Shown: piece after piece, positions 1 through 64,000 of the stretch
Layout of the letters: every line of letters begins with the position of its first letter
How positions within the stretch are numbered: position 1 is the stretch's first letter
DNA from: Oscillatoriophycideae cyanobacterium NC_groundwater_1537_Pr4_S-0.65um_50_18
GTDB lineage: Bacteria; Cyanobacteriota; Cyanobacteriia; Elainellales; Elainellaceae
DNA length: 64,000 nucleotides
Assembly (NCBI GenBank): GCA_016208305.1
Contig: JACQYI010000078.1
Span: 186,001 to 250,000 of the forward strand
Direction of reading: 5' to 3'
Program-made: the position numbers and the translations under genes
The notes under the pieces: model-generated
Seen by the model: only the letters and a program-made list of their open reading frames with translations
The model's database searches: none
What the model was told of the DNA's origin: nothing

Positions 1-1
1 T

Positions 2-310
2 GAAGTGACCTGCATTGGCTGCAAACACTGTGCTCATGTGGCTCGGAACACGTTTTATATTGAACCAGACTACGGACGTTCTAGGGTGATCCGTCAGGAT
101 GGCGACACAGAAGATACTATTCAGGAAGCGATCGACACCTGTCCGGTAGACTGCATTCACTGGCTAGATTACACCGATTTAAAGCGGCAAGAAGAAGAAC
201 GCAAATATCAGGTCATCCCGATCGCAGGCTTCCCAGTAGATAAGGCGATGATGGCCGCAGAGCGGCGGCGACAGAAGCGAGCGCGACAAAGATCGACTGA
301 ATCGATTTAA
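2..310 (+). CDS. 4Fe-4S ferredoxin, 5' end outside window
   Basis: This is the C-terminal part of a small soluble electron carrier; the reading frame is already open at the first base, so the true start lies upstream of the window. The visible cluster ligands are CIGCKHC near the left edge and a CPVDC motif about 45 residues later, which is the CxxCxxC...CP pattern of a single 4Fe-4S cluster (the last Cys may be a spare). After the cluster comes a basic, charged tail of about 45 residues ending in an Arg/Lys-rich stretch, as in a cyanobacterial ferredoxin group that carries a C-terminal extension. The redox partner cannot be told from the sequence. It ends 6 bases from the end of the convergent priA gene, with no terminator visible between them. 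Confidence 0.85.
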   Translation, partial: EVTCIGCKHCAHVARNTFYIEPDYGRSRVIRQDGDTEDTIQEAIDTCPVDCIHWLDYTDLKRQEEERKYQVIPIAGFPVDKAMMAAERRRQKRARQRSTESI

Positions 311-316
311 GCTCTA

Positions 317-2860
317 TCAGGATAAATTCAGGGGATCAATATCGATCGTCAAACTTATAGCAGTGGGGCAGTGCGCTCTTAAACAGGTTAGATCAGGCAA
401 CGGCAAAGGGCGGTCGCCCAGGCGTTTGAGAAGAATTTGCCAGCGATAGCGCCTAGCGACTCTGCCAATGGCAGCAGCAGCGGGGCCGAGGATGACATAG
501 TCGGATGAATGATCCAGCTGACCCAAAAGCTGACCAAGATGATGGGCGATCGCTTCTGCGGTCTGGCGTACGGTATTCATGTCCATGCCGCTAATACGGA
601 GAAGCGCCAACTGTCCACAGGGCGGATAGTGCAGAGCTTCGCGATACTGCAGCTCGGATGCGGCGAATTTGGCATAGTCTTGACGCACCACGGCCTCAAT
701 CACAGGATGCTGCGGTGAGTAGGTTTGCATAATCACGCGACCCTCCTCCTCCCCGCGTCCGGCACGTCCTGCAACCTGGAGCAAGGTTTGAAAGGCGCGT
801 TCGCTGGCGCGATAGTCGGCTAGGTGCAATAGCCCATCAGCAGAGACAACACCCACCAGCGTCACCTGCGGCAAATCAATGCCTTTGGTTAACATTTGCG
901 TGCCAACTAGCAGATTGGCTTCCCCTGCGGCAAATCGAGTCAACAGCGCTCTGTGGGAACCTTTGGCGCGGGTGGTATCGCTATCAAAACGCAGACAGCG
1001 CAGATCGGGTAGGTGCTGGCTCAACTCCTCCATGACGCGCTGCGTACCGCTGCCAAAATGCTTTAAATAGGGCGAAGCGCAGGCCGGACAATGCTCAGGA
1101 TGGGGCTGTCCGTACCCACAGTAGTGGCAGCGCAGCGATGCATGACCCTCTGGCTTGGGCTGATGGTAGGTGAGCGACACATCGCAGTGCGGGCATTCCA
1201 TAACGTGACCGCAGCTGCGGCAAGAGACAAAGGTACTGTGTCCGCGCCGATGAATGAATAAAATACCCTGCTTTTGGTTTGCTTGCAGCTCTTTTAAGGC
1301 GTCTTGGAGCGATCGGCTAAAAATCGACCGATTGCCTTGGCGTAGCTCTTGCCGCATATCGACAATCTCGATCGGCGGCATAGGGCGATCGTGAACCCGA
1401 TGGGGCAGAGAAAGCAGGGTCGCCCTCGGCCTGTGAGCCGCCACCCAACTTTCTAGAGAAGGGGTTGCAGAACCCAAAACAAGAGGGCAGTCGGCAAGCT
1501 GGGCGCGCCACTGGGCGACGGTACGGGCATGGTAGCAGGGAGCAGGCTGATCTTGTTTAAAGCTGCTGTCATGCTCTTCATCTAAAACAATTAGCCCTAA
1601 ATTAGCCAAGGGCGCAAAGATGGCAGAGCGAGTGCCAATCACCACTTGCGGCGTGGCACTTAGCATTTGCCGCCAAGTGTCGTAGCGCTCGCCATCTGAA
1701 AGACCGCTGTGATAAACGCATACGCGCTGACCAAATCTAGCCCGAAAGCGATCGGTCAACTGAGGCGTGAGGCCAATTTCTGGCACCAGCACCAGCACAG
1801 ACTTGCCCTGCTGCAACAAAGGCGCGATCGCCTGCAAATATACTTCTGTTTTGCCCGAACCTGTAACGCCATGCAGCAGCACTTGGGCAAAATTCTTGTA
1901 AGTCTTCAGGCTTGTCAAAGCGCAGGTTTGCTCATCTGTCAGCTCTTTGGGGCGATCGGCTTGGGGCGCTAGGCTCGATTCTAGCCGCAGAACTTCACGC
2001 GGTTGCAGAGTGATGCAGCCTTTTTGCTCTAGCCCTTTAAGCACCGAGGAGCTGACTTGGCAAAGTTGCAGCAGTTCCTGAAGCCAGAGTTCACCTCCTT
2101 GGCGTTTCAAAACCTCAAGGATTTCGCTTTGGCGCGGTGTGAACGGTGTTGATGGCTCCAAGGCGGATGCCACCAGCGTCACTGCTTGCCGCTGCTTTGG
2201 CTTAATCGCAGCGGGTGGCTCTAAATAGCTTTCGACCCACTGCCGTTGGAGGAGGTCGCGCAACCCTCGGCTGGCTCCTGTCACCTGCCGTTGCAGGTAC
2301 TGCCAGGAATAGTTTCCTTGCTTTTGCGATCGCAGCAGCGCCAAGATTTTTTGGGCGGCAGGCTGAAGAAATAGATCAGCTTCAGCCGGAATGGACTCTG
2401 GCTTGAGGCGAATCCGTCGCTGCGATCGCCCCAGCAATCCAGGCGGCAGCGCCACCCGAATCACCTGCATGAGCGAGGTTTGGTAATAAGCGGCAACCTG
2501 ATGCAGCACTGACCAATAGTGAGGTGGAAAAAAACCACGGCTGACTACTTCTTCAACCGCACGAATAGTTTCGGGTGCAAGCGTATCGGGGAGATGGGTC
2601 AGCAGGCGAATGGCGATCGCCCCAACCTGCTGTGCGCCAAACGGCACACTCAAGATATCTCCGGGCTGAAGATGCAAGTCTGGGGCGGCCTGATAGGTGT
2701 AAAGATCCTGCACGCCGCCGCAGTCTACCAAAACTTCAACCCATTGAGCACTTGGCATGGCCATAGCATAGGCGCGATCGGGTTCGGCGACGATCGGCAC
2801 AGAGAGAGAAGTCGAGAGACGAACAGCTAGAACTGGCGAATCAAAGGACATCGGGGACAC
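317..2860 (-). CDS. priA: Primosomal replication restart helicase PriA
   Basis: PriA is the 3'-5' superfamily-2 DNA helicase that reloads the replisome at stalled forks. The 847-residue protein has the N-terminal DNA-binding region (about residues 35-220), Walker A in HGVTGSGKTEVY (about residue 328), the DEEH Walker B box in LIVLDEEHDSSF (about 425), and a zinc-binding region of paired cysteines (CRSCGH, CPHC, CHYCGYG, CPAC; about 548-600). Helicase motifs V and VI follow (LVGTQMLTKGID, QVAGRAGRG). It is longer than E. coli PriA by about 110 residues, mainly through a divergent N terminus and linker, which is usual in cyanobacteria. The start is not certain: ATG codons occur at 2860, 2851 and 2764-2758, and the N-terminal domain begins near PSAQWVEVLVDCGG. 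Confidence 0.97.
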   Translation of the reverse strand: MSPMSFDSPVLAVRLSTSLSVPIVAEPDRAYAMAMPSAQWVEVLVDCGGVQDLYTYQAAPDLHLQPGDILSVPFGAQQVGAIAIRLLTHLPDTLAPETIRAVEEVVSRGFFPPHYWSVLHQVAAYYQTSLMQVIRVALPPGLLGRSQRRIRLKPESIPAEADLFLQPAAQKILALLRSQKQGNYSWQYLQRQVTGASRGLRDLLQRQWVESYLEPPAAIKPKQRQAVTLVASALEPSTPFTPRQSEILEVLKRQGGELWLQELLQLCQVSSSVLKGLEQKGCITLQPREVLRLESSLAPQADRPKELTDEQTCALTSLKTYKNFAQVLLHGVTGSGKTEVYLQAIAPLLQQGKSVLVLVPEIGLTPQLTDRFRARFGQRVCVYHSGLSDGERYDTWRQMLSATPQVVIGTRSAIFAPLANLGLIVLDEEHDSSFKQDQPAPCYHARTVAQWRAQLADCPLVLGSATPSLESWVAAHRPRATLLSLPHRVHDRPMPPIEIVDMRQELRQGNRSIFSRSLQDALKELQANQKQGILFIHRRGHSTFVSCRSCGHVMECPHCDVSLTYHQPKPEGHASLRCHYCGYGQPHPEHCPACASPYLKHFGSGTQRVMEELSQHLPDLRCLRFDSDTTRAKGSHRALLTRFAAGEANLLVGTQMLTKGIDLPQVTLVGVVSADGLLHLADYRASERAFQTLLQVAGRAGRGEEEGRVIMQTYSPQHPVIEAVVRQDYAKFAASELQYREALHYPPCGQLALLRISGMDMNTVRQTAEAIAHHLGQLLGQLDHSSDYVILGPAAAAIGRVARRYRWQILLKRLGDRPLPLPDLTCLRAHCPTAISLTIDIDPLNLS

Positions 2861-3884
2861 AAGCGGCTGAGTGGCATAGGCGTTCGAGGGTATTCAGTAC
2901 ATCCGATCGATCGCAACGTCCCAAGAGTGTAGCCTGTCTTAGCCGCAACTGCCAGATTGATTTGTCTCACTTGTGATTAAGTTACGTTAATTTATCTAGA
3001 CGATCGGCTGATGATGTGGATAATTTTCTTACCTCGATATTCTGTTTCAAAGGCAGAGGCGAGATTAAGGTGTTCCTGGGTATTGCTTTGACTGAGGTTC
3101 GATTCATTCGGAAGGTGCATTCTGTGGGCTTCCGAAGCCTCCCTGCTTAAGTTGGCATTGCCAATTGCTGACAGGTTGGCGCAATTGAAGTCAGCAGATT
3201 GGAGTCGGGCGTTGATCTTCTGTTTGTATTTCTATCTTAATTAGATTGCATTTAACGGGATCATGCATTACTCTGTAGCTGGATTACCGAAGACTGAAGT
3301 ATTTGAGGCATGACAAGGTGGCTCAACTCGCATCCCAATAGGCTAGTGGGGAATTGCGTTTTGTCTACCCGTTTCAGTCGTGATGCAGGTTTAAAGAACA
3401 GATCAGTTTGTTCTTTGATCTGAGGTTAGAGGAGCTTTCGCTTTAGCCAGTTTGATTTGCCTGTTTCGGCTATTGACTGAAACAGCAGGTTATTAATATC
3501 CGATCGATTTCCGATTAATGAATTAATCGGAAACAAAGTCGATTATCTAAAGGATATTTGAGCTAGGCAAAACGGGCGATCGAGGCTAGGTCTGGATCTG
3601 AGCAGCGATCGATCGGTTCATAGATCGATCACAAAACAAGTTTAAATTTAGCCAGCGGTCGAGGTCACAATCCTGTCCAACAATTCTAAAAAAATTTGGT
3701 GATTTGTTTCTTTAAGTGTGTTTTTGAACAACCCCGTGCTACATTCCGCGATGTGTTCTTGTTCTTTTGATCAACCCTTGAAATAATCGGCTACGCACTA
3801 AATAGGCGATCGGTTGGCTACAGGGCGCAATCCTAGTTTTTTGTACTCTCAATAGACATCGTTAACAACCTTAAATTGCAGCAA
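2861..3884. other. 1 kb intergenic region upstream of the sigma factor
   Basis: No credible protein-coding frame is visible on either strand. The region holds two adjacent stem-loops: a weaker one near 3470-3486 with 7-bp arms CTGTTTC/GAAACAG, and a perfect 12-bp-arm hairpin at 3508-3533. The last 250 bases before the sigma gene are AT-rich and contain a weak promoter-like pair, TTGAAA at 3778 and TAAATA at 3799, but the spacer is only 15 nt. Such a long leader suggests either several promoters for the sigma gene or an unrecognised small RNA. Confidence 0.5.
3508..3533. repeat. Perfect inverted repeat in sigma-factor leader
   Basis: TTTCCGATTAAT and ATTAATCGGAAA form 12 bp of perfect pairing around a GA dinucleotide. 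The sequence is AT-rich and has no T-run on either side, so it is not a normal terminator. It could be a dimeric-regulator binding site or a structured element in the leader RNA. It lies about 350 bp before the sigma-factor start. Confidence 0.6.
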
Positions 3885-5051
3885 ATGAAGAGTAACTCCC
3901 TTATAGACTCAGCAGATCCAATTCACTTGATCTCTTTGACGGAAGAAGATCTATTTAGCGTTCCTGATGCAGATTTTCAAGGCAGCAATGTCTCGAACGA
4001 TCGCCTGACCGATAGCGATGCTGGGGTTATGGCTGAGTTTGGCCTGGACAGCGAATTAGCCGATTTGATGGCAAGCCGAGACTCAGGCTATCGCAAGACG
4101 ATTACAGACGATGCCGTCGGTGCATTCTTCAAAGAAATGGCGCGCTATCCGCTGCTCAAAGCCGATGAAGAAGTCGAACTCGCACGACGGGTTAAGTTTT
4201 TAGCTGAAGTAGAAAAACTGCGGGAGCGCCTCAAGCAGGATCTCGATCGTCCCCCGGTCAAAGCCGAAATTGCCAAGGCGCTAGAACTGAACGAGCGGCA
4301 GCTAGAGCATCGGCTGTATTTGAGCCGCGTGGCTAAGCGCAAAATGATTCGCTCTAATCTGCGGCTAGTGGTTTCGATCGCCAAGCGCTATCTCAACCGA
4401 GGCGTGCCGTTTCTAGATTTGATTCAAGAAGGAGCTTTGGGGCTAAACCGCGCTACCGAAAAGTTTGATCCAGATAAGGGCTACAAGTTCTCGACCTATG
4501 CCTATTGGTGGATTCGTCAGGGCATTACCCGCACGATCGCTAACGATGCCCGCACGATCCGATTGCCAATCCACATTGTTGAAAAGCTGAACAAGCTGAA
4601 AAAAGCGCATCGAGAACTGCGTAAAGACCTCAATCGCAACCCGACCGAGGATGAGCTAGCAGCATCTTTGGATATGACTGCCGAACAGCTCCGTAACCTA
4701 CAACAGGTACGTCGGCGATCGCTTTCACTCAATCATCGGGTTGGTAAAGGCGAAGATACTGAACTCATGGAACTTTTGGAAGATCACAGTACGCAATCTC
4801 CTGAAGCTCAGATGAGTGAAACGATGATGCGGCAGGAAATCTATTCCGTCTTGGGTGAAGTCTTGACTGAGCGCGAACGCGACATTATTGCCTTGCGCTA
4901 TGGCTTGACCACGGGCGAAACCCACACCTTAGAAGAAGTGGGTGGTATCTTCAATCTTTCACGTGAGCGGGTGAGGCAAATTCAAACCAAGGCTATGCGG
5001 AAGCTGCGTCGTCCCCAAGTGGCTGCGAGACTCAAGACCTGGTTACGGTAA
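3885..5051 (+). CDS. sigC: RNA polymerase sigma-70 factor, group 2, SigC-like
   Basis: This is an alternative (non-essential) cyanobacterial sigma factor of 388 residues. Region 1.2 begins at DAVGAFFKEMARYPLL. Region 2 is intact, with NLRLVVSIAKRY, the core-binding GVPFLDLIQEGALGLNRA and the -10 recognition helix YKFSTYAYWWIRQGITR. Regions 3 and 4.2 follow, the last with LEEVGGIFNLSRERVRQI. The spacer between regions 1.2 and 2.1 and the segment RVAKRKMIRSNL look like SigC rather than SigA, SigB or SigD; I assign SigC from memory of the family, so the group letter is less certain than the class. ATG at 3885 is preferred over an in-frame TTG at 3876, although neither has a clear Shine-Dalgarno. 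SigC proteins are linked to heat, stationary-phase and carbon/nitrogen responses. Confidence 0.9.
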   Translation: MKSNSLIDSADPIHLISLTEEDLFSVPDADFQGSNVSNDRLTDSDAGVMAEFGLDSELADLMASRDSGYRKTITDDAVGAFFKEMARYPLLKADEEVELARRVKFLAEVEKLRERLKQDLDRPPVKAEIAKALELNERQLEHRLYLSRVAKRKMIRSNLRLVVSIAKRYLNRGVPFLDLIQEGALGLNRATEKFDPDKGYKFSTYAYWWIRQGITRTIANDARTIRLPIHIVEKLNKLKKAHRELRKDLNRNPTEDELAASLDMTAEQLRNLQQVRRRSLSLNHRVGKGEDTELMELLEDHSTQSPEAQMSETMMRQEIYSVLGEVLTERERDIIALRYGLTTGETHTLEEVGGIFNLSRERVRQIQTKAMRKLRRPQVAARLKTWLR

Positions 5052-5085
5052 GTTTAGGGTCAAGTTGCTACAGGGTGTGGTCGTT

Positions 5086-5158
5086 AAAAGAGCGCTAAAA
5101 AAGCACTCGGACAAAAGAAACTGTGCAAGACAATTGCTTTGCCCGAATGCTGCTCTTA
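5086..5158. terminator. Long imperfect stem-loop between convergent genes
   Basis: AAGAGC (5088-5093) pairs with GCTCTT (5152-5157). Inside it AGCA/TGCT, TCGG/CCGA and AAAG/CTTT also pair with one mismatch and small bulges, leaving a loop of about 20 nt. It sits between the sigma gene (+) and the CADD-like gene (-), where it could stop transcription from both sides. There is no U-run, so intrinsic termination is uncertain. Confidence 0.4.
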
Positions 5159-5224
5159 ATCTTCTATGCTCTCAATCTTCTAGAGAGAATCCTGAGTTAC
5201 AAACATCCCAGCTATAAAGAATTC

Positions 5225-5914
5225 CTAAACTGTAACGGGGGCTTTGACATCCTGGCAGTAGGTTTCAAACACACCATCTAGGAATTTCCACAGCGTCTGG
5301 GCGGCTGTCGATGCCACTTCTAGAACTTCGGCTTGCTGCTGTTCGGTTTGGGCATAGGTTTCGATCAAGGTCGCAGTGGATTCAGCGTGGTAAACATCTG
5401 CTACCTGATGCACGCTAAAGAATTCGTAATCAGCAGGGTTTTCCATGCCATAGAAGCGCTTCAAACCATCAATTTTGACGGCGGCCACTTCAGGGATTTG
5501 CGATTCATAGACGTACAAAGCCGCCAACCCTGCGTAAAACGGCGAGTTCAGGCAAAGGTTGCGGAAGGTGGAGATCAGATCAGCCGTGGTTTCGAGCTGA
5601 GGGGTAGCCTCTAGGTCAGAGGCGCTGCTGCCCAGAGCGATCGCAAAGTTACGCCACAAAGCTGGGTGGTTTTTTTCGCCCTGTTCTTCACCGACAAGGT
5701 TTTCTAGAATTTCTTGTCGCACAGCCAGGTGAGGCGTATTGTAGTGAACGGCGCTGATGTAGGTCGGGAAAGCCAGCACATGATGAAAATACTGCTCGGC
5801 GTAATGTCTGAGATGGTCACGAGTCAGATTGCCTTCTGTCCAGGCTTGATAAAACGGATGCGTCAGCAAGTGCTTTTGAGCCACGATCGCATCTAACTGT
5901 TGGCGAAGGGTCAT
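5225..5914 (-). CDS. CADD-family diiron/dimanganese oxygenase, candidate pABA synthase
   Basis: The product belongs to the heme-oxygenase-like metal oxygenase group that includes Chlamydia CADD, a self-sacrificing enzyme that makes para-aminobenzoate for folate from one of its own tyrosines. Numbering from the ATG at 5914 (229 residues), the metal ligands E76, H83, E137, H169, D173 and H176 all sit exactly five residues before the CADD ligands I remember (E81, H88, E142, H174, D178, H181). With the same offset, CADD Tyr27 is Tyr22 (in HPFYQAW) and Lys152 is Lys147. The frame stays open up to 6019, but the ATG pair at 5917/5914 has CTGGGAG just upstream and gives the normal family length. It is a monocistronic gene, convergent with the sigma gene. 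Confidence 0.88.
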   Translation of the reverse strand: MTLRQQLDAIVAQKHLLTHPFYQAWTEGNLTRDHLRHYAEQYFHHVLAFPTYISAVHYNTPHLAVRQEILENLVGEEQGEKNHPALWRNFAIALGSSASDLEATPQLETTADLISTFRNLCLNSPFYAGLAALYVYESQIPEVAAVKIDGLKRFYGMENPADYEFFSVHQVADVYHAESTATLIETYAQTEQQQAEVLEVASTAAQTLWKFLDGVFETYCQDVKAPVTV

Positions 5915-6221
5915 CATTAAAACTCCCAGCACGAAAAAATAGGCTAGATGTATTATCTCAAATCGATCGCGGTTGGCGATAGTCCTGTTCAAGGATTCCT
6001 CTAGCCTGAAGATCTTCACAAAAATAGTTTGAAGGACTTTTCTGAGAGCGGGCGGCGGAGTCGTATGCTCTCAAAAAGCCCTTCGTTTTAATTTCAGATT
6101 AATGTCAGAAGCCTTAGAAACTTTTGAGGGCAGCTTTTGTAGCGCTGTGGCACTTTGCGCTCAACTCAAACCAGATTATTATTTGTAAGCCTCACTTCAG
6201 TGAATCAGTAAAAATTGCCCT

Positions 6222-6749
6222 ATGTCAGATTCTGCGCCTTCTGCAATCCAACCCAGTTTTGCCCTGCGACCCGCTCAGCCTCAGGATGTGCCGACGCTTT
6301 TTGGGTTAATTCAAGCTTTGGCAGAGTATGAACGGCTCACCGAGCAGGTGACGGGCAGCCCGACGCTTTTGCATGAGCATCTGTTTGGCGATCGCCCCTG
6401 TATTGAGGCAGTTCTGGCAGAATCTACTCAGGCAGAGTCGGCAGGGCAGGCCATTGGCTTTGCGCTCTTTTTCACCAACTATTCAACGTTTTTGACCAAG
6501 CCAGGACTGTATCTAGAAGACTTGTTTGTTAAACCGGAATACCGTAGTCAAGGCGTTGGCAAAGCGCTGCTGGCACATTTGGCGCAGTTGGCGATCGCGC
6601 GCGACTGTGGAAGGCTGGAATGGAGCGTTTTGGATTGGAATGAGCCTGCGATTGGCTTCTATCAGCGCATGGGAGCCACGATCTTGCCCGACTGGCGGGT
6701 TTGCCGCGTGACCGGAGCCGCCATTGCCACCCTAGCCGCGCAGCATTAG
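6222..6749 (+). CDS. GNAT family N-acetyltransferase
   Basis: This is a 175-residue acetyl-CoA-dependent N-acetyltransferase of the diamine/spermidine acetyltransferase-like type. Motif A is YLEDLFVKPEYRSQGVGKALL (about residues 98-118), with the RSQGVG pyrophosphate-binding loop. Motif B is LEWSVLDWNEPAIGFYQRMG (about 134-153), in which the Tyr is the usual general acid. The first 15 residues are not part of the fold. The substrate is unknown; SAT-like enzymes acetylate polyamines or thialysine. It stands alone between the CADD-like gene (divergent) and the HEAT gene. Confidence 0.9.
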   Translation: MSDSAPSAIQPSFALRPAQPQDVPTLFGLIQALAEYERLTEQVTGSPTLLHEHLFGDRPCIEAVLAESTQAESAGQAIGFALFFTNYSTFLTKPGLYLEDLFVKPEYRSQGVGKALLAHLAQLAIARDCGRLEWSVLDWNEPAIGFYQRMGATILPDWRVCRVTGAAIATLAAQH

Positions 6750-6874
6750 CGATCGCGGCAAAACAGATTTCAGGTGTAGAACAGCCTTCACGCATGCATT
6801 AGATGACTTGAGGTTGCTCGATCGGCAATTTGAGGCTGAGAGCGGCTCAAAAAAAGAAACCAAAAGCCGAAAGG

Positions 6875-6880
6875 TATAAT
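6875..6880 (+). promoter_or_regulatory. Candidate -10 element for the HEAT-repeat gene
   Basis: A perfect TATAAT lies 38 bases before the ATG at 6918, so transcription would start near 6887. No good -35 hexamer is seen 17 nt upstream (A-rich there), which would fit an activator- or group-2-sigma-dependent promoter. This is a sequence match only. Confidence 0.45.
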
Positions 6881-6917
6881 GAAAATGAGAGATTGTAAAA
6901 TTATGTAAAGATTATTC

Positions 6918-7601
6918 ATGAGCCAATTGAGTTTAGATCAGATCGCCCTCCAGTTGGAAAGCCCCAACTCTCGCGATCGCATGGTGGCGCTGGCTTCTCT
7001 CAGGGGTGTGTCTGCCGAGGAAGCGGTGCCGCTGATCAAGAAAGTTTTACAAGACGAGAACCTACAAATTCGCTCAATGGCGGTATTTGCCCTTGGGCTA
7101 AAGCAAACGGCAGACTGTTACCCCATTTTGGTGAACCTGCTGGAATCTGACCCAGATTATGGCATTCGTGCCGATGCGGCTGGGGCATTAGGCTATTTGG
7201 AAGACATTCGAGCCTTTGAGCCGCTGTCGCGGGCTTTCTATGAAGATACAGACTGGCTGGTGCGCTTCAGCGCAGCCGTATCTCTGGGTAATCTCAAAGA
7301 TCCGCGCGCCCATGACCTTCTGGTTAAGGCTCTAGACAGTGAAGAGGTGGTTTTGCAGCAGGCGGCGATCGCGGCGATCGGTGAAATTAAAGATGTGTCT
7401 GCCGTTGATCAAATTCTGCGGTTTGTGCAATCGAGCGATTGGCTGGTGCGCCAGCGTCTAGCAGAAGCCTTGGGCAATTTGCCCGTAGCCAAAAGTCTCT
7501 CGGCGCTGAAATATCTTGAGAAAGACAGCCATCCGCATGTTTCAGAGTCTGCCCAGATTTCACTCAAGCGGCTGACGGAAACAGGCGTGAGTGAAGGGTG
7601 A
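6918..7601 (+). CDS. HEAT-repeat protein, NblB/CpcE-like
   Basis: The 227-residue soluble protein consists almost entirely of about six HEAT/PBS-lyase repeats, for example LIKKVLQDENLQIRSMAVFALG, LVRFSAAVSLGNLKDPRA and LVRQRLAEALGNLP (shown in part). No signal peptide or membrane segment is visible. Cyanobacterial relatives are annotated either as plain HEAT proteins or as NblB, which binds phycocyanobilin and helps phycobilisome breakdown. CpcE/F lyases share the fold. I see strong family similarity but nothing that proves a role in phycobilisomes, so no symbol is given. A perfect TATAAT is 38 bases upstream. Confidence 0.88.
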   Translation: MSQLSLDQIALQLESPNSRDRMVALASLRGVSAEEAVPLIKKVLQDENLQIRSMAVFALGLKQTADCYPILVNLLESDPDYGIRADAAGALGYLEDIRAFEPLSRAFYEDTDWLVRFSAAVSLGNLKDPRAHDLLVKALDSEEVVLQQAAIAAIGEIKDVSAVDQILRFVQSSDWLVRQRLAEALGNLPVAKSLSALKYLEKDSHPHVSESAQISLKRLTETGVSEG

Positions 7602-7849
7602 TGTAGCGCCAACAGGGATGCTGGAGAAATTGAGGCTGAAATCGATACAATCAGAAGGCGATCGGCGTTGATGATTTCTCAGGATAAGTCTTTTGCCAAG
7701 AGCGCTGGATGCCTTGCGAGAGAGATTTATGCCTGGGTCAGGCACGGCGATCGCGGGTAGCGCTTCTAAGTTGCGGGTATCTCAACATTCCTGATATCTC
7801 AGCCTTCTGGAAGCTGCTTTTAGCCCCTATCTCCTTCGCGGATATTCTC

Positions 7850-8755
7850 ATGCTATTGGATTGTATGCCTCCTTCCTTACTGGCTCAATTCTCTTCGCCA
7901 GGGCCAATTCTGGTGGACTGGGGATTTATCACCCTGCGGTGGTATGGGCTATTAATCGCCTCTGCGGTGCTCATCGGCGTCAGCTTATCGACCTATTTGG
8001 CCAAGCGGCGCGGCGTCAATCCTGATTTAATTGGCGATTTGGTCATTTGGCTCGTGCTGGCGGCTATTCCTGCGGCTCGGCTCTACTATGTTGCCTTTGA
8101 GTGGAAAAGCTATGCTCAGAATCCGGCAGAAATTCTGGCGATTTGGCATGGCGGCATTGCCATTCATGGCGCGATTTTGGGAGGAACGATCGCCACACTG
8201 ATTTTTTCACGGCTCAACCGGGTTTCTTTCTGGCAGTTGGCCGATCTGGTTGCGCCCTCGCTGATCTTGGGACAGGCGATCGGACGGTGGGGAAACTTCT
8301 TTAACTCGGAAGCTTTTGGCCGCCCGACAGATTTGCCCTGGAAGTTATACATTCCTCCGGCTCAACGCCCGCCAGGCTATACCCAGTTTGACTATTTCCA
8401 TCCCACATTTTTGTACGAGTCGGTTTGGGATTTGGGCGTCTTTGTCTTGCTGATGACCCTATTTTTTCGGGGGCTAAGCCGTCTGCCCAAGGGAGGCACA
8501 ACCCGCCCCAAAGTAGGCACCTTAATTCTGGTCTATCTCGTGGCCTATAGCTTGGGACGGTTTTGGATAGAAGGACTTCGCATGGATAGCTTGATGTTTG
8601 GGCCAATTCGCACAGCGCAAGCCATCAGCTTAATCGGTGTATTCCTGGGAACAGCGGGGCTAATTTGGCTTTATGGGTTGCGTCGCCCATTGCCGGGTAG
8701 CCACGTCGGGGGAGAAAGTTCTGCGGGTGCAATTGCAGATTCAGACAAAACCTAG
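7850..8755 (+). CDS. lgt: Prolipoprotein diacylglyceryl transferase Lgt
   Basis: Lgt moves the diacylglyceryl group from phosphatidylglycerol to the lipobox cysteine of prolipoproteins, in the cytoplasmic membrane. The polytopic protein has the family signature [17 protein letters not shown] (about residues 145-161), the [13 protein letters not shown] segment with the conserved His, and a C-terminal [13 protein letters not shown]. The frame is open from 7709, but that would add 47 residues not found in Lgt; ATG at 7850 (301 residues) or 7865 (296 residues) gives the normal length. No strong Shine-Dalgarno distinguishes the two. Confidence 0.96.
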
Positions 8756-8781
8756 ACCCCCAGAAGTCAGGTTTTAGAAGT

Positions 8782-8810
8782 AAAAAAAAACCCCAGAGTT
8801 TCCTCTGGGG
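8782..8810 (-). terminator. Strong intrinsic terminator acting on the minus strand
   Basis: CCCCAGAG (8791-8798) pairs perfectly with CTCTGGGG (8803-8810) around TTTC. Reading the minus strand, the hairpin is followed by nine T residues (the A-run at 8782-8790). On the plus strand the hairpin is followed by CTTGAATC, so it is a poor terminator for lgt. No minus-strand protein gene ends here, which points to a non-coding transcript. Confidence 0.8.
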
Positions 8811-8990
8811 CTTGAATCAGGGTGCATCTACCACTCACTTTTACTCAAGATGCAATAGATGTCCGGATTCGCTTAGCCAATTCATCAACCCTTTAAGATT
8901 CTGACCAGATTTTAGAAGTTTCTACGGATTTTAGTCTTGTGATAGACCTCCTAGAAGCCGCCTCTTTCTTCTGAAATATCGTTGAGATTA
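8782..8990 (-). ncRNA. Candidate small RNA between lgt and cobM
   Basis: The 267-bp gap between two plus-strand genes carries a strong minus-strand terminator. Just before it, on the minus strand, TGCATCT (8849-8855) and AGATGCA (8823-8829) form a second 7-bp hairpin around 19 nt. A 14-codon frame starting with MNWLSESG lies at about 8843-8887, with no clear Shine-Dalgarno. The 5' end is unknown; I place it below 9000. I do not recognise it as 6S RNA, SRP RNA, Yfr1 or a known riboswitch. The alternative is that the terminator only stops antisense transcription from the 80-residue gene at 9780. Confidence 0.35.
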
Positions 8991-9022
8991 CGGAAATCTT
9001 TGAGCAAAAACAGGTAAATTTT

Positions 9023-9790
9023 GTGCCGCTTTTATACATTGTTGGAGCTGGACCTGGCGATCCAGAACTGCTGACGGTCAAAGCCCAAACCCTGCTTCAG
9101 CAGGCAGATGTGATTTTGTTCGCCGATTCTCTTGTTCCCGAACAAATTTTGCAGCTAGTCCGTCCAGAAGCAGAAGTGATTCCTACGGCGCACAAGACGC
9201 TAGAAGAAATTCTGCCCATCATGGTAGAACGGGTGCGATCGCAAAAACTCGTTGTTCGATTGCATTCCGGCGATCCCAGCCTCTACAGTGCCGTACATGA
9301 GCAAATGCAGGCTCTAGCAGCAGCAGACATTGCGTTTGAGGTGGTACCGGGCATTAGTGCCTTCCAGCTCGCAGCCGCAAAGCTCAAGCTAGAGCTAACC
9401 GTACCCGGATTGGTACAGACAATTATTCTGACGCGAATTAGCGGCCGAACTCAGGTGCCCGAAACCGAAGAACTGGCAGCTTTGGCGGCTCACCAGGCCA
9501 GCCTATGTCTCTATCTCAGCGCTCGCCATGTGCAAGAAGCTCAAGACAAACTGCTGCAACATTACCCAGCCGATTTACCGATCGCCATTTGTTTTCGGCT
9601 GGGCTGGGCAGACGAGAAAATACGGGTCGTGCCGCTGAGCCTCATGGCCGAGCGGACGCAGCAAGAAGATCTGACGCGCACTACCCTGTATGTCATTAGC
9701 CCTGCCCTAGCCGCTCAAGGGACTTATGCAGGGCGATCGCACCTTTATCACCCTGCCCACTCCCATCTGTTTCGTCCGGCTAGCCACTGA
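9023..9790 (+). CDS. cobM: Precorrin-4 C11-methyltransferase CobM
   Basis: CobM (CbiF in the anaerobic route) methylates C-11 of precorrin-4 with S-adenosylmethionine during cobalamin ring synthesis. The 255-residue protein begins with the SAM-site loop YIVGAGPGDPELLTVKA, and continues with ADVILFADSLVPEQ, the RLHSGDPSLYSA substrate loop (about residue 75-86), and the C-terminal TTLYVIS strand. It starts with GTG at 9023, with CAGG about 9 nt upstream; no earlier in-frame ATG is available. It is not in a cob operon here, and no cobalamin riboswitch is seen in the leader. Its last 11 bases overlap the convergent 80-residue gene. Confidence 0.95.
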   Translation: MPLLYIVGAGPGDPELLTVKAQTLLQQADVILFADSLVPEQILQLVRPEAEVIPTAHKTLEEILPIMVERVRSQKLVVRLHSGDPSLYSAVHEQMQALAAADIAFEVVPGISAFQLAAAKLKLELTVPGLVQTIILTRISGRTQVPETEELAALAAHQASLCLYLSARHVQEAQDKLLQHYPADLPIAICFRLGWADEKIRVVPLSLMAERTQQEDLTRTTLYVISPALAAQGTYAGRSHLYHPAHSHLFRPASH

Positions 9791-10022
9791 TGCCCTCAAT
9801 GTTTTTGGGGCTGTCAAAACTCAGTAAAAAATTGCTCTCTGGCATGCTATTCCGCAAAAAACGCAAATGCCCTTCGGCATCCGATCGGCTGCGAAACCGA
9901 GCCACTATCCTTTGCTGCGTGTTAGGCAATAGGCGCACAATAGCCCAATGGTTCAGGCGATCGCGGTAAGAGAGCATAGGCATCTCTGCCGCTGAATTAT
10001 CGAAATCAGGGTTTTGTGGCAT
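9780..10022 (-). CDS. Small conserved-looking hypothetical protein
   Basis: An 80-residue soluble protein with no signal peptide, membrane segment or cysteine cluster. The middle (LSYRDRLNHWAIVRLLPN, then ARFRSRSDAEGHLRFLRN) alternates hydrophobic and basic residues and looks like a small alpha/beta unit; I believe similar short proteins occur in other cyanobacteria. ATG codons at 10022 and 9980/9974 are possible starts. Its 3' end overlaps cobM by 11 bases tail to tail. Function unknown. Confidence 0.6.
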   Translation of the reverse strand: MPQNPDFDNSAAEMPMLSYRDRLNHWAIVRLLPNTQQRIVARFRSRSDAEGHLRFLRNSMPESNFLLSFDSPKNIEGISG

Positions 10023-10240
10023 GATATTTTTTATTCCAATTTGGAGTAGGGCGTTAACGAGTCTCTTGGCGGGGATAGTGTTAACGCCTTTTAACTATGA
10101 TTGAACTCAAACGCACAAACAATGTCAATTGTCAAGAGTAGAAGCTCGGAGGTCAAAATCGGCTCATTTCTCAGCGTTTTGCCCTATTTCGAGCTTTAGA
10201 CAAAGATTAAATTCCCTCAAAGATTTTTTGAGCGCCATGA

Positions 10241-10316
10241 GGCATTGCTAAATTCGGCCATCAAATTTATTTTGAGAGGCGAACGCTGTGCATCTCCCAA
10301 AATAAATTTCATCGAT
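10241..10316 (+). repeat. Dispersed palindromic repeat, copy 1
   Basis: It starts GGCATTGCTaAATtcGGC and contains a hairpin with 12-bp perfect arms, AAATTTATTTTG (10263-10274) and CAAAATAAATTT (10298-10309). A related copy lies on the minus strand at 19270-19341, matching over the left flank, the first arm and the ACGCTG loop segment. A further inverted repeat, GGAGATTTT/AAAATCTCC, follows at 10346-10377. The rest of the 10023-10441 gap contains no gene that I can support. Confidence 0.6.
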
Positions 10317-10441
10317 AAAATCAGCAGTGCCCGCCATGATCTTGTGGAGATTTTCGTGGGCGCTCACAAAAATCTCCTGGGTTCCGTCTCTAAGGTCAAG
10401 GTTTATCCCACGCTGGGGGCTAGATAAAATTCGGGTTCTGC

Positions 10442-13051
10442 CTATGGCTGCTGAGCTTTGGCTTCTAGCGACTCCAGACGACTGCGGAGTTCTTGATTGT
10501 CTTTTTTCACCTGCTCTAAGGCTTCTTGAAGCTGCGAGACAGCTTGATCTTGCTCAACGGCTTTTAGAACTTTTTGAACCGACTCCTCTGCTAACCGCCG
10601 AACGCGACCATCGGGTGTTTGATCTGCCAAGGTTTGCAAGATGCCGATCGCCTTCACAGTTTCCATTTGCCCTAAGGCCACAACCGTAGACACCTGCGTC
10701 AAAAAGAAAGACTCGCGTGAGAGTTCGGCAAGGCGGCTGAGGATGCGCTCCAGGTTGGGATTGGTTTGCCCCGTAGAAATGGCACCTAGCGCCCGAATGG
10801 CCGACAGCCGCAAGGCTTGAGGCGTCCCCGCAGCCGTATATTCCAAAATCAAACTGAGAGCCGCTTCCGAAGTCTTCAGCTTGCTAAGTCCGGCGATCGC
10901 TCCACTCCTGACCATCTCGTTCCAGCCCGATCGCGTTTGCAAAACTGACCGATAGAGCTGCAAAACCGCTGTTTCTTTGGTGTCATCTAGGGCGGCTGTT
11001 GCGCCCAGCCCCGACAGTGCCGCAGATTCAGTGTAGTAGCTGGCATCGCCCTGCTCGGCCACCTGCTTCAGGGCGGCATAGCTCGCTTCTATTTTGAGCG
11101 CCGCCAAAGCTTCTACAGTGGCGCGTCGCACTCTCGCTTCTGGGTCTTGGAGTCCTTTGAGCAAGCCCGTCAATGCCTGATCGAGCTTTACGGTCGCCAA
11201 CTGATCGGCAACTTCGGCTCGAACCCCCCAAAAGCGATCGCCAACGAGAGCTTCAGAGAGAGCTTTGACGACCTCAAGCCCGCCTTTTTTGGCCAGCGCT
11301 TCTGCCGCATAGATCCGAGAAACGGGGTCGGGATCATGCTGAAGCTGAGCCTTTAGCTCGGCTACCGGATATTCCAGCACCACAGTTTTGAGGGTATGGT
11401 TGCCAAGGTCAAAGCTAACAAAATCTGGCTTTTGCTCTAGTGGAAAGTAAAAGCTTTGTTCGCGCTCGTGAATTCTGACGGTAAAAGTTTGGTGGCGAAC
11501 AGGCTGATGGAGAGCATCAGCCGCTTCTACATACCCAAAGCCGATAGGAATTTTTAGATCAAACCGCCCGCTCTGACTGCTGGTGTCTCCATCTTTGGCT
11601 TGGGTTTGGGTCACGGTGAGCTTGGCTAAGCGGCTGTCCCCATCCCAGCTATAGGCCACTTTGTAGTCAGGATGCCCGCCTTGAAACACATACTGGTCAA
11701 ATAAAAACTGGAGATTGCGTCCGGTGGCTTTTTCGATCGCCCTGAGCAGATCAATCGTCTCTACGGTTTTATGGGCATTGTCTTGCACGAAGGTGTGGAT
11801 GGCTTTAAAAAACAGCTCGTCCCCCAACTCCGATCGCACCATGTGATAGACACAGCCCCCCTTTTCATAGAGGTGGCGATCGTATAGCTCAATTGCTTCG
11901 CGGTAGACATGGGTGACGATCGGGCGACGGTAGCGGGTGCTGTCTTCTGTTAAATAATTACGGGCAATGCCCAGGCGATAGTAAGCCGCCTCTTCTGCAC
12001 CATATTCTTGATCGATCCACAGCACTTCTGAGTAAGTCGCCATTCCTTCTTTGATCCAGGCATGTGACCAGTGCTTAATCACCACCAAGTCACCAAACCA
12101 TTGATGGGCTAGCTCATGCGCCACCAAAGTTTCAGAACTGCGGTTGTCGATCGCCGCCCGTTCATCGAGCAAGCAGCGATCCATTAGCAGCGTCGTGGAA
12201 GTGTTTTCCATGCCACCAAAGATAAAATCTGCCACGCAAACCTGCGCATATTTGGGATAGGGATAGGCATAGCCAAACGCCTGACTGAAGAATTCAATCA
12301 TCTGGGGCGTTTTGCCCATCGTGCGCTGAGCGTCGGCCTCTCGTCCTTTTTCGACGTAGTAGGTGACGGGTTTGCCCTGCCATTCATCTTGGAGTTCGGC
12401 AAAATCTCCGACCGCTAAGGTCATCAAATAGGTGGGATGCACCTGCTGTTGCAGCCAGCGATAGATTTTGGTGTCTCCAACTTCGCGAGTTTCTACCAGC
12501 TCACCGTTAGAAATTGCCAAAAACGCTCTGGGCACCTGCACCTGAATCTCGGAGGTATTGAGCTGTCCTGGATAGTCAAAACAGGGAAACCAATAGCGCG
12601 AGTCTTCATCTTCGCCCTGTGTCCACACTTGAAGGGGCTTGTGGGGATAGTCAGCATTGGGCGCAATGAAATAAATGCCGCGCTGGGGCTGTTCTACCTG
12701 ATAGGCGATCGCTAGCGTGATCGGCTTTCCTGCCTCGGTTGTGTCTTTGAGCCGCACCTGAAGCTGCTCGCCGTCGTAGTCAAAATTTTGCGGCGTCCCT
12801 GCGATCTGCACCGATTCAATCTGTAAGCTGACTGCATCTAGCGTCAGTCGGTCAATGCCGCTACGGACAGGGTTTAACCGAATGTTGCAAGTGCCGCGAT
12901 AGCTTTGGCGCGGAATGTCGAGAATCAAGTCTAGAAAAATATGCTCGACTTGGCCAGGGCGATCGGGGTTGTAATGGGGTTTTGCTCCCGGTAGCTCAAA
13001 AGATTTACGCCCATTTTGATCGGGGGAGTCAGTGAGGTAGATGTGCTGCAT
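10442..13051 (-). CDS. M1 family aminopeptidase with HEAT-repeat C terminus
   Basis: A zinc aminopeptidase of the gluzincin M1 family, 869 residues, predicted cytoplasmic (no signal peptide). The exopeptidase motif is GGMENTSTT (about residue 277; canonical GAMEN) and the zinc site is HELAHQW followed 18 residues later by the third ligand in IKEGMATY (about 310-335). Tyr in LYEKGGCVYHM is the usual transition-state tyrosine region. After about residue 565 the ERAP-like C-terminal domain is replaced by HEAT repeats (AAEALAKKGGLEVVKALSEA, VRRATVEALAAL, LRLSAIRALGAI). The last 40 residues form a coiled coil (VSQLQEALEQVKKDNQELRS). It is not in an operon. Confidence 0.95.
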   Translation of the reverse strand: MQHIYLTDSPDQNGRKSFELPGAKPHYNPDRPGQVEHIFLDLILDIPRQSYRGTCNIRLNPVRSGIDRLTLDAVSLQIESVQIAGTPQNFDYDGEQLQVRLKDTTEAGKPITLAIAYQVEQPQRGIYFIAPNADYPHKPLQVWTQGEDEDSRYWFPCFDYPGQLNTSEIQVQVPRAFLAISNGELVETREVGDTKIYRWLQQQVHPTYLMTLAVGDFAELQDEWQGKPVTYYVEKGREADAQRTMGKTPQMIEFFSQAFGYAYPYPKYAQVCVADFIFGGMENTSTTLLMDRCLLDERAAIDNRSSETLVAHELAHQWFGDLVVIKHWSHAWIKEGMATYSEVLWIDQEYGAEEAAYYRLGIARNYLTEDSTRYRRPIVTHVYREAIELYDRHLYEKGGCVYHMVRSELGDELFFKAIHTFVQDNAHKTVETIDLLRAIEKATGRNLQFLFDQYVFQGGHPDYKVAYSWDGDSRLAKLTVTQTQAKDGDTSSQSGRFDLKIPIGFGYVEAADALHQPVRHQTFTVRIHEREQSFYFPLEQKPDFVSFDLGNHTLKTVVLEYPVAELKAQLQHDPDPVSRIYAAEALAKKGGLEVVKALSEALVGDRFWGVRAEVADQLATVKLDQALTGLLKGLQDPEARVRRATVEALAALKIEASYAALKQVAEQGDASYYTESAALSGLGATAALDDTKETAVLQLYRSVLQTRSGWNEMVRSGAIAGLSKLKTSEAALSLILEYTAAGTPQALRLSAIRALGAISTGQTNPNLERILSRLAELSRESFFLTQVSTVVALGQMETVKAIGILQTLADQTPDGRVRRLAEESVQKVLKAVEQDQAVSQLQEALEQVKKDNQELRSRLESLEAKAQQP

Positions 13052-13433
13052 TCGGGGTTTACTCTTGAAATTTATGAGTGTTGGGTCAAAATATGAGGCT
13101 AAGACGCTGAGCCAAAGCCCCCATCAAAGTCAGCCTCTGTAGTGGTGAAGCGCTTGAGGTATTGCGAACAAATCCTGCCACAATACCCCACCCGAATGCT
13201 GCACCCCTGCACATACGGGTCACGAATCCAGATCTCTAGCCATTTTCTGCAAGTAAAGGCGGTCACTTGATCAAAACCTCTATCCTGCTCAAACCAGTTT
13301 TTACTAGATTATGACGGATCACTCTTCGAGCAGATTCAATTCTAGCTGAAGCGATTCCAGCCTATTTGTGCTGACCCAAGCAATTTCTAGCCCTATTTTA
13401 AATTTTTGACGCGGCAGGATCAGCGATCGCCTG

Positions 13434-13494
13434 TTTACGCAAGGGCACGCTCCGCGCACCCTCAAAAATGTTCTAAGCCTGATGACGACGGCTA
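13434..13494 (+). repeat. Dispersed repeat family, copy A
   Basis: The core GGGCACGCTCCGCGCACCC is a short GC hairpin, followed by CTCAAAAATGTTCTAAG and GATGACGACGGCTAT. The second half matches the copy at 52989-53065 (CTCAAAAATGTCCTAAG, GATGATTACGGCTAT). The hairpin core differs at only two positions from the reverse complement of the core at 39853-39897. It lies in the gap between the M1 peptidase and the outer-membrane protein gene. Confidence 0.6.
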
Positions 13495-13530
13495 TGCCTC
13501 ATCCTGTAAAGCTATTCGAGGCTCAACCCC

Positions 13531-13571
13531 AAAAAAAAGGTTGCTGTCCTGATGATTTAGGACAACAACCT
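13531..13571 (-). terminator. Intrinsic terminator of the outer-membrane protein gene
   Basis: AGGTTGCTGTCCT (13538-13550) pairs with AGGACAACAACCT (13559-13571) with one mismatch and an 8-nt loop. On the minus strand it is followed by a run of Ts (A-run 13531-13538). It lies 40 bases after the stop of the beta-barrel gene at 13612. Confidence 0.85.
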
Positions 13572-13611
13572 CTTAGCGCTGGTTCTTAGGTAAATTCAGG
13601 AGGCGCGATCG

Positions 13612-14127
13612 TTAGAAGCGGTAAGCTGCACCTACCTGCAAAGCAACAGCCGCATCGTTGCTATTTTCAAAGGCATCCAGACCGACTTTGACATCGCTGT
13701 ACAAGGTGACGTGACGTTGAACGGCTGTTTCTACACCTGCGGTTAGCACAACTGCATCTTTGTCACCCAAGGGAGATCTGGCTCCTTTGTCGGTCACGAA
13801 AGAGTAGCCACCTCCAACATAGAGGTTGGTATTAGGGGCGATCGCCGCATCGTAGGTGATGGTAGGCATGATCGCCGTGCTGTCGCCGTTGATCAAGGCC
13901 GATCCTCGAACAGATACAGGGGCTTCTGAGGAGTTCAGCCGGACTTGCACATTGCCACCAAAGCTTGCGTCATTGTTGATACCGACTGAAGCGCCGCCGC
14001 CGATGTAGCTGCCTGACATCCCGTTAGCCGCAACGGTTTGTGCCGATGCAGCGCCAACCATGAGCAGGGGAGAAGCGATTAAAGCAGACAAAGCAGAAAG
14101 AACTGTGGTTTTCAGTGAGACTTTCAT
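13612..14127 (-). CDS. Small secreted beta-barrel (outer-membrane) protein
   Basis: The product is 171 residues from the ATG at 14127. A classical signal peptide (KVSLKTTVLSALSALIASP, cleavage after ASA before QT) precedes an all-beta region with alternating hydrophobic strands such as TNLYVGGGYSFV and VTLYSDVKVGLDAF. The last residue is Phe in VALQVGAAYRF, the outer-membrane sorting signal for the BAM machinery. Size and composition suggest an 8-strand OmpA/OmpW-like barrel; the ligand is unknown. The frame opens at 14169, but the start at 14127 puts the signal peptide at the N terminus and has GGA about 10 nt upstream. A good terminator follows, and the gene stands alone. Confidence 0.85.
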   Translation of the reverse strand: MKVSLKTTVLSALSALIASPLLMVGAASAQTVAANGMSGSYIGGGASVGINNDASFGGNVQVRLNSSEAPVSVRGSALINGDSTAIMPTITYDAAIAPNTNLYVGGGYSFVTDKGARSPLGDKDAVVLTAGVETAVQRHVTLYSDVKVGLDAFENSNDAAVALQVGAAYRF

Positions 14128-14989
14128 CGGGAACATCCTTTTGTATCGTTGAAGGGGTTGGAATTGCAATCACTAAGATGCAGAGTTTAAGGCTAGCGAT
14201 CGCTATTTCTCATCGCTGATATTTCATCGATTTAATCTAGATGAATTCAGAAAGATTGTAGTAATCAATCCATATTTAAGTTTCGGATTTCGCGACTTCC
14301 AGGGGGCATATTCAGAGGCATTTATTCAACCCTTGAGTTCTGAGAGATTGCTTAAGAGAAGCAGGTTCAAGCGACTTGCTTTTAGGTGCGTTTTAATCAG
14401 CTCTCTAGGTCAAGGGTCAAGATGGGATGTCGGCTCAAGCCACTTGATTTAGGGCATTGCCAGCGATCGCGGCATCCACAAATTAAAGCTCTGTCTTTGG
14501 GAAATCATTGGCTTAAATACGTTGCGTTCGACTCTGTTCTTTTAGTTATAGCGTTAGCAAAAAGCAGTTAACCTAGCGATGGTCTGTTCTTGAAGTGTCA
14601 CAGATTTGGGAACTTAATTTCAGCTACTTCGTGAAGAGTTTCAAGAGGGATGGATAGACATTTGCAGTTCATACGAAGTTCACATCAATACTCTTGAAAG
14701 ACACATGAAACCAGGCGCTTAAGAACCTGTTGAACTGGAGTGAATGACTAGACGAGTTCCTTAATTCAAGCTGGCTTACAGCAGAAGTAAATTGCTTATA
14801 GCGTCATGGGCAAGATACGCACACTACGAAATCTTTACGCCTCAAATGAGCGCTATCTAATCTCTGCGCAAATTGCTAGAAAGCCTATGAAAAGTGTTGC
14901 CAGCCTGACAGCGTCTTATCAGTCGGGTGGAGAACTTACTTTTCGGTCGTTCAGCGTTACAATCTTCTGCGTAACCTTGGTCAAGCTCC
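14128..14989. other. Intergenic region, no gene recognised
   Basis: This 860-bp gap separates the divergent beta-barrel (-) and GH13 (+) genes. Short open frames of about 60 codons exist (for instance 14806-15009 on the plus strand), but none has a good start signal or protein-like composition. I see no long hairpin, tRNA or known riboswitch. Confidence 0.5.
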
Positions 14990-16453
14990 ATGCCGATTCA
15001 CACACCTGATTGGGTCAAACAAGCCGTCTTCTACCAAATTTTCCCCGATCGCTTTGCCAAAGGCAGTCAGTCTTCGCCATTGACGAATGGCCTGCCTTTG
15101 GAAGACTGGGAAGCACCTCCAACGCTGCAAGGCTATAAAGGGGGCAATCTGTGGGGCGTGATTGAGCAGCTTGACTACATTCAGGATTTAGGATTTAACG
15201 CCATCTATTTCACGCCCATCTTTCAATCCACCAGCAACCACCGCTATCACACCCATGACTACTTCCAGGTCGATCCGCTGTTGGGTGGCAACGAGGCGCT
15301 GCATCGGCTGCTAGAGGCCGCTCACTGGCGAGGCATGAAGGTCGTTCTTGATGGTGTTTTCAATCATGTCGGGCGCGGATTTTTCTTTTTTAACGATATT
15401 TTAGAGAATGGCTCATATTCACCCTGGCTAGATTGGTTTAAGGTCGAGGGGTGGCCTGTGTCTGCCTATGATGGCGATCGCCCTGCCAACTACAAAGGCT
15501 GGTTTGATAACCGCGCCCTGCCTGAGTTTAACCATGCCAATCCGGCTGTGCGGGAGTACATTATGCGGGTGGCCGAGTACTGGATGTGGGCAGGCATTGA
15601 TGGCTGGCGGCTAGATGTGCCCTTCTGCATTAATGAACCTGGCTTCTGGCAAGAGTTTCGCAATCGCGTTAAGGCCATTAATCCCAATGCTTACCTGGTG
15701 GGTGAAGTCTGGCGCGATGCGCGCAAGTGGCTTGATGGCACCCAATTTGATGGGGTAATGAACTATCGGTTTGCAGGCGCAACGATCGCTTTTACCGGAG
15801 GCGATCGCGTCCAGGCAGAGCATGTTGCTGATCGAGATTATGAGGCGCGTCCGGCGATCGATGCAGCGACCTACGCCGATAAAATCCAGCTTTTGCTACA
15901 TGCTCACGCCTGGGATATTCAGCTGACTCAACTCAATTTACTGGCCAGTCACGATACAGCTCGACTGTTGACGATCGTGGGGGGTGATGTCGAGACGGTC
16001 AAGCTAGCCAATCTACTGCTGATGACGTTTCCGGGCGCGCCTAGCGTTTACTACGGCGATGAGGTTGGCCTAGAGGGAGGATTAGATCCCGACTCGCGAC
16101 GCAGTTTTCCACCCAGAGCGCAGTGGCATCCAGAGATTGCAGCTTGCCACCGCCAGCTCATTGCCCTGCGCCATAGCCGTTTGTCGTTGCGAGTGGGCGA
16201 GTATCGTCTCTTGGGGGCTGAAGAGTCGGTCTATGTGTTTGCCCGCATTTGGGAAGGCGATGTGCTGATCGTGGCGGTCAATGCCGGGGAAACGCTGGGG
16301 AAAATTGATCTGGCATCGGTCGGAACGCGACTCAATGCACAGCCAAATCAGGTTCTCTACAGTACAGAAGACCACGACAGCATTGGGGTGACTTGGACGA
16401 TCGATAATCTGTTTTTAGAAATTCCGGCACGCACAGGAATTGTGCTGGGGTGA
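14990..16453 (+). CDS. GH13 alpha-amylase family glycosidase
   Basis: A 487-residue alpha-glucan-acting enzyme with the (beta/alpha)8 barrel of GH13, probably a neopullulanase/cyclomaltodextrinase-type enzyme. The four conserved regions are DGVFNHVG, the nucleophile Asp in GWRLDVPF (about residue 208), the acid/base Glu in LVGEVW (about 238), and the stabiliser Asp in LASHDTARLL (about 321). There is no signal peptide, so it should act on cytoplasmic glycogen or maltodextrin. It lacks the N-terminal starch-binding domain of classical neopullulanases. The ATG at 14990 follows AAGCTCC with no strong Shine-Dalgarno, and leads directly into the first barrel strand (WVKQAVFYQIFPDRF). Confidence 0.93.
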   Translation: MPIHTPDWVKQAVFYQIFPDRFAKGSQSSPLTNGLPLEDWEAPPTLQGYKGGNLWGVIEQLDYIQDLGFNAIYFTPIFQSTSNHRYHTHDYFQVDPLLGGNEALHRLLEAAHWRGMKVVLDGVFNHVGRGFFFFNDILENGSYSPWLDWFKVEGWPVSAYDGDRPANYKGWFDNRALPEFNHANPAVREYIMRVAEYWMWAGIDGWRLDVPFCINEPGFWQEFRNRVKAINPNAYLVGEVWRDARKWLDGTQFDGVMNYRFAGATIAFTGGDRVQAEHVADRDYEARPAIDAATYADKIQLLLHAHAWDIQLTQLNLLASHDTARLLTIVGGDVETVKLANLLLMTFPGAPSVYYGDEVGLEGGLDPDSRRSFPPRAQWHPEIAACHRQLIALRHSRLSLRVGEYRLLGAEESVYVFARIWEGDVLIVAVNAGETLGKIDLASVGTRLNAQPNQVLYSTEDHDSIGVTWTIDNLFLEIPARTGIVLG

Positions 16454-16466
16454 TTCTTTTTTCGGG

Positions 16467-16496
16467 CGTTGCGTGACTTCTCAAAATCACGCAAGC
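16467..16496. terminator. Hairpin between convergent GH13 and SDR genes
   Basis: TTGCGTGA (16469-16476) pairs perfectly with TCACGCAA (16487-16494) around a 10-nt loop. It lies between the stop codons of the two convergent genes. No U-run follows on either strand, so the terminator role rests on its position. Confidence 0.4.
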
Positions 16497-16501
16497 ATCT
16501 G

Positions 16502-17284
16502 CTATTTCTGAACGGCCGTGAATCCGCCATCCACAACCAGGTTGTGACCTGTGACAAACGCCGCCCCATCTGAACAGAGCCAAACCACCGCCTCAGCAAT
16601 ATCCTCAGGAGTGCCGATCCGCTGTAGCGGAATGCCAGCCGCAACTTGGTCGAGCATATCGGGAGGCGCGGCTGCCCATAAGTCTGTTTTTATCGCCCCT
16701 GGACTCACGGTATTAATCCGAATGCGATCGCCAGAATATTCGGCGGCTGCCGCCCGCGAAAGGGCAATAACCCCGGCCTTGGCTGCTCCGTAAGCCCCAT
16801 AGTTAGCAACCCCCAGCAGCGCCCCTTGCGAGGACGTATTGACGATCGCCCCGCCGCCAGATTGCTGCATCGCCGGAATCTCATACTTCATCGATAGCCA
16901 AACAGACTTGAGATTTGCATTAATCTCAAAATCCCAATCGGCTTCCGAGAGATCAGCAATTTTGCCGGAGGTTCCAGATCCCGCGTTGTTAAAGGCATAA
17001 TCGAGACGGCCATAGGTATCAACGGCTGTTTTGACCATCGCTTCAAGGTCAGAGGCTTTGGTGACATCCGCTTGGACAAATATCGCTTCGCCTTCTGCTG
17101 CCTGAATCAGGCGCACCGTTTCTTCTCCTTTGTCTGCCCGACGAGCCACCACCAAGACTTTGGCTCCAGCCTTACCAAACGAGAGGGCGGTTGCACGACC
17201 AATCCCAGAACTTGCTCCGGTCACGATCGCTACTTTGCCAGCCATTGAACTGCCAGCCATTGAACTGCCAGCCATTGAACTCAT
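16502..17284 (-). CDS. Short-chain dehydrogenase/reductase (SDR)
   Basis: A 260-residue classical SDR, NAD(P)-dependent. The cofactor loop is TGASSGIG, followed by VVARR (an Arg pair that favours NADPH), the NNAG motif, the catalytic Ser in IVNTSSQG and the catalytic YxxxK in YGAYGAAKAG. SPGAIKTDL and the C-terminal FVTGHNLVVDGGF are typical. The substrate cannot be told. The N terminus is odd: it begins with three MAGSS-type units coded by a 15-bp tandem repeat, each of which supplies an in-frame ATG. The ATG at 17284 has GAGGAG 8 nt upstream and is the best start; later ones at 17275, 17260 and 17245 are possible. Confidence 0.93.
   Translation of the reverse strand: MSSMAGSSMAGSSMAGKVAIVTGASSGIGRATALSFGKAGAKVLVVARRADKGEETVRLIQAAEGEAIFVQADVTKASDLEAMVKTAVDTYGRLDYAFNNAGSGTSGKIADLSEADWDFEINANLKSVWLSMKYEIPAMQQSGGGAIVNTSSQGALLGVANYGAYGAAKAGVIALSRAAAAEYSGDRIRINTVSPGAIKTDLWAAAPPDMLDQVAAGIPLQRIGTPEDIAEAVVWLCSDGAAFVTGHNLVVDGGFTAVQK
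17239..17283 (-). repeat. 15-bp tandem repeat at the SDR start
   Basis: Three copies of CCAGCCATTGAACTG (plus-strand reading; the last ends CTC) code for repeated S-S-M-A-G units at the very N terminus of the SDR. Copy number could change by slippage without shifting the frame. Confidence 0.9.
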
Positions 17285-17422
17285 ACCTTGCGCTCCTCGG
17301 TCATCACGTTGAAGTCACTAGCCATTGAATACCGAAGTTGCAAAATAAAGCTGTATGCAGTGAACTTTATGGGTTACAGCACTTGACCTCAGCCTGATGC
17401 AAGCTGATCTTAAGGAAGCAAT

Positions 17423-18292
17423 TTAGGCTTTCATCCACGTTAGACATTGCTGCATCTGCTGATGCATGGTGTCGCGATCGGCGTGATAGCGGCGGCCATG
17501 TCCGGGCAGCACCCATTCAAACGAATAATCGGCGAGTTTTCTCATAGACTTCTCCAATTCCGTCCAGGAATACCAGCAGGCATTGCGGAAAGCATGGAGA
17601 TGCTGGAGGCTATCTGACCAGGCCAGATGGTCGCCTGTAAACAAAAAGGTGTTGTTGTAGAGCAGAACGGTATGGCCTTTCGTATGACCGGGCACCGGAA
17701 TAATCAGTAAATCAGGGGCAAGCTGGACAGCATCAGAGCCAGAAAGCTGAATTTCGATGCGGCTGGTGTCCTTGCTGATGTCGTCTTGGTGAAGGATGCG
17801 ATCGCAACCAAAATGCTCCCGAAACTTTTGATGGTCTGCAACATCATCGCGATGGGTGAGATATAGATAACGAATGCCTCCTAGCGCCTCTAGCCGTTTG
17901 ACTAGGGGAGGGACAAACCGGGGAGAATCGACCAAAATATTTCCCCCTTCCCGCAGAATCAGATAGCTGGCTGCGCCAAATGAAGCCTCAGCATGATAGC
18001 CACAGTGGTAAACATTGTGGTCTACCAGCAGGGGAAAGCTCGCCTGTGCAGCTTGAATATCGGTCGGCTTTGCCAGTGTGCCAATGGAGGCCGTAGGGCA
18101 AGACAAGAGCGCCTGAAGCGCCTGGAGGCGATCGCTAGCGTGTGTCGGCTGATGGTAGACTGCGGACTGATCGCCAATGTCGTGAAAGACTTCGGGAGCC
18201 ATCCAGCGGCAGGTGTCGCAGTCAATACAGGTGCGATCGACATAGAAATCGCCTTCAACATTTTCTGGGCGGCGTTGGTTGAGGTGTGCCAT
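17423..18292 (-). CDS. Ferredoxin-metallo-beta-lactamase fusion protein
   Basis: A 289-residue protein in two parts. Residues about 1-75 are a 4Fe-4S ferredoxin-like domain (CIDCDTCRWMAPEVF, and a fourth Cys in LLSCPTASIG). Residues about 90-289 are a metallo-beta-lactamase fold hydrolase with VPGHTKGHT, FTGDHLAW and VLPGHG. The first metal motif is THRDDVADH, so the second His of the usual HxHxDH is an Asp; I recall this variant being kept in cyanobacterial and plant relatives. The fusion suggests redox chemistry or Fe-S control of a hydrolase; the substrate is unknown. It follows the PD-(D/E)XK gene on the same strand, 38 bases downstream, so the two are probably co-transcribed. Confidence 0.9.
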   Translation of the reverse strand: MAHLNQRRPENVEGDFYVDRTCIDCDTCRWMAPEVFHDIGDQSAVYHQPTHASDRLQALQALLSCPTASIGTLAKPTDIQAAQASFPLLVDHNVYHCGYHAEASFGAASYLILREGGNILVDSPRFVPPLVKRLEALGGIRYLYLTHRDDVADHQKFREHFGCDRILHQDDISKDTSRIEIQLSGSDAVQLAPDLLIIPVPGHTKGHTVLLYNNTFLFTGDHLAWSDSLQHLHAFRNACWYSWTELEKSMRKLADYSFEWVLPGHGRRYHADRDTMHQQMQQCLTWMKA

Positions 18293-18330
18293 TTCAATTG
18301 TTTGTCGGGCGGAGTATGGACAGTTGGCGG

Positions 18331-19179
18331 TTAGAGCGCAACTTCTGCAATCTCTTCTAGCGTAACAATTGGCTCTTCGGGTTGGCGTAGCCCCCGTTGG
18401 CAGCGAAACGCGAAGGCGCAGCTCTCACAGGTTTTTAAGGAAAGAGTTTGCGGAAAAGGTTGATGATGGGTCTGATACTGCTGTAGATTCTCCCGAAACT
18501 GATGCAGCAGGCGGGTCAAATCTTGATGGGTTTGCTGATGCTGAGCTTCGCTGTAGGCAAACTTAAAGCACTCTGGTTTTGGAGTAGGGCGAGCCGAATC
18601 AAGAGGAGCCGCATGAGCGGGGGGCTGCACAAACCAGTAGGTCATAGAAATTTGATCGGGTGCGTAGGGGCTGGTTTCTGCTAGCACAAAGGGATAGAGG
18701 CGGGTCTGCCAGTTTTGCTCAAGCCACTTCGGATTCTGAGGACGCGGATAGGTCTTCCAATCGAGAATTTGAGCCTGTTGCGGGTCGAGGATGAGCAGAT
18801 CGTAGATGACGGTAAAGAGATAGCCCTGAAACTGAAGCGATCGCGCATGTTCGCTCTGTCGCGAGATCTGAGCAGCTGTGCCCGACGCGCTGGTGTCAAA
18901 GGCAGGCTGTTCTGGCGCAAACAGTTCTGGCACCGCTTGCGTAAAAGCATGAACTGACTGAGTCACTTGCCAATCTTCAGAAAACTGCTCTGGCTCTGTG
19001 GCGTTAGGTCTTAGCCCCAACTCTCTCTGCTGCATGAGCAAATGGAAGCGATCGCCCCAATTAATTCGCTCTTGCTGCTCAGGCGCGATCGGCACATTGA
19101 GCTGATCTAGATAGGTGTGCTGAAATTTGCGCGGGCATAAGCTCAGCAGGTTAAGCAATCCTTGAGAGAGATGAAGCAT
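18331..19179 (-). CDS. PD-(D/E)XK nuclease family protein with Fe-S cysteines
   Basis: A 282-residue RecB/AddB/Cas4-like nuclease domain standing alone. Motifs in order are the first cysteine in LCPRKF (C15), His in WGDRFHLLM, the metal-binding Asp in VIYDLLIL, the DWK catalytic triad residue set in ILDWKTY, and QTRLYPF (motif IV). At the C terminus, CESCAFAFRC gives the CxxCxxxxxC that with C15 forms an AddB/Cas4-type 4Fe-4S cluster. No helicase domain and no cas genes are nearby, so it is a DNA-processing enzyme of unknown pathway. It is likely in an operon with the ferredoxin-MBL gene. Confidence 0.88.
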   Translation of the reverse strand: MLHLSQGLLNLLSLCPRKFQHTYLDQLNVPIAPEQQERINWGDRFHLLMQQRELGLRPNATEPEQFSEDWQVTQSVHAFTQAVPELFAPEQPAFDTSASGTAAQISRQSEHARSLQFQGYLFTVIYDLLILDPQQAQILDWKTYPRPQNPKWLEQNWQTRLYPFVLAETSPYAPDQISMTYWFVQPPAHAAPLDSARPTPKPECFKFAYSEAQHQQTHQDLTRLLHQFRENLQQYQTHHQPFPQTLSLKTCESCAFAFRCQRGLRQPEEPIVTLEEIAEVAL

Positions 19180-19269
19180 GAGATACGGCTGGCCTTGCAG
19201 GATAATGAGCCAATAGAGGGGGTGCGGTAGAGGGAGTACTGATGGCAGAGCGCTCTGCGCTTCAATTTA

Positions 19270-19341
19270 ACCGATTCATTTTGAAAACCTCGCAGCGTGA
19301 AACCTTCAAAATAAATTTCATAGCCAGATTGAGCAATGCCA
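19270..19341 (-). repeat. Dispersed palindromic repeat, copy 2
   Basis: Reading the minus strand it begins GGCATTGCTcAATctGGC and contains AAATTTATTTTGAagGT and an ACGCTG loop, matching copy 1 at 10241-10316. Its hairpin arms are ATTTATTTTGAA and TTCAAAATGAAT with one mismatch. It starts directly after the stop codon of the histidine kinase gene (19342), so the transcript would end in it. Confidence 0.6.
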
Positions 19342-22300
19342 TTAGGGATTAGGTCGGGATTGGGCAAACTGCGTGAGCTTGATCAGCGGCTCTAGCTGAA
19401 ACTCGCTAACGAGATGGGCGATCGCTTGCTTCAAGTCGTCATAAGCCTCTGGGACTTCTTCAAGCAACTGTGCGATCGTTTGTTCGTTGGCGCTGCGGGC
19501 AGCTAGGTTGAGCTGACACACCCAGTCAGACGGCATCACAGAGAGTAAGTGGAGATGTTGGAGAACCTCTATATAGTCTGTCGAATCGGACATCAAATTT
19601 GGGGCTGAAACGCTCTTGCTCGGAGCGTAGGCATTGGAGTCTTCAGGGATATACTCAACGCCTAAGTGATGCCGCATCGTTTCCATAAAAACCTCTTCTG
19701 AGCAGGGCTTACCGACAAAGCCATCACAGCCTGCGTTCATGATTTGCTGCTGTTCTTCCTCAAAAACTGTGGCGGTGATAGCAATGATTTTGGTGGGGTG
19801 GGCAAAAGGCTGCTCAAGTTCTTGGGCGCGAATCTGGCGAGTTGCTTCCAAGCCATCCATGATCGGCATGCGAACATCCATCCAGATCAAATGAGGGGCA
19901 TAGGTTTGCCAGAGGGCGATCGCCGTTGCGCCATCGTCGGCTGTCTGTACCTCAAATCCGGCTGTTATCAGCCAGTGCATCATGAGCTGCGCATTGGCTT
20001 CAGTATCATCTACGACTAGGATGCGGCAGGGGGGTTGGTGTGGTGCTAGCTTTACCCCTTGCGTAGGGACGGCAAAGCTAGCATTGGGTAGGGAAGTCGC
20101 AGGCACACAAGGTAGGGTAAATTGAAAGGCTGTACCTTTGCCTAAGCTGCTACTGACAAAAATCTCGCCCCCCATCAAGTTGAGAAAGTGCCGACATAGG
20201 GTTAGCCCTAACCCAGTTCCTTGTTTAGAATTAACGCCTGCTTGGGCTTGCACAAAGGCATCAAAAAGCCCATCAAGTTCATGAGGGGCAATGCCAGATC
20301 CGGTGTCTTCGATCGTGAAAAGCAGGATCTCCTGCACGTTTTGATGAGAGTCCCAACGGATAGAGTGGCGATAGGGTCGCTCCCAAATCTTGTCTGTGGA
20401 ACGCTGAGCCGCCTGCAACTCGGTTTTCTGCACCCTACGAACCTGAAGCCTGATAAATCCACGCTCGGTAAATTTGATTGCATTTGCCAGGAGGTTGGTA
20501 AGAACCTGACGCAGTTTGCGATCGTCTGCTTGAATAAATTGAGGAACGTTGTGATGACGATCGCAGGAAAGCTGAATGTCTTTGAGTTGGGCACGCAGAC
20601 TAAACATTTCCTCAATATCTCTGAGCAGAGCATACAGGTCAAAGGAGTTTTCTTGCAGTGAGGTGCGCCCCGCCTCAATTTTGGCAATGGATAAGACATC
20701 GTTAATCAGCTGCAACAGATATTCGCCATTGCGGTTAATAGTTTGAAGCTGCTTGTGCTGTTGCGAAGTGAGGCGATCGCGCGTCATGAGCTGAGAGAAG
20801 CCAATAATGGCATTGAGCGGAGTCCGCAACTCGTGGCTCATGTTAGCGAGAAAAATGCTCTTGGCTTTATTGGCCGCTTCAGCGTCTTCTTTGGCTTGAC
20901 GCAATTCTGCTTCTGCCTGCTTGCGATCGTGAATATCTCGCCCGACCGACTGAATGGCCACTAGATTGCCATACTCATCAAAAAATCCGCGATTAATCCA
21001 CTGTGTCCAGCGGTTGCCCAAGGGGGTAACGCCTCGGTTTTCGACCGTGACCACCGGATTTTCTGGGCTAATTTGCTCAAAGCTCTCAGCAACGTAGCTG
21101 CGATCGGCTTCATAGATAGCAAAACCGTAATAAACCTGATGGAGCGCTTCGCGGTTTAGCCCAAATCGACGGCAGTAGGCTTCATTGGCATAGGTGATAA
21201 TGCCATCATGGTCTAATCTGACAATAAACTCAGTTTGGTCTTCTAAAATGGCGCGGTAGCGAGCTTCGCTATGCTGTAGCGCTTCAGTGCGTGCTCTGAC
21301 CTGTTCTGCCAGCGTGTAGTTATAGTCAGACAAAAGCTGCTCAATCTGCTTGCGATCGCTAATCTCGATCGCCACCCCATCCCAATACACACTGCCGTTG
21401 GGCTGTACATCCGGCGCAGCAAAGTTTTGAATCCATTTCACTTGCCCCGATGGAGTGGTAATGCGGTAGTCAATTGACCAAGACTGAAGGGTTTGTATGG
21501 CGATCGGGGTCATCATCTGCATCAGGCTCAGATCTTCAGCATGAATCAGATTCCACAGCAGGTCAGAATTTTGCATGATCGCAGCGGCCTCTATCTCGTA
21601 GATTTCTCGGCAGCGCGGGCTAATGTAGGTAAATTGATCGGTGCCATCAGGGTGCATGATATAGCGATAGATCACGCCTGGGACATTTTCGGCTAGCCGT
21701 CGGAATCGAGCCTCGCTGTCGCGCAAGGCGGCCTCAGACTGCTTGCGATCGGTAATATCCAGCAAAACGCCGACCATCCGCACCGCTTCACCCGCTTGAT
21801 TGTAAATGCCGCGCCCCTGCCCCAAAAGCCAATGCAGGCTGCCATCTGGCCAGAGAATGCGATATTCTTTTCGATAATCTGTATGCCCTTCTAAAGCCGC
21901 TTTAATTGCTTGCTCAACCTGGGGTAAATCTTCTGGATGAACGCGATCGCGCCATCGTTCATGCTGTGGCGCAAAGCTACCTGGCTTGTATCCCAATACA
22001 GTGAACGTATTATCGTTCCAAGCCGTTTCTCCCCCTGTCTCAATCTCCCAATCCCAGCTCGCAATCTGACCAAACTCTAAGGCAAGCCGCAACTGTTCTT
22101 CGCTGCGCTGAATAGCCACCTCAGCGCGCTGGCGTTCTCGCTGGGCTGCTTGACGCTCGCTAATGTCTTGAAACACCGAAATGGCGTAGATCACATGGCC
22201 TGAATGGTCAAACACAGGAGCCGCTTGCACCTCTAGGGGAATCACCTTATCCGGTCGCACTACCTCTATCAATTGGTTGGTGACAAATTCGCCCTGGAGC

Positions 22301-23868
22301 GCTCGAACCACAGCTAACTGATCAGAAGGGTAAAGATCTTGCGTCCCAGTCTGATAGATCTGGTAGATCTCAGGAAATTCTGTATGGCTAGCATCTGGAG
22401 TAATGCCCTGCGGAAAAATTTCTTGCCCTGCCGGATTCATATAGGTGAGCCTTCCGGTAACATCGAGCGTCGCCACCCCAATCGGTAGACTCTCCAGTAG
22501 CTGGGTAATTTTTTGCTCACTCTGCTCAAAGGCAGTAAGAAATGTCTTGAGCTGAATTGTCATCTGGTTAAACGATCGCGCTAGATCGCCCACCTCATCG
22601 GCGCGATCGATCTCGACCGTTTGATTAAAATCTCCCTTTGCCATGCCTTGAGCTGCCCGCGTTAGCCGTAGCAAAGGAGCCGTTATCCACTGTGCCGTTA
22701 AAATGCCTACACCAGTAGACAAGAGTAGAGCGGCACCACACAGCATCCAGGTGTGGCGCATGTTCTCATGAATCTGTGCCATGAAATCTGCTTCTGGCAC
22801 AACCACGACAATCAGCCAATCTGGGTGGTTGAACGAGGCGTTAGTTAGGCTGGACGTGATAGTAAAATTAGGCTCGGCAAAGGGCAGAATGGCGGTAAAG
22901 TAGCGTTTTTCTGCCGCTTGAAAGCTAAAGTGCAATCGGTGATCAGTTGTGCCCAATAGATTATGTTGCTGAATATAGCGAGCTGTGGCCTGAATGGCTG
23001 GAATCTGACTATCGATCGCTTTTCGCCGCTGAACAGATTGCTGTGGTGCTGCCCAAAAAACTGATTCTTGACTAGAGCTAGCCACCAGATCGCCCGATCG
23101 CTCCATGATAAAAACTTGCCCCGATGGCGAAACCTGGGTTTGCTCCAGAAATTTCTGGACGCTTTGGAACGACAAGTCGGCTGCGCTAACTCCTAGAAGC
23201 TTGCCTGAGGCATCATAAATGGGCTGACTGGCAGAGAAATATAAGTTACCCGTGGCGTAGCCCGAATACAGTCCTGTCCAGGTAAACTTGCCCGCCCGAA
23301 CTGCGGACTGATACCAAGGACGCTGGCGCGAGTCATAAGGCCCTGGCTTGATTTTGACTGGCCGTTCAGGAGCAAGGCGATGGCCTTGAGCATCGCTAGC
23401 ATGATACGTCAGATTGAATTGCGTCTGCTGATTAGCTGCAACCCGTTGCAATGTGCCAGTGTCACGCGAAACCCCGGCATAAGCCCCATCTCGTTCGGAG
23501 CCGAGCGATATCCAAGATAGGTTGCCAAAGCGACGTAGCTGCTGCCAAAGGAAGCGATCGCGCTGAGGGTCAGATCGATCTAAATCCACCGTCAGATCAC
23601 CCCGCTCGATCGCATCTAGCGTCAGTTGATTCACCAAATAGGGGGTTTCTAGATAGGTCGTCAGGGTTTGATCAACGCGCTCGCCCACTTCTTCCATCAG
23701 TTGAGCTGCAAGCTGATTCACGGCTTTATGGCCATTGCGGTAAGACACATATCCAGTTAGCCCTACGGCTCCCACAGTTTGCAAGACAAATGGCACAATC
23801 AGGACAAATCTGAAAGAGAGGATTTTCGCTGTTTGAGGCAGCCCACGCTTAAAAATGGACAATCGCAT
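19342..23868 (-). CDS. Hybrid sensor histidine kinase, dCache-HAMP-PASx4-HK-REC
   Basis: A 1,508-residue membrane sensor kinase. Residues 19-43 form TM1, about 45-365 a periplasmic double-Cache ligand domain, and 372-395 TM2. HAMP is about 395-450. Four PAS/PAC units follow (about 455-570, 595-710, 720-840, 870-985). HisKA has the phospho-acceptor H1012 in NMSHELRTP, and HATPase_c has NLLANAIKF, DTGSGI and GTGLGL (about 1115-1255). A receiver domain has D1331 in WMDVRMP and K1387. The last 80 residues are helical and could be a docking or Hpt-like tail, although no clear Hpt His motif is seen. The ligand is unknown. A diguanylate cyclase gene lies 430 bp upstream on the same strand, a plausible partner. 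Confidence 0.96.
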   Translation of the reverse strand: MRLSIFKRGLPQTAKILSFRFVLIVPFVLQTVGAVGLTGYVSYRNGHKAVNQLAAQLMEEVGERVDQTLTTYLETPYLVNQLTLDAIERGDLTVDLDRSDPQRDRFLWQQLRRFGNLSWISLGSERDGAYAGVSRDTGTLQRVAANQQTQFNLTYHASDAQGHRLAPERPVKIKPGPYDSRQRPWYQSAVRAGKFTWTGLYSGYATGNLYFSASQPIYDASGKLLGVSAADLSFQSVQKFLEQTQVSPSGQVFIMERSGDLVASSSQESVFWAAPQQSVQRRKAIDSQIPAIQATARYIQQHNLLGTTDHRLHFSFQAAEKRYFTAILPFAEPNFTITSSLTNASFNHPDWLIVVVVPEADFMAQIHENMRHTWMLCGAALLLSTGVGILTAQWITAPLLRLTRAAQGMAKGDFNQTVEIDRADEVGDLARSFNQMTIQLKTFLTAFEQSEQKITQLLESLPIGVATLDVTGRLTYMNPAGQEIFPQGITPDASHTEFPEIYQIYQTGTQDLYPSDQLAVVRALQGEFVTNQLIEVVRPDKVIPLEVQAAPVFDHSGHVIYAISVFQDISERQAAQRERQRAEVAIQRSEEQLRLALEFGQIASWDWEIETGGETAWNDNTFTVLGYKPGSFAPQHERWRDRVHPEDLPQVEQAIKAALEGHTDYRKEYRILWPDGSLHWLLGQGRGIYNQAGEAVRMVGVLLDITDRKQSEAALRDSEARFRRLAENVPGVIYRYIMHPDGTDQFTYISPRCREIYEIEAAAIMQNSDLLWNLIHAEDLSLMQMMTPIAIQTLQSWSIDYRITTPSGQVKWIQNFAAPDVQPNGSVYWDGVAIEISDRKQIEQLLSDYNYTLAEQVRARTEALQHSEARYRAILEDQTEFIVRLDHDGIITYANEAYCRRFGLNREALHQVYYGFAIYEADRSYVAESFEQISPENPVVTVENRGVTPLGNRWTQWINRGFFDEYGNLVAIQSVGRDIHDRKQAEAELRQAKEDAEAANKAKSIFLANMSHELRTPLNAIIGFSQLMTRDRLTSQQHKQLQTINRNGEYLLQLINDVLSIAKIEAGRTSLQENSFDLYALLRDIEEMFSLRAQLKDIQLSCDRHHNVPQFIQADDRKLRQVLTNLLANAIKFTERGFIRLQVRRVQKTELQAAQRSTDKIWERPYRHSIRWDSHQNVQEILLFTIEDTGSGIAPHELDGLFDAFVQAQAGVNSKQGTGLGLTLCRHFLNLMGGEIFVSSSLGKGTAFQFTLPCVPATSLPNASFAVPTQGVKLAPHQPPCRILVVDDTEANAQLMMHWLITAGFEVQTADDGATAIALWQTYAPHLIWMDVRMPIMDGLEATRQIRAQELEQPFAHPTKIIAITATVFEEEQQQIMNAGCDGFVGKPCSEEVFMETMRHHLGVEYIPEDSNAYAPSKSVSAPNLMSDSTDYIEVLQHLHLLSVMPSDWVCQLNLAARSANEQTIAQLLEEVPEAYDDLKQAIAHLVSEFQLEPLIKLTQFAQSRPNP

Positions 23869-24301
23869 AGCCTGAAGGAATGGGAGAAATCAACCTAATC
23901 GGAGAGCCAGGGAAGTCGATGGTGTCAGGGCAAAGGAGCCTACGGCTTCTGATGATCCTTAAGAATGCATTTCAGTGAATGAGCTTGTCGTGTGAGTCTC
24001 TTGCTTCTTCGGTGGAAGAGTTCTGACCCACGCATACGAACCAGATGCTTGCACAACAACCTGATAGATCTGCGCATAGGATGCACTCTATCCCGTTCAC
24101 TAACGTGCGCCATCTATCGTAAAGCTAGCAAAAGAATTGTTTTTCTTAGGGTACCTGTAATATAGCTGTCACCCTACAAAGGGAACGACATTTGTGAGTG
24201 TCCTTCCAAAATCTTGCTGGCTTAACATTCTATCTGGTTAGCAGTTTGCTTTAGGTTCTGTTGAATGGTTCTACCAACTGCGCTATTGGATAATAGCTGC
24301 G
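23869..24301. other. Gap between kinase and cyclase genes
   Basis: No gene is visible in these 433 bases. They probably contain the kinase promoter and the end of the cyclase transcript. I see no convincing terminator. Confidence 0.4.
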
Positions 24302-25375
24302 TTACCGAATAGATTGTGAAATCTCTTCGGCATGCTCCAGGCTAGAGGCGGTGTTGTGGGTTGTGCCATTGGCAGCTACTTGTGAATAGTCTGTTGTAAT
24401 GATGCGATCGCGTCCTTCAAACTTGGCTTGATAGAGCGCAGCATCGGCAGCCGCAATCAAATGCTTCACAGCTAGACCTGCACTTGGCATGAGTGTAGCT
24501 ATGCCAAAACTCAGGGTAACGCAGGAGCTGACGGGCGAACCTATATGGCTAATTTGTAACTGTTGAATACTGGACTGAATTTCTTGGGCAACCTGAAGCG
24601 CGCCCAAAGCCGGGGTGTTGGGTAAAATTACAACCATCTCTTCACCCCCATAGCGAGCCGGAAGATCGGCTGTGCGTTTGGCAGTTGCCTTCAGGACAGC
24701 AGCAATGCTTTGTAAACAAGCATCACCTTTGAGGTGTCCATAGGCGTCGTTGTATTGCTTGAAAAAGTCGATATCACAAAAAATCAGCGAGAGTGGCTGC
24801 TGCTCGCGCATCATCCGTTTCCATTCGTAACCCAAATACTCATCAAAGCGACGCCGATTAGCCAAATGCGTCAATTCATCTGTATTGACGAGATGTAGAA
24901 GTTTTTGATTGGCAATTTGTAACGCCTCTTCCACCATTTGGCGATCGCGTACCTGCTTCTGAAGAATCTCGTTTTGCGCCTGAAGCTGTTTTTGTAACCG
25001 ACATAGAGTTAAGTGGGTGGTGACTCGAGCCAGCACCTCTGCCATTTGAAAAGGCTTCGTAATATAGTCAATGCCCCCTGCACCAAAGGCCATCACTTTA
25101 TCGATGACTCCATCTAAAGCGCTGAGAAAAATAACTGGAATATCGCGGGTTTGAGGCATCGCCTTTAACTGCCGACATACTTCGTAGCCATCCATATCCT
25201 GCATACAGATGTCCATTAAGATCAGCTCTGGAGGAAGCGTTGCAGCGGCCATCAGCGCCATACGTCCATTGATTACGGTACGCACATCATAGTTTTGCCG
25301 CGACAGGATTCCAGCCAGAAGGCGAAGGTTATCTGGTGTGTCATCCACAATCAGGATATTGCCCATGGAAAGCAT
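24302..25375 (-). CDS. REC-GGDEF diguanylate cyclase (PleD-like response regulator)
   Basis: A 357-residue cytoplasmic response regulator that makes cyclic di-GMP from two GTP. The receiver domain is about residues 5-122, with the phospho-acceptor Asp in LILMDICMQDMDG and Lys in YITKPF. A coiled-coil linker lies at about 130-170. The GGDEF domain follows, with the active site YGGEEMVVILP and an RTAD inhibitory I-site five residues before it, so product inhibition is likely. ATG codons at 25375 and 25366 are alternatives. It lies upstream of the large hybrid kinase on the same strand, which may phosphorylate it. Confidence 0.95.
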   Translation of the reverse strand: MLSMGNILIVDDTPDNLRLLAGILSRQNYDVRTVINGRMALMAAATLPPELILMDICMQDMDGYEVCRQLKAMPQTRDIPVIFLSALDGVIDKVMAFGAGGIDYITKPFQMAEVLARVTTHLTLCRLQKQLQAQNEILQKQVRDRQMVEEALQIANQKLLHLVNTDELTHLANRRRFDEYLGYEWKRMMREQQPLSLIFCDIDFFKQYNDAYGHLKGDACLQSIAAVLKATAKRTADLPARYGGEEMVVILPNTPALGALQVAQEIQSSIQQLQISHIGSPVSSCVTLSFGIATLMPSAGLAVKHLIAAADAALYQAKFEGRDRIITTDYSQVAANGTTHNTASSLEHAEEISQSIR

Positions 25376-25798
25376 GTACGTATTCCTCGGAGATTAGGAG
25401 AGGTGAAGCGCAGGATTAAGTATTTTGCTTAATTTGCCTCAGGCTCATGTAAACAGGATCAGGAATTTCACTTAATACCTCCGTAAATTCCAGCAATCTA
25501 CGGATTTTCTACATAAAGTTGGGATATTGCAGGCTGGTTTAGCCTCAATCGCTAAATGTTTAGAAAGCTAAATATCAGAAGGCTAAATATGAGCGGTTTG
25601 GCTCAGGGCAAAATACTGCATCGGTAGGATTTTGCCGCGTTCATGAAGACTGGGTGAACTAGCGATCGCATTCCCCCTAAGCTGCGTCAATTAGCCAATA
25701 GCCTCAAAGCTGAGCATTAGGCTGAGCATTAGAATGGGAGCAGTTTGGGGCAGCTTCCCCATCCAAAATCGCAAATCCAAACCGAGTACGAGAGATCC
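25376..25798. other. Divergent intergenic region, no gene recognised
   Basis: About 420 bases between the cyclase (-) and the P-loop ATPase (+), presumably holding both promoters. Short repeats are visible (GCTAAAT-type units near 25550-25590, and a duplicated CTGAGCATTAG near 25710-25735). No tRNA or strong hairpin is seen. Confidence 0.4.
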
Positions 25799-27103
25799 AT
25801 GAGTCTTGATCTAACCCGATTTGCCAAGGCTTGTAATCCCAGCCGAACGCTGATGGTAGGAAATGCGGAAGATCAGCCGTACTATATTGATTTTGCCTCG
25901 GTTCGAGGGGGCAAGATCATTGAAGCGCTGGAACGAACGATCGCCCGCCTTTCGCCCAATGAACCAACCTGCCAACTCTTTACCGGGCATATCGGCTGCG
26001 GTAAATCGACTGAGCTGTATCGACTTAAGGCTGACCTGGAGCAGCAGAATTTTTACGTTGTCTACTTTGAGGCCGATCAAGACCTAGAGGTCGATGATGT
26101 GGATGTCACCGATATTTTGCTGGCGATCGCCCGTCAAGTCAGCGAGGGGTTAGAGAAAATCGGTATTCGCCTCAAGCCCAGCTACTTTGAGCGGATGTTT
26201 GCCGAAATGGGCGCAATTTTAAAAACACCCATTGAGCTGTCGGGCGAAGCTGAGTTTTCGATCGGCATTGGCAAAGTCATCGCCAGAACCAAAAGTAGTC
26301 CTCAGTTTCGCAGTCAGTTACGGCAATATTTAGAAACCCGCACAGGCAGCATTTTAGAATCGCTCAATCAAGAATTGCTCGATAAAGCGATCGCCGAGCT
26401 ACAGCGACGGCAAAAGCGAGGATTGGTGGTGATTGTCGATAACCTCGATCGGGTCGAGAATCGTCTCAACGGCTCTGGACGGTTGCAGCCTGAGTATTTG
26501 TTTATCGATCGGGGCATGCAGCTTCGTGAACTTAACTGCCATGTGGTTTACACGGTGCCGCTAGCGCTGATGTTTTCTAGCGAAGGCGAAGCTTTAAAGA
26601 ACCGCTTGGGTGGCGGCGTTGCGCCCAAGGTTTTACCGATGGTGCCCGTTTTACAAGAAGATGGGACGGTCAATTTAGAAGGCATGGCTCTTTTGCAGCA
26701 AATGGTGCTGGCGCGCGCCTTTCCGGAAACCCACTTTTCTCAGCGGATCGATCGCCTCTCTGAACTCTTTGATCACCCCACCTCACTCGATCGCCTCTGC
26801 CAATTTAGCGGCGGCCACATGCGCAATCTGCTAGGGCTACTGTTCGGCTGTCTTCAGCAGCAAGATCCGCCCTTTTCCCTAGCCTGCTTAGAGGCCGTCA
26901 TTCGCACATACAAAGATGACTTAGCGCTGACCGTCAAAGATGAACAATGGCCGTTGCTTAAAGAAGTGGCTCAGAAAAAGACAATTGGCAATGAACCCAA
27001 ATATCAGCACCTCCTAGCCAGCCTTTATGTTTTTGAATATCGCGGGCAAACGGGGCGATGGTTTGACCTCAATCCAGCCCTCAAAGAAATCATCAAAGTC
27101 TAG
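25799..27103 (+). CDS. P-loop AAA/STAND-like ATPase, function unknown
   Basis: A 434-residue cytoplasmic protein from the ATG at 25799, which has GAGAG just upstream; the frame opens earlier at 25745. Walker A is FTGHIGCGKSTEL (about residues 61-73), and Walker B is GLVVIVDNLDR (about 211-221), with a downstream sensor-like VVYTVPLAL. The C-terminal part (about 330-434) looks like a winged-helix/lid region, with HLLASLYVFEYRG near the end. It resembles stand-alone ATPases of the KAP/AAA_16 type. It has no partner nuclease, toxin or sensor gene next to it, so a defence role cannot be claimed. Confidence 0.8.
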   Translation: MSLDLTRFAKACNPSRTLMVGNAEDQPYYIDFASVRGGKIIEALERTIARLSPNEPTCQLFTGHIGCGKSTELYRLKADLEQQNFYVVYFEADQDLEVDDVDVTDILLAIARQVSEGLEKIGIRLKPSYFERMFAEMGAILKTPIELSGEAEFSIGIGKVIARTKSSPQFRSQLRQYLETRTGSILESLNQELLDKAIAELQRRQKRGLVVIVDNLDRVENRLNGSGRLQPEYLFIDRGMQLRELNCHVVYTVPLALMFSSEGEALKNRLGGGVAPKVLPMVPVLQEDGTVNLEGMALLQQMVLARAFPETHFSQRIDRLSELFDHPTSLDRLCQFSGGHMRNLLGLLFGCLQQQDPPFSLACLEAVIRTYKDDLALTVKDEQWPLLKEVAQKKTIGNEPKYQHLLASLYVFEYRGQTGRWFDLNPALKEIIKV

Positions 27104-27135
27104 AGCGCGGCACTAGATTTCACAGAGCCTTAGCT

Positions 27136-27723
27136 TCATAGCACCTTAGTCAGCACAAACACACTGCCCTCATTTCCACGCCCAATTCTGAGGTCATCAT
27201 CTAGATAGGTGATGTCCAGCCAGCCTCGCTGCTCCCGATCGCTAATGCTAAAGTCGATCGCCTTGAGTCGATCGCCAGAGGCAATTTGTTGGATAAATTC
27301 ATCCGCAGTTCTGTAGTCCAGCAAGCGCTGCAAGCCAATGATCGATCGCTCAAAATTGACCTTGACTCGTCGTTCTGATAACGGCTGAAAGTTTGCGGCA
27401 ACGCTAACTAAGCCTTCAAGGTAGGGCAGCCCTGAAATTTCGGCAAGGTTGTAGATTTTTGCCGTCTCCATTTGAATGTACTGATAAATCTGCCCTAGCT
27501 TTAGCAGAGGCACTTGATCAATGCCGAGCAAGCCCTGACTGGTGGTGTAGAGCAGCCGCCAGTTGCCATTGAGCTTGTCGGTTGCCTCGACGGGGCGAGG
27601 GGTAGGGTTGCGATCTTCTAGCTGAGCAACGGATGCCAAAATCATCTGGCGATCGCCGGGTGATGCCAGCAGGCCGCGATTTTTTCCGGCGATCGCTTCT
27701 AGTAACTCTGTTTTCCCCAGCAT
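27136..27723 (-). CDS. PAP/fibrillin family protein
   Basis: A 195-residue plastid-lipid-associated (fibrillin) family protein. Recognisable segments are ATDKLNGNWRLLYTTSQGLL (about residues 47-66), which is the family's most conserved motif, FQPLSERRVKVNFERS, and the C-terminal GWLDITYLDDDLRIGRGNEG. The fold is lipocalin-like. Cyanobacterial members are thylakoid- or plastoglobule-associated and linked to photoprotection, probably by binding lipophilic molecules; that is family knowledge, not seen here. It is convergent with the P-loop ATPase, 32 bases apart. Confidence 0.93.
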   Translation of the reverse strand: MLGKTELLEAIAGKNRGLLASPGDRQMILASVAQLEDRNPTPRPVEATDKLNGNWRLLYTTSQGLLGIDQVPLLKLGQIYQYIQMETAKIYNLAEISGLPYLEGLVSVAANFQPLSERRVKVNFERSIIGLQRLLDYRTADEFIQQIASGDRLKAIDFSISDREQRGWLDITYLDDDLRIGRGNEGSVFVLTKVL

Positions 27724-28067
27724 TTGATAGATCTCCGCTTTACACTAGAGTACGGGGCAATGTGTTAAGGTAAGCAATTCATTTAGCCTGCTTTGGGAAA
27801 CCTTTGCCTAGATGCCCCTCCTAAACCTACCTGCTGCAATGGGTAACGTTCCAATTTTTCGATTCATTTTTGGGCAAGGCTCACTGCGTTTTGCCCTTAT
27901 AGAGTGGACAGAAAGCCTGAAACGGAAGCCTAAAACAGAATCTCTGTGTCGGTTGCAGGATAATCTATGGGAGGGTAGTCTGCTACGATACAGCGCAGGC
28001 CATATTTTAACGGGCGCTATACCTACACAAAAATTAACCAAGCTAGTGAGATCATTTGGAGCTGACC
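27724..28067. other. Divergent intergenic region
   Basis: This gap separates the fibrillin (-) and DUF3134 (+) genes. A plus-strand frame from 27812 to 28075 exists but overlaps the true gene start and has no protein-like composition. No hairpin of note is seen. Confidence 0.4.
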
Positions 28068-28304
28068 ATGCATAATCCTGCTTTATACGAAGTGCCTCGC
28101 AATCAACCTGCGCCTGTCATTCCTCCTCAGCGGAATGCCTCAATCTTAGACTGGTTAGAGGGAACAGGGCGGCTGCTGTCACGAGATGCTTCGGCACCTG
28201 ACTACCGTGATGATGAGCAAGAAATCAACGAACTCATGGCAGGAGAAGATAATTCTTTTGAAATTGATGATGATGACGACGATGCACTTGATTTAGATGA
28301 TTGA
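28068..28304 (+). CDS. DUF3134 family small acidic protein
   Basis: A 78-residue protein of a family that I know only from cyanobacteria. The conserved part is the middle, SILDWLEGTGRLLSRD. The tail is very acidic, with a run of Asp (IDDDDDDALDLDD), and is probably disordered. There is no membrane segment. ATG at 28068 is chosen because TTGGAG lies 7 nt upstream; that same TTG (28056) would otherwise be read as a start. The role is unknown. Confidence 0.9.
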   Translation: MHNPALYEVPRNQPAPVIPPQRNASILDWLEGTGRLLSRDASAPDYRDDEQEINELMAGEDNSFEIDDDDDDALDLDD

Positions 28305-28467
28305 TCTTCATATATTCTTTATGTAGTGATTTCTATCCGGAGTGATTACGAGATTACAGACCGGAGTGAGCTGCGTCCCGTTAAGTTAGGCAATTAAAGT
28401 CAGGTAAGTTTCCGAAGTGAAGCGAACTGTTCTTGTAGTGTGTGGTGTGAAGTGGAGTGAGTAAGAC

Positions 28468-29562
28468 GTGGATGCCAAATTAATTCCAGATAGACCCTTA
28501 GGTCTTTCCGGCAATCATCTGTTTCTAACCCTGAGTGCCGGACTCAGCGTTGCATCATTGGGACTCGACTGGTTTGCAGGACGGCCGCTGCTGTCGGGCG
28601 TAGGGCTAACTTTGCCGCTGTGGATTTGCGGATTGCTAGCTGCCCTCGCAGGACAGTGGGTTGTGCCCATGCTGCGAAATCTGAAGGCCGGACAGGTGAT
28701 TCGCCAAGATGGGCCGCAGGCGCATCTCAAAAAGGCAGGAACGCCGACCATGGGCGGTGTGTTCTTTGTCCCTGTTGCGATTTTAGTTGCCTTGCTCTGG
28801 ACGCAGTTTGCGCCTAGTGTGGTTGCTGTTTCGGCGCTAACGCTGGCTTATGGGGCGATCGGTTGGCTAGATGATTGGCAAATTTTGCGCTTCAAGTCTA
28901 ATAAGGGCATTTCTCCTAAGCTAAAGCTGACGCTGCAAGTTTCTTTTGGCTTGCTCTTCTGCCTTTGGATGTTTTTGACTCAGCCGATCGAGATTACAAC
29001 GCTGCTGCTGCCTTTCGGGTTTTCCCTGCCTATGGGTGCGCTGTTCTGGCTGCTGGCGGCTTTTGTTTTAGTGGCCGAAAGCAATGCGACCAATCTAACA
29101 GATGGGCTAGATGGTTTGGCTGGCGGCACAGCGGCGATCGCTCTCATGGGGTTAGGCGCTTTGGTCGCACCCACCTCTCCAGAGCTGATGATCTTTTGTG
29201 CCTGTCTCAGCGGCGGCTGTTTGGGATTCTTGGCGCACAACCATAATCCGGCTCGTGTATTCATGGGTGATACTGGCTCTCTGGCCTTGGGAGGTGCTCT
29301 GGCAGCGGTGGCGCTTTTGAGTCATTCTCTGTTTGGCTTGCTCATTCTCAGCGGTATTTTTCTGGCAGAAACGCTTTCGGTCATTGCACAAGTGGCTTAC
29401 TACAAAGCAACTAAGGATGCAAACGGCATTGGCAAGCGGTTGTTCAAGATGGCTCCGCTCCACCACCATTTTGAGTTAACCGGATGGACAGAGACGCAAG
29501 TCGTTTCCCGTTTCTACATGATTGGGGGTGTCTTAGCGGTGTTTTGTCTGTTGGCACAGTAG
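28468..29562 (+). CDS. mraY: Phospho-N-acetylmuramoyl-pentapeptide-transferase MraY
   Basis: MraY attaches UDP-MurNAc-pentapeptide to undecaprenyl phosphate, giving lipid I, the first membrane step of peptidoglycan synthesis. The 364-residue polytopic protein shows KAGTPTMGG, the Asp-rich DDWQ (in GWLDDWQILRFKSN), NLTDGLDGLAGG, FMGDTGSLALGG and the MAPLHHHFELTGW histidine motif. It starts with GTG at 28468, with GGAG 10 nt upstream. It is not in a mur cluster; a clear terminator follows 110 bases downstream. Confidence 0.97.
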   Translation: MDAKLIPDRPLGLSGNHLFLTLSAGLSVASLGLDWFAGRPLLSGVGLTLPLWICGLLAALAGQWVVPMLRNLKAGQVIRQDGPQAHLKKAGTPTMGGVFFVPVAILVALLWTQFAPSVVAVSALTLAYGAIGWLDDWQILRFKSNKGISPKLKLTLQVSFGLLFCLWMFLTQPIEITTLLLPFGFSLPMGALFWLLAAFVLVAESNATNLTDGLDGLAGGTAAIALMGLGALVAPTSPELMIFCACLSGGCLGFLAHNHNPARVFMGDTGSLALGGALAAVALLSHSLFGLLILSGIFLAETLSVIAQVAYYKATKDANGIGKRLFKMAPLHHHFELTGWTETQVVSRFYMIGGVLAVFCLLAQ

Positions 29563-29675
29563 CGATCGCCCTGAAGCTGCTAAACCGGGTCTTACAGAAA
29601 TGCGATTGCGTCCCCTTCGTCACGGCATTAGACGCAAAGCGCTGTAGACATTGGATTTAAGGAAGAAATAGATTG

Positions 29676-29705
29676 AAGGAGCTGAGCAATCTCGGCTCCT
29701 TTTTG
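29676..29705 (+). terminator. Intrinsic terminator downstream of mraY
   Basis: AAGGAGCTGAG pairs with CTCGGCTCCTT (10 of 11) around CAAT, followed by a T-run. It is a typical rho-independent terminator 114 bases after the mraY stop. Confidence 0.88.
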
Positions 29706-29905
29706 ACTTTTTGACTGTTGACTCAAAGAGCGATCGCGTGAACTCAGTAGTTCTTAGATGACCTGCTAAGCTTCACGGCCTAAGATCGATGGCGGTTGAC
29801 TGTAAAGCATTCTTAACGATAGCTTTAGAAATGAATGCTCCTGATAGGCGTCAAGTGGGAGCGATTATCTGATTAGGTGAACATTAGCAGATCAGGTTAT
29901 TGATT

Positions 29906-31144
29906 GTGATTAGGAAACTGTTGCTTCTGGGCGCACTACTGGTTTGGGTTCAGCATCTGGGAAGAACGGCTCTCGCTAAGGTCAATCCAGTCGATGCTCC
30001 AGAAAACCTGACTCAAACCTCTCAGATTCAAGCATCTCAACCTCAGTTGGAGGCAGGTGAGGCAGAACAAGAACCGTTAGCAACGCCCCAACCCCCCGGT
30101 ACTAATGCTCCGCTCCACCAGTTTCTCCTCTCTACGCTCGTTTTGCCTTTGCCCCCGCTGCTGATTCCCGATTTACTGCTGCCCCCCTATAACTTCCCGT
30201 CGTTTAATAGCAATCGGCTCGATCAGGAACTCAGGATTTACACGCAATATTTGAGAACGACAGGAACGCCCGATGTTCTGATCGTAGGCAGTTCGCGATC
30301 GCTCCAAGGGATTGATCCGATCGCGCTGCAACAGGCTTTGGTCAAGCAGGGCTATCCAGAGCTGAAAATTTTTAACTTTGGGATTAACGGCGGCACAGCA
30401 AAAGTCAACGAAATTCTGCTGCGCCGCATTCTAACGGCCGAACAGCTTCCCCGGCTGATTATTTGGGGAGATGGTTCACGCGCCTTTAATAATGGCCGCC
30501 CTGACCTGACCTATAACGGCATCGTTGCCTCTGAAGGCTATCGCCATTTGGCTAGCGGCGATCGGCCCATTCCTTCCCATGCCCGTTGGGATTTGCCTGT
30601 CTTGCGGGCGGCAGCCAATAAAGCGCTGGCTACCCCTGCAACTGCGGCTGAGCATCCGTCTGATCTGGATGCCTATGGCTTTCAAAAGATTTCAGCCGTC
30701 TATAACCCAGAGACTTACTATCAGCGCTATCCCTGGGTTCCAGGGGCTTATGATGCAGACTATATTCGCTTTAATCTCAACGGCGATCAGCAAAAAGCGA
30801 CGGTGGCCGTGGCTCAGCTAGCCAAAAGCCAAAACGTGCCGCTGGTGTTTGTCAATTTGCCGCTAACCGCAGACTATTTAGATGCCACGCGGCTGAACTA
30901 CGAGCAGCAGTTTCGCCAAAGTATGCAGAGGCTAGCTGAGCAAGAGCAGTTTATTTTCTGCGATTTAAGCCAGCAGCGAGACTTGATGCAAAACAGCTAT
31001 TTTGCCGACCCTAGCCATATTAATCATCGGGGTGCAGCTGCGATCGGGGCTTACCTGGCTACTGTGCCATCTATTCCCTGGTCAATGTTTAAGCCTGAGG
31101 TGCAAGCTGCTCCAGAGCCAAGCGCTCTTGGAGATGCAGAATAG
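29906..31144 (+). CDS. DUF1574-type SGNH-like secreted protein
   Basis: A 412-residue exported protein. An N-terminal hydrophobic helix (LLLLGALLVWVQHL) precedes a Pro/Gln-rich linker (about residues 25-75). The SGNH hydrolase-like domain shows block I as IVGSSRSLQGI (about 130), a second block FNFGINGGTAKV, and block V as DPSHINHRGAAAIG near the C terminus, with the Asp-His pair present. The Ser of block I is in GSSRS, as in cyanobacterial DUF1574 proteins and AlgJ/AlgX-like O-acetyltransferases. It may therefore modify a polysaccharide; this is inference. The start is GTG at 29906 or TTG at 29900; a weak CAGG precedes them. Confidence 0.82.
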   Translation: MIRKLLLLGALLVWVQHLGRTALAKVNPVDAPENLTQTSQIQASQPQLEAGEAEQEPLATPQPPGTNAPLHQFLLSTLVLPLPPLLIPDLLLPPYNFPSFNSNRLDQELRIYTQYLRTTGTPDVLIVGSSRSLQGIDPIALQQALVKQGYPELKIFNFGINGGTAKVNEILLRRILTAEQLPRLIIWGDGSRAFNNGRPDLTYNGIVASEGYRHLASGDRPIPSHARWDLPVLRAAANKALATPATAAEHPSDLDAYGFQKISAVYNPETYYQRYPWVPGAYDADYIRFNLNGDQQKATVAVAQLAKSQNVPLVFVNLPLTADYLDATRLNYEQQFRQSMQRLAEQEQFIFCDLSQQRDLMQNSYFADPSHINHRGAAAIGAYLATVPSIPWSMFKPEVQAAPEPSALGDAE

Positions 31145-31193
31145 ATCCAAAGCGGGTGCATCTCGTCGTTAGGGGAGCAGATCTTTTGAGTGA

Positions 31194-31258
31194 TGAGAGA
31201 GTGGGGTGATGGGAGGGCGAACAACGGCGATCGCATCATCTCACCCTCCCGCTCTCGT
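31194..31258 (+). terminator. Possible terminator after the DUF1574 gene
   Basis: GAGAGTGGG and CCCGCTCTC form a 9-bp stem with one mismatch around a long loop that contains a HIP1 site. There is no T-run. The position, 50 bases after the stop, is the main support. Confidence 0.3.
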
Positions 31259-31266
31259 AACCTTTA

Positions 31267-31321
31267 GAGGCTCCCCCAACTGTCTGATGCGCCCGAGGCT
31301 TCCCCAACTGCTAGATGTGCC
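31267..31321. repeat. 28-bp tandem duplication
   Basis: GAGGCTcCCCCAACTG... (31267-31293) is repeated as GAGGCTtCCCCAACTG... (31295-31321) with five differences over 27 bases. It is intergenic, upstream of the LexA-box promoter. Confidence 0.75.
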
Positions 31322-31448
31322 TATCCAAAGCTTTTGCTTTCATGGTAGGTCTTTATAAGAATGCAGATAAAGTTCGGGTGTACTATAGTCTGTGCGGAGA
31401 GGCGATCGCCCCAAATGGCCTTCTAGCAGAAAAAGTTTGCTCAATGGG

Positions 31449-31496
31449 TTGATATTTCAGTACTAATGTACTAAATTGATAGTACATTAGTACTGA
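31449..31496 (+). promoter_or_regulatory. Promoter with two LexA-box-like operators
   Basis: TTGATA (31449-31454), a 17-nt spacer and TAAATT (31472-31477) make a plausible sigma-70 promoter. A perfect inverted repeat covers it: TCAGTACTAATGTACTA (31457-31473) and its exact reverse complement (31480-31496) with 6 nt between them. Each arm contains a 14-mer, AGTACTAATGTACT (31459-31472) and AGTACATTAGTACT (31481-31494), that fits the cyanobacterial LexA box RGTACNNNDGTWCB as I remember it. The first box fills the promoter spacer and the second covers the expected start site, with centres 22 bp (two helical turns) apart. This is the geometry of a tightly repressed promoter for the 31569-35339 operon. 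Confidence 0.75.
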
Positions 31497-31568
31497 GAGC
31501 AGTTTCACTGCATTTCAACTGGGTTAGGTAGCCCCCCTACCGAGAGCTAACAGGAGCTAGGAGCCAAT

Positions 31569-32846
31569 ATGAGCGAGTCGCAAGCAGAACTGAGAGCGAT
31601 TAATCAAACCTTACGGTTGTATCAGGTCAATTCGCAAACTCAAACTCAGAGCATTGCGAATCGTCCGGCAAAAGCAGCCCCATCCCAAATTCTTTCGTCA
31701 CCCACCCGCCCTAGCAAGATTGCCCAGATGCATTCTGCTCCGGTCAATGTTACCCATTTAAATTCTCATGCTTCACGGCGATCGGTTTTGCCTTTTTCTG
31801 AGAGATTGGCAAGGCCGCTTTCAGAGAATTTAGAGATCGAAGGGCCGCTGCCAGAAAACTCACAGCTAGAGCAGCTGCGTCCAGAAAATTCTCGTCCAGA
31901 AAAGCCACAGTCAAAATCACCGCTCGACCTGCCTCCCATTCCTGCGCCGAGCCAAAGCTTTACCAGACGCGGGGCTGCTCCCTCTGAGGACGATATTGAT
32001 TGGGAGCCTGTGCGCCCCGTCACGCAGTCTGATGTGATCGATCGCCTCCAGCAAAAATCTGTTCAATATTTGCAGCAGTTTGTTCAGCCCACGCCAGATA
32101 CGCCCAATGCCCAGATTGATGCGGCACTACAGCGGCTAGAAGCCCAGGCTCAGCAGATCAATCAGCTTGCGGCAACTCAGGAAGCCGCCCTATTGGAACT
32201 CAAGGTGATCGCTCAGCAGATTGAACAAGACTGGAAGACGCTAGAGGTGGTGAATGCAGCACGAGCGGGCTATGATGCCTCAACGGTTGAGATTCCAGCC
32301 GTTTGCGAGTATCGGTCAATTAGTGTGCCTCAGGTTGAGAAAAACCAGGCAGGCGTGCTGGTATTGACGGCGCGATCGGTGGACTTATTCAAAGCCGAGC
32401 GAGAGGCAGCCCTCACAGCTCAATCGCTGCGGTTTCGGACTGCTCCTACCTTTAAGCCTCGATCGAGCTGGACGAGAAAGTTTAGTCAGCTACTTTTGGG
32501 TCAGCGCAACGTCAACAAGGCGGCCTATCCTGCCTCTAGACCCATGCCCGCTGAACCGCAGCGATCGCCAGATGACCACCCCCATCATCGGATGCGCCGA
32601 CGCAAAGCGCGCAGCCTCAATTTCCGTGAAGGGGTATCGCTCATGTTTGGCGCGGTAGTAGTGCGGGTGCTGTTAAATCTTTTGCTATCGGCTCACCCAG
32701 GCTTGTGGTTTCCAGCCATTGCCTTAATGGTGACGCCCGGAGCGATCGCCGTTTACCGCTCTAGAGTAACGCCAAAATCGACTTTGGCTTGGGGCTATCG
32801 GTTGACCTTCATCATGTTGGGCTTTTGGATTGGAGGCAGATTATGA
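31569..32846 (+). CDS. Membrane-anchored coiled-coil protein, operon gene 1
   Basis: A 425-residue protein I do not recognise. Residues 1-150 are disordered, rich in Ser, Pro, Gln and Asn, with short repeats of the form RPxSENLE / GPLPENSQLE / LRPENSRPE. About 160-225 is a helical coiled coil (LQRLEAQAQQINQLAATQEA). A basic stretch (HRMRRRKARS) precedes two hydrophobic segments, about 362-382 and 388-402, and a further C-terminal one (LTFIMLGFWIGG). So it has a large cytoplasmic part and a C-terminal membrane anchor. AGGAG lies 7-11 nt before the ATG. It is the first gene behind the LexA-box promoter, and its stop overlaps the next ATG (ATGA). Confidence 0.8.
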   Translation: MSESQAELRAINQTLRLYQVNSQTQTQSIANRPAKAAPSQILSSPTRPSKIAQMHSAPVNVTHLNSHASRRSVLPFSERLARPLSENLEIEGPLPENSQLEQLRPENSRPEKPQSKSPLDLPPIPAPSQSFTRRGAAPSEDDIDWEPVRPVTQSDVIDRLQQKSVQYLQQFVQPTPDTPNAQIDAALQRLEAQAQQINQLAATQEAALLELKVIAQQIEQDWKTLEVVNAARAGYDASTVEIPAVCEYRSISVPQVEKNQAGVLVLTARSVDLFKAEREAALTAQSLRFRTAPTFKPRSSWTRKFSQLLLGQRNVNKAAYPASRPMPAEPQRSPDDHPHHRMRRRKARSLNFREGVSLMFGAVVVRVLLNLLLSAHPGLWFPAIALMVTPGAIAVYRSRVTPKSTLAWGYRLTFIMLGFWIGGRL

Positions 32847-32938
32847 GTCCTGTAATTTTAGGAGCAATGTGGCTATTGGTTGTAACTGTTTGTTTTGCAT
32901 TCATGGAGCCGAAGGAAAACCGCAATGAGCGATCTTGA
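32843..32938 (+). CDS. 31-residue membrane microprotein, operon gene 2
   Basis: This short gene begins MSPVILGAMWLLVVTVCFAF, a single hydrophobic helix of about 18 residues, and ends with a polar tail (MEPKENRNERS). It starts inside the stop of the previous gene (ATGA overlap, translational coupling), with TTGGAGGCAG about 7 nt upstream, and ends 14 bases inside the next gene. That packing, and the clear transmembrane pattern, make it likely to be real although very short. It may be a small subunit or regulator of the neighbouring membrane proteins. Confidence 0.6.
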   Translation: MSPVILGAMWLLVVTVCFAFMEPKENRNERS

Positions 32939-33338
32939 AGGCGATCTACCGATATTAAAGCTTTTGCTGTTAGGTGGACTGTTTTTGATGGGATTTGCCC
33001 TCATGGCCGATGTGCGACGAGTCGGTAGCCTGGTGAGTAACTCCCTCAGCGTTTCGCCGCCCCCTGAAATCTGTCAGGGCGACATTCACGCAGATGTCGT
33101 GCTTTCGAGAGAGAAGTTGGCCGCTTTTCTAACCATATCAGAGCGCGATTTAAAGTCTCGCGTCCAGGAGATTTTGCAGCAGCCTTATTGTCAACTCCCC
33201 GGTATTGAGGTCAGGGCAGGCGTGATTTCGGAACGAGCCGTCTATCCCCTAGCCTTTGATCCCCAGACTTGGCTGGTTGTCCTCTATGAGGGTGAAGAGT
33301 ACGCCGGATACCAATTTCGATTTCAAGCGGCTGAGTAA
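32925..33338 (+). CDS. Bitopic membrane protein, operon gene 3
   Basis: A 137-residue protein with one transmembrane helix (LKLLLLGGLFLMGFALMA, about residues 11-28) and a small extracytoplasmic alpha/beta domain of about 95 residues. The domain has two cysteines (in EICQGD and PYCQLPG) that could form a disulfide, and an amphipathic helix, VVLSREKLAAFLTISERDL. No family is recognised. The ATG at 32925 has AAGGA 8-12 nt upstream; the frame is open further upstream but overlaps the microprotein gene. It is 6 bases from the next gene. Confidence 0.72.
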   Translation: MSDLEGDLPILKLLLLGGLFLMGFALMADVRRVGSLVSNSLSVSPPPEICQGDIHADVVLSREKLAAFLTISERDLKSRVQEILQQPYCQLPGIEVRAGVISERAVYPLAFDPQTWLVVLYEGEEYAGYQFRFQAAE

Positions 33339-33344
33339 AGCGTC

Positions 33345-33803
33345 ATGGTTCAGATCAATCGGGTGGAGCAATACATGAGGGGGTTGGCGATCGCGCTATG
33401 CACCACAGCTTGTAGTCTCAATCCCAACACTGAACCAATCCGGCAAATCGAAATTCAGCAAAACTGGGTCATTCAACCGGGCGATCGCATTGGTGGCCAT
33501 ATCGTCATGGCTGGATTAGGCGATATCTCCATTCGGTTAGGGGGACAAGCCTATGCGCCCTTTGCAGGACGGGTACAGCCCAACAGCAGTGAATGCGTGC
33601 TGTTTTCTAGCCCCGATGTGCCCGCCTATCTGTTTCGCCTCTGTGGGCTGGGCAGCCTCAACCTAGGCGAAGTGCAAGCCGGAGAAGCGATCGGCTCCGG
33701 AGATTTTCTCGCCTTTGCCACGCTGCGGAAGCAGCCCGACGGCACATGGACGATTGTTGAACCCGCCAAAGATATTTTAGAACGCATTCTTAAGCCCCCC
33801 TAA
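33345..33803 (+). CDS. Secreted M23/lipoyl-like beta protein, operon gene 4
   Basis: A 152-residue protein. A short hydrophobic N terminus ends at ALCTTACSLNP, which could be a lipoprotein signal, but the residues before Cys do not fit the lipobox well. The rest is beta-rich: IRLGGQAYAPFAGRVQPN, LCGLGSLNLGEVQAGEAIGSGDFLAFATLRK. This pattern of a buried Gly turn plus APFxGRV resembles the hairpin of M23 (LytM) peptidases and lipoyl/biotinyl domains, but the M23 zinc ligands (HxxxD and HxH) are absent, so it would be a binding or scaffold protein. Starts at 33345 or the ATG at 33375 are possible. Confidence 0.65.
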   Translation: MVQINRVEQYMRGLAIALCTTACSLNPNTEPIRQIEIQQNWVIQPGDRIGGHIVMAGLGDISIRLGGQAYAPFAGRVQPNSSECVLFSSPDVPAYLFRLCGLGSLNLGEVQAGEAIGSGDFLAFATLRKQPDGTWTIVEPAKDILERILKPP

Positions 33804-33815
33804 AACGCAACGACT

Positions 33816-35339
33816 ATGAAACAGATGGACTGGATAAGCTGGATCTTAAAAATGGTGCAGATTGGCTGTGCCCAATCTCCAGAAGATTTGTCATCTCGCT
33901 CTTATGGGTTAAGTCGGCCGCTGGTGTTGATGGGGCTAATTTTGCTCACGTTGGGGTACAGCCCCCTGGCTCAAGCAGAAGTATGGGTGGGCGATCGAGC
34001 CAATGATCTGCGGATTGCAGCCGAGCCAGAGATCGGGAATGGCGATCGTCTAACTATCCCTGCTGATGCTGTAGAAATACCTGTAGGCAGTCCTTCTGAG
34101 CAGTCTTGGGCAGAGCTGCCACCGCCTGAGCAGCCCGTTCTTGAGCAGCCTATTCTTGAGCAGCCTGCCCTAGCCGCAGCCGCTCCATCTACACCTCCTG
34201 AACCCGCTACAGAAAAGCCGCCGATCGCTCTTGCTCTGCTTCAGACTATTCAAGCCAGCACCCTTGATGAAACGGGTAACGTTGAGCCTGCTCCCGCCGA
34301 GATCGCTTCAACCGAGGCCGCTTCAACCGAGGCAGCTTCAACCGAGACAGCTTCAGCCGAGACAGCCCCAGCCGAAACGAGCAAAAGAGAATCGGTGGCA
34401 AAGCCGCTTGAGTTGGCCTTTGGCTTGCCTCCCTCCAGCGCTGTACTCCCCCAAGTCATCCCTGCTGCAAGCACCCCAGTAGCCAATGTTAATCTTGCTG
34501 CACCGCTAGCCGACCTATTTGTAGGAAATTCTGACTCTCTGGTGGCCAAGGCCGTAGGCAGTGCAGAAGGCACCCGTACCCCTGAGGGCGATCGCAATCC
34601 TGCTTACTTTGGTCATGTTGATCCGGGCAACAAGGCTTGGAATCTGGGCAGTTTTTCCTACCAGCATGGAGCCACCACGCCCGAAGAAGCCGATGTCAAG
34701 CAGTTAAATCGGCTGCAAGCTCAGGCGAGTGTCATGCAGGCCAAAGCTGAGGCAAAGGGCATTTCCCTGACGCTTGAGGAAGCGCTCAACGGGATTGACC
34801 TCGCCAATCAAGCTCCCAAGGCCGTTTTGGATCGAGAGGGCTATATTGACTGGTTAGCAAAAGCGCGTCAAAACGGATTGTCAGGTTCTGATGCCGTGCT
34901 GTGGGCAAGAACTCAGTCCTTTTTTGATCCCAACCTCCAGCGATGGGATGCGCCTGGCTTAGGCAACACGGAGGAAAGAATTTCCTCTGACCAAGAGCGA
35001 CGGATGCTGGCGATCAATCGGGCGATCGCGGTCTATAAACAGTCCCCTCTTCCATCCAATTCTCTGGCAGTCGCTTCACCTTCCCCCGTTGCGCCTCCTA
35101 CTGCCCCTTTGACAGCCTCACCTACCCATAAACTTCCTCAAGACCTCGGTATCGCTCGCCTCTTTGCACAAGCCATGACTGATTTTGGCAGCTCTGTACT
35201 TTCTTCTGGCTCTGATCCCCTGTCCGGCACAGCAACCAGGGTTAGAGTTCCAGAAAAAAACCAGACAACCGATCCCTCCGATCCCGCCGCTTTGCCTGAA
35301 GCTCCCAATATTGCAGCTTTGTTGGGTTTGGACTTATAG
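33816..35339 (+). CDS. Exported protein with possible lysozyme-like domain, operon gene 5
   Basis: A 507-residue protein. A signal peptide (LVLMGLILLTLGYSPLAQA) starts late, about residue 32, which suggests that the true N terminus may be a later in-frame start. It is followed by a low-complexity linker with EQPxLEQP and (STEAA)n/(SAETAP)n repeats. The conserved-looking domain is about 240-400: VGSAEGTRTPEGDRNPAYFG, VDPGNKAWNLGSFSYQHGA, then helices rich in Ala/Gln/Leu. A Glu in an AEGT turn before a Tyr/Gly-rich segment recalls lysozyme/transglycosylase folds; this is a guess from pattern. The C terminus is Pro/Ser-rich. The repeat palindrome at 35348 follows the stop directly. Confidence 0.68.
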   Translation: MKQMDWISWILKMVQIGCAQSPEDLSSRSYGLSRPLVLMGLILLTLGYSPLAQAEVWVGDRANDLRIAAEPEIGNGDRLTIPADAVEIPVGSPSEQSWAELPPPEQPVLEQPILEQPALAAAAPSTPPEPATEKPPIALALLQTIQASTLDETGNVEPAPAEIASTEAASTEAASTETASAETAPAETSKRESVAKPLELAFGLPPSSAVLPQVIPAASTPVANVNLAAPLADLFVGNSDSLVAKAVGSAEGTRTPEGDRNPAYFGHVDPGNKAWNLGSFSYQHGATTPEEADVKQLNRLQAQASVMQAKAEAKGISLTLEEALNGIDLANQAPKAVLDREGYIDWLAKARQNGLSGSDAVLWARTQSFFDPNLQRWDAPGLGNTEERISSDQERRMLAINRAIAVYKQSPLPSNSLAVASPSPVAPPTAPLTASPTHKLPQDLGIARLFAQAMTDFGSSVLSSGSDPLSGTATRVRVPEKNQTTDPSDPAALPEAPNIAALLGLDL

Positions 35340-35347
35340 CGGTCTTC

Positions 35348-35414
35348 ACAGCGGTTAGGACGGGAAATTTTTAAGGGCGCGCGCCCTTAAAAATTTCCTA
35401 AGCCGGATGACTGC
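35348..35414. repeat. Dispersed repeat family, copy B, with 36-bp perfect palindrome
   Basis: ACAGCGGTTAGGACGGG (35348-35364) is identical to 52989-53005. It is followed by a 36-bp perfect palindrome without a loop (35363-35398), whose centre is AAGGGCGCGCGCCCTT, and then CCTAAG..GGATGA as in the other copies. It lies between the convergent operon gene 5 and cofH and may also act as a terminator. Confidence 0.75.
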
Positions 35415-35436
35415 CCCTGCAAGCCCTCACACAGGC

Positions 35437-36579
35437 TTATGCTGCCACAGGCTGATATAGCGTATCTCGCTGCTGTGCGGGTCTGCCCAAAGATTCGATC
35501 GCCGATCGCAACGTCTCTACTTCCATGCAGGTACCGCCGATCGCCCCTGCCATAGTGGTAATGTGCTCTTCCATGAGAGTGCCGCCAATATCGTTGCAGC
35601 CCCAGGTCAGAGACTCTATGGCACCTGCCAAACCCAACTTTACCCAGCTTGGCTGATGGTTAGGAATCGAATTACCCAAAAAGATCCGGGCGACTGCCAT
35701 CAGCAGCAGTGCATCCGCTAACACAGGCTGATCGCGTCCGACGCGGCGGCGCAGCGGTTTTGGGGCTTCTTGCCCGACAAAAGGCAATAGAATAAATTCG
35801 CTAATGCCCACATAGCCCTGACTAAGCGAGTTTTGCTGAAGCGATCGCAGCAGCCCCAGATGCCGCATTTGCTGTACCGGAGTTTCAATATGTCCTGACA
35901 TCATTGTGCTTGTTGTCGGCATCCCTAACTGATGCGCCGTTTGCACCACCTCTAACCAGGTCTGGGTGTCAATCTTTTCTGGACAAATCACCCGACGCAC
36001 AGCATCGTCTAACACTTCGGCAGCGGTTCCAGGCATAGAGCCAACGCCTGCCTCCTGTAAAGCAGCAATGACCTCGGCGTAGCTAAGACCGTCCTCGCGG
36101 GCAATAAACTGCACCTCCTGAGGCGAGAAAGCGTGCAGATGCAGATGGGGATAGGCTTGCTTAATCGATCGCACCAGCCGCAGATAGTAAGGCAAGGCAC
36201 GATTGTCGAGTTTGGCTTTAACATGCAAGCCTCCCTGCATGCAGATTTCGGTGGCCTGCCGTTCTACAGCATCCTTGGCTTTTTCCAAGATTGCCCCTTC
36301 GTCTAGCCAGTAGGCTCCAGCCTCATCTTCATCGCGCCGAAATGCACAGAAGCTACAGTGCTGTTCGCAAATGTTGGTGAAATTAATGTTGCGATTAATC
36401 ACATAGGTAACGGTGTCGCCAGACTGCCGTTGACGCAAGCGATCGGCTGTTTCACGAATGGCGGCGATCGCTCCGGCATCCGTTTGCAGCAGCAGGTTGA
36501 CGCCGTCCGATTCGGTCAGGTCTTGACCCGCCAAAGCCTGATTAAGCGCAGCATCTAGGGAAGCAGAGGTGATTAACAT
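35437..36579 (-). CDS. cofH: FO synthase subunit 2, CofH
   Basis: CofH is the radical SAM enzyme that joins the 4-hydroxybenzyl part of tyrosine to 5-amino-6-ribitylamino-uracil on the way to the deazaflavin FO, the antenna chromophore of cyanobacterial photolyases and the core of F420. The 380-residue protein has the radical SAM motif [12 protein letters not shown] (about residues 70-81), [20 protein letters not shown] and the C-terminal [10 protein letters not shown]. No cofG gene is in the window. It is convergent with the preceding operon. Confidence 0.94.
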
Positions 36580-36887
36580 GGGGTGCTCAAGTAAGAGAAC
36601 AAAGCGCTGAAAAAGATATTTTTACAACAGGTGATCATTTTGTCAGTCCCCCTTATACTGTGGGAACTTAAATAGGCAAATCTGTAGAGCTTGGCAGTAT
36701 AGACAACATTATTTTGAGTGTAATTCTTTGAATATCTAGTGATGGGCACATTAGTTATATCAGCAGTTATATCCGCTTAGATATCGACTTAGACTGGGTG
36801 TAGCTTGATTCGGCAAGGTCTTGAGAAAGGTGGTGTGGGCATGAAAACGATCGCAAATTTTACGAATCGACGTGGGAGGCTAGCGCT
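36580..36887. other. Divergent promoter region between cofH and the FtsL-like gene
   Basis: The 308 bases contain two close copies of AGTTATATC (36752-36773) and are AT-rich around 36690-36740, as expected for promoters. No gene or strong hairpin is seen. Confidence 0.4.
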
Positions 36888-37442
36888 ATGGCATCGGCCC
36901 TGAGATCTGAACAGAGATCTGCTGATCGCCGTCGGCCTGCACCGCGATCGATCGCCTCAGTCAACGCTAGAAGACGGGGCGAAGCTCAGCGAACAGAGCG
37001 ATCGGCAGCAAAGCGCTATCCGGCGGGCAGCTCTGTTGAGTCGGCTCATCCTTCTGTGGTGCAGCAGTTACCGAAACCTCAAGCGGCTCCGCCTTGGCTC
37101 AAGACGCTGCTGTCTGTTCAACGGGCTTCTTCGTTTCTCACCTTTTCTTTAATTATCGGCCTCCTGGCGGTTTATGGCTGGACAGTCTATACCCAGCAGC
37201 GGTGGGGCAGCGCCTACAGTCATTTGGAAGCGTTGCAGAAGCAAGAGCGACAAATGACGGCAGCCAACGAAGTTCTGAAAAATCAAATGGCGAATCAGGC
37301 TGAACTTCCTGATGTAGGTCTGATGCTACCTGAGCCAGGTAACACCGTGTTTTTAATTCCTGCGCCACAGCGCCCTCCCGTCGAGCCAGAGGTCAATTTG
37401 CCTCTACCACAGCCTATTCCAGCCCGTCCTTTAGGCTACTAG
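36888..37442 (+). CDS. FtsL-like bitopic division protein candidate
   Basis: A 184-residue protein with a basic, disordered cytoplasmic N terminus (about 1-78), one transmembrane helix (FLTFSLIIGLLAVYGWTVY, about 83-101), a short coiled coil (YSHLEALQKQERQMTAANEVLKNQM, about 110-134) and a Pro-rich tail. Size, topology and position directly upstream of ftsI (208 bases) match FtsL, which links FtsI/FtsW to FtsQ/B in the divisome. Sequence identity alone would not show this, since FtsL is very divergent. The ATG follows GGGAGGCTAGCGCT. Confidence 0.7.
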   Translation: MASALRSEQRSADRRRPAPRSIASVNARRRGEAQRTERSAAKRYPAGSSVESAHPSVVQQLPKPQAAPPWLKTLLSVQRASSFLTFSLIIGLLAVYGWTVYTQQRWGSAYSHLEALQKQERQMTAANEVLKNQMANQAELPDVGLMLPEPGNTVFLIPAPQRPPVEPEVNLPLPQPIPARPLGY

Positions 37443-37650
37443 TTACGGCTGCTCGCTGTTCGTCGATCGTGATTTTTAGTACTTTGTCTGTTGCTTTAGA
37501 TTCTGAATCTTTTAGGTAAGAGGCTTGTGGTCTGAAGCAGGCGGCTGGATGATCTTTGTGATTTTTCTCGGCAGCCTAGTATCGGGTTCAACAGGCCATA
37601 GCTTGAGATCGCTACCCAATTCTGTTTGAGACTGTTTTCGAGGTTTTCTG

Positions 37651-39816
37651 ATGGCTCTTTCGTTTCCATCGTTTCGCTCTCGCCGTACCGGAACTAGACG
37701 TGCTGCTTCTGAGTCTGCAACGGGTCAGCTTGGCGCGAAAATAGGTGGGCGATCGAGAGAGCCGCGATCGCCACGCTCCGGTTCTCATCAGTCGGTTTCT
37801 CACGCTTCCACTTTTGGGCGATCGCCCAGCAAAGCCAAAGCCGCACAGCGCGGAGGTACGCGATCGGCCGAATCACCGTTGGGGTTTTCGTCTCGCTTCG
37901 CTGAGTCGCAACGTCGTCGCTTGCCGCCCTTACCGCAAAGGTCGCTCACCCGCGCCCCTAAGCATCGGTTGATGCTGGTTTGGATTGTTTTGCTGTTTGG
38001 CATGTTGGTGCTGGCTTTGAACCTGTTTCGGATTCAGGTTCTTCAAGCTTCTCGGCTGCAAGCTCAAGCAAAATCGCAGCATATGGTTGCGTTTAACCCC
38101 ATCACACCCCGCCGTCCCATTGTCGATCGCACCGGGGATGTATTGGCGATCGATCGCCCAGTTTATACGCTCTATGCCCATCCCTACATGTTTGGCAAGC
38201 CGAAGGAACTGGTTGCGGCAACCCTATCGCCTCTGATCAATATTCCCATTGCTCAGCTGCTCGAAAAGTTTGGCTCGGCAGATAGTGGCATTCGCCTTCT
38301 GGAAGCCATTCCTGAAGATTTGGCGAACCGGGTGGAGCGATTGGGCGAAGACGGGCTTGATTTAGAGCCGCATCAGCAGCGACTGTATCCGCAGCAAGAT
38401 TTGTTTGCCAATATCGTGGGCTATGTCAACCTCGATCGCCAAGGACAAGCAGGGCTAGAAGCCTCTCAAGAAGAAGAGTTGCAGCAGCCAATCGGGGGGA
38501 TGGATTTGAGCCGATCGGGAGATGGCTCGATTATTCCGGTTGGCCTGCCTGAAGATTTCTTACAGTCCCGAAAAAATGACTTACGGTTACAGCTCACAGT
38601 CGATACGCACCTTCAACGTGCAACCCGCTATGCGCTAAAGCAGATGATGAAGAAATATAGCGCCAAGCGGGGTGCGGTGATTGTCATGAACGTCCACGAT
38701 GGCTCGATCGTGTCACTGGTTTCAGAGCCGTCTTATGATCCCAATAAATTCTACGAAGCCAAGCTAGAGCGGCTCAAAGATTGGGTGCTCAGCGACCTAT
38801 ACGAACCTGGCTCTACGTTTAAGCCTGTCAATCTGGCGATCGCTTTAGAATCCAGCGCCATTCAAGCAGATACCACCGTATACGACGAAGGAGTGATCGA
38901 GATCGAAGGCTGGCCCATCCACAACTCTGATGTCGAGTCGGCGGGCGGTAGAGGAGATCTTTCGGTGTCCGAGGTGCTGAAATATTCCAGTAATGTCGGC
39001 ATGGTTCACATCATGCAACGGATGAATCCGGGAGTCTATTTTGGCTGGCTAGAGCGGATCGGACTCGACAAAACGACGGGCATTGATTTACCTGCCGAAG
39101 TCTCAGGACAGATGAAGACCTATCAACAGTTCACCGAAACGGCGATCGAGCCTGCCACAACGGCTTTTGGGCAAGGCTTTTCGCTGACGCCGATGAAGCT
39201 CATCCAGCTTCATAGCATGGTGGCTAATGGGGGACGGTTGGTCACCCCTCATGTTGTTCAAGGTTTGGTCGATGCCAAAGGCAACTTTAGCTGGAAGCCA
39301 GAGTTGCCTCCACCCAGGCCGATCATTTCTCCTAAGCATTCCAAGACTGTGGTTGGCATGATGGAAGATGTAGTCAAAGACGGTACGGGTAAGGCCGCTC
39401 AGATTCCCGGTTATCGGATTGCAGGTAAAACTGGAACCGCTCAAAAGGCTAGCCCCGATGGTGGCTATATCGACGGAGCCAGAATTACAAGCTTTATTGG
39501 TTTGTTGCCTGCTGATGCGCCCCGCTATGCGGTGTTGGCTGTCGTCGATGAACCCCAAGGGGAAGACGCCTATGGTGGCACCGTGGCTGCGCCGATCGTC
39601 AAGTCTGTGATGCAGTCTTTAATCACGATGGAGCAAATCAAGCCTACGCTGCCCGAAGAGGTTCTCAATGAGCCAGTTCTTGACTCTTCGGCTGCTTCAG
39701 ACAGTGCAGAAGACTACTCTCTGGATGCCGAGCAAGATAGTGCAGACGGGTCTGATGAAAGCTGGTCTGACGATGAGCCTAGCTACGATGCCCCGAACCA
39801 AGAAGAACCTTGGTAA
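37651..39816 (+). CDS. ftsI: Peptidoglycan transpeptidase FtsI (class B PBP)
   Basis: The septal D,D-transpeptidase, 721 residues. A long basic, disordered N terminus (about 1-108) is followed by one transmembrane helix (LMLVWIVLLFGMLVLALNLF, about 107-126) and the PBP dimer domain (RRPIVDRTGDVLAID). The transpeptidase domain has the active-site Ser in GSTFKPVN (about 388), SxN in YSSNVGMVH, and KTG in AGKTGTAQK (about 591). The tail after 670 is very acidic (Asp/Glu/Ser-rich) and unusual. It pairs with the FtsL-like gene upstream. Confidence 0.95.
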   Translation: MALSFPSFRSRRTGTRRAASESATGQLGAKIGGRSREPRSPRSGSHQSVSHASTFGRSPSKAKAAQRGGTRSAESPLGFSSRFAESQRRRLPPLPQRSLTRAPKHRLMLVWIVLLFGMLVLALNLFRIQVLQASRLQAQAKSQHMVAFNPITPRRPIVDRTGDVLAIDRPVYTLYAHPYMFGKPKELVAATLSPLINIPIAQLLEKFGSADSGIRLLEAIPEDLANRVERLGEDGLDLEPHQQRLYPQQDLFANIVGYVNLDRQGQAGLEASQEEELQQPIGGMDLSRSGDGSIIPVGLPEDFLQSRKNDLRLQLTVDTHLQRATRYALKQMMKKYSAKRGAVIVMNVHDGSIVSLVSEPSYDPNKFYEAKLERLKDWVLSDLYEPGSTFKPVNLAIALESSAIQADTTVYDEGVIEIEGWPIHNSDVESAGGRGDLSVSEVLKYSSNVGMVHIMQRMNPGVYFGWLERIGLDKTTGIDLPAEVSGQMKTYQQFTETAIEPATTAFGQGFSLTPMKLIQLHSMVANGGRLVTPHVVQGLVDAKGNFSWKPELPPPRPIISPKHSKTVVGMMEDVVKDGTGKAAQIPGYRIAGKTGTAQKASPDGGYIDGARITSFIGLLPADAPRYAVLAVVDEPQGEDAYGGTVAAPIVKSVMQSLITMEQIKPTLPEEVLNEPVLDSSAASDSAEDYSLDAEQDSADGSDESWSDDEPSYDAPNQEEPW

Positions 39817-39852
39817 ATGTACCCAACATAGCTACAGGCACGATCCTAGAAC

Positions 39853-39897
39853 AGGTTGTATGGGTGGGCGCGCGGAGCGCGCCCACCCATACAACCT
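39853..39897. terminator. 21-bp-arm perfect hairpin between ftsI and glmU
   Basis: The arms at 39853-39873 and 39877-39897 are exact reverse complements around GGA. The left arm begins AGGTTGTATGGGTGGG and ends GCGCGC. It lies between convergent genes, 36 bases after the ftsI stop and 12 before the glmU stop, so it can end both transcripts. There is no U-run. The centre resembles the GC core of repeat copy A. Confidence 0.7.
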
Positions 39898-39909
39898 AAG
39901 AGCAAGAGC

Positions 39910-41277
39910 TTAATCAGGTTGAGGGACTGACGGTTTGAGTCGCCAGCCAGGTCGGTTTGCTTGACGGGCACGCGCGATCACGAGACAGTCGTCAGCGACA
40001 TCTTTTGTGACCGTCGATCCAGCAGCGATCGTCACATCAGCCCCGATCGTAATGGGTGCTACCAATACGCTATTGGCTCCTGTCTTAGTGCGATCGCCAA
40101 TGACTGTCGGGTGCTTGCTGACGCCATCATAGTTAGCAGTAATTGTTCCAGCGCCAATGTTGACGCGATCGCCCAGCGTTGCATCTCCTAGATAAGAAAG
40201 ATGCGCTACGTTAGTGCGATCGCCCAGCGTCGAGTTTTTTAGCTCCACAAAGTTGCCAATGCGGCAGCCTTCGCCCACCTGTACATGTCCCCGCAGATGG
40301 CTATAAGGGCCAATGCGGCTATTAGCTTGGATCGTGCTGTCGGAGACGACGGACATGACTACGGTTGTATTTTCACCAATTTCGCTGTTCTCTATCAGGC
40401 TGCCTGGCCCAATTCGACATCCTGTGGCAATAGTCGTCTTGCCCCGCACATGGGTTTGAGGTTCAATGACGACATCCGAGGCGATCGTGACCGTATCATC
40501 GATCGTGATGCTGTTTGGATCAACCAACGTCACCCCGGCAGCCATCCAGTCTGCTTTGATGCGCGTTTGCAAAATGCCATAGGCTGTCGCTAACTGCTGG
40601 CGATCGTTGATTCCCAAAATTTCTTGATGGTCTTCTACATCCACAGCCATAGCCGGAGAGAGCAAGCCAACAGCGTCAGTCAGATAGAACTCCTGCTGAT
40701 TGTTGTTGGATTGTAGCTTAGGTAAAACCTCTGCCAGCGCCGCCCAGTTGAAACAGTAGATACCTGCATTGACGCGATTGTTTTGCCGCTGAGTAGGGGT
40801 GCAGTCTCGATCTTCGACAATCTGCGTCACAATACTTCGCTCATCGCAAAAGACCCGCCCATAGCCTTTGGGTTCAGTCAACTGTGCTGTGAGAAGCGTC
40901 ACCTTGTTTTGGTTTTCCTGGTGGGTCTTTAGCAACCCTTCCAGGGTTTGAGCGCGCAACAAAGGCACATCTCCATTTAGCACGAGTAAATCACCCTCAA
41001 ATCCCTGAAGGTGAGGAATGAGCTGCTGAACAGCGTGCCCTGTGCCAAGCTGTTGCGCTTGCTCAACGAATTCTATCTGGGGTAAGTGCGCCAGCGATCG
41101 CTGCACCCATTCCCCTTCATATCCCACGATGACCAGTTCGCGGGAGGGCTGCATTCCGGCTGCACATGCCAAAGCCCGTTCCAGCAGCGATCGCCCTCCC
41201 AGATCATGCAACACCTTGGGAATGCGAGATTTCATGCGCGTTCCACGCCCTGCCGCCAGAATTGCTACCGCTAACAT
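39910..41277 (-). CDS. glmU: Bifunctional GlmU (GlcN-1-P acetyltransferase / GlcNAc-1-P uridyltransferase)
   Basis: GlmU makes UDP-GlcNAc for peptidoglycan and lipopolysaccharide. The 455-residue protein starts with the nucleotidyl-transferase loop [11 protein letters not shown]. It has [18 protein letters not shown] (metal Asp) and [10 protein letters not shown], then a left-handed beta-helix acetyltransferase domain after about residue 250 with hexapeptide repeats ([37 protein letters not shown]). Length and motif order match the family. It is convergent with ftsI, and a response regulator gene lies upstream on the same strand. Confidence 0.97.
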
Positions 41278-41356
41278 GCTTGCCTTTCATTAAACTTACC
41301 GGAGTATAGCGCGGTTGTGGTGCGGTGCAAAAGTAACAGCGCAGAACTCAAAGACC

Positions 41357-42334
41357 TCAGGCCGCAGCGGCATTGGGATTCACAAAGGCCGCAAATTTTT
41401 CCATCAGCTCGGGGTTACGCCAGCCCCACTCAACCTCTCGAAACAGCATCTCCAGGGATTCCTCAGGCGTAAAGGCACGCTTGTAGGGGCGCTCATGCGT
41501 CAGGGCATCATAGATGTCGATCAGTTGAAACACCTGCGCTAGGAAGGGAATTTCGTTGCCTTTGAGCTGATCGGGATAGCCCGATCCATCCCAGCGCTCA
41601 TGGTGATGGCGGATAATCGGTGCTACGCCTTTCATCGTCCGCAAAGGCTGGCAAATTTGCTCTCCAATCACCACATGCTGCCGCATAATCGCCCACTCTT
41701 CTTCGGTAAGGGTGCCTGTTTTGAGCAGCACTGCATCGGGGATGCCCACTTTGCCAATATCATGCAGGTAGCTGCCCCAAATCAAGTCGCGCACTTCAAG
41801 CCGTGGCAAATGTAGGTATTCTCCAAAGGCTTTGCTCTGAGACACCAAGCGTTCGCAGTGATCGCCCGTATTGGGATCTCGACGCTCAACAGTGCGGGCG
41901 ATCGAAAACAGCACCTTACTGGCATGATCTAGATCTTCATTCAGCCGTCTTTGGTAGATGAGGGACTTGACGCGAGCCGACAGCTCAAGCTGATCAAACG
42001 GCTTGCATAGAAAGTCATCTCCGCCCGCCTCAATGCCGCGTAACCGGGCACGACGATCGTTCAAGGCCGTTACAAATACGATCGGAGTCAGCCGAGTCTG
42101 CTCATCTTGCTTCAGGCGACGGCAGACTTCATAGCCATCCATGCCTGGCATCATCACATCTAGAAGAATGAGGTCAGGATTAATCTGGGCGATCGCCTCC
42201 AGTGCCAGTTGACCATTTTCTGCCTCCAGCACTTCGTATCCTTCAACCGACAGCAGCGCGACGGCGGTGATCCGACTAGAGGGGTGATCATCCACTACTA
42301 AAATCTTCGGTCTTTCAGAATTAAAGCAGTTCAC
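41357..42334 (-). CDS. Response regulator with HD-GYP domain (c-di-GMP phosphodiesterase)
   Basis: A 325-residue cytoplasmic two-domain regulator. The receiver (about 8-125) has DDHPSS, the acceptor Asp in LILLDVMMPGMDG and Lys in FLCKPF. The HD-GYP domain (about 145-315) has the metal motif YLHDIGKVGIPD, RHHHERWDGSGYPDQLKG (with the GYP) and IDIYDALTHERPYKRAF. It should hydrolyse c-di-GMP when phosphorylated, opposing the diguanylate cyclase at 24302. The partner kinase is not adjacent. It lies 79 bases upstream of glmU on the same strand. Confidence 0.95.
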   Translation of the reverse strand: MNCFNSERPKILVVDDHPSSRITAVALLSVEGYEVLEAENGQLALEAIAQINPDLILLDVMMPGMDGYEVCRRLKQDEQTRLTPIVFVTALNDRRARLRGIEAGGDDFLCKPFDQLELSARVKSLIYQRRLNEDLDHASKVLFSIARTVERRDPNTGDHCERLVSQSKAFGEYLHLPRLEVRDLIWGSYLHDIGKVGIPDAVLLKTGTLTEEEWAIMRQHVVIGEQICQPLRTMKGVAPIIRHHHERWDGSGYPDQLKGNEIPFLAQVFQLIDIYDALTHERPYKRAFTPEESLEMLFREVEWGWRNPELMEKFAAFVNPNAAAA

Positions 42335-42857
42335 AAGATTTCTCGCTTAAGTCCGTTGAGATAAATCTGTAGAGGCACTGAGCTAAATTGGGATGAAAAC
42401 CTTATCCAGATAACTAATTTAGCTAGGTGCCTGCTATCAAGGCCAAAACCATTCAAGGCCCAGAACAATGAGAGCTGGAAGCTGATGAGGGATGAAAAAC
42501 TAATGAGGCGCTCGATCTTTCTCAGGGCATACGCAGGTTTGCCTACGTCTATATCAGTATGATTAATCTCAAGCACCAAGGGATCAGGTTTTTCACTGAG
42601 ATTTACTCTGCTGCATACTCTAGCTTTCTAGTGCTAATCATAAGCCGAGCAGATGAATGCTCATTGTATCTTTTGGCAAAGAGGGTAGCCAGCCTATTGA
42701 CTTTACATCTGCGCGTTTTCCTCAGGTAGGGTTTCTGGGGCAGCTCTCCTCAGGCAATCTTACTCAGATTTCCCCAAATTTCCTCAAACATTAGAGAGGT
42801 CAAGGAATTTCGTGTGAAATACTGCACGAGGTCTAAATCAAAGCAATTTTGACCATT
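42335..42857. other. Divergent intergenic region
   Basis: An 82-codon minus-strand frame (42331-42579) runs into the response regulator start, but its composition and start are poor. No hairpin or RNA gene is recognised. Confidence 0.4.
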
Positions 42858-43742
42858 ATGATTGAAAGTTTAGCGAGTTCCGGTATGGATTGTGACTTAA
42901 GTAACGATAATAAAGGTTTTAAGCATTTTTTCGTATCTACATCATGGCTGCATCAAAACCTCCAAGCTTCAAACGGTGTGGTGATTGACTGTCGGTTCTC
43001 ACTCAGTGATCCCAATCTAGGCCGGCAGCAGTACGAGATCAGCCATATTCCGGGCGCACATTATTTTGACTTGAATCAAGATTTGTCGGGTTTAGTCGGG
43101 TCACAGGGCGGCCGCCATCCTTTGCCTGATCTGACCCAGCTTGCCGCCAAGCTTGCATCTGCTGGGGTGTCATCAGAAGCCGATCGCTCCTCATGGGTAG
43201 TAGTGTACGACGATTCTCGCTTTGCCTATGCGGCGCGTCTCTGGTGGCTGCTGCGCTACATGGGGTTCGATCGCGTTGCAGTGTTGGATGGCGGCTGGGG
43301 TGGCTGGTTAGCAGCGGGCTATCCTGTAACGAACCAGATCCCGGTAGCACAGCCCCAAACGTTTGTTCCTCAGATTCAGTCTGATTGGGTCGTGGACATT
43401 GAAGCCGTTAAACGCCGCAAGAATTTGCCTGGAGTGGCGCTCGTAGATTCTCGAGAGGGAGAACGCTATCGCGGAGAGCGAGAGCCAATTGATCCGATCG
43501 CCGGACATATTCCGGGAGCCGTGAACTATCCCTGGCAAGAGGTGACCGATGCTCAAGGCTATCTTCAGCCTCTGGCCCAACAGCAGCAGCGCTGGTCAGC
43601 CCTGCGGCCTGCGGAAGAGATTCTGGTTTATTGCGGCTCAGGAGTTACGGCTTGCGTCAACTTGCTTTCTTTAGCGATCGCAGGCATCCCAACGGGCAAG
43701 CTTTATGCTGGAAGCTGGAGTGATTGGTGTTCGCGGCTATAG
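42858..43742 (+). CDS. Sulfurtransferase, two rhodanese domains
   Basis: A 294-residue thiosulfate/3-mercaptopyruvate sulfurtransferase. The N-terminal rhodanese domain (about 25-150) is inactive: it has VVYDDSRFAYAARLWW where the catalytic Cys would be. The C-terminal domain has the active-site loop CGSGVTA with Cys at about residue 259. A CGSGVTA-type loop is commonly seen in mercaptopyruvate sulfurtransferases, whereas thiosulfate enzymes carry CRKGVTA-like loops. The ATG at 42858 is preferred over TTG at 42849. Confidence 0.94.
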   Translation: MIESLASSGMDCDLSNDNKGFKHFFVSTSWLHQNLQASNGVVIDCRFSLSDPNLGRQQYEISHIPGAHYFDLNQDLSGLVGSQGGRHPLPDLTQLAAKLASAGVSSEADRSSWVVVYDDSRFAYAARLWWLLRYMGFDRVAVLDGGWGGWLAAGYPVTNQIPVAQPQTFVPQIQSDWVVDIEAVKRRKNLPGVALVDSREGERYRGEREPIDPIAGHIPGAVNYPWQEVTDAQGYLQPLAQQQQRWSALRPAEEILVYCGSGVTACVNLLSLAIAGIPTGKLYAGSWSDWCSRL

Positions 43743-43744
43743 GA

Positions 43745-43782
43745 GATTCAGTTCAGCTTCTTTGATTCAGTTCAGCTTCTTT
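43745..43782. repeat. Perfect 19-bp tandem duplication
   Basis: GATTCAGTTCAGCTTCTTT occurs twice without a gap, directly after the sulfurtransferase stop codon (43740-43742). Probably a slippage or duplication event. Confidence 0.9.
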
Positions 43783-44445
43783 GTGACGACCCGACATTTT
43801 GAGGTCAGCGTTTACTGAATGCCCTATGGAATGTCCAACTGAATACTGAGTGGAGCAGCAAAGCCCTTAAACTTTCAAGCGTTAGGGCAGTTGTTGAATG
43901 CGATCGCTTTTTGATAGCTTTTAACCCTTTACCCTCTGCCCAAAGCTAAAGGCCAAAGTGCTGTCAATTTAGGCAGTTCAGGCTCATTAACTTAAAGAGA
44001 TGGAGCAGACTCCAGCGAAAAGTTTATAATCCTATAATATTTGCAGTAAAGCAAAATCTATGAGGCGTGAGCCTGTTGATTAGTAGAGTTTATCCATTAG
44101 TTCTCTAAACTTTTGTATACCCACTATTTTTCCGTAAATCAGGCTTCCTCCTATGGCTTTAGCAATATTCATGCTGTTTCATGGATATTGCCTTATCTTT
44201 TATGTGCTACTTTTTTGCGAATTGACTTGACTAAGCTAGATTGAGGAGGGCTGCTGAGAGGTTCATAATTTCAGGATTCTATCGAGAAACGTTATTCTAA
44301 CTTTTACTTTCTATTTTGATTTTTACTTGAATAGCCAGGGTTAGATTCTTCAAAACTTTTTCTGCCCCATAAGCTGCGGAGTAAATCGTTAAGTTTGAAT
44401 TCTTTAGTTAAAATTTCTGCTAAAAATCTTAGGTCTAAAAACTCT
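43783..44445. other. AT-rich intergenic region
   Basis: This 660-bp gap is clearly more AT-rich than its surroundings from about 44020 on and holds no gene I can support. Two TATAAT hexamers occur at 44025 and 44033 without a good -35. It may contain a long leader for the NYN gene or a remnant of inserted DNA. Confidence 0.4.
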
Positions 44446-44970
44446 ATGTCGCTCTCCTCAATGAACCGTCTTTCAATCTTTGTAGACGGGAACAATATGT
44501 TCTACGCTCAACAGAAGAATGGCTGGTTTTTTGATCCCCGTAGAGTTCTAGATCATTTCACAAGTGACTCGGAAGTGACGCTCACGAATGCCTTTTGGTA
44601 TACCGGATTAAAAGATCTCCAAGATCAACGAGGGTTTAGGGATGCATTGATTAGTTTGGGCTATACAGTACGCACTAAAATCCTGAAAGAATACTATGAC
44701 GATAGCTCAGGGCGAGTCTCGCAAAAGGCAAACCTAGATATCGAGATAGTCGTGGATATGTTTAACACCGTTGACCAATACGATCGCGTGATTTTATTTA
44801 GCGGTGACGGCGATTTTGAGCGGGCGATCGAGCTGCTACGCGGGAAAAATACGCATATCACCGTAGTTTCTACAGAAGGCATGATTGCCCGTGAGCTACG
44901 CAATGCGACCGATCGCTATATTGACCTTAACGATATTCGTGAACATATTGAAAAGATAGATGGTCTCTAA
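44446..44970 (+). CDS. NYN-domain (LabA/DUF88-like) protein
   Basis: A 174-residue protein of the PIN-like NYN ribonuclease fold. The acidic metal-site residues are in IFVDGNNMFY (near the N terminus), NLDIEIVVDMF and LFSGDGDFERAI, followed by VVSTEGMIARELRNATDRYI. LabA, the best-known cyanobacterial relative, is a circadian clock output factor; other NYN proteins cut RNA. The start at 44446 has AGG upstream; 44461 is an alternative, and an upstream in-frame GTG/ATG near 44395 lies in AT-rich DNA unlike the family. It overlaps the next gene by 11 bases. Confidence 0.88.
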   Translation: MSLSSMNRLSIFVDGNNMFYAQQKNGWFFDPRRVLDHFTSDSEVTLTNAFWYTGLKDLQDQRGFRDALISLGYTVRTKILKEYYDDSSGRVSQKANLDIEIVVDMFNTVDQYDRVILFSGDGDFERAIELLRGKNTHITVVSTEGMIARELRNATDRYIDLNDIREHIEKIDGL

Positions 44971-45895
44971 TTCTTTATCTGCTGAAGTTGCTCCGATCAA
45001 AATCGCGGTTGTGGGCGATGTGCATGATTTGTGGGATAGCCAGGACGAAGCTGCTCTCCAGCATCTAGGAGTTGATCTGGTGTTGCTGGTGGGCGATTTT
45101 GGCAATGAGTCGATCGCGGTAGTGCAGGCCGTTGCCAATCTCGACCTGCCCAAAGCTGTCATTCTGGGCAATCACGATGCTTGGTATACCGCTACAGATT
45201 GGGGAAGAAAGCTGCGAGTTTTTGCGTCAGAAGATGGCGTACAGAAACAGCTTGACCTCCTGGGAGACTCTCATGTGGGCTATGGTAAGCTAGATTTTCC
45301 GGCGCTAGGGCTGAGCGTAGTGGGTGGCCGCCCCTTTAGCTGGGGTGGGTCAAGCTGGAAGCATGGCAAATTTTATAAGACTCGGTTTGGGGTAGACAGC
45401 TTTGAAGAGTCAACCACAAAAATCGTCGAGGCAGCGGACAAAGCAACCTGCGACACCGTAATTTTTATCGGTCACTGCGGCCCCACAGGGCTGGGTGAAG
45501 CGCCAGAAGATCTCTGTGGCAAAGACTGGAAGCCAATTGGCGGCGATCATGGTGATCCAGATTTGAGAGAGGCGATCGCCCAAACGCGCGCCAAAGGGAG
45601 GCAGGTGCCGCTGGTGGCCTTCGGGCACATGCACCACAGTTTGCGCCACACCAAAGACCGTCTGCGGCAAATGAGTGCTGTCGAGGATGGCACGGTTTAC
45701 CTTAACGCCGCTAGTGTTCCCCGCATTCGAGAGACAGAGCAGGGCAAAATTCGCAACTTCTCTTTGGTGACGCTAGAGGCAGGCGTTGTGACTTATGCAT
45801 CGCTCGTCTGGCTAAACGCTGATTTTGAGATTATTACTGAGACTGTTCTACATCAGTCCTCTCACCCCGCCTCACAGGCCGTGAAATCTTTTTGA
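44960..45895 (+). CDS. Metallophosphoesterase (TIGR04168-type)
   Basis: A 311-residue calcineurin-like phosphoesterase. The metal motifs appear in order: AVVGDVHDLWD, LLVGDFGN, VILGNHDAWY, FIGHCGPTG and VAFGHMHHSLRH. The family I have in mind (TIGR04168) is shared by cyanobacteria and plants, and its substrate is not known to me. The ATG at 44960 lies inside the 3' end of the NYN gene (overlap 11 bases), so the two are likely translated together; both are metal-dependent phosphoester-cleaving folds. Confidence 0.92.
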   Translation: MVSNSLSAEVAPIKIAVVGDVHDLWDSQDEAALQHLGVDLVLLVGDFGNESIAVVQAVANLDLPKAVILGNHDAWYTATDWGRKLRVFASEDGVQKQLDLLGDSHVGYGKLDFPALGLSVVGGRPFSWGGSSWKHGKFYKTRFGVDSFEESTTKIVEAADKATCDTVIFIGHCGPTGLGEAPEDLCGKDWKPIGGDHGDPDLREAIAQTRAKGRQVPLVAFGHMHHSLRHTKDRLRQMSAVEDGTVYLNAASVPRIRETEQGKIRNFSLVTLEAGVVTYASLVWLNADFEIITETVLHQSSHPASQAVKSF

Positions 45896-45924
45896 GCCGA
45901 CTGGCACTTTAGTTCTCTAGCGGG

Positions 45925-46581
45925 CTAAAAGCTGGGTCTTAAGCTGGTGAGAACTAGCGCCATAAACACGCCGCCCAAAAATCCAAACAAATGCATTTCC
46001 CAGGAAGTGCCTTCATCTTGTGGAAAAATGCCCACAACCAATCGGCTATATAAAATTAAGGTTAGAAAGCCAACCAGCAGCGCCCCAATATTAAAAGAAG
46101 TGAACCCATAAGTCATCAAAAAGCCCATGTAGCCAAAGAGTACGCCACTGGCTCCGACATGGGGACCGGGTCTACCAAAAAGCCAAGTGCCAATGCCGCT
46201 GCTCAATAGAACAGCTATTGAAACTACGTAAAAAAATCTAACCCCTTGCAGCGCTAGGCACAAACCCAGAACAGCAAAAACCATGCTGTTGCCGATAATG
46301 TGAGAATTATCATTTAAACCTTTACGCCTTTCTAACCCATGTAGGAAATGGGCGCAAACGACACCAGGTAATCCTGTTATTTCTCTTGGATGAATTCCCA
46401 AGAAGCCACCCAGATTGCCATTTTCTCGACCGTCCAAATCTCCGGTTCGAAAAGCCCAATCTAGCGTATGAATCGCCCAAGTAATCACCAATAGATTGCC
46501 TAATACCCTGACCTGCGCAGATAGGTCGGATGGATCAGTCTCCAAATAATTCCTAAGCAGTGCCAGCACCTCAGAGTCCAT
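45925..46581 (-). CDS. Rhomboid-family intramembrane protease, copy 2
   Basis: A 218-residue polytopic protein. It has about six hydrophobic segments, the Asn of the oxyanion site in SHIIGNSMVF, the catalytic Ser in the GxSG motif VGASGVLFGY, and the catalytic His in EMHLFGFLGG. The extracytoplasmic loop after TM1 is longer than in most rhomboids (RKGLNDN region). Substrates are unknown. It is a tandem paralogue of the gene at 46691, 109 bases apart on the same strand. Confidence 0.9.
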   Translation of the reverse strand: MDSEVLALLRNYLETDPSDLSAQVRVLGNLLVITWAIHTLDWAFRTGDLDGRENGNLGGFLGIHPREITGLPGVVCAHFLHGLERRKGLNDNSHIIGNSMVFAVLGLCLALQGVRFFYVVSIAVLLSSGIGTWLFGRPGPHVGASGVLFGYMGFLMTYGFTSFNIGALLVGFLTLILYSRLVVGIFPQDEGTSWEMHLFGFLGGVFMALVLTSLRPSF

Positions 46582-46690
46582 GTCAGTTCAAGGCTCGAAA
46601 AGATCTGAGAAGGCTTATATCTCAGTTTTTTTGACGATGGCGTAATTTTCCCTAAAAACTTTACAATTAACGCAATTCCCGGCCAAACCG

Positions 46691-47320
46691 CTAGTTTAGT
46701 CGCATATCGCTCAGCACTAACGCTATGAGCACGCCACCTAAAAAGCCAAACAGATGTGCTCTCCAGCCCATTCGGGGCGATCGCTCTACAGGCAAGAGCT
46801 GAGACTCATTGTATTGATTCCCCGTAATTCTCCAAGCATCCCTAAAGGCAACGATCAGCGCCAGCAGCAGGGCAATACCACTACCGGAACCGATGCCATA
46901 CATCAGCACAAAGCCAATATATCCGTAGGTGACACCGCTTGCCCCAACCCCAATGCTGTTCGGGCGACCAAACAGCCAGCAACCTAATCCACTGACTAAT
47001 GCCGTGGCGATCGTCACCACATAAAAAAGGTGAATACCCTGCATCAAAATGAACCAGCCAAACAGCAAGAAAGCCTGGGTGTTGCCCATCAGGTGCTTGA
47101 AACTGACATGGAGCAGCGGAGATAGAGGAATACCAACTAATCCCCAAAGATTTCTAGGCCGTAGACCTAAAGCATAGTTGAGCCAGCCGCCGAAAATGCC
47201 CCAATTAATCAAATGAATGAACCAAACGATCGCCGTCATGCTCAGCAAAACTCTTGCATGAGCAGAGAAATTAAGAAGATCTGCATCTGCCAAAGTCATA
47301 ACCTGAGCTAGTTTTACCAA
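46691..47320 (-). CDS. Rhomboid-family intramembrane protease, copy 1
   Basis: A 209-residue polytopic protein with the same features as its neighbour: KHLMGNTQAFLLFG (His-xxx-Asn), the catalytic Ser in VGASGVTYGY, and the catalytic His in WRAHLFGFLGG. A polar stretch (ITGNQYNESQLLPVERSPR) before the last helix is absent from the other copy, which has FPQDEGTSW instead. It is probably the first gene of a two-gene operon. Confidence 0.9.
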   Translation of the reverse strand: MVKLAQVMTLADADLLNFSAHARVLLSMTAIVWFIHLINWGIFGGWLNYALGLRPRNLWGLVGIPLSPLLHVSFKHLMGNTQAFLLFGWFILMQGIHLFYVVTIATALVSGLGCWLFGRPNSIGVGASGVTYGYIGFVLMYGIGSGSGIALLLALIVAFRDAWRITGNQYNESQLLPVERSPRMGWRAHLFGFLGGVLIALVLSDMRLN

Positions 47321-47439
47321 AGTGGGGATAGCGGTTAGATTGGTTATAGCTCATTTCATGCCTATTCAAAATAGGTGCAACAAGCGCTAATTTAGGGTAG
47401 AATTCACCTACTCATATTCAAAAAGTATGGGCAAGACTT

Positions 47440-47524
47440 GGAGAGGTGGCAGAGTGGTCGAATGCGCTCGACTTGAAATCGAGTGTGGCGAAAGTCACCG
47501 GGAGTTCGAATCTCCCCCTCTCCG
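47440..47524 (+). tRNA. tRNA-Ser (anticodon UGA)
   Basis: An 85-nt class II tRNA. The acceptor stem is GGAGAGG/CCTCTCC with discriminator G. The anticodon stem CTCGA/TCGAG carries loop CTTGAAA, which gives anticodon TGA (reads UCN serine codons). A long variable arm (TGGCGAAAGTCACC) and the T-loop GTTCGAATC follow. The CCA is not encoded. Confidence 0.97.
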
Positions 47525-47602
47525 TTGATTTTTGTGCAGTTTACTATTGAAAAGGGATACTGGAAAAGGCATACAGAGTGCCTCGATTCAAACAGTAAAC
47601 CC

Positions 47603-48310
47603 CTAATATCGTCCACCCGAAGGCGGCAAACGATTGGGTGCATAATTCTCTGGAGGCCGGGTCGGTGGGTTGGTTTGCACCTGCTGCCGACCGTTGCGGA
47701 TGATCCGCATCATCTCGCCTAGGCGGTCTTCCATATCTCGCAAGACGCGATCGGCATAGTCATCTGCACCGCGCTGAATTTCTTCACATTCGGCCAGCGC
47801 CAGTCTTTGCATTTCCTCTAGCTCTTGCTGTGCCCGTCGTCTCACTTGCTCAATATCTCCCAAAGTCTGCTGCTGCATGGCTTCGCATTCTAGCTGCACC
47901 TGCTGACGAATGCGCTGAGCTTCGGCTTCGGCTTGGCGAATAATACTGATTTCATCCAGAATTTGAGCTGCTCTCTGTTCGGCTCCGGCGATAATCTCCT
48001 GGGCATATTGCTCAGCCTCGACCAGCACATCTTCTTTGTGCAGCACAATTTCGGTGGCTTCCTGAAAAGCGGTCGGCAGGTTTAACCGCACTAAGTCAAG
48101 CTGATCGAGCAACTGCTCCTCATCCACTAGCGTCAACCGACTCAACGGCACGCGGATGCTATCTAGAATCATTTCTTCTAGCTTGTTTAGCTCTCGCTGG
48201 ATATCGATGCCCCCGATGCGGGTTTCTCCGTAAGCGTTGCGTCCGGCAGCTCCTCCGGTGTTAGGGTTCGATCGTCGTTGGCTAGTGCGATTGGAGTTTT
48301 GGCGTAGCAT
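47603..48310 (-). CDS. Coiled-coil protein (DivIVA/ATP-synthase-b-like)
   Basis: A 235-residue soluble protein. Residues 1-45 are polar; about 45-95 contain [18 protein letters not shown], the part most like a conserved family motif. About 90-205 is a nearly continuous coiled coil rich in Glu, Gln and Ala ([32 protein letters not shown]). The tail is Pro/Asn-rich. I recall similar coiled-coil genes directly after coaD in other cyanobacteria. Its ATG at 48310 lies 124 bases inside the 3' end of coaD, in another frame; the next Met (residue 47) would cut into the conserved part. Confidence 0.82.
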
Positions 48311-48771
48311 TGGTGAAGATCTAAGGCGACGGTATGAGGAACAAGATGATCGACCGGGCCGCCAAATCTGGCGATTTCTCTGACGTGACTGCTGCTGAGG
48401 AAGCTGTATTCGGTAGAAGTGGCGAGAAAGATAGTCTCAATATCGGTTGCTAAGGTTTTGTTGGTATGCGCCATTTGCAGCTCCATCTCAAAATCGGAGA
48501 CGGCGCGCAGTCCGCGTAGCAGCACGTCGGCCTTCCGCATTCGGGCGTAGGTGACGGTGAGACCATCAAAGCTGTCCACTTCTAAGTTGGGTAGATGCTG
48601 AGTCGATTGACGAATTTGCTCGATGCGCTTTTGTACCGAAAACAGCGGCGTTTTGTTGGGATTGCGAAAAACGACCACAATCACCTTTTCAAAGAGCCGA
48701 TGGCCGCGCTCAATGATATCTAGATGACCTCTGGTAATAGGATCAAAACTGCCGGGATAAATCGCAATCAC
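48187..48771 (-). CDS. coaD: Phosphopantetheine adenylyltransferase CoaD
   Basis: CoaD transfers AMP from ATP to 4'-phosphopantetheine in coenzyme A synthesis. The protein starts [20 protein letters not shown], with the nucleotidyltransferase TxGH motif, and has [17 protein letters not shown] and [20 protein letters not shown]. The usual enzyme is about 160 residues and would end near LHQCYAK; this one has 194, with an extra polar tail ([15 protein letters not shown]) that is coded by the DNA overlapping the next gene. The tail is probably a by-product of the overlap. Confidence 0.96.
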
Positions 48772-49032
48772 GGTTTTTTGCAGGTTCTCTTTGATACAGG
48801 TTCAGCGTGAGCTGATGGGTTTAATGAAAGCTTGTAAGGACGTGAAAGCTAAAAGATCGACTCCCTGCCATAATTTTCACGGATATCAAGCCATTATTAT
48901 ACAAGCAAGCTCTCAACCTGACTGAGCCACCCCAAAATCTCAGGGATCGATCGCAAATTTAACAGCGCCCAATCACCGGGTTGAAAAAGGGGATGCTTGA
49001 AAAAGATAATCCAGTTCAAGCGGTCTGCGATT

Positions 49033-49965
49033 CTAAAGAACCTGGCGACGGAGAAAATCTGACAGAGCCATGCTGACTTGCTCATCCCGATCTTCTTGAG
49101 GATAGTGCCCTGCTTCGTTCAGTGGGGTTAGCTCTTTATCAGGAGCGGCAAAATTCTCTGCAAGGCTGTAGGGCAACCAAGGATCACGCGTTCCCCAGAG
49201 CAGCAGCGTGGGCTTTTGCCACTGAGCAAATCCGGCTTGAATTTCGGCAGTGGCTTCAGGAAGCTGGAGGTTTTTGACGATCGCCAATAAAGCTCTGCCC
49301 GCCTCAGAACTCTTGAGAAAAGGGCGACGATAGACATCTAGATCGGCTTCACTAATCACATAGCCCCCGCCGCCCTCGAGGGTGCGCTCGGTCAGCAGCG
49401 GATCTTGGGTCAGCATTTCGCCTACCAGCGGCACGCCCATTTGCCGCATCTTCCAGGGCAGTTTTGCCGCAGGGGAGAGAGGGGCATTGAGAATCGCTAG
49501 GCGATCGATCTGCTCAGGGTGACGCAGCGCATACTGTAAGCCTACTGAACCCAAAAATCCCTGCACGACAAGAGAGAATTTTTCGAGACCTAGAGCGGTG
49601 ACGAATGCGGCTAAAGCGGTGATGTAAGCTTCAGGGCTATAGGCAAAGTTGCGTTTGTCGGGCTTTGCCGAAGCGCCACAGCCGATCCAGTCGGGGGCGA
49701 TCGCTCTAAAGCCATGTCCTGCCAGGGCAGGCAACACATGACGCCAGCCGTAGCTCTGGCAAGGTAAACCATGCAGGAGCAGCACAGGAGATTTTGCCGA
49801 GGGGTTCATGGGTTCTGCTGCTCGGTAAAACCATTTCAGCTCGCCTACTTCGATCGTGTGTTCCTGCGTCGCCACGGCTAATATATCCAGATTTGTTGAC
49901 TTTTGATTGAGCTTACTGTGACGAGGGCTTTTAGAGCAAGTCGGCAAAATGCGCTCGGAAGACAA
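49033..49965 (-). CDS. Alpha/beta-hydrolase, haloalkane dehalogenase-like, atypical nucleophile
   Basis: A 310-residue alpha/beta-hydrolase. The oxyanion-side motif is LLLHGLPCQSYGWRHVLP, the acid Asp is in LLWGTRDPWLP, and the His is in LNEAGHYPQED. At the nucleophile elbow, where dehalogenases have VQDWGG, it reads VVQGFLGSVGLQ: the nucleophile position is Gly. A Ser follows four residues later, out of the normal place. I recall the same variant in other cyanobacterial relatives, so it is probably a stable subfamily rather than a damaged gene. The first 30 residues are not part of the fold; the true start may be later. Confidence 0.85.
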   Translation of the reverse strand: MSSERILPTCSKSPRHSKLNQKSTNLDILAVATQEHTIEVGELKWFYRAAEPMNPSAKSPVLLLHGLPCQSYGWRHVLPALAGHGFRAIAPDWIGCGASAKPDKRNFAYSPEAYITALAAFVTALGLEKFSLVVQGFLGSVGLQYALRHPEQIDRLAILNAPLSPAAKLPWKMRQMGVPLVGEMLTQDPLLTERTLEGGGGYVISEADLDVYRRPFLKSSEAGRALLAIVKNLQLPEATAEIQAGFAQWQKPTLLLWGTRDPWLPYSLAENFAAPDKELTPLNEAGHYPQEDRDEQVSMALSDFLRRQVL

Positions 49966-50075
49966 GCCTAGCCTGCGATGAAGATAGGGCTGTGGCTAAG
50001 TTATCGGCTCAAAGGGCGCGAGATTGCCGTAAACTAGGCTTCACATTGGACTGTAGGCAATAGCTAGGAGCCATT

Positions 50076-50558
50076 ATGATTCAGGCCACGATAGAGACAG
50101 AGAAGGGAACCATCCGTGTGGCGCTAGATGATGAAAAAGCGCCCATCACTGTGCAGAATTTTGTTGACCTGGCTAAGAGCGGTTTCTATGACGGCCTGAC
50201 CTTTCACCGGGTTGAGCCAGGATTTGTGATTCAAGGGGGTGATCCTCGCGGCAACGGCACAGGCGGCTCAGACAAAGAGATTCCTCTGGAGATTTGGGCA
50301 GAAGGTGCGGCAGAACCAACCGTGGGCAAAACCCTCAGCCCTGGACAAAAGCCGATGATTAAGCACGATACGGCAGGCGTAATTTCGATGGCGCGTACCA
50401 ATGACCCCAATAGCGCTACCAGCCAGTTTTTCCTGACTTTGGGCAATGCCTCATTTCTAGACGGGCAATATGCGGCCTTTGGTAAATCAACAGATACAGA
50501 CGTGATTCAGGCAATTCGCAAGGGTGACAAGATGGTGTCTGTCACGATCGAACCCTAA
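50076..50558 (+). CDS. Peptidyl-prolyl cis-trans isomerase, cyclophilin type
   Basis: A 160-residue cytoplasmic cyclophilin with no signal peptide. The catalytic Arg is in LTFHRVEPGFVIQGGDP. SMARTNDPNSATSQFF and FLDGQYAAFGKSTD follow. TAGGAG lies 5-10 nt before the ATG. It assists protein folding at prolyl bonds. It lies 93 bases upstream of argJ on the same strand. Confidence 0.96.
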   Translation: MIQATIETEKGTIRVALDDEKAPITVQNFVDLAKSGFYDGLTFHRVEPGFVIQGGDPRGNGTGGSDKEIPLEIWAEGAAEPTVGKTLSPGQKPMIKHDTAGVISMARTNDPNSATSQFFLTLGNASFLDGQYAAFGKSTDTDVIQAIRKGDKMVSVTIEP

Positions 50559-50651
50559 TCCTATGTATGCGCGCCCTTGAATGCGCCCTGCCTGACGAGA
50601 GTTAACGCTTGAGATGAGACGTAACGACTGAGAGATTGAGAGGAGAAAACC

Positions 50652-51893
50652 ATGTCGGAATGGCACGAGATTCCGGGAGGCGTCACCGCTCCCAAAGGAT
50701 ACAAGGCCGCAGGAATTGCCGCAGGACTGAAGCCCTCAGGCGCACCCGACTTAGCGCTGATTGTGTCAGATGTGGAGGCGATCGCGGCGGGGGTGTTTAC
50801 CACTAGCCAGGTGAAAGCGGCTTGCGTAGACTACTGCCGTCAGCGCCTGCAAGCCAAGGCTGCGGCACGTGCCATTCTCTGCAATGCCGGACAGGCAAAT
50901 GCAGCAACTGGGGCGCAAGGGTGGGCAGATGCGGTCGAAAGCACAGAGATTTTGGGGCAGGCGTTAGGGATTCCGGCAGATGCGGTGTTGGTTGCTTCTA
51001 CAGGGGTAATTGGGCAGCGGATCAAGATGGAGCCACTGCGGCTCGGCATTCCTCAAGTGGTAGCGGCTTTGTCTTCAGAAGGGTCGGATCAGGCGGCGAA
51101 GGCAATTTGTACGACTGATTTGGTGGCTAAGACGATCGCTCTGGAAACGACTCTGGACGGTCGCCCGGTCAGAATTGGCGGCATCTGCAAAGGCTCTGGC
51201 ATGATTCATCCCAATATGGCGACGATGCTGGCTTTTGTCACCTGCGACGCGATGATTTCGCCGCATCTGTGGCAGCAGATGGTCAGTCGCGCTGCTGATA
51301 AGAGCTTTAACCAAATTACGGTGGATGGCGATACCAGCACGAATGACTCGCTGATTGCTCTGGCCAATGGTCAGTCGCGCACGCCTGCAATTACGGAGCC
51401 GGGGCCAGAGGCGGATAAGCTGGAAGCTGCTCTGACTGAGGTTTGTATGCATCTGGCGAAAGCGATCGCTCGTGATGGTGAGGGGGCAACCTGTTTGATT
51501 GAGGTGCGGGTGTCGGGCGCTACGGATGATGAGGCTGCGCGGCAAATTGCTCGGACGATCGCTGGGTCGGCGCTTTTTAAGGCGGCAGTTTTCGGGCGTG
51601 ATCCAAACTGGGGCAGAATTGCGGCGGCTGCGGGACGGGCTGGGGTACCGTTTGAGCAGGATCATCTGCGGGTGCAGCTGGGTGACTTTTTGCTGATGGA
51701 AAATGGGCAGCCTTTGCCGTTCGATCGCCCTGCGGCGAGTGCTTATATTAAGGCAGCGGCGGCTGGAGAGTATTTGAAGGCTGATACGGTGTTGGTTTCG
51801 GTTAGCGTTGGCGGGGGCAGTGGTTCGGGTATGGCTTGGGGCTGTGACCTGAGCTATGACTATGTGAAAATTAATGCTGAATACACGACTTAG
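50652..51893 (+). CDS. argJ: Bifunctional ornithine/glutamate N-acetyltransferase ArgJ
   Basis: ArgJ recycles the acetyl group from N-acetylornithine to glutamate and can also use acetyl-CoA, in arginine synthesis. The 413-residue precursor cuts itself before the nucleophile Thr191 in HPNMATMLAF. VDGDTSTNDS, the GSGMIHP motif and FGRDPNWGRIAAAAGRAG are family hallmarks. The ATG follows GAGAGGAG 8 nt upstream. It is monocistronic or expressed with the cyclophilin. Confidence 0.97.
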   Translation: MSEWHEIPGGVTAPKGYKAAGIAAGLKPSGAPDLALIVSDVEAIAAGVFTTSQVKAACVDYCRQRLQAKAAARAILCNAGQANAATGAQGWADAVESTEILGQALGIPADAVLVASTGVIGQRIKMEPLRLGIPQVVAALSSEGSDQAAKAICTTDLVAKTIALETTLDGRPVRIGGICKGSGMIHPNMATMLAFVTCDAMISPHLWQQMVSRAADKSFNQITVDGDTSTNDSLIALANGQSRTPAITEPGPEADKLEAALTEVCMHLAKAIARDGEGATCLIEVRVSGATDDEAARQIARTIAGSALFKAAVFGRDPNWGRIAAAAGRAGVPFEQDHLRVQLGDFLLMENGQPLPFDRPAASAYIKAAAAGEYLKADTVLVSVSVGGGSGSGMAWGCDLSYDYVKINAEYTT

Positions 51894-51916
51894 CGATCGC
51901 AAACTAATTAACCTGC

Positions 51917-52007
51917 GTAGGTTGGGTTGAGCTTTGCGAAACCGAACGCCTGAGATGATGTCGGGTTATCCTGCGGGAAGTAATCTATGTGCCTCAATCC
52001 AACCTAC
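51917..52007. repeat. MITE-like inverted repeat element
   Basis: GTAGGTTGGGTTGAG (51917-51931) and CTCAATCCAACCTAC (51993-52007) are inverted with 14 of 15 matches, enclosing 61 bp. Sequences of this GTAGGTTGGGTTGAG type are common dispersed repeats in cyanobacterial genomes, as I recall. It contains no gene. Confidence 0.6.
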
Positions 52008-52066
52008 AAAAGTCAATGTTATTTGCTCTGTGATCTTTGAGAGAGCTAATCTGGGAAGTCCGAGCC

Positions 52067-52136
52067 TTGGGGGCGACCCCCAAACCCCCGAATCAGGGGA
52101 CGCAGCCGTCCCCCGTAGCTTGCTTCTCCGAAGGAG
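52067..52136. repeat. Cluster of GC-rich hairpins after argJ
   Basis: Three hairpins follow one another: TTGGGGG-CGA-CCCCCAA (52067-52083), GGGGAC-GCAGCC-GTCCCC (52096-52113) and CTCC-GAA-GGAG (52126-52136). It is probably another dispersed palindromic repeat; it may help end the argJ transcript. Confidence 0.6.
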
Positions 52137-52256
52137 TACCCCCTTCAGTAGGGTTTGATGGTGGGAGGTGAGGGGGCGCTTCGCATTGCTTGGCTGCATG
52201 GGGTTAGGGCAGGTTATGGGGTTATGCCCTTATAGGTATTTTGCTTTCTAGGAAGT

Positions 52257-52949
52257 TTAGGGGAGGGCGGCTAGTATCTGCTGAGAGAGCTGAATTTGAG
52301 CGGGGCTAAATCCGGATTCGTTCAGGTATTCTAGAAATTCTCGATCGCTATATCGGTCGTCTAGGGCGATCGCCTGCTGGTAAGATTCTAGGGCGGTTTG
52401 GCGATCGCCTTGCTGCCACTGGGCAATGGCGAGGGCTACCCAGGGGTGCGGATTTTCGGGTTCTAGCTGGGCAGCTTTTTGGGCTGAGGCGATCGCCCAG
52501 GGGTATTGTTGCAGCCGCTGATAGGCGAGGCTAAGGTTGTAATGGGCAATCTCGTTGTTGGGTTTTAGCCAGCTTGCCCAGGTATGGGTGAGGACGGCGG
52601 CGGCAAGATCGTCATTGACTAGGTAGACGATGCCTAGGGCATTGAAGGTTTGGACGTTGTAGGGATCATAGGGAATAGTTTGCTCTAGGACTTGGGCTGA
52701 CTGGCGATCGCGCTTGGCCAAGTGTAGCGTCCAGCCTAGGTTCACCCGCCCTTCTAAGTTTTCGGGGCTAAGCTCTACGGCTTTCTGGAAGGCGGCGATC
52801 GAGGCGGTTAGGTCGCCTTGGTCGCGGTAGGTGATGCCTAGCTCGCGGTAGGTAACGGCTGAGTCGGCCCAGGTGGGTTGGGCGTTGAGATAGCTCCAGC
52901 CCATCAGAAAAGCAGTGATCCAAATTTTCCGTAGGGTACGGTGCATCAT
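52257..52949 (-). CDS. Secreted TPR-repeat protein
   Basis: A 230-residue protein from the ATG at 52949 (52946 is an alternative). An N-terminal hydrophobic stretch, IWITAFLMGWSYLNAQPTWA, is a likely signal peptide with cleavage after TWA. About five tetratricopeptide units follow, for example YRELGITYRDQGDLTASIAAFQKAVEL and AIAQWQQGDRQTALESYQQAIAL (parts of units). TPRs bind protein partners; the partner is unknown. It reads away from repeat copy C and ndhD. Confidence 0.88.
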   Translation of the reverse strand: MMHRTLRKIWITAFLMGWSYLNAQPTWADSAVTYRELGITYRDQGDLTASIAAFQKAVELSPENLEGRVNLGWTLHLAKRDRQSAQVLEQTIPYDPYNVQTFNALGIVYLVNDDLAAAVLTHTWASWLKPNNEIAHYNLSLAYQRLQQYPWAIASAQKAAQLEPENPHPWVALAIAQWQQGDRQTALESYQQAIALDDRYSDREFLEYLNESGFSPAQIQLSQQILAALP

Positions 52950-52988
52950 CTCTAGCAACTGAGCGGCTCAAAAGGTATGGCTGTGTTT

Positions 52989-53065
52989 ACAGCGGTTAGG
53001 ACGGGGACTTTTAAGGGCGCGCAGGCGCATTCTCAAAAATGTCCTAAGTCCGATGATTACGGCTA
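52989..53065. repeat. Dispersed repeat family, copy C
   Basis: ACAGCGGTTAGGACGGG (52989-53005) is identical to copy B at 35348. TTTTAAGGGCGCGC also matches copy B. CTCAAAAATGTCCTAAG and GATGATTACGGCTAT match copy A at 13434. So C links A and B as one family. Confidence 0.75.
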
Positions 53066-53075
53066 TTTTACTTAA

Positions 53076-53106
53076 AAAGAGACGCTACCCAGGGTAGCGT
53101 CTCTTT
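53076..53106 (-). terminator. Intrinsic terminator of the ndhF-ndhD operon
   Basis: AAAGAGACGCTACCC (53076-53090) and its exact complement (53092-53106) flank a single A. Reading the minus strand, a T-run follows. It lies 20 bases after the ndhD stop. The stem is symmetric enough to work in both directions. Confidence 0.88.
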
Positions 53107-53126
53107 GATTGAATTCTACTCAACCC

Positions 53127-54716
53127 TTAGGCTTTGGGTAAGGCCGGGGCGATGCGTAGCTTTGAGGCTAACGATTTGGGTAGAGCTGGGTTTTCGGCAA
53201 CTTGGGTCAAGGCTTCCTCTAACCGTGATGTAATCGCCAAGGTTTTGACATCGTAGATTTGCGTGATCAGCTTCGGATAAAAGCCAATGCCGATAATCGG
53301 AATCAGCAAACAGGCGATGATAAACACCTCGCGGGGTTCGGCATCGGCCAGGATTTGATGCGAGGTCAGCTCCTTGTTTTCAGGGCCGTAGAAGATTTCT
53401 CGCAGCATCGACAGCAAATAAATCGGCGTCAGAATCACCCCGATCGCTGCTAGCAGCACCACAATAATCTTGAAGGGCAACCCGTAAGCCGTGCTGGTGG
53501 CAAAGCCAACAAACACCATCAGTTCCGCCACAAAGCCGCTCATTCCTGGCAGCGCTAGAGAGGCCATTGAGCAGGCCGTAAACATGGCAAAAATCCGGGG
53601 CATCTTTTTGCCTACGCCGCCCATTTCATCCAGAATCAGGGTGTGGGTGCGATCGTAGGTTGCGCCCACCAAGAAGAACAGGCTGGCTCCAATCAAGCCA
53701 TGAGACACCATTTGCAGCATGGCACCGCTCAACCCTAAGTCGGTGAAAGAGGCCATGCCAATCAGCACAAATCCCATGTGGGAGATCGAAGAATAGGCGA
53801 TCTTGCGTTTGAGACTACGCTGGGCAAAGGAGGTCAGTGCTGCATAGATGATGTTGACGATGCCCAGGATGATCAAAATGGGCGCGAAGTAGACATGCGC
53901 CTCCGGCAGCATCTCAATATTCATGCGGATCAGGGCATAGCCGCCCATCTTCAGCAGAATACCTGCCAGCAGCATATGCACCGGAGCCGTGGCTTCGCCG
54001 TGGGCATCGGGCAGCCAGGTATGCAGCGGAATAATCGGCAGCTTCACGCCATAGGCAATCAAAAAGCCACCATAGACCAACAGCTGAAAGTTGACCGGGT
54101 AATCTTTTGCCATGAGCGATCGCATGTCAAAGGTCACTGTGTCCCCATAGAACGCCATCGCTAGCGCGCCCACCAGGATGAACAGCGAACCCCCTGCCGT
54201 GTACAAAATAAACTTGGTTGCCGCATACAGCCGCTTTTTGCCGCCCCAGATCGAGAGCAGCAGATAAACAGGAATCAGCTCTAGCTCCCACATCAGGAAG
54301 AACAGCAGCATATCCTGCACCGCAAACACTCCAATCTGGCCGCCATACATCGCCAGCATGAGGAAGTAAAACAGCTTCGGCTTCAGCGTCACCGGCCAAG
54401 AGGCCAGAATCGCCAGCGTGCTGATAAATCCAGTCAGCAAGATCAGCGGCATGGATACGCCATCTGCCCCCACCGACCAGCGTAAATCGAGAGACGATAC
54501 CCAAGAGTAGCTCTCTACAAGCTGAAGATCAGAGCTAGAAAAATCATATTGAGTATAGAAGGCATAGACCAAAATGCCGAAATCAATCAATCCCACAACC
54601 AGGGAATACCAGCGGATTGTTTTCCCATCTTTGTCAGGAATAAACGGAATCAGCAGGGATGCCACAATCGGCAACAGGATTGTCGTGGTCAGCCAGGGAA
54701 AATGAGCAGTATCCAT
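53127..54716 (-). CDS. ndhD: NAD(P)H-quinone oxidoreductase subunit 4, NdhD
   Basis: NdhD is a proton-pumping membrane subunit of the cyanobacterial NDH-1 complex in the thylakoid membrane. The 529-residue polytopic protein has the antiporter-like core: the buried Glu in [16 protein letters not shown], Lys/His in [18 protein letters not shown], and the [14 protein letters not shown] segment. Length and the conserved C-terminal loop suggest the NdhD1/D2 respiratory and cyclic-flow type rather than the CO2-uptake D3/D4 type. It follows ndhF on the same strand, 101 bases apart. Confidence 0.96.
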
Positions 54717-54817
54717 TGCAGGTTTCTATAAGCGTTTGGGGATTTAGAAGGGGGGGCTGGGTGTGGGCATAGCTTGAGCCGCACCCCATACCCTACACCC
54801 CACAAATTAAGTGATCC

Positions 54818-56908
54818 TTAAGTGATGCCAGACACCAACACCAGACCCAGCACGGCTCCGAACACGATCAGGGCATAAAATTGCACCCGTCCGCTTTCCA
54901 GATATTTTAGGGTTTCGCCTGTGACCAAGGTAATGAACCCTGTCAGGTTGACCACGCCATCGACCAGCCGCACATCTACTTCCAGGACTTGACGCGCCAA
55001 GCGCCGACTGCCCTGAACAAACACGACGTTGTAAATATCGTCGATGTACCACTTGTTAAGCGAGAGCTGATAGAGGGGCTGGATGGTTTTAGCGATCGCC
55101 CCCGGATCAATCTTGCCTTGCAGATACATCAGCACCGCCAGCGAGATCCCGATGAGGCCAATGCCAACCGAGCTGCCGCCCATGATCAGGAACTCATTCC
55201 AGTCCACCTCAGAGGGCACGCCTTCCACAATTTCGCTAGCCGGATGGATAAACGCCTCAAAGTAGTTGGCAAAGGGCGTACCCACCAGACCCACCAAAAT
55301 CGAGGGGATAGCCAGCGCCATCAGGGGCAGCGTCATAGCGATCGGTGATTCATGAGGTTCATGGCTATGGCCGTGGTCGTCATGGCCGTGATCATCATGA
55401 TCTTCATGCGTTTCATGCTCATCCGCCGTCAGCGCCAGCTCTTGCGGATTCATAGCTCCAGGGCCTAAAGACATACCCATTTTTTGAAACTGGGCTAGCT
55501 TGAGCTGCTTTTTAATATCAGCATTGTTGCCCCGGAAACTGCCTTCAAAGGTGCTGAAGTACATGCGGAACATATAGAAGGCCGTAATTCCGGCGGTCAG
55601 GTAGCCGACCAGCCACAGGGCAGGATTGACGGCAAACATCGAGCCAAGAATCTCATCTTTTGACCAGAATCCAGCAAAGGGAGGAATTCCGCAGATGGCC
55701 AAAGTCCCGATCAAAAAGGTGATAGCCGTAATCGGCATGTATTTGCGCAAGCCGCCCATGAGCCGCATATCTTGCGCCAACACCGGATCATGGCCGACTA
55801 CGCCTTCCATGCCGTGAATTACCGAACCGGAACCCAAAAACAGCATCGCCTTAAAATAGGCATGCGTCATGAGGTGAAATAGCCCTGCGCCGTAGGCTCC
55901 TGCCCCCATTGCCATCACCATGTAGCCCAACTGCGACATCGTGGAATAGGCCAAGCCCTTCTTGATGTCGTTTTGGGTAATGGCGATACTAGCTCCCAAG
56001 AAAGCCGTAAAGGCTCCCGTCCAGGCGATCGTGTTCATCGCGGTGGGCAGGTTTTCAAACACGGGGTACATGCGGGCAATCAGGAAGACCCCAGCGGCAA
56101 CCATCGTGGCCGCATGGATTAACGCCGAAATCGGAGTTGGGCCTTCCATTGCGTCGGGCAACCACACATGCAGCGGAAACTGCGCCGACTTGGCGACAGG
56201 CCCCAGGAATACCAGGATGGCTAAAAGAGAGGCGATCGCCACGCTCAAAGACCCTGACTCCACCAGTCCTTCTAGCCGCAAGCCCATCAAATCAAATTCA
56301 AATGTGCCCGTTGCCCAAAACAAGCCCAACATACCCAACAGCAGGCCAAAGTCGCCCACGCGGTTGGTGACAAACGCTTTTTGACAGGCATCTGCGGCAG
56401 GCTTGCGATCGTACCAAAAGCCGATCAGCAGATAGGAACACATGCCGACCAGCTCCCAGAACACATAAACCTGAAGCAGGTTGGGGCTAATCACCAATCC
56501 CAGCATCGACGAGCTAAATAGGCTGAGGTAGGCGTAGAAGCGGACATAGCCCGGATCGTGAGCCATGTAGCCGTCGGTGTAAATCATTACAAAAAACGCC
56601 ACCGTGGTCACAATCACCAGCATCAGAGCGGTAATATGATCGACGGTATAGCCCATGGTCAGCCGAAAGTCTCCGGCTGATGCCCATTCAATTACATGAG
56701 TATAGGTCTCATGCCCCTGAATCTGGCTCCATAACAGTGCAAAAGACAGAACCATCGTGGTTCCTAGCAAAGAGACGATAAACCCCGCACATAGCTTGCG
56801 GAGCTTGCCAACTGCTTTACCATACGAAATCAAACCCAAGCCCAGTATCATCGCGCCTACCAGCGGCAGGACAGGAATCAACCAGACGTAACTATACATT
56901 GGCTCCAT
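54818..56908 (-). CDS. ndhF: NAD(P)H-quinone oxidoreductase subunit 5, NdhF
   Basis: NdhF is the distal proton-pumping subunit of NDH-1, 696 residues, with the long lateral helix at its C terminus. Core motifs are VFWELVGMCSYLLIGFWY, FPLHVWLPDAMEGPTPISALIHAATMV (partial) and GLAYSTMSQLGYMVMAMG. A loop at about residues 483-520 holds a His/Asp/Glu-rich insert (EDHDDHGHDDHGHSHEPH) that could bind metal. Likely NdhF1. It is first in the ndhF-ndhD operon, which ends at the terminator at 53076. Confidence 0.96.
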   Translation of the reverse strand: MEPMYSYVWLIPVLPLVGAMILGLGLISYGKAVGKLRKLCAGFIVSLLGTTMVLSFALLWSQIQGHETYTHVIEWASAGDFRLTMGYTVDHITALMLVIVTTVAFFVMIYTDGYMAHDPGYVRFYAYLSLFSSSMLGLVISPNLLQVYVFWELVGMCSYLLIGFWYDRKPAADACQKAFVTNRVGDFGLLLGMLGLFWATGTFEFDLMGLRLEGLVESGSLSVAIASLLAILVFLGPVAKSAQFPLHVWLPDAMEGPTPISALIHAATMVAAGVFLIARMYPVFENLPTAMNTIAWTGAFTAFLGASIAITQNDIKKGLAYSTMSQLGYMVMAMGAGAYGAGLFHLMTHAYFKAMLFLGSGSVIHGMEGVVGHDPVLAQDMRLMGGLRKYMPITAITFLIGTLAICGIPPFAGFWSKDEILGSMFAVNPALWLVGYLTAGITAFYMFRMYFSTFEGSFRGNNADIKKQLKLAQFQKMGMSLGPGAMNPQELALTADEHETHEDHDDHGHDDHGHSHEPHESPIAMTLPLMALAIPSILVGLVGTPFANYFEAFIHPASEIVEGVPSEVDWNEFLIMGGSSVGIGLIGISLAVLMYLQGKIDPGAIAKTIQPLYQLSLNKWYIDDIYNVVFVQGSRRLARQVLEVDVRLVDGVVNLTGFITLVTGETLKYLESGRVQFYALIVFGAVLGLVLVSGIT

Positions 56909-57010
56909 GACTCACGCCCACTCCAAAGCTTCCATTGAGTTGGCAAAACCGTTTACATTGTGACATATACCTGCCTCAGAAGATGCTTAAGGCAAGACTA
57001 AGCCCATGCA

Positions 57011-57074
57011 ACATCCTGCTCTAGGACATCCTAACTCTAGGCACATCCTACTCTAGGACATCCTAACTCTAGGC
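57011..57074. repeat. Two 32-bp tandem repeats upstream of ndhF
   Basis: ACATCCTGCTCTAGGACATC... (57011-57042) is repeated at 57043-57074 with one change. Each unit is itself two related 16-mers of the ACATCCTAACTCTAGG type. It lies between ndhF (starts 56908) and the glycosidase gene (ends 57177), in the likely promoter region of ndhF. Confidence 0.85.
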
Positions 57075-57176
57075 TAAGTGTGGCGGAGTGGAGTGAAATG
57101 GAACTGTGCGGTAGGTGACAGTTGGCTTAGGTGGGGCAATCGTCACACCCATAAAACAAGATCCGTTACGCGGTAG

Positions 57177-58097
57177 CTATTTCACCAGCAGTACCGATTT
57201 CACCGGACGCTCGATCGGGTTGCCCTGCGCGTCTAACGTGCCGTAATAAGTTGTGCCGTTGTAGTAGAGCGAAGCAGAGCCACCGCCATCCAGATTCAGC
57301 GCCTTCACCGCTCCCAGAGACTTGATGAAATCGGCAAGCTGCTGGAGGGTCATGCCCGAAGCCTCGATCGCTCCGGCTTTCTGCGCCACCATGACCCAAA
57401 CTACCCCACCATCCGGCAGGATGCCGATCGCACTACGAGGGCTAAGGCGATTGTGATCGATCGGGTCACGGATGACCGTCCCATTCGCAACTTCTAGAAA
57501 ACTTTCTGGCTGCAAGTTCAGATCAGGCAGCAAACGCGGCCCTGCCCCTAGCGCACTGGTAATCTGACAGTTGGCAAGCGGCGCATCCCCATGCAGCACA
57601 ATGTCATAGCGCACGAACGGACTGCCTTCCGAGTTACAAAGATATTGCCGAAACTCTGAGCGGTTAAAAATCTTGTCCAGATAGGGGGCAAGGTCAGGGT
57701 TTTGCGTGAGGCGATCGTTCTGCTTGGGGTCAGCCGCAGATTTGCCGTCTAAAGTAACATGCGATGTGGATTGCTGATTGGCAGGATCAAAAAAGCCGCC
57801 ATTGATGACCGCGATCGCCCCAGCCGGAGCCGCAAAGTCTTTTAAGGTCGCCACCCCTTCTGACAGAGCAGGCATAACGCGATACTGGCTCCCCGCCGGA
57901 ATCGTTAGAAGATGCACCTCAGATTGAGGCAGCGATCGCACTTCATAGCGAATGGGCTGAGCGATCGGGCTGGCGGTTGGTGAAGTAGCGGCTTGGGGTG
58001 CCGGAGTGGGCGGTATCGCCGACGAAGAGGTGGAAACATAGAATAAAATTGCCTCCAATCCGACAAAAGCTAAACCCACTATCCAGGCTAATTTCAC
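57177..58097 (-). CDS. Phosphodiester glycosidase family (NAGPA-like) protein
   Basis: A 306-residue exported protein. An N-terminal membrane helix (KLAWIVGLAFVGLEAILFYV) is followed by a Pro/Ala/Ser linker and a NAGPA domain: AVINGGFFDPANQQS, LGAGPRLLPDLN, RDPIDHNRLSPRSAIGI, and the C-terminal ALNLDGGGSASLYYNG. The NGGFF, RSAIG and LDGGGS boxes are the family signature. The domain is known for uncovering mannose 6-phosphate in animals and for exopolysaccharide-linked roles in bacteria; the substrate here is unknown. Confidence 0.93.
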   Translation of the reverse strand: MKLAWIVGLAFVGLEAILFYVSTSSSAIPPTPAPQAATSPTASPIAQPIRYEVRSLPQSEVHLLTIPAGSQYRVMPALSEGVATLKDFAAPAGAIAVINGGFFDPANQQSTSHVTLDGKSAADPKQNDRLTQNPDLAPYLDKIFNRSEFRQYLCNSEGSPFVRYDIVLHGDAPLANCQITSALGAGPRLLPDLNLQPESFLEVANGTVIRDPIDHNRLSPRSAIGILPDGGVVWVMVAQKAGAIEASGMTLQQLADFIKSLGAVKALNLDGGGSASLYYNGTTYYGTLDAQGNPIERPVKSVLLVK

Positions 58098-58244
58098 GCA
58101 GTTTCCCTCTCTTAATACCTTGCGATCTTCCGGCTTCGCTTCATGCAGCTATGTCTCCGATAGAGTTCATCGCTTAGAGTTTGTCGCCATCCTTAATATC
58201 AATATCTTATGCGAGGGGCAACAAAGGCACCCGTGCCAACAAAA

Positions 58245-58276
58245 CAACCCGAACTCCCGCGTGGGAGTTCGGGTTG
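58245..58276 (-). terminator. Intrinsic terminator of the GDPD gene
   Basis: CAACCCGAACTCCC and GGGAGTTCGGGTTG pair perfectly (14 bp) around GCGT. On the minus strand it is followed by TTTTG. It lies 24 bases after the stop of the gene at 58300. Confidence 0.88.
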
Positions 58277-58299
58277 CTAAGCTCTAACTCAAGTCGTTG

Positions 58300-61200
58300 C
58301 TAAATTAACCCGCTGAGAACGGTGCTGCCTCCCACCATAGGCAAGCTAACGATCGACAGCAAATCGATCATCTCAAGCGCTATAGGTACAGGCGTAGATA
58401 AAAGCTGTCCTCCTTGCCCAGAGTTGCCCATCAGCAGCTCTGACGAGTCTTGCGTATTGACAATTTCTACCTCCGCTAGAGAAACTCTGGCTGAAGTGCC
58501 CCCTTCGGCTTTGGCAGCGGGTCTGTCAAACTGGCTATCCGCAGCCTCTAGATTGAGGGAAGGCGCTGACGCCGAGCCAGCCAGAGCGTCGGCCTCCAGA
58601 CCTGCCAATCCGACGCGATCGTCCAGCTTCAAAGGGGTTGCCAACTTTAGCGTGATGATTTCGGTGTTATCGATCGCCGGAGGCCGACCCATCGAGAAGG
58701 GGTAGTTATTGTCATTGGCAACCAGAATGGTGTCTTTGTCTAGCACCAACACATCCTCGATCGTCTGGAAAGGCATTTTGTAAGTGGTGCTGCCATCTTG
58801 GTTGAGGTCGTCTGGGTCTTGAATGTTCAGCAGATCGGCAACTTCCACCTTAGAGACAAAGCCATCAGCATCTTTCTGAGAGAAATCTACTTTGTAGATT
58901 TTCTTAAACTTAGCCGCATTGCCCTGTTCGTTGTCCCGCTCAATCACCAAATACTCGTTGGCGTTGATCACGGTAAAGTCACCGATCGCATTCGTTGCGC
59001 TTTCGAGTTTGTAGTAACCTTCCAGACCTGCAAACTGCTTTGAGGCAACATCAAACTTGTAGATGCGTAGAGTACCTGCCGGATCGCCTACAACGGTTCC
59101 TTCTAAGAGCGGGTAGAGCGTCTTCTGGTCTGGGCTGATCGCCATACCCTCGAAGCCATTGGAACGACCTAGGTTAGCCACCGGAGCCGGGGTGATAAAA
59201 GTGCTGCGAGCATCTTCTCCGGTGCCAGGAAAATCAGCAAAATAGCCATCCACCCCTAGCTCAATAAATTGCTTGAACTCAGCTAGAGGATCGCCTTTAT
59301 AGCTGTCGGGCAAGAAGAAGCTCTCGTTACGGAAGGTGTAGGGGTGAACCAACAATCCGGCCTGATGCGCGTCGGCAACGAGGGTTGTGGGCGTGCCTGT
59401 GACGCGATCGCCATCGCTAATTTGGCCATCGCCATTTAAGTCATCCGGTCGGCCATCGTTGTTTAGGTCTACTGTCGCGAGTGGCACGATCCGCTGCTTG
59501 TTGGGGCCAACGCCCTCCGCATAGGTGGCGATTTCCGCCAATCCTGCTGGGGTAGAGAGATCGGTGTAGGTGCGAGTGTCGCCACCCACCACAAAGTCAT
59601 AGGGACGACCTGAGCCGCCAAACAGCTGCACTAGCGGAATATCGATTTCGGCCTGGGGCATGAGGGTGGTGTTGAGTGCCTTAAGGTTAGCTACCTCAAA
59701 GGACTGGATGAAAATGCGGGTGGGATCGGTGAACTGCTTTTCCACCAGCGTATCCACCAGCAATTGACTCGTGTTGTAGCCTTGGGACGCAAAGAAAGTA
59801 GGGTGCTTAGTTTCAGGATAAATACCAATTTTGCGCCCAGTGTCTTTCTCGACTTGCTGCACCAACTCAATCACTTCTGCCAGAGTAGGCACTTTTAGAT
59901 TGTCATTGTTAAACTCTGTTCCCCGGATGGCAGGCAAACGCTCGATCGCATTCAAGGTCTTGAGTTCTGCCAGGGTAAAGTCTTCAGCAAACCAGCCTGT
60001 GACCGAAACTCCGTCCAAAACTTTGGTGGTTTTGCGATCGGCAAATTCAGGCCGCAGGTAAACGTCGGTGCTGGTATCGGTGGTGTTGAGTGCGCCAGTT
60101 GCAGTCAATACCGCCAACATGGGTTCGTGGCGGGCGATTAGCACCCCATCTTTTGTCACCACCAGATCGGGTTCGATAAAGTCTGCTCCGTCAGCGATCG
60201 CCTTTTTGTAAGCCGCCAGCGTATGCTCTGGGCGTTCGCCGCTGGCACCCCGATGGCCGATGACTAGAGGCGCTTTGCCATCCAGCGTCTTGAATGACGT
60301 CGTTTGCTGCACATCAGGATTTTGGGGCGATCGCACAAAAGGACTGGTGATCTGATCGCGAACTAGGTCGCCTGTGCCCGGAAAATCGGTGAAGTAGCCG
60401 TCAACGCCTAGATTGATGAACTGCTCAAATTCTTTTGCAGGATTGCCCTTGTAGTCAGAAGCGAGGTAGCGCTCCTCATTGCGGAAGGTGTAGGGATGCA
60501 CCAGCAGTCCGGCCTGGTGAGCATCTTCAACCAGAGAAGTGGGCGCAGTTGTCACCTTATCGGCATCGTTGATCACGCCATCGCTGTTCAGATCATCCGC
60601 TTTGCCGTCCCCGTTAGCATCCACCTCTTTGACCGAGACAATCATCCGCTTCCAGGGGCCAATGCCATCCGCATAGGTGGCAACTTCTTGTAAACCTGCG
60701 GGGGTGCGCAAGTCGCCATAGGTGCGGGTGTCGCCGCTGACGACAAAATCGTAGGGGCGAATTTCAATCAGCGTGCCGTCAGGGTTGACATCAAAGGCAT
60801 CGTAGAGCTGCACCAGAGGAAGATCGGTTTTGTGGTTTAGCTCCTTCAGGTTGCCGACCTCAAAGGACTGAATAAAGACACGGCTAGGATCGTTGAAACC
60901 CGTTTTGTGCAGCGTCTGTAGCAGGGGTTCTTCTAGCGAGAGTCCCAGGTGGTCATGGAAAGTCGGATGCTTGGTTTCCGGATAGATGCCGACTTTTTTG
61001 CCCGTCTCTCGCTCCGCCTGCTTGACCAGATTGATCACTTCTTCAAACGTGGGGATTTCAAACACGCCGTTGAATGCCTGGGTGCGGAATCCTTGAGGCA
61101 TGATTGCACGGAGCGTCTTGATCTCTGCCAGGGTGAAGTCTGAGGCAAAGTAGTCTTCAACCTCTACCCCATCCAAGATTTTTTTGGTTTTGCGATCGGC

Positions 61201-61932
61201 AAATTCAGGACGGCTCGCCACATCTGTGGTGCCGCCGAGCATTGGCTCGTGACGGGCAATTAACACGCCATCTTTGGTAGAAACCAGATCGGGTTCGATG
61301 AAGTCGGCACCCCGCTCGATCGCCAATTTGTAAGATTCCAAAGTATGTTCTGGCAGTTCGCCACTGGCACCTCGGTGTCCGATCACGAGAGGCGGTTTGC
61401 CATCTAGCGTGTTGAGGTTGACCGGATTGGGTGTGGCGATGGGCGCATCCAGCAGCTTGCCAGAGGCATCAAAGTGGAGCAAGAAGGGGCCAAACTCATC
61501 GCCAACCCAAATGGTGCCGTCCTCAGCAATCACAAAAGATTCAATGTCGAAGTCTGCGCCTGTGAGCAGGCGATCGCCTGTTTCCTCATTGACAATCTTG
61601 AAGGGAATTTTCTGGTCAGGATCGGCTAGCTGAATGAAGCGATCGAAGATCTTGACGCTGCCATCTCCCCCCTCTGTCCCTCGGAAGCTGGGATCAACGC
61701 GATAGATCCGCAGCAGAAAATCAGCGCTGTTGGTTTGAGCGCCGTAGCCGTTGTCTGGCATAAACCAGAAGCTATGTTGATCAAAAAACTGAACTCCGCT
61801 GAATCCTTGGATGGGCTGCCCCACAAAAGGGCCTGTGCGATCGTTGGCAGATACATCTTTTCCAGATGCAGGTCCCGGAGCAAAAGTATCTGCGGGCAGT
61901 GACGCAAAACTCTTCAGTACAACATCTGTCAT
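58300..61932 (-). CDS. Phytase-like propeller protein with two inserted GDPD domains
   Basis: A 1,210-residue protein from the ATG at 61932 (the frame opens at a GTG at 61986). About 1-165 is the first part of an esterase-like phytase domain ([35 protein letters not shown]). Two glycerophosphodiester phosphodiesterase domains follow, at about 175-540 and 550-915; each has [26 protein letters not shown] and [10 protein letters not shown]. The propeller resumes at [21 protein letters not shown] (about 925). Each GDPD unit ends with Ca-binding-like loops ([30 protein letters not shown]). There is no N-terminal signal peptide; the Gly/Ser-rich tail may serve type I secretion. Likely role: phosphate release from glycerophosphodiesters. 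Confidence 0.92.
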
Positions 61933-62219
61933 GGCTTGTGTGGATTCCTGAATGAGGAAAAAATTTGTCCCCAACCAAGTTCCCACGGAGACTTTAAGAA
62001 GCGGCTAAGTTCTCCTCAAGCCTGACTTTAGGAAACATTAAGCTGCGAAGCGATCGCTACCTCCCCATAGCCCCAAAAGCCCACAGGCAGAAGCACCCAG
62101 CGAGTAGCCAGCCCCCCGAATTCACCCCCACCCTGCGGGCAGAAGCTAGAGTCCATATAAAGTTTTCGTAAAGGCCGCTCTCATAGGAACGAGAACGAAA
62201 TAAACCGATATACCCGTAG

Positions 62220-62283
62220 GGGTTTAGCATTCGGGCAATCCTCTTTGCTACGACCTAGGGCACACCTGCCGAATGCTAAACCC
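62220..62283. repeat. 15-bp-arm inverted repeat element
   Basis: GGGTTTAGCATTCGG (62220-62234) and CCGAATGCTAAACCC (62269-62283) are perfect inverted repeats around 34 nt. The form resembles dispersed cyanobacterial repeats with GGGG..AGCATTCGGG ends. The rest of the 61933-62468 gap has no gene. Confidence 0.65.
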
Positions 62284-62363
62284 TGACGCTTGAGTTTCCG
62301 GTGTTATTTAATCCACGATCCTATTTAACCCACGATCCATAGTGGCAAGGCAGAGAAGCCACA

Positions 62364-62412
62364 CAAAAAAAGGTTGGGTGTTATGGGCATCCTGGATTGC
62401 CCCACCCAACCT
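62364..62412 (-). terminator. Intrinsic terminator of the SLH protein gene
   Basis: AGGTTGGGTG (62371-62380) pairs with CACCCAACCT (62403-62412), and GGGCA/TGCCC extends the stem inside. The minus strand then has a T-run (A-run 62364-62371). It lies 57 bases after the stop at 62469. Confidence 0.85.
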
Positions 62413-62468
62413 GAATCACAGCATCAAGCACTAGCCAGCTTTATCGAGCCAACCTTATCGAGCCAGCC

Positions 62469-63752
62469 TTATCGAGACGCATTGGTTCCCGTTGCGCCAC
62501 CCAAGCAGCTCAGCGTCCGCAGCGTCGCTGCCGCAGCATAGTTGCGCTGAGCCGCCGCATCGGGGGCAAAAGCCGAACCTGTCTCGTTCAACGGAGAAGC
62601 CACTCCACAGTAGGAAGACATTTGGCTAATCAGAGGGCTGGCCCAGTGGCCGTTCGTATCTCCAAAGGTTGCAGCCGGACGGTTGCCCTGAATTTGGGGC
62701 TGCTGACCTTGCAGCGTCTTGCCATATTCTGCTGCCCGCCGCAGAACTGCCATCAGCTCTGCACGCGTCACAGGCTGAGCCGGACGGAAGGAACCATCCT
62801 GGTAGCCCGTAATAATGTTGTTGTCGCGAGCAAACTGAATTCTGGCAGCGCTCCAGCGGCTAGATTCCACATCAGAGTAGGGGTTGCCCGCCGCCTGAGT
62901 CGGAATATTGAGCTTGACGTTAGGCAAATTACCCAACGCACCCAACACTATAGACACTAGCTGTTCGCGGGTCAGAGAAGCGGTCGGACGGAAGGTGTTG
63001 TCTTCAAATCCAGAGATAAATCCGGTTTCAACCGCACGATTGATATCAGCAGCATAGATATCATTGACGGTATCGCTAAATCGAGAAACAGGGGTCGGGG
63101 TGCCGGAGCCGGAGCCGCCGCCCGTAGAGCCAGAACCCGTAGAGCCTGTGCTGCCGCTGCCAGAACCTCCAATGTTGGCGACCGGAACGTTGTCACCGTC
63201 ATAGGTGAGGTAGACATGACCGAGCGTTTGTTCGCCAAATACCCGCTTAGTAAAGCGCCAGCCTGGATCAAGGGTGATTTTAGCAAAGTCAGACGTGACC
63301 CCGTTCGTGCGACCAATCAATAGAGCTTTATCGGCGCGGTTGCTAGGGGCACCAATCAGCAGCATATCGTCGTTTTGCTTCACGATCCGGAGGCTGTAGC
63401 GTAAGCCTAGGTCTTCGTCATTGACACGGATTGAGTAGCCGTTGCTGTCGGTGCTGCGGCTGCATATTCCGGTGAAATCAAACTCTAGCAGCAGGGGGCT
63501 AATGGCAATCAGCGCATTTGGCGTGCCTGACTCGCTCCAGCAAGGACGGCTATCGGCAACTTGCTCCAGAATCAAGAGTTGGTGGGCTGCGCCACCACGA
63601 TAAGGAGAAGCAACTGCAACAAACTTATTCTGATCGACTTCTTTTTCACCAAATTGTGCAGCCAAGGCGGGTGTAACGGCAGACAGGGCGCTAGCAAGAG
63701 TGGTGGTAGTAACGGCAGCGATCGCAGCCATGCGACGAAGAGCAGGTTTCAT
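62469..63752 (-). CDS. DUF3747 and SLH-domain secreted protein
   Basis: A 427-residue secreted protein from the ATG at 63752. The signal peptide (RRMAAIAAVTTTTLASALSA, cleavage near ALA-A) is followed by a DUF3747-type domain (FGEKEVDQNKFVAVASPY, ILEQVADSRPCW, FDFTGICSRSTDSNGYS). A Gly/Ser linker of about 25 residues comes next. Two S-layer homology repeats follow (FSDTVNDIYAADINRAVETG with FRPTASLTREQLV, and YSDVESSRWSAARIQFARDN with FRPAQPVTRAELM), plus a weak third (FGDTNGHWASPLI). SLH domains bind pyruvylated wall polymers. The frame extends to 63869, but those 39 residues lack a signal and are not needed. Confidence 0.93.
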   Translation of the reverse strand: MKPALRRMAAIAAVTTTTLASALSAVTPALAAQFGEKEVDQNKFVAVASPYRGGAAHQLLILEQVADSRPCWSESGTPNALIAISPLLLEFDFTGICSRSTDSNGYSIRVNDEDLGLRYSLRIVKQNDDMLLIGAPSNRADKALLIGRTNGVTSDFAKITLDPGWRFTKRVFGEQTLGHVYLTYDGDNVPVANIGGSGSGSTGSTGSGSTGGGSGSGTPTPVSRFSDTVNDIYAADINRAVETGFISGFEDNTFRPTASLTREQLVSIVLGALGNLPNVKLNIPTQAAGNPYSDVESSRWSAARIQFARDNNIITGYQDGSFRPAQPVTRAELMAVLRRAAEYGKTLQGQQPQIQGNRPAATFGDTNGHWASPLISQMSSYCGVASPLNETGSAFAPDAAAQRNYAAAATLRTLSCLGGATGTNASR

Positions 63753-64000
63753 GATTATTCTCAGGTTGATTCTGTGAGGTGTGAGGAAAATGTTTTGCTG
63801 CAAAAGGCTGATTTCTAGGCGCAGCTTGTTAATACAAATGACATCTAAAATGATGGTTTTGTTTCTCAAACTTCCACTTCAAAAACTTATAAGAAATTCA
63901 ATTTTTGAGGGTCGTTGTTGATAGATTCACAGACGCGATAGAGATGTCTCTGTTCCCTGAAGCATTTTTGTAAAAGCTCTTGGAAGCTGCGTCTGATGAA
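63753..64000. other. Upstream region of the SLH gene, window edge
   Basis: It should contain the promoter of the SLH protein gene. I see no gene, hairpin or RNA in these 248 bases. Confidence 0.4.

Follow-up and report, generated by a model that had tools for sequence, protein, structure and literature searches.

The Locus and Its Protein

The window, which is the whole 64,000-nucleotide stretch of DNA analysed here, carries on its minus strand a gene that belongs to the CADD/PabS family, a family already covered by the automatic annotation model TIGR04305 (Table 1). The plus strand of 5225–5914 is closed by five in-frame stops. No folate genes adjoin the gene in its neighbourhood, and a promoter scan gave nothing above chance. 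Among PDB sequences, the best match of the window protein is 9pj4 (E 2.5e-93), deposited as 4-aminobenzoate synthase, followed by CADD 1rcw (E 1.3e-53 by phmmer) and then by 8va9. The entry 9pj4 can be read as NePabS (NE1434) of Nitrosomonas europaea, whose peptides as given in PMC11965152 are contained in it. The CADD-type identity proposed in an earlier note on this DNA therefore stands, with NePabS rather than CADD as the closest characterised relative. The same note had described a match to CADD without gaps, shifted by five residues throughout. In the phmmer alignment with 1rcw, query residue 3 indeed falls on CADD residue 8, and the gapless match, put at about 125 residues, extends to about 190, with the first gap near query residue 190.

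Table 1. Position of the gene and of its functional codons in the window.
Feature	Position	Strand	Correspondence and basis
CADD/PabS-type self-sacrificing p-aminobenzoate synthase gene (putative)	5225..5914	minus	229 aa; ATG 5914-5912, stop 5227-5225; translation, PDB matches, TIGR04305, fold
Tyr22 codon	5849..5851	minus	CADD Tyr27 = NePabS Tyr25; expected pABA ring source; 74/74 homologues
Glu76 codon, metal ligand	5687..5689	minus	CADD E81; alignment and conservation
His83 codon, metal ligand	5666..5668	minus	CADD H88; alignment and conservation
Tyr136 codon, metal-selecting	5507..5509	minus	CADD Tyr141, NePabS Phe148; Tyr in 62/62 cyanobacterial copies
Glu137 codon, metal ligand	5504..5506	minus	CADD E142; alignment and conservation
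Lys147 codon	5474..5476	minus	CADD Lys152 = NePabS Lys159; expected pABA amine source; 74/74 homologues
Phe165 codon, metal-selecting	5420..5422	minus	CADD Tyr170, NePabS Phe177; Phe in 74/74
His169-x3-Asp173-x2-His176 metal-ligand motif	5387..5410	minus	CADD H174, D178, H181; alignment and conservation

The window protein scores 292.3 bits against NCBIfam TIGR04305 (fol_rel_CADD; cut-off 200), and Pfam assigns it to Haem_oxygenas_2 and TENA_THI-4. The AlphaFold2 model (pLDDT 93.9, pTM 0.90) has the seven-helix heme-oxygenase-like fold, and Foldseek with this predicted structure gives CtCADD crystals as the nearest solved folds (8vag, TM 0.90/0.96). The same fold class is found in di-metal oxidases that act on an external small substrate rather than on themselves, such as BesC, UndA and PqqC, and BesC and PqqC are recognisable relatives of the window protein. 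However, the protein stays far under the equivalog cut-offs of both families, with 61.2 bits against 500 for the BesC model NF042919 and 45.8 bits against 240 for the PqqC model TIGR02111.

Catalytic and Metal-Selecting Residues

All eight residues named in the earlier note (Y22, E76, H83, E137, K147, H169, D173, and H176) were found in the window protein. Conservation was assessed in 74 homologues, comprising 62 cyanobacterial and 12 Nitrosomonadaceae sequences. The metal ligands E76, H83, E137, H169, D173, and H176 (E-H-E-H-D-H) are invariant in this set (74/74), as are Y38, Y42, and W87, which correspond to the NePabS aromatics Tyr41, Tyr45, and Trp99 reported to be essential or rate-affecting (PMC11965152). 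Variation of Tyr22 or Lys147 among close relatives, which the earlier note held would count against its reading, was looked for, and both residues proved identical in every homologue. This invariance of the self-sacrifice pair argues against an oxidase of external substrates, as do the low BesC and PqqC scores and the finding, described below, that CADD presence follows PabB absence; such an enzyme is considered very unlikely here.

Two positions beside the metals have been reported to set the choice of metal. Tyr141/Tyr170 goes with a preference of CADD for Mn/Fe, Phe148/Phe177 with the use of Fe/Fe by NePabS, and the engineered NePabS variant F148Y is cambialistic, working with either Fe/Fe or Mn/Fe (PMC11965152). 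The pair is Tyr/Phe in all 62 cyanobacterial copies and Phe/Phe in all 12 copies from Nitrosomonadaceae. Since the natural cyanobacterial Tyr136/Phe165 equals the engineered F148Y state at both positions, the cyanobacterial copies are predicted, by analogy with that variant, to accept both metal pairs.

Folate Genes of the Window Genome

The window assembly is 6.94 Mb in size and 98.5% complete; among the relatives found, the closest with a name is Drouetiella hepatica. FolP is present (320 bits). No PabB was found in this 98.5% complete assembly, in which the TIGR00553 profile matches only three proteins, each otherwise assigned. Two of them are TrpE (best matched by TIGR00564) and an isochorismate synthase (above the TIGR00543 cut-off). 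The third, of 440 aa, has the salicylate synthase TIGR03494 as its best family at 321.6 bits, just below the cut-off of 325, and its orthologue in a second genome (G003) exceeds that cut-off with 328.4 bits. This chorismate enzyme was considered as a diverged PabB and rejected as a salicylate synthase within a siderophore cluster; the same suspicion about a protein of genome G180 was rejected likewise. The siderophore-type cluster of the window's own genome (L096:57-14469; G000:C78) contains genes for a TonB receptor, a periplasmic binding protein, an MFS exporter, a benzoate-CoA-ligase-like enzyme, the salicylate synthase, a KAS III-like enzyme, and an NRPS.

PabC was also absent from the 98.5% complete assembly, where the sole class-IV aminotransferase is of the IlvE type. 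PabA is uninformative for separating the cases because a TrpG-type amidotransferase commonly serves both pathways in the PabA role. Within the limits of an assembly that is 98% complete, the check for pab genes proposed in the earlier note thus shows a genome without PabB and PabC and with FolP. Such a gene pattern is to be expected for the family, although it does not strictly define it. Retention of FolP means that pABA is needed, which speaks against the alternative that CADD-bearing cyanobacteria import pABA or folate, that the CADD-like protein has some other role, and that loss of PabB is simple auxotrophy. Import does have precedents. Endosymbionts of Rhopalodian diatoms have been reported to lack PabAa and, being PabB-less, are interpreted as needing imported pABA, in passages of PMC12903740 that make no mention of CADD, and cyanobacteria possess a folate carrier (PMC1971073).

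CADD and PabB across Cyanobacterial Genomes

The distribution of the two systems was tabulated in 127 genomes, consisting of 60 relatives, 60 members of a second family and seven further genomes. CADD only was found in 60, PabB only in 59, both in one and neither in seven (Fisher p 7e-27, with the genomes treated without correction for kinship). All 19 of the relatives with a full-length CADD are without PabB, and 37 of the 41 relatives without CADD have it. For the second family the prediction was fixed beforehand and was largely borne out, with PabB missing from 40 of 41 CADD-bearing genomes and present in 16 of 19 others. Overall, PabB is missing in 60 of the 61 genomes with CADD, and PabC, where readable, shows a parallel pattern, most CADD-bearing genomes giving IlvE-like matches only. 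PabB calls were made by score and coverage rules and verified on representatives. Nearly all tested representatives without CADD have an extra match above the TIGR01824 or TIGR00553 aminodeoxychorismate synthase cut-off, whereas in representatives with CADD the only strong match to PabB profiles is TrpE. CADD is uncommon phylum-wide, at 9 of 292 evenly drawn genomes, but the second family has 41 carriers among its 60 genomes. The occurrence of CADD in a cyanobacterium pointed out in the earlier note is genuine, and it is a recurrent state in cyanobacteria, not a lone oddity. The alternative route to folate that the note suggested is supported by the missing PabB and PabC, the FolP present and the alternation of CADD and PabB in 119 of 127 genomes.

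The species tree was represented by a tree of TrpE from 115 genomes. The best tree requires a minimum of 23 changes in the state of CADD, strongly supported branches force 7–11 label changes, and among 10 independent pairs 6.4 differ in the predicted direction, none in the opposite direction and 3.6 not at all (median p 0.03); these counts of changes and pairs are approximate because TrpE is a single gene that may itself move. The behaviour of the independent pairs, in which lack of PabB goes with CADD and no pair runs the other way, weighs against import as the explanation of PabB loss, as does the finding that genomes of up to 11 Mb are without PabB almost only where CADD occurs. Together with the retention of FolP, these observations make import with simple auxotrophy highly improbable as an account of the CADD-bearing genomes.

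In a quick CADD tree, the Nitrosomonadaceae copies were nested among the cyanobacterial ones with support of 87–92. Transfer from cyanobacteria to Nitrosomonadaceae was considered and rejected as a claim. The AU test does not reject a single cyanobacterial clade, the constrained tree being the better one (p 0.645), and no direction of transfer is therefore claimed.

NCBIfam NF004610 gives stand-alone cyanobacterial PabB proteins (L053, L056, and L181) the name "anthranilate synthase component I". This is a probable misannotation, because several members exceed the TIGR01824 PabB cut-off and their genomes have a separate TrpE.

Exceptions and Variant Copies

A single genome, G455, has both systems, namely CADD and a fused PabA-PabB. 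The genomes with neither CADD nor PabB are G039, G049, G442, G457, G459, G001, and G035; completeness is below 80% in G001 and G035 but reaches 98% or more in G039, G049, G442, and G459. Genome search found neither PabB nor CADD in G039, G442, and G459, which are near-complete and have TrpE. The PabB-PabC pair of G001 (68% complete) is probably a contaminant, since no other genome searched comes near its fit to the proteobacterial PabC profile. The PabB-bearing genome G151 has a truncated CADD start at L077:1492-1607 (G151:C1), with about 35 codons followed by unrelated DNA, which looks like the remnant of a reverse switch with recent loss of CADD.

The 2.5 Mb genome G049, the sole genome in its family and order, is without PabB and encodes on the plus strand a strongly shrunken CADD-like protein of 191 aa (L020:1495-2070; G049:C1). 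The equivalents of Tyr27, Lys152, E81, H88, E142, and H174 are kept, and those of D178 and H181 are missing. No second copy of this variant was found among 386 genomes of the phylum, which gave ordinary CADD proteins only. Genome G041 carries two full-length CADD genes, at L189:7476-8294 (G041:C6) and L188:7546-8307 (G041:C3). On a reading of the ORFs, the second shares an island with genes for a CobW-like GTPase, a ferredoxin-like protein and a Fec-type importer and with metE, which suggests a metal- or B12-stress paralogue.

Proposed Function and Mechanism

The window gene very probably encodes a single-use pABA synthase of the CADD/PabS family that replaces PabB and PabC, in this genome and recurrently in the phylum. 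The observed basis is the family membership, the catalytic residues, the presence of FolP, the absence of PabB and PabC here and the fact that, across the genomes, CADD and PabB exclude each other almost completely. The pABA-forming reaction and the single turnover are inferred by analogy with NePabS and CADD. According to PMC11965152, NePabS draws on its Tyr25 and Lys159 residues to build pABA, and E. coli delta-pabABC is complemented by the NePabS gene. Loss of the side chains of the Tyr and the Lys is seen in NePabS and CADD alike, and a single turnover has been described for CADD (PMC11965152, PMC11363339).

Modelled on these two proteins (PMC11965152, PMC13108848), the reaction would start with two metal ions (Fe/Fe or Mn/Fe) held by the six conserved ligands, and this di-metal centre would react with O2. 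A radical would then pass by way of the aromatics Y42 and W87 to Tyr22, over a distance of about 14 A. The side chain of Tyr22 would be cut from the backbone and oxidised to a carboxylate, and Lys147 would supply the amine, so that the Tyr22-derived ring becomes pABA. Each protein molecule would be spent after one reaction, and FolP would take the resulting pABA into folate. One protein per folate seems costly for a free-living phototroph, and this consideration, along with the two full-length copies in one genome, would fit a catalytic enzyme of many turnovers in which Tyr22 and Lys147 are repaired or reloaded or free tyrosine is used. Such catalysis is, however, exceedingly improbable given the side-chain loss in NePabS and CADD, the single turnover of CADD, and the fact that no repair enzyme is apparent beside the window gene.

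Novelty and Significance

A search of an open-access library, whose scope leaves out the main subscription papers on CADD, yielded no paper on cyanobacterial CADD or PabS. Within that library, two points appear to be new, namely that cyanobacteria recurrently exchange PabB and CADD and that their CADD metal site is uniformly Tyr/Phe. It is conceivable, although we lean slightly against it, that free-living oxygenic phototrophs have switched many times, in both directions, between catalytic synthesis from chorismate and suicide synthesis of pABA, and that Tyr/Phe forms a third metal class, working with Fe/Fe or Mn/Fe, that keeps folate supplied under metal shortage.

The organisms in which the suicide route to pABA has been characterised are an obligate parasite and an ammonia oxidiser, and there it might be taken for an oddity. 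Repeated swaps between it and PabB in cyanobacteria with large genomes would turn it into a normal evolutionary option; they also prompt one to ask why a protein of 229 residues should be spent per folate. Genomes with CADD and without PabB look auxotrophic for pABA in annotation but probably are not, and metabolic models that assume PabB need correction. Close strains with opposite states, even inside one genus, make cost and benefit directly testable.

Comparison with Known Systems

The closest solved relative of the window protein is NePabS (9pj4), and homologues from Nitrosomonadaceae are 57–62% identical to the window protein. NePabS has the same ligands and the equivalents of its sacrificed residues (Tyr25/Lys159) and of Tyr41, Tyr45, and Trp99 in common with the window protein. 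It differs in a 9-residue insertion and in having Phe at both metal-selecting positions (F148/F177) with Fe/Fe, whereas the window protein has Tyr136/Phe165. CADD of Chlamydia trachomatis (CT610; 1rcw, 8va9) is about 42% identical with a fold TM of 0.90/0.96, and all ligands and both sacrificed residues are common to the two proteins. Unlike the window protein with its Tyr/Phe pair, CADD is Tyr/Tyr and prefers Mn/Fe, and its gene belongs to a folate cluster, which is not true of the window gene. The classical cyanobacterial PabB and PabC (ADC synthase and lyase) make the same product, pABA, as is proposed for the window protein; their fold is unrelated to that of CADD, their substrate is chorismate, and they are true catalysts. 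BesC and PqqC act on external substrates, PqqC being metal-free, and they have a heme-oxygenase-like fold as in the window protein, which scores below both family cut-offs.
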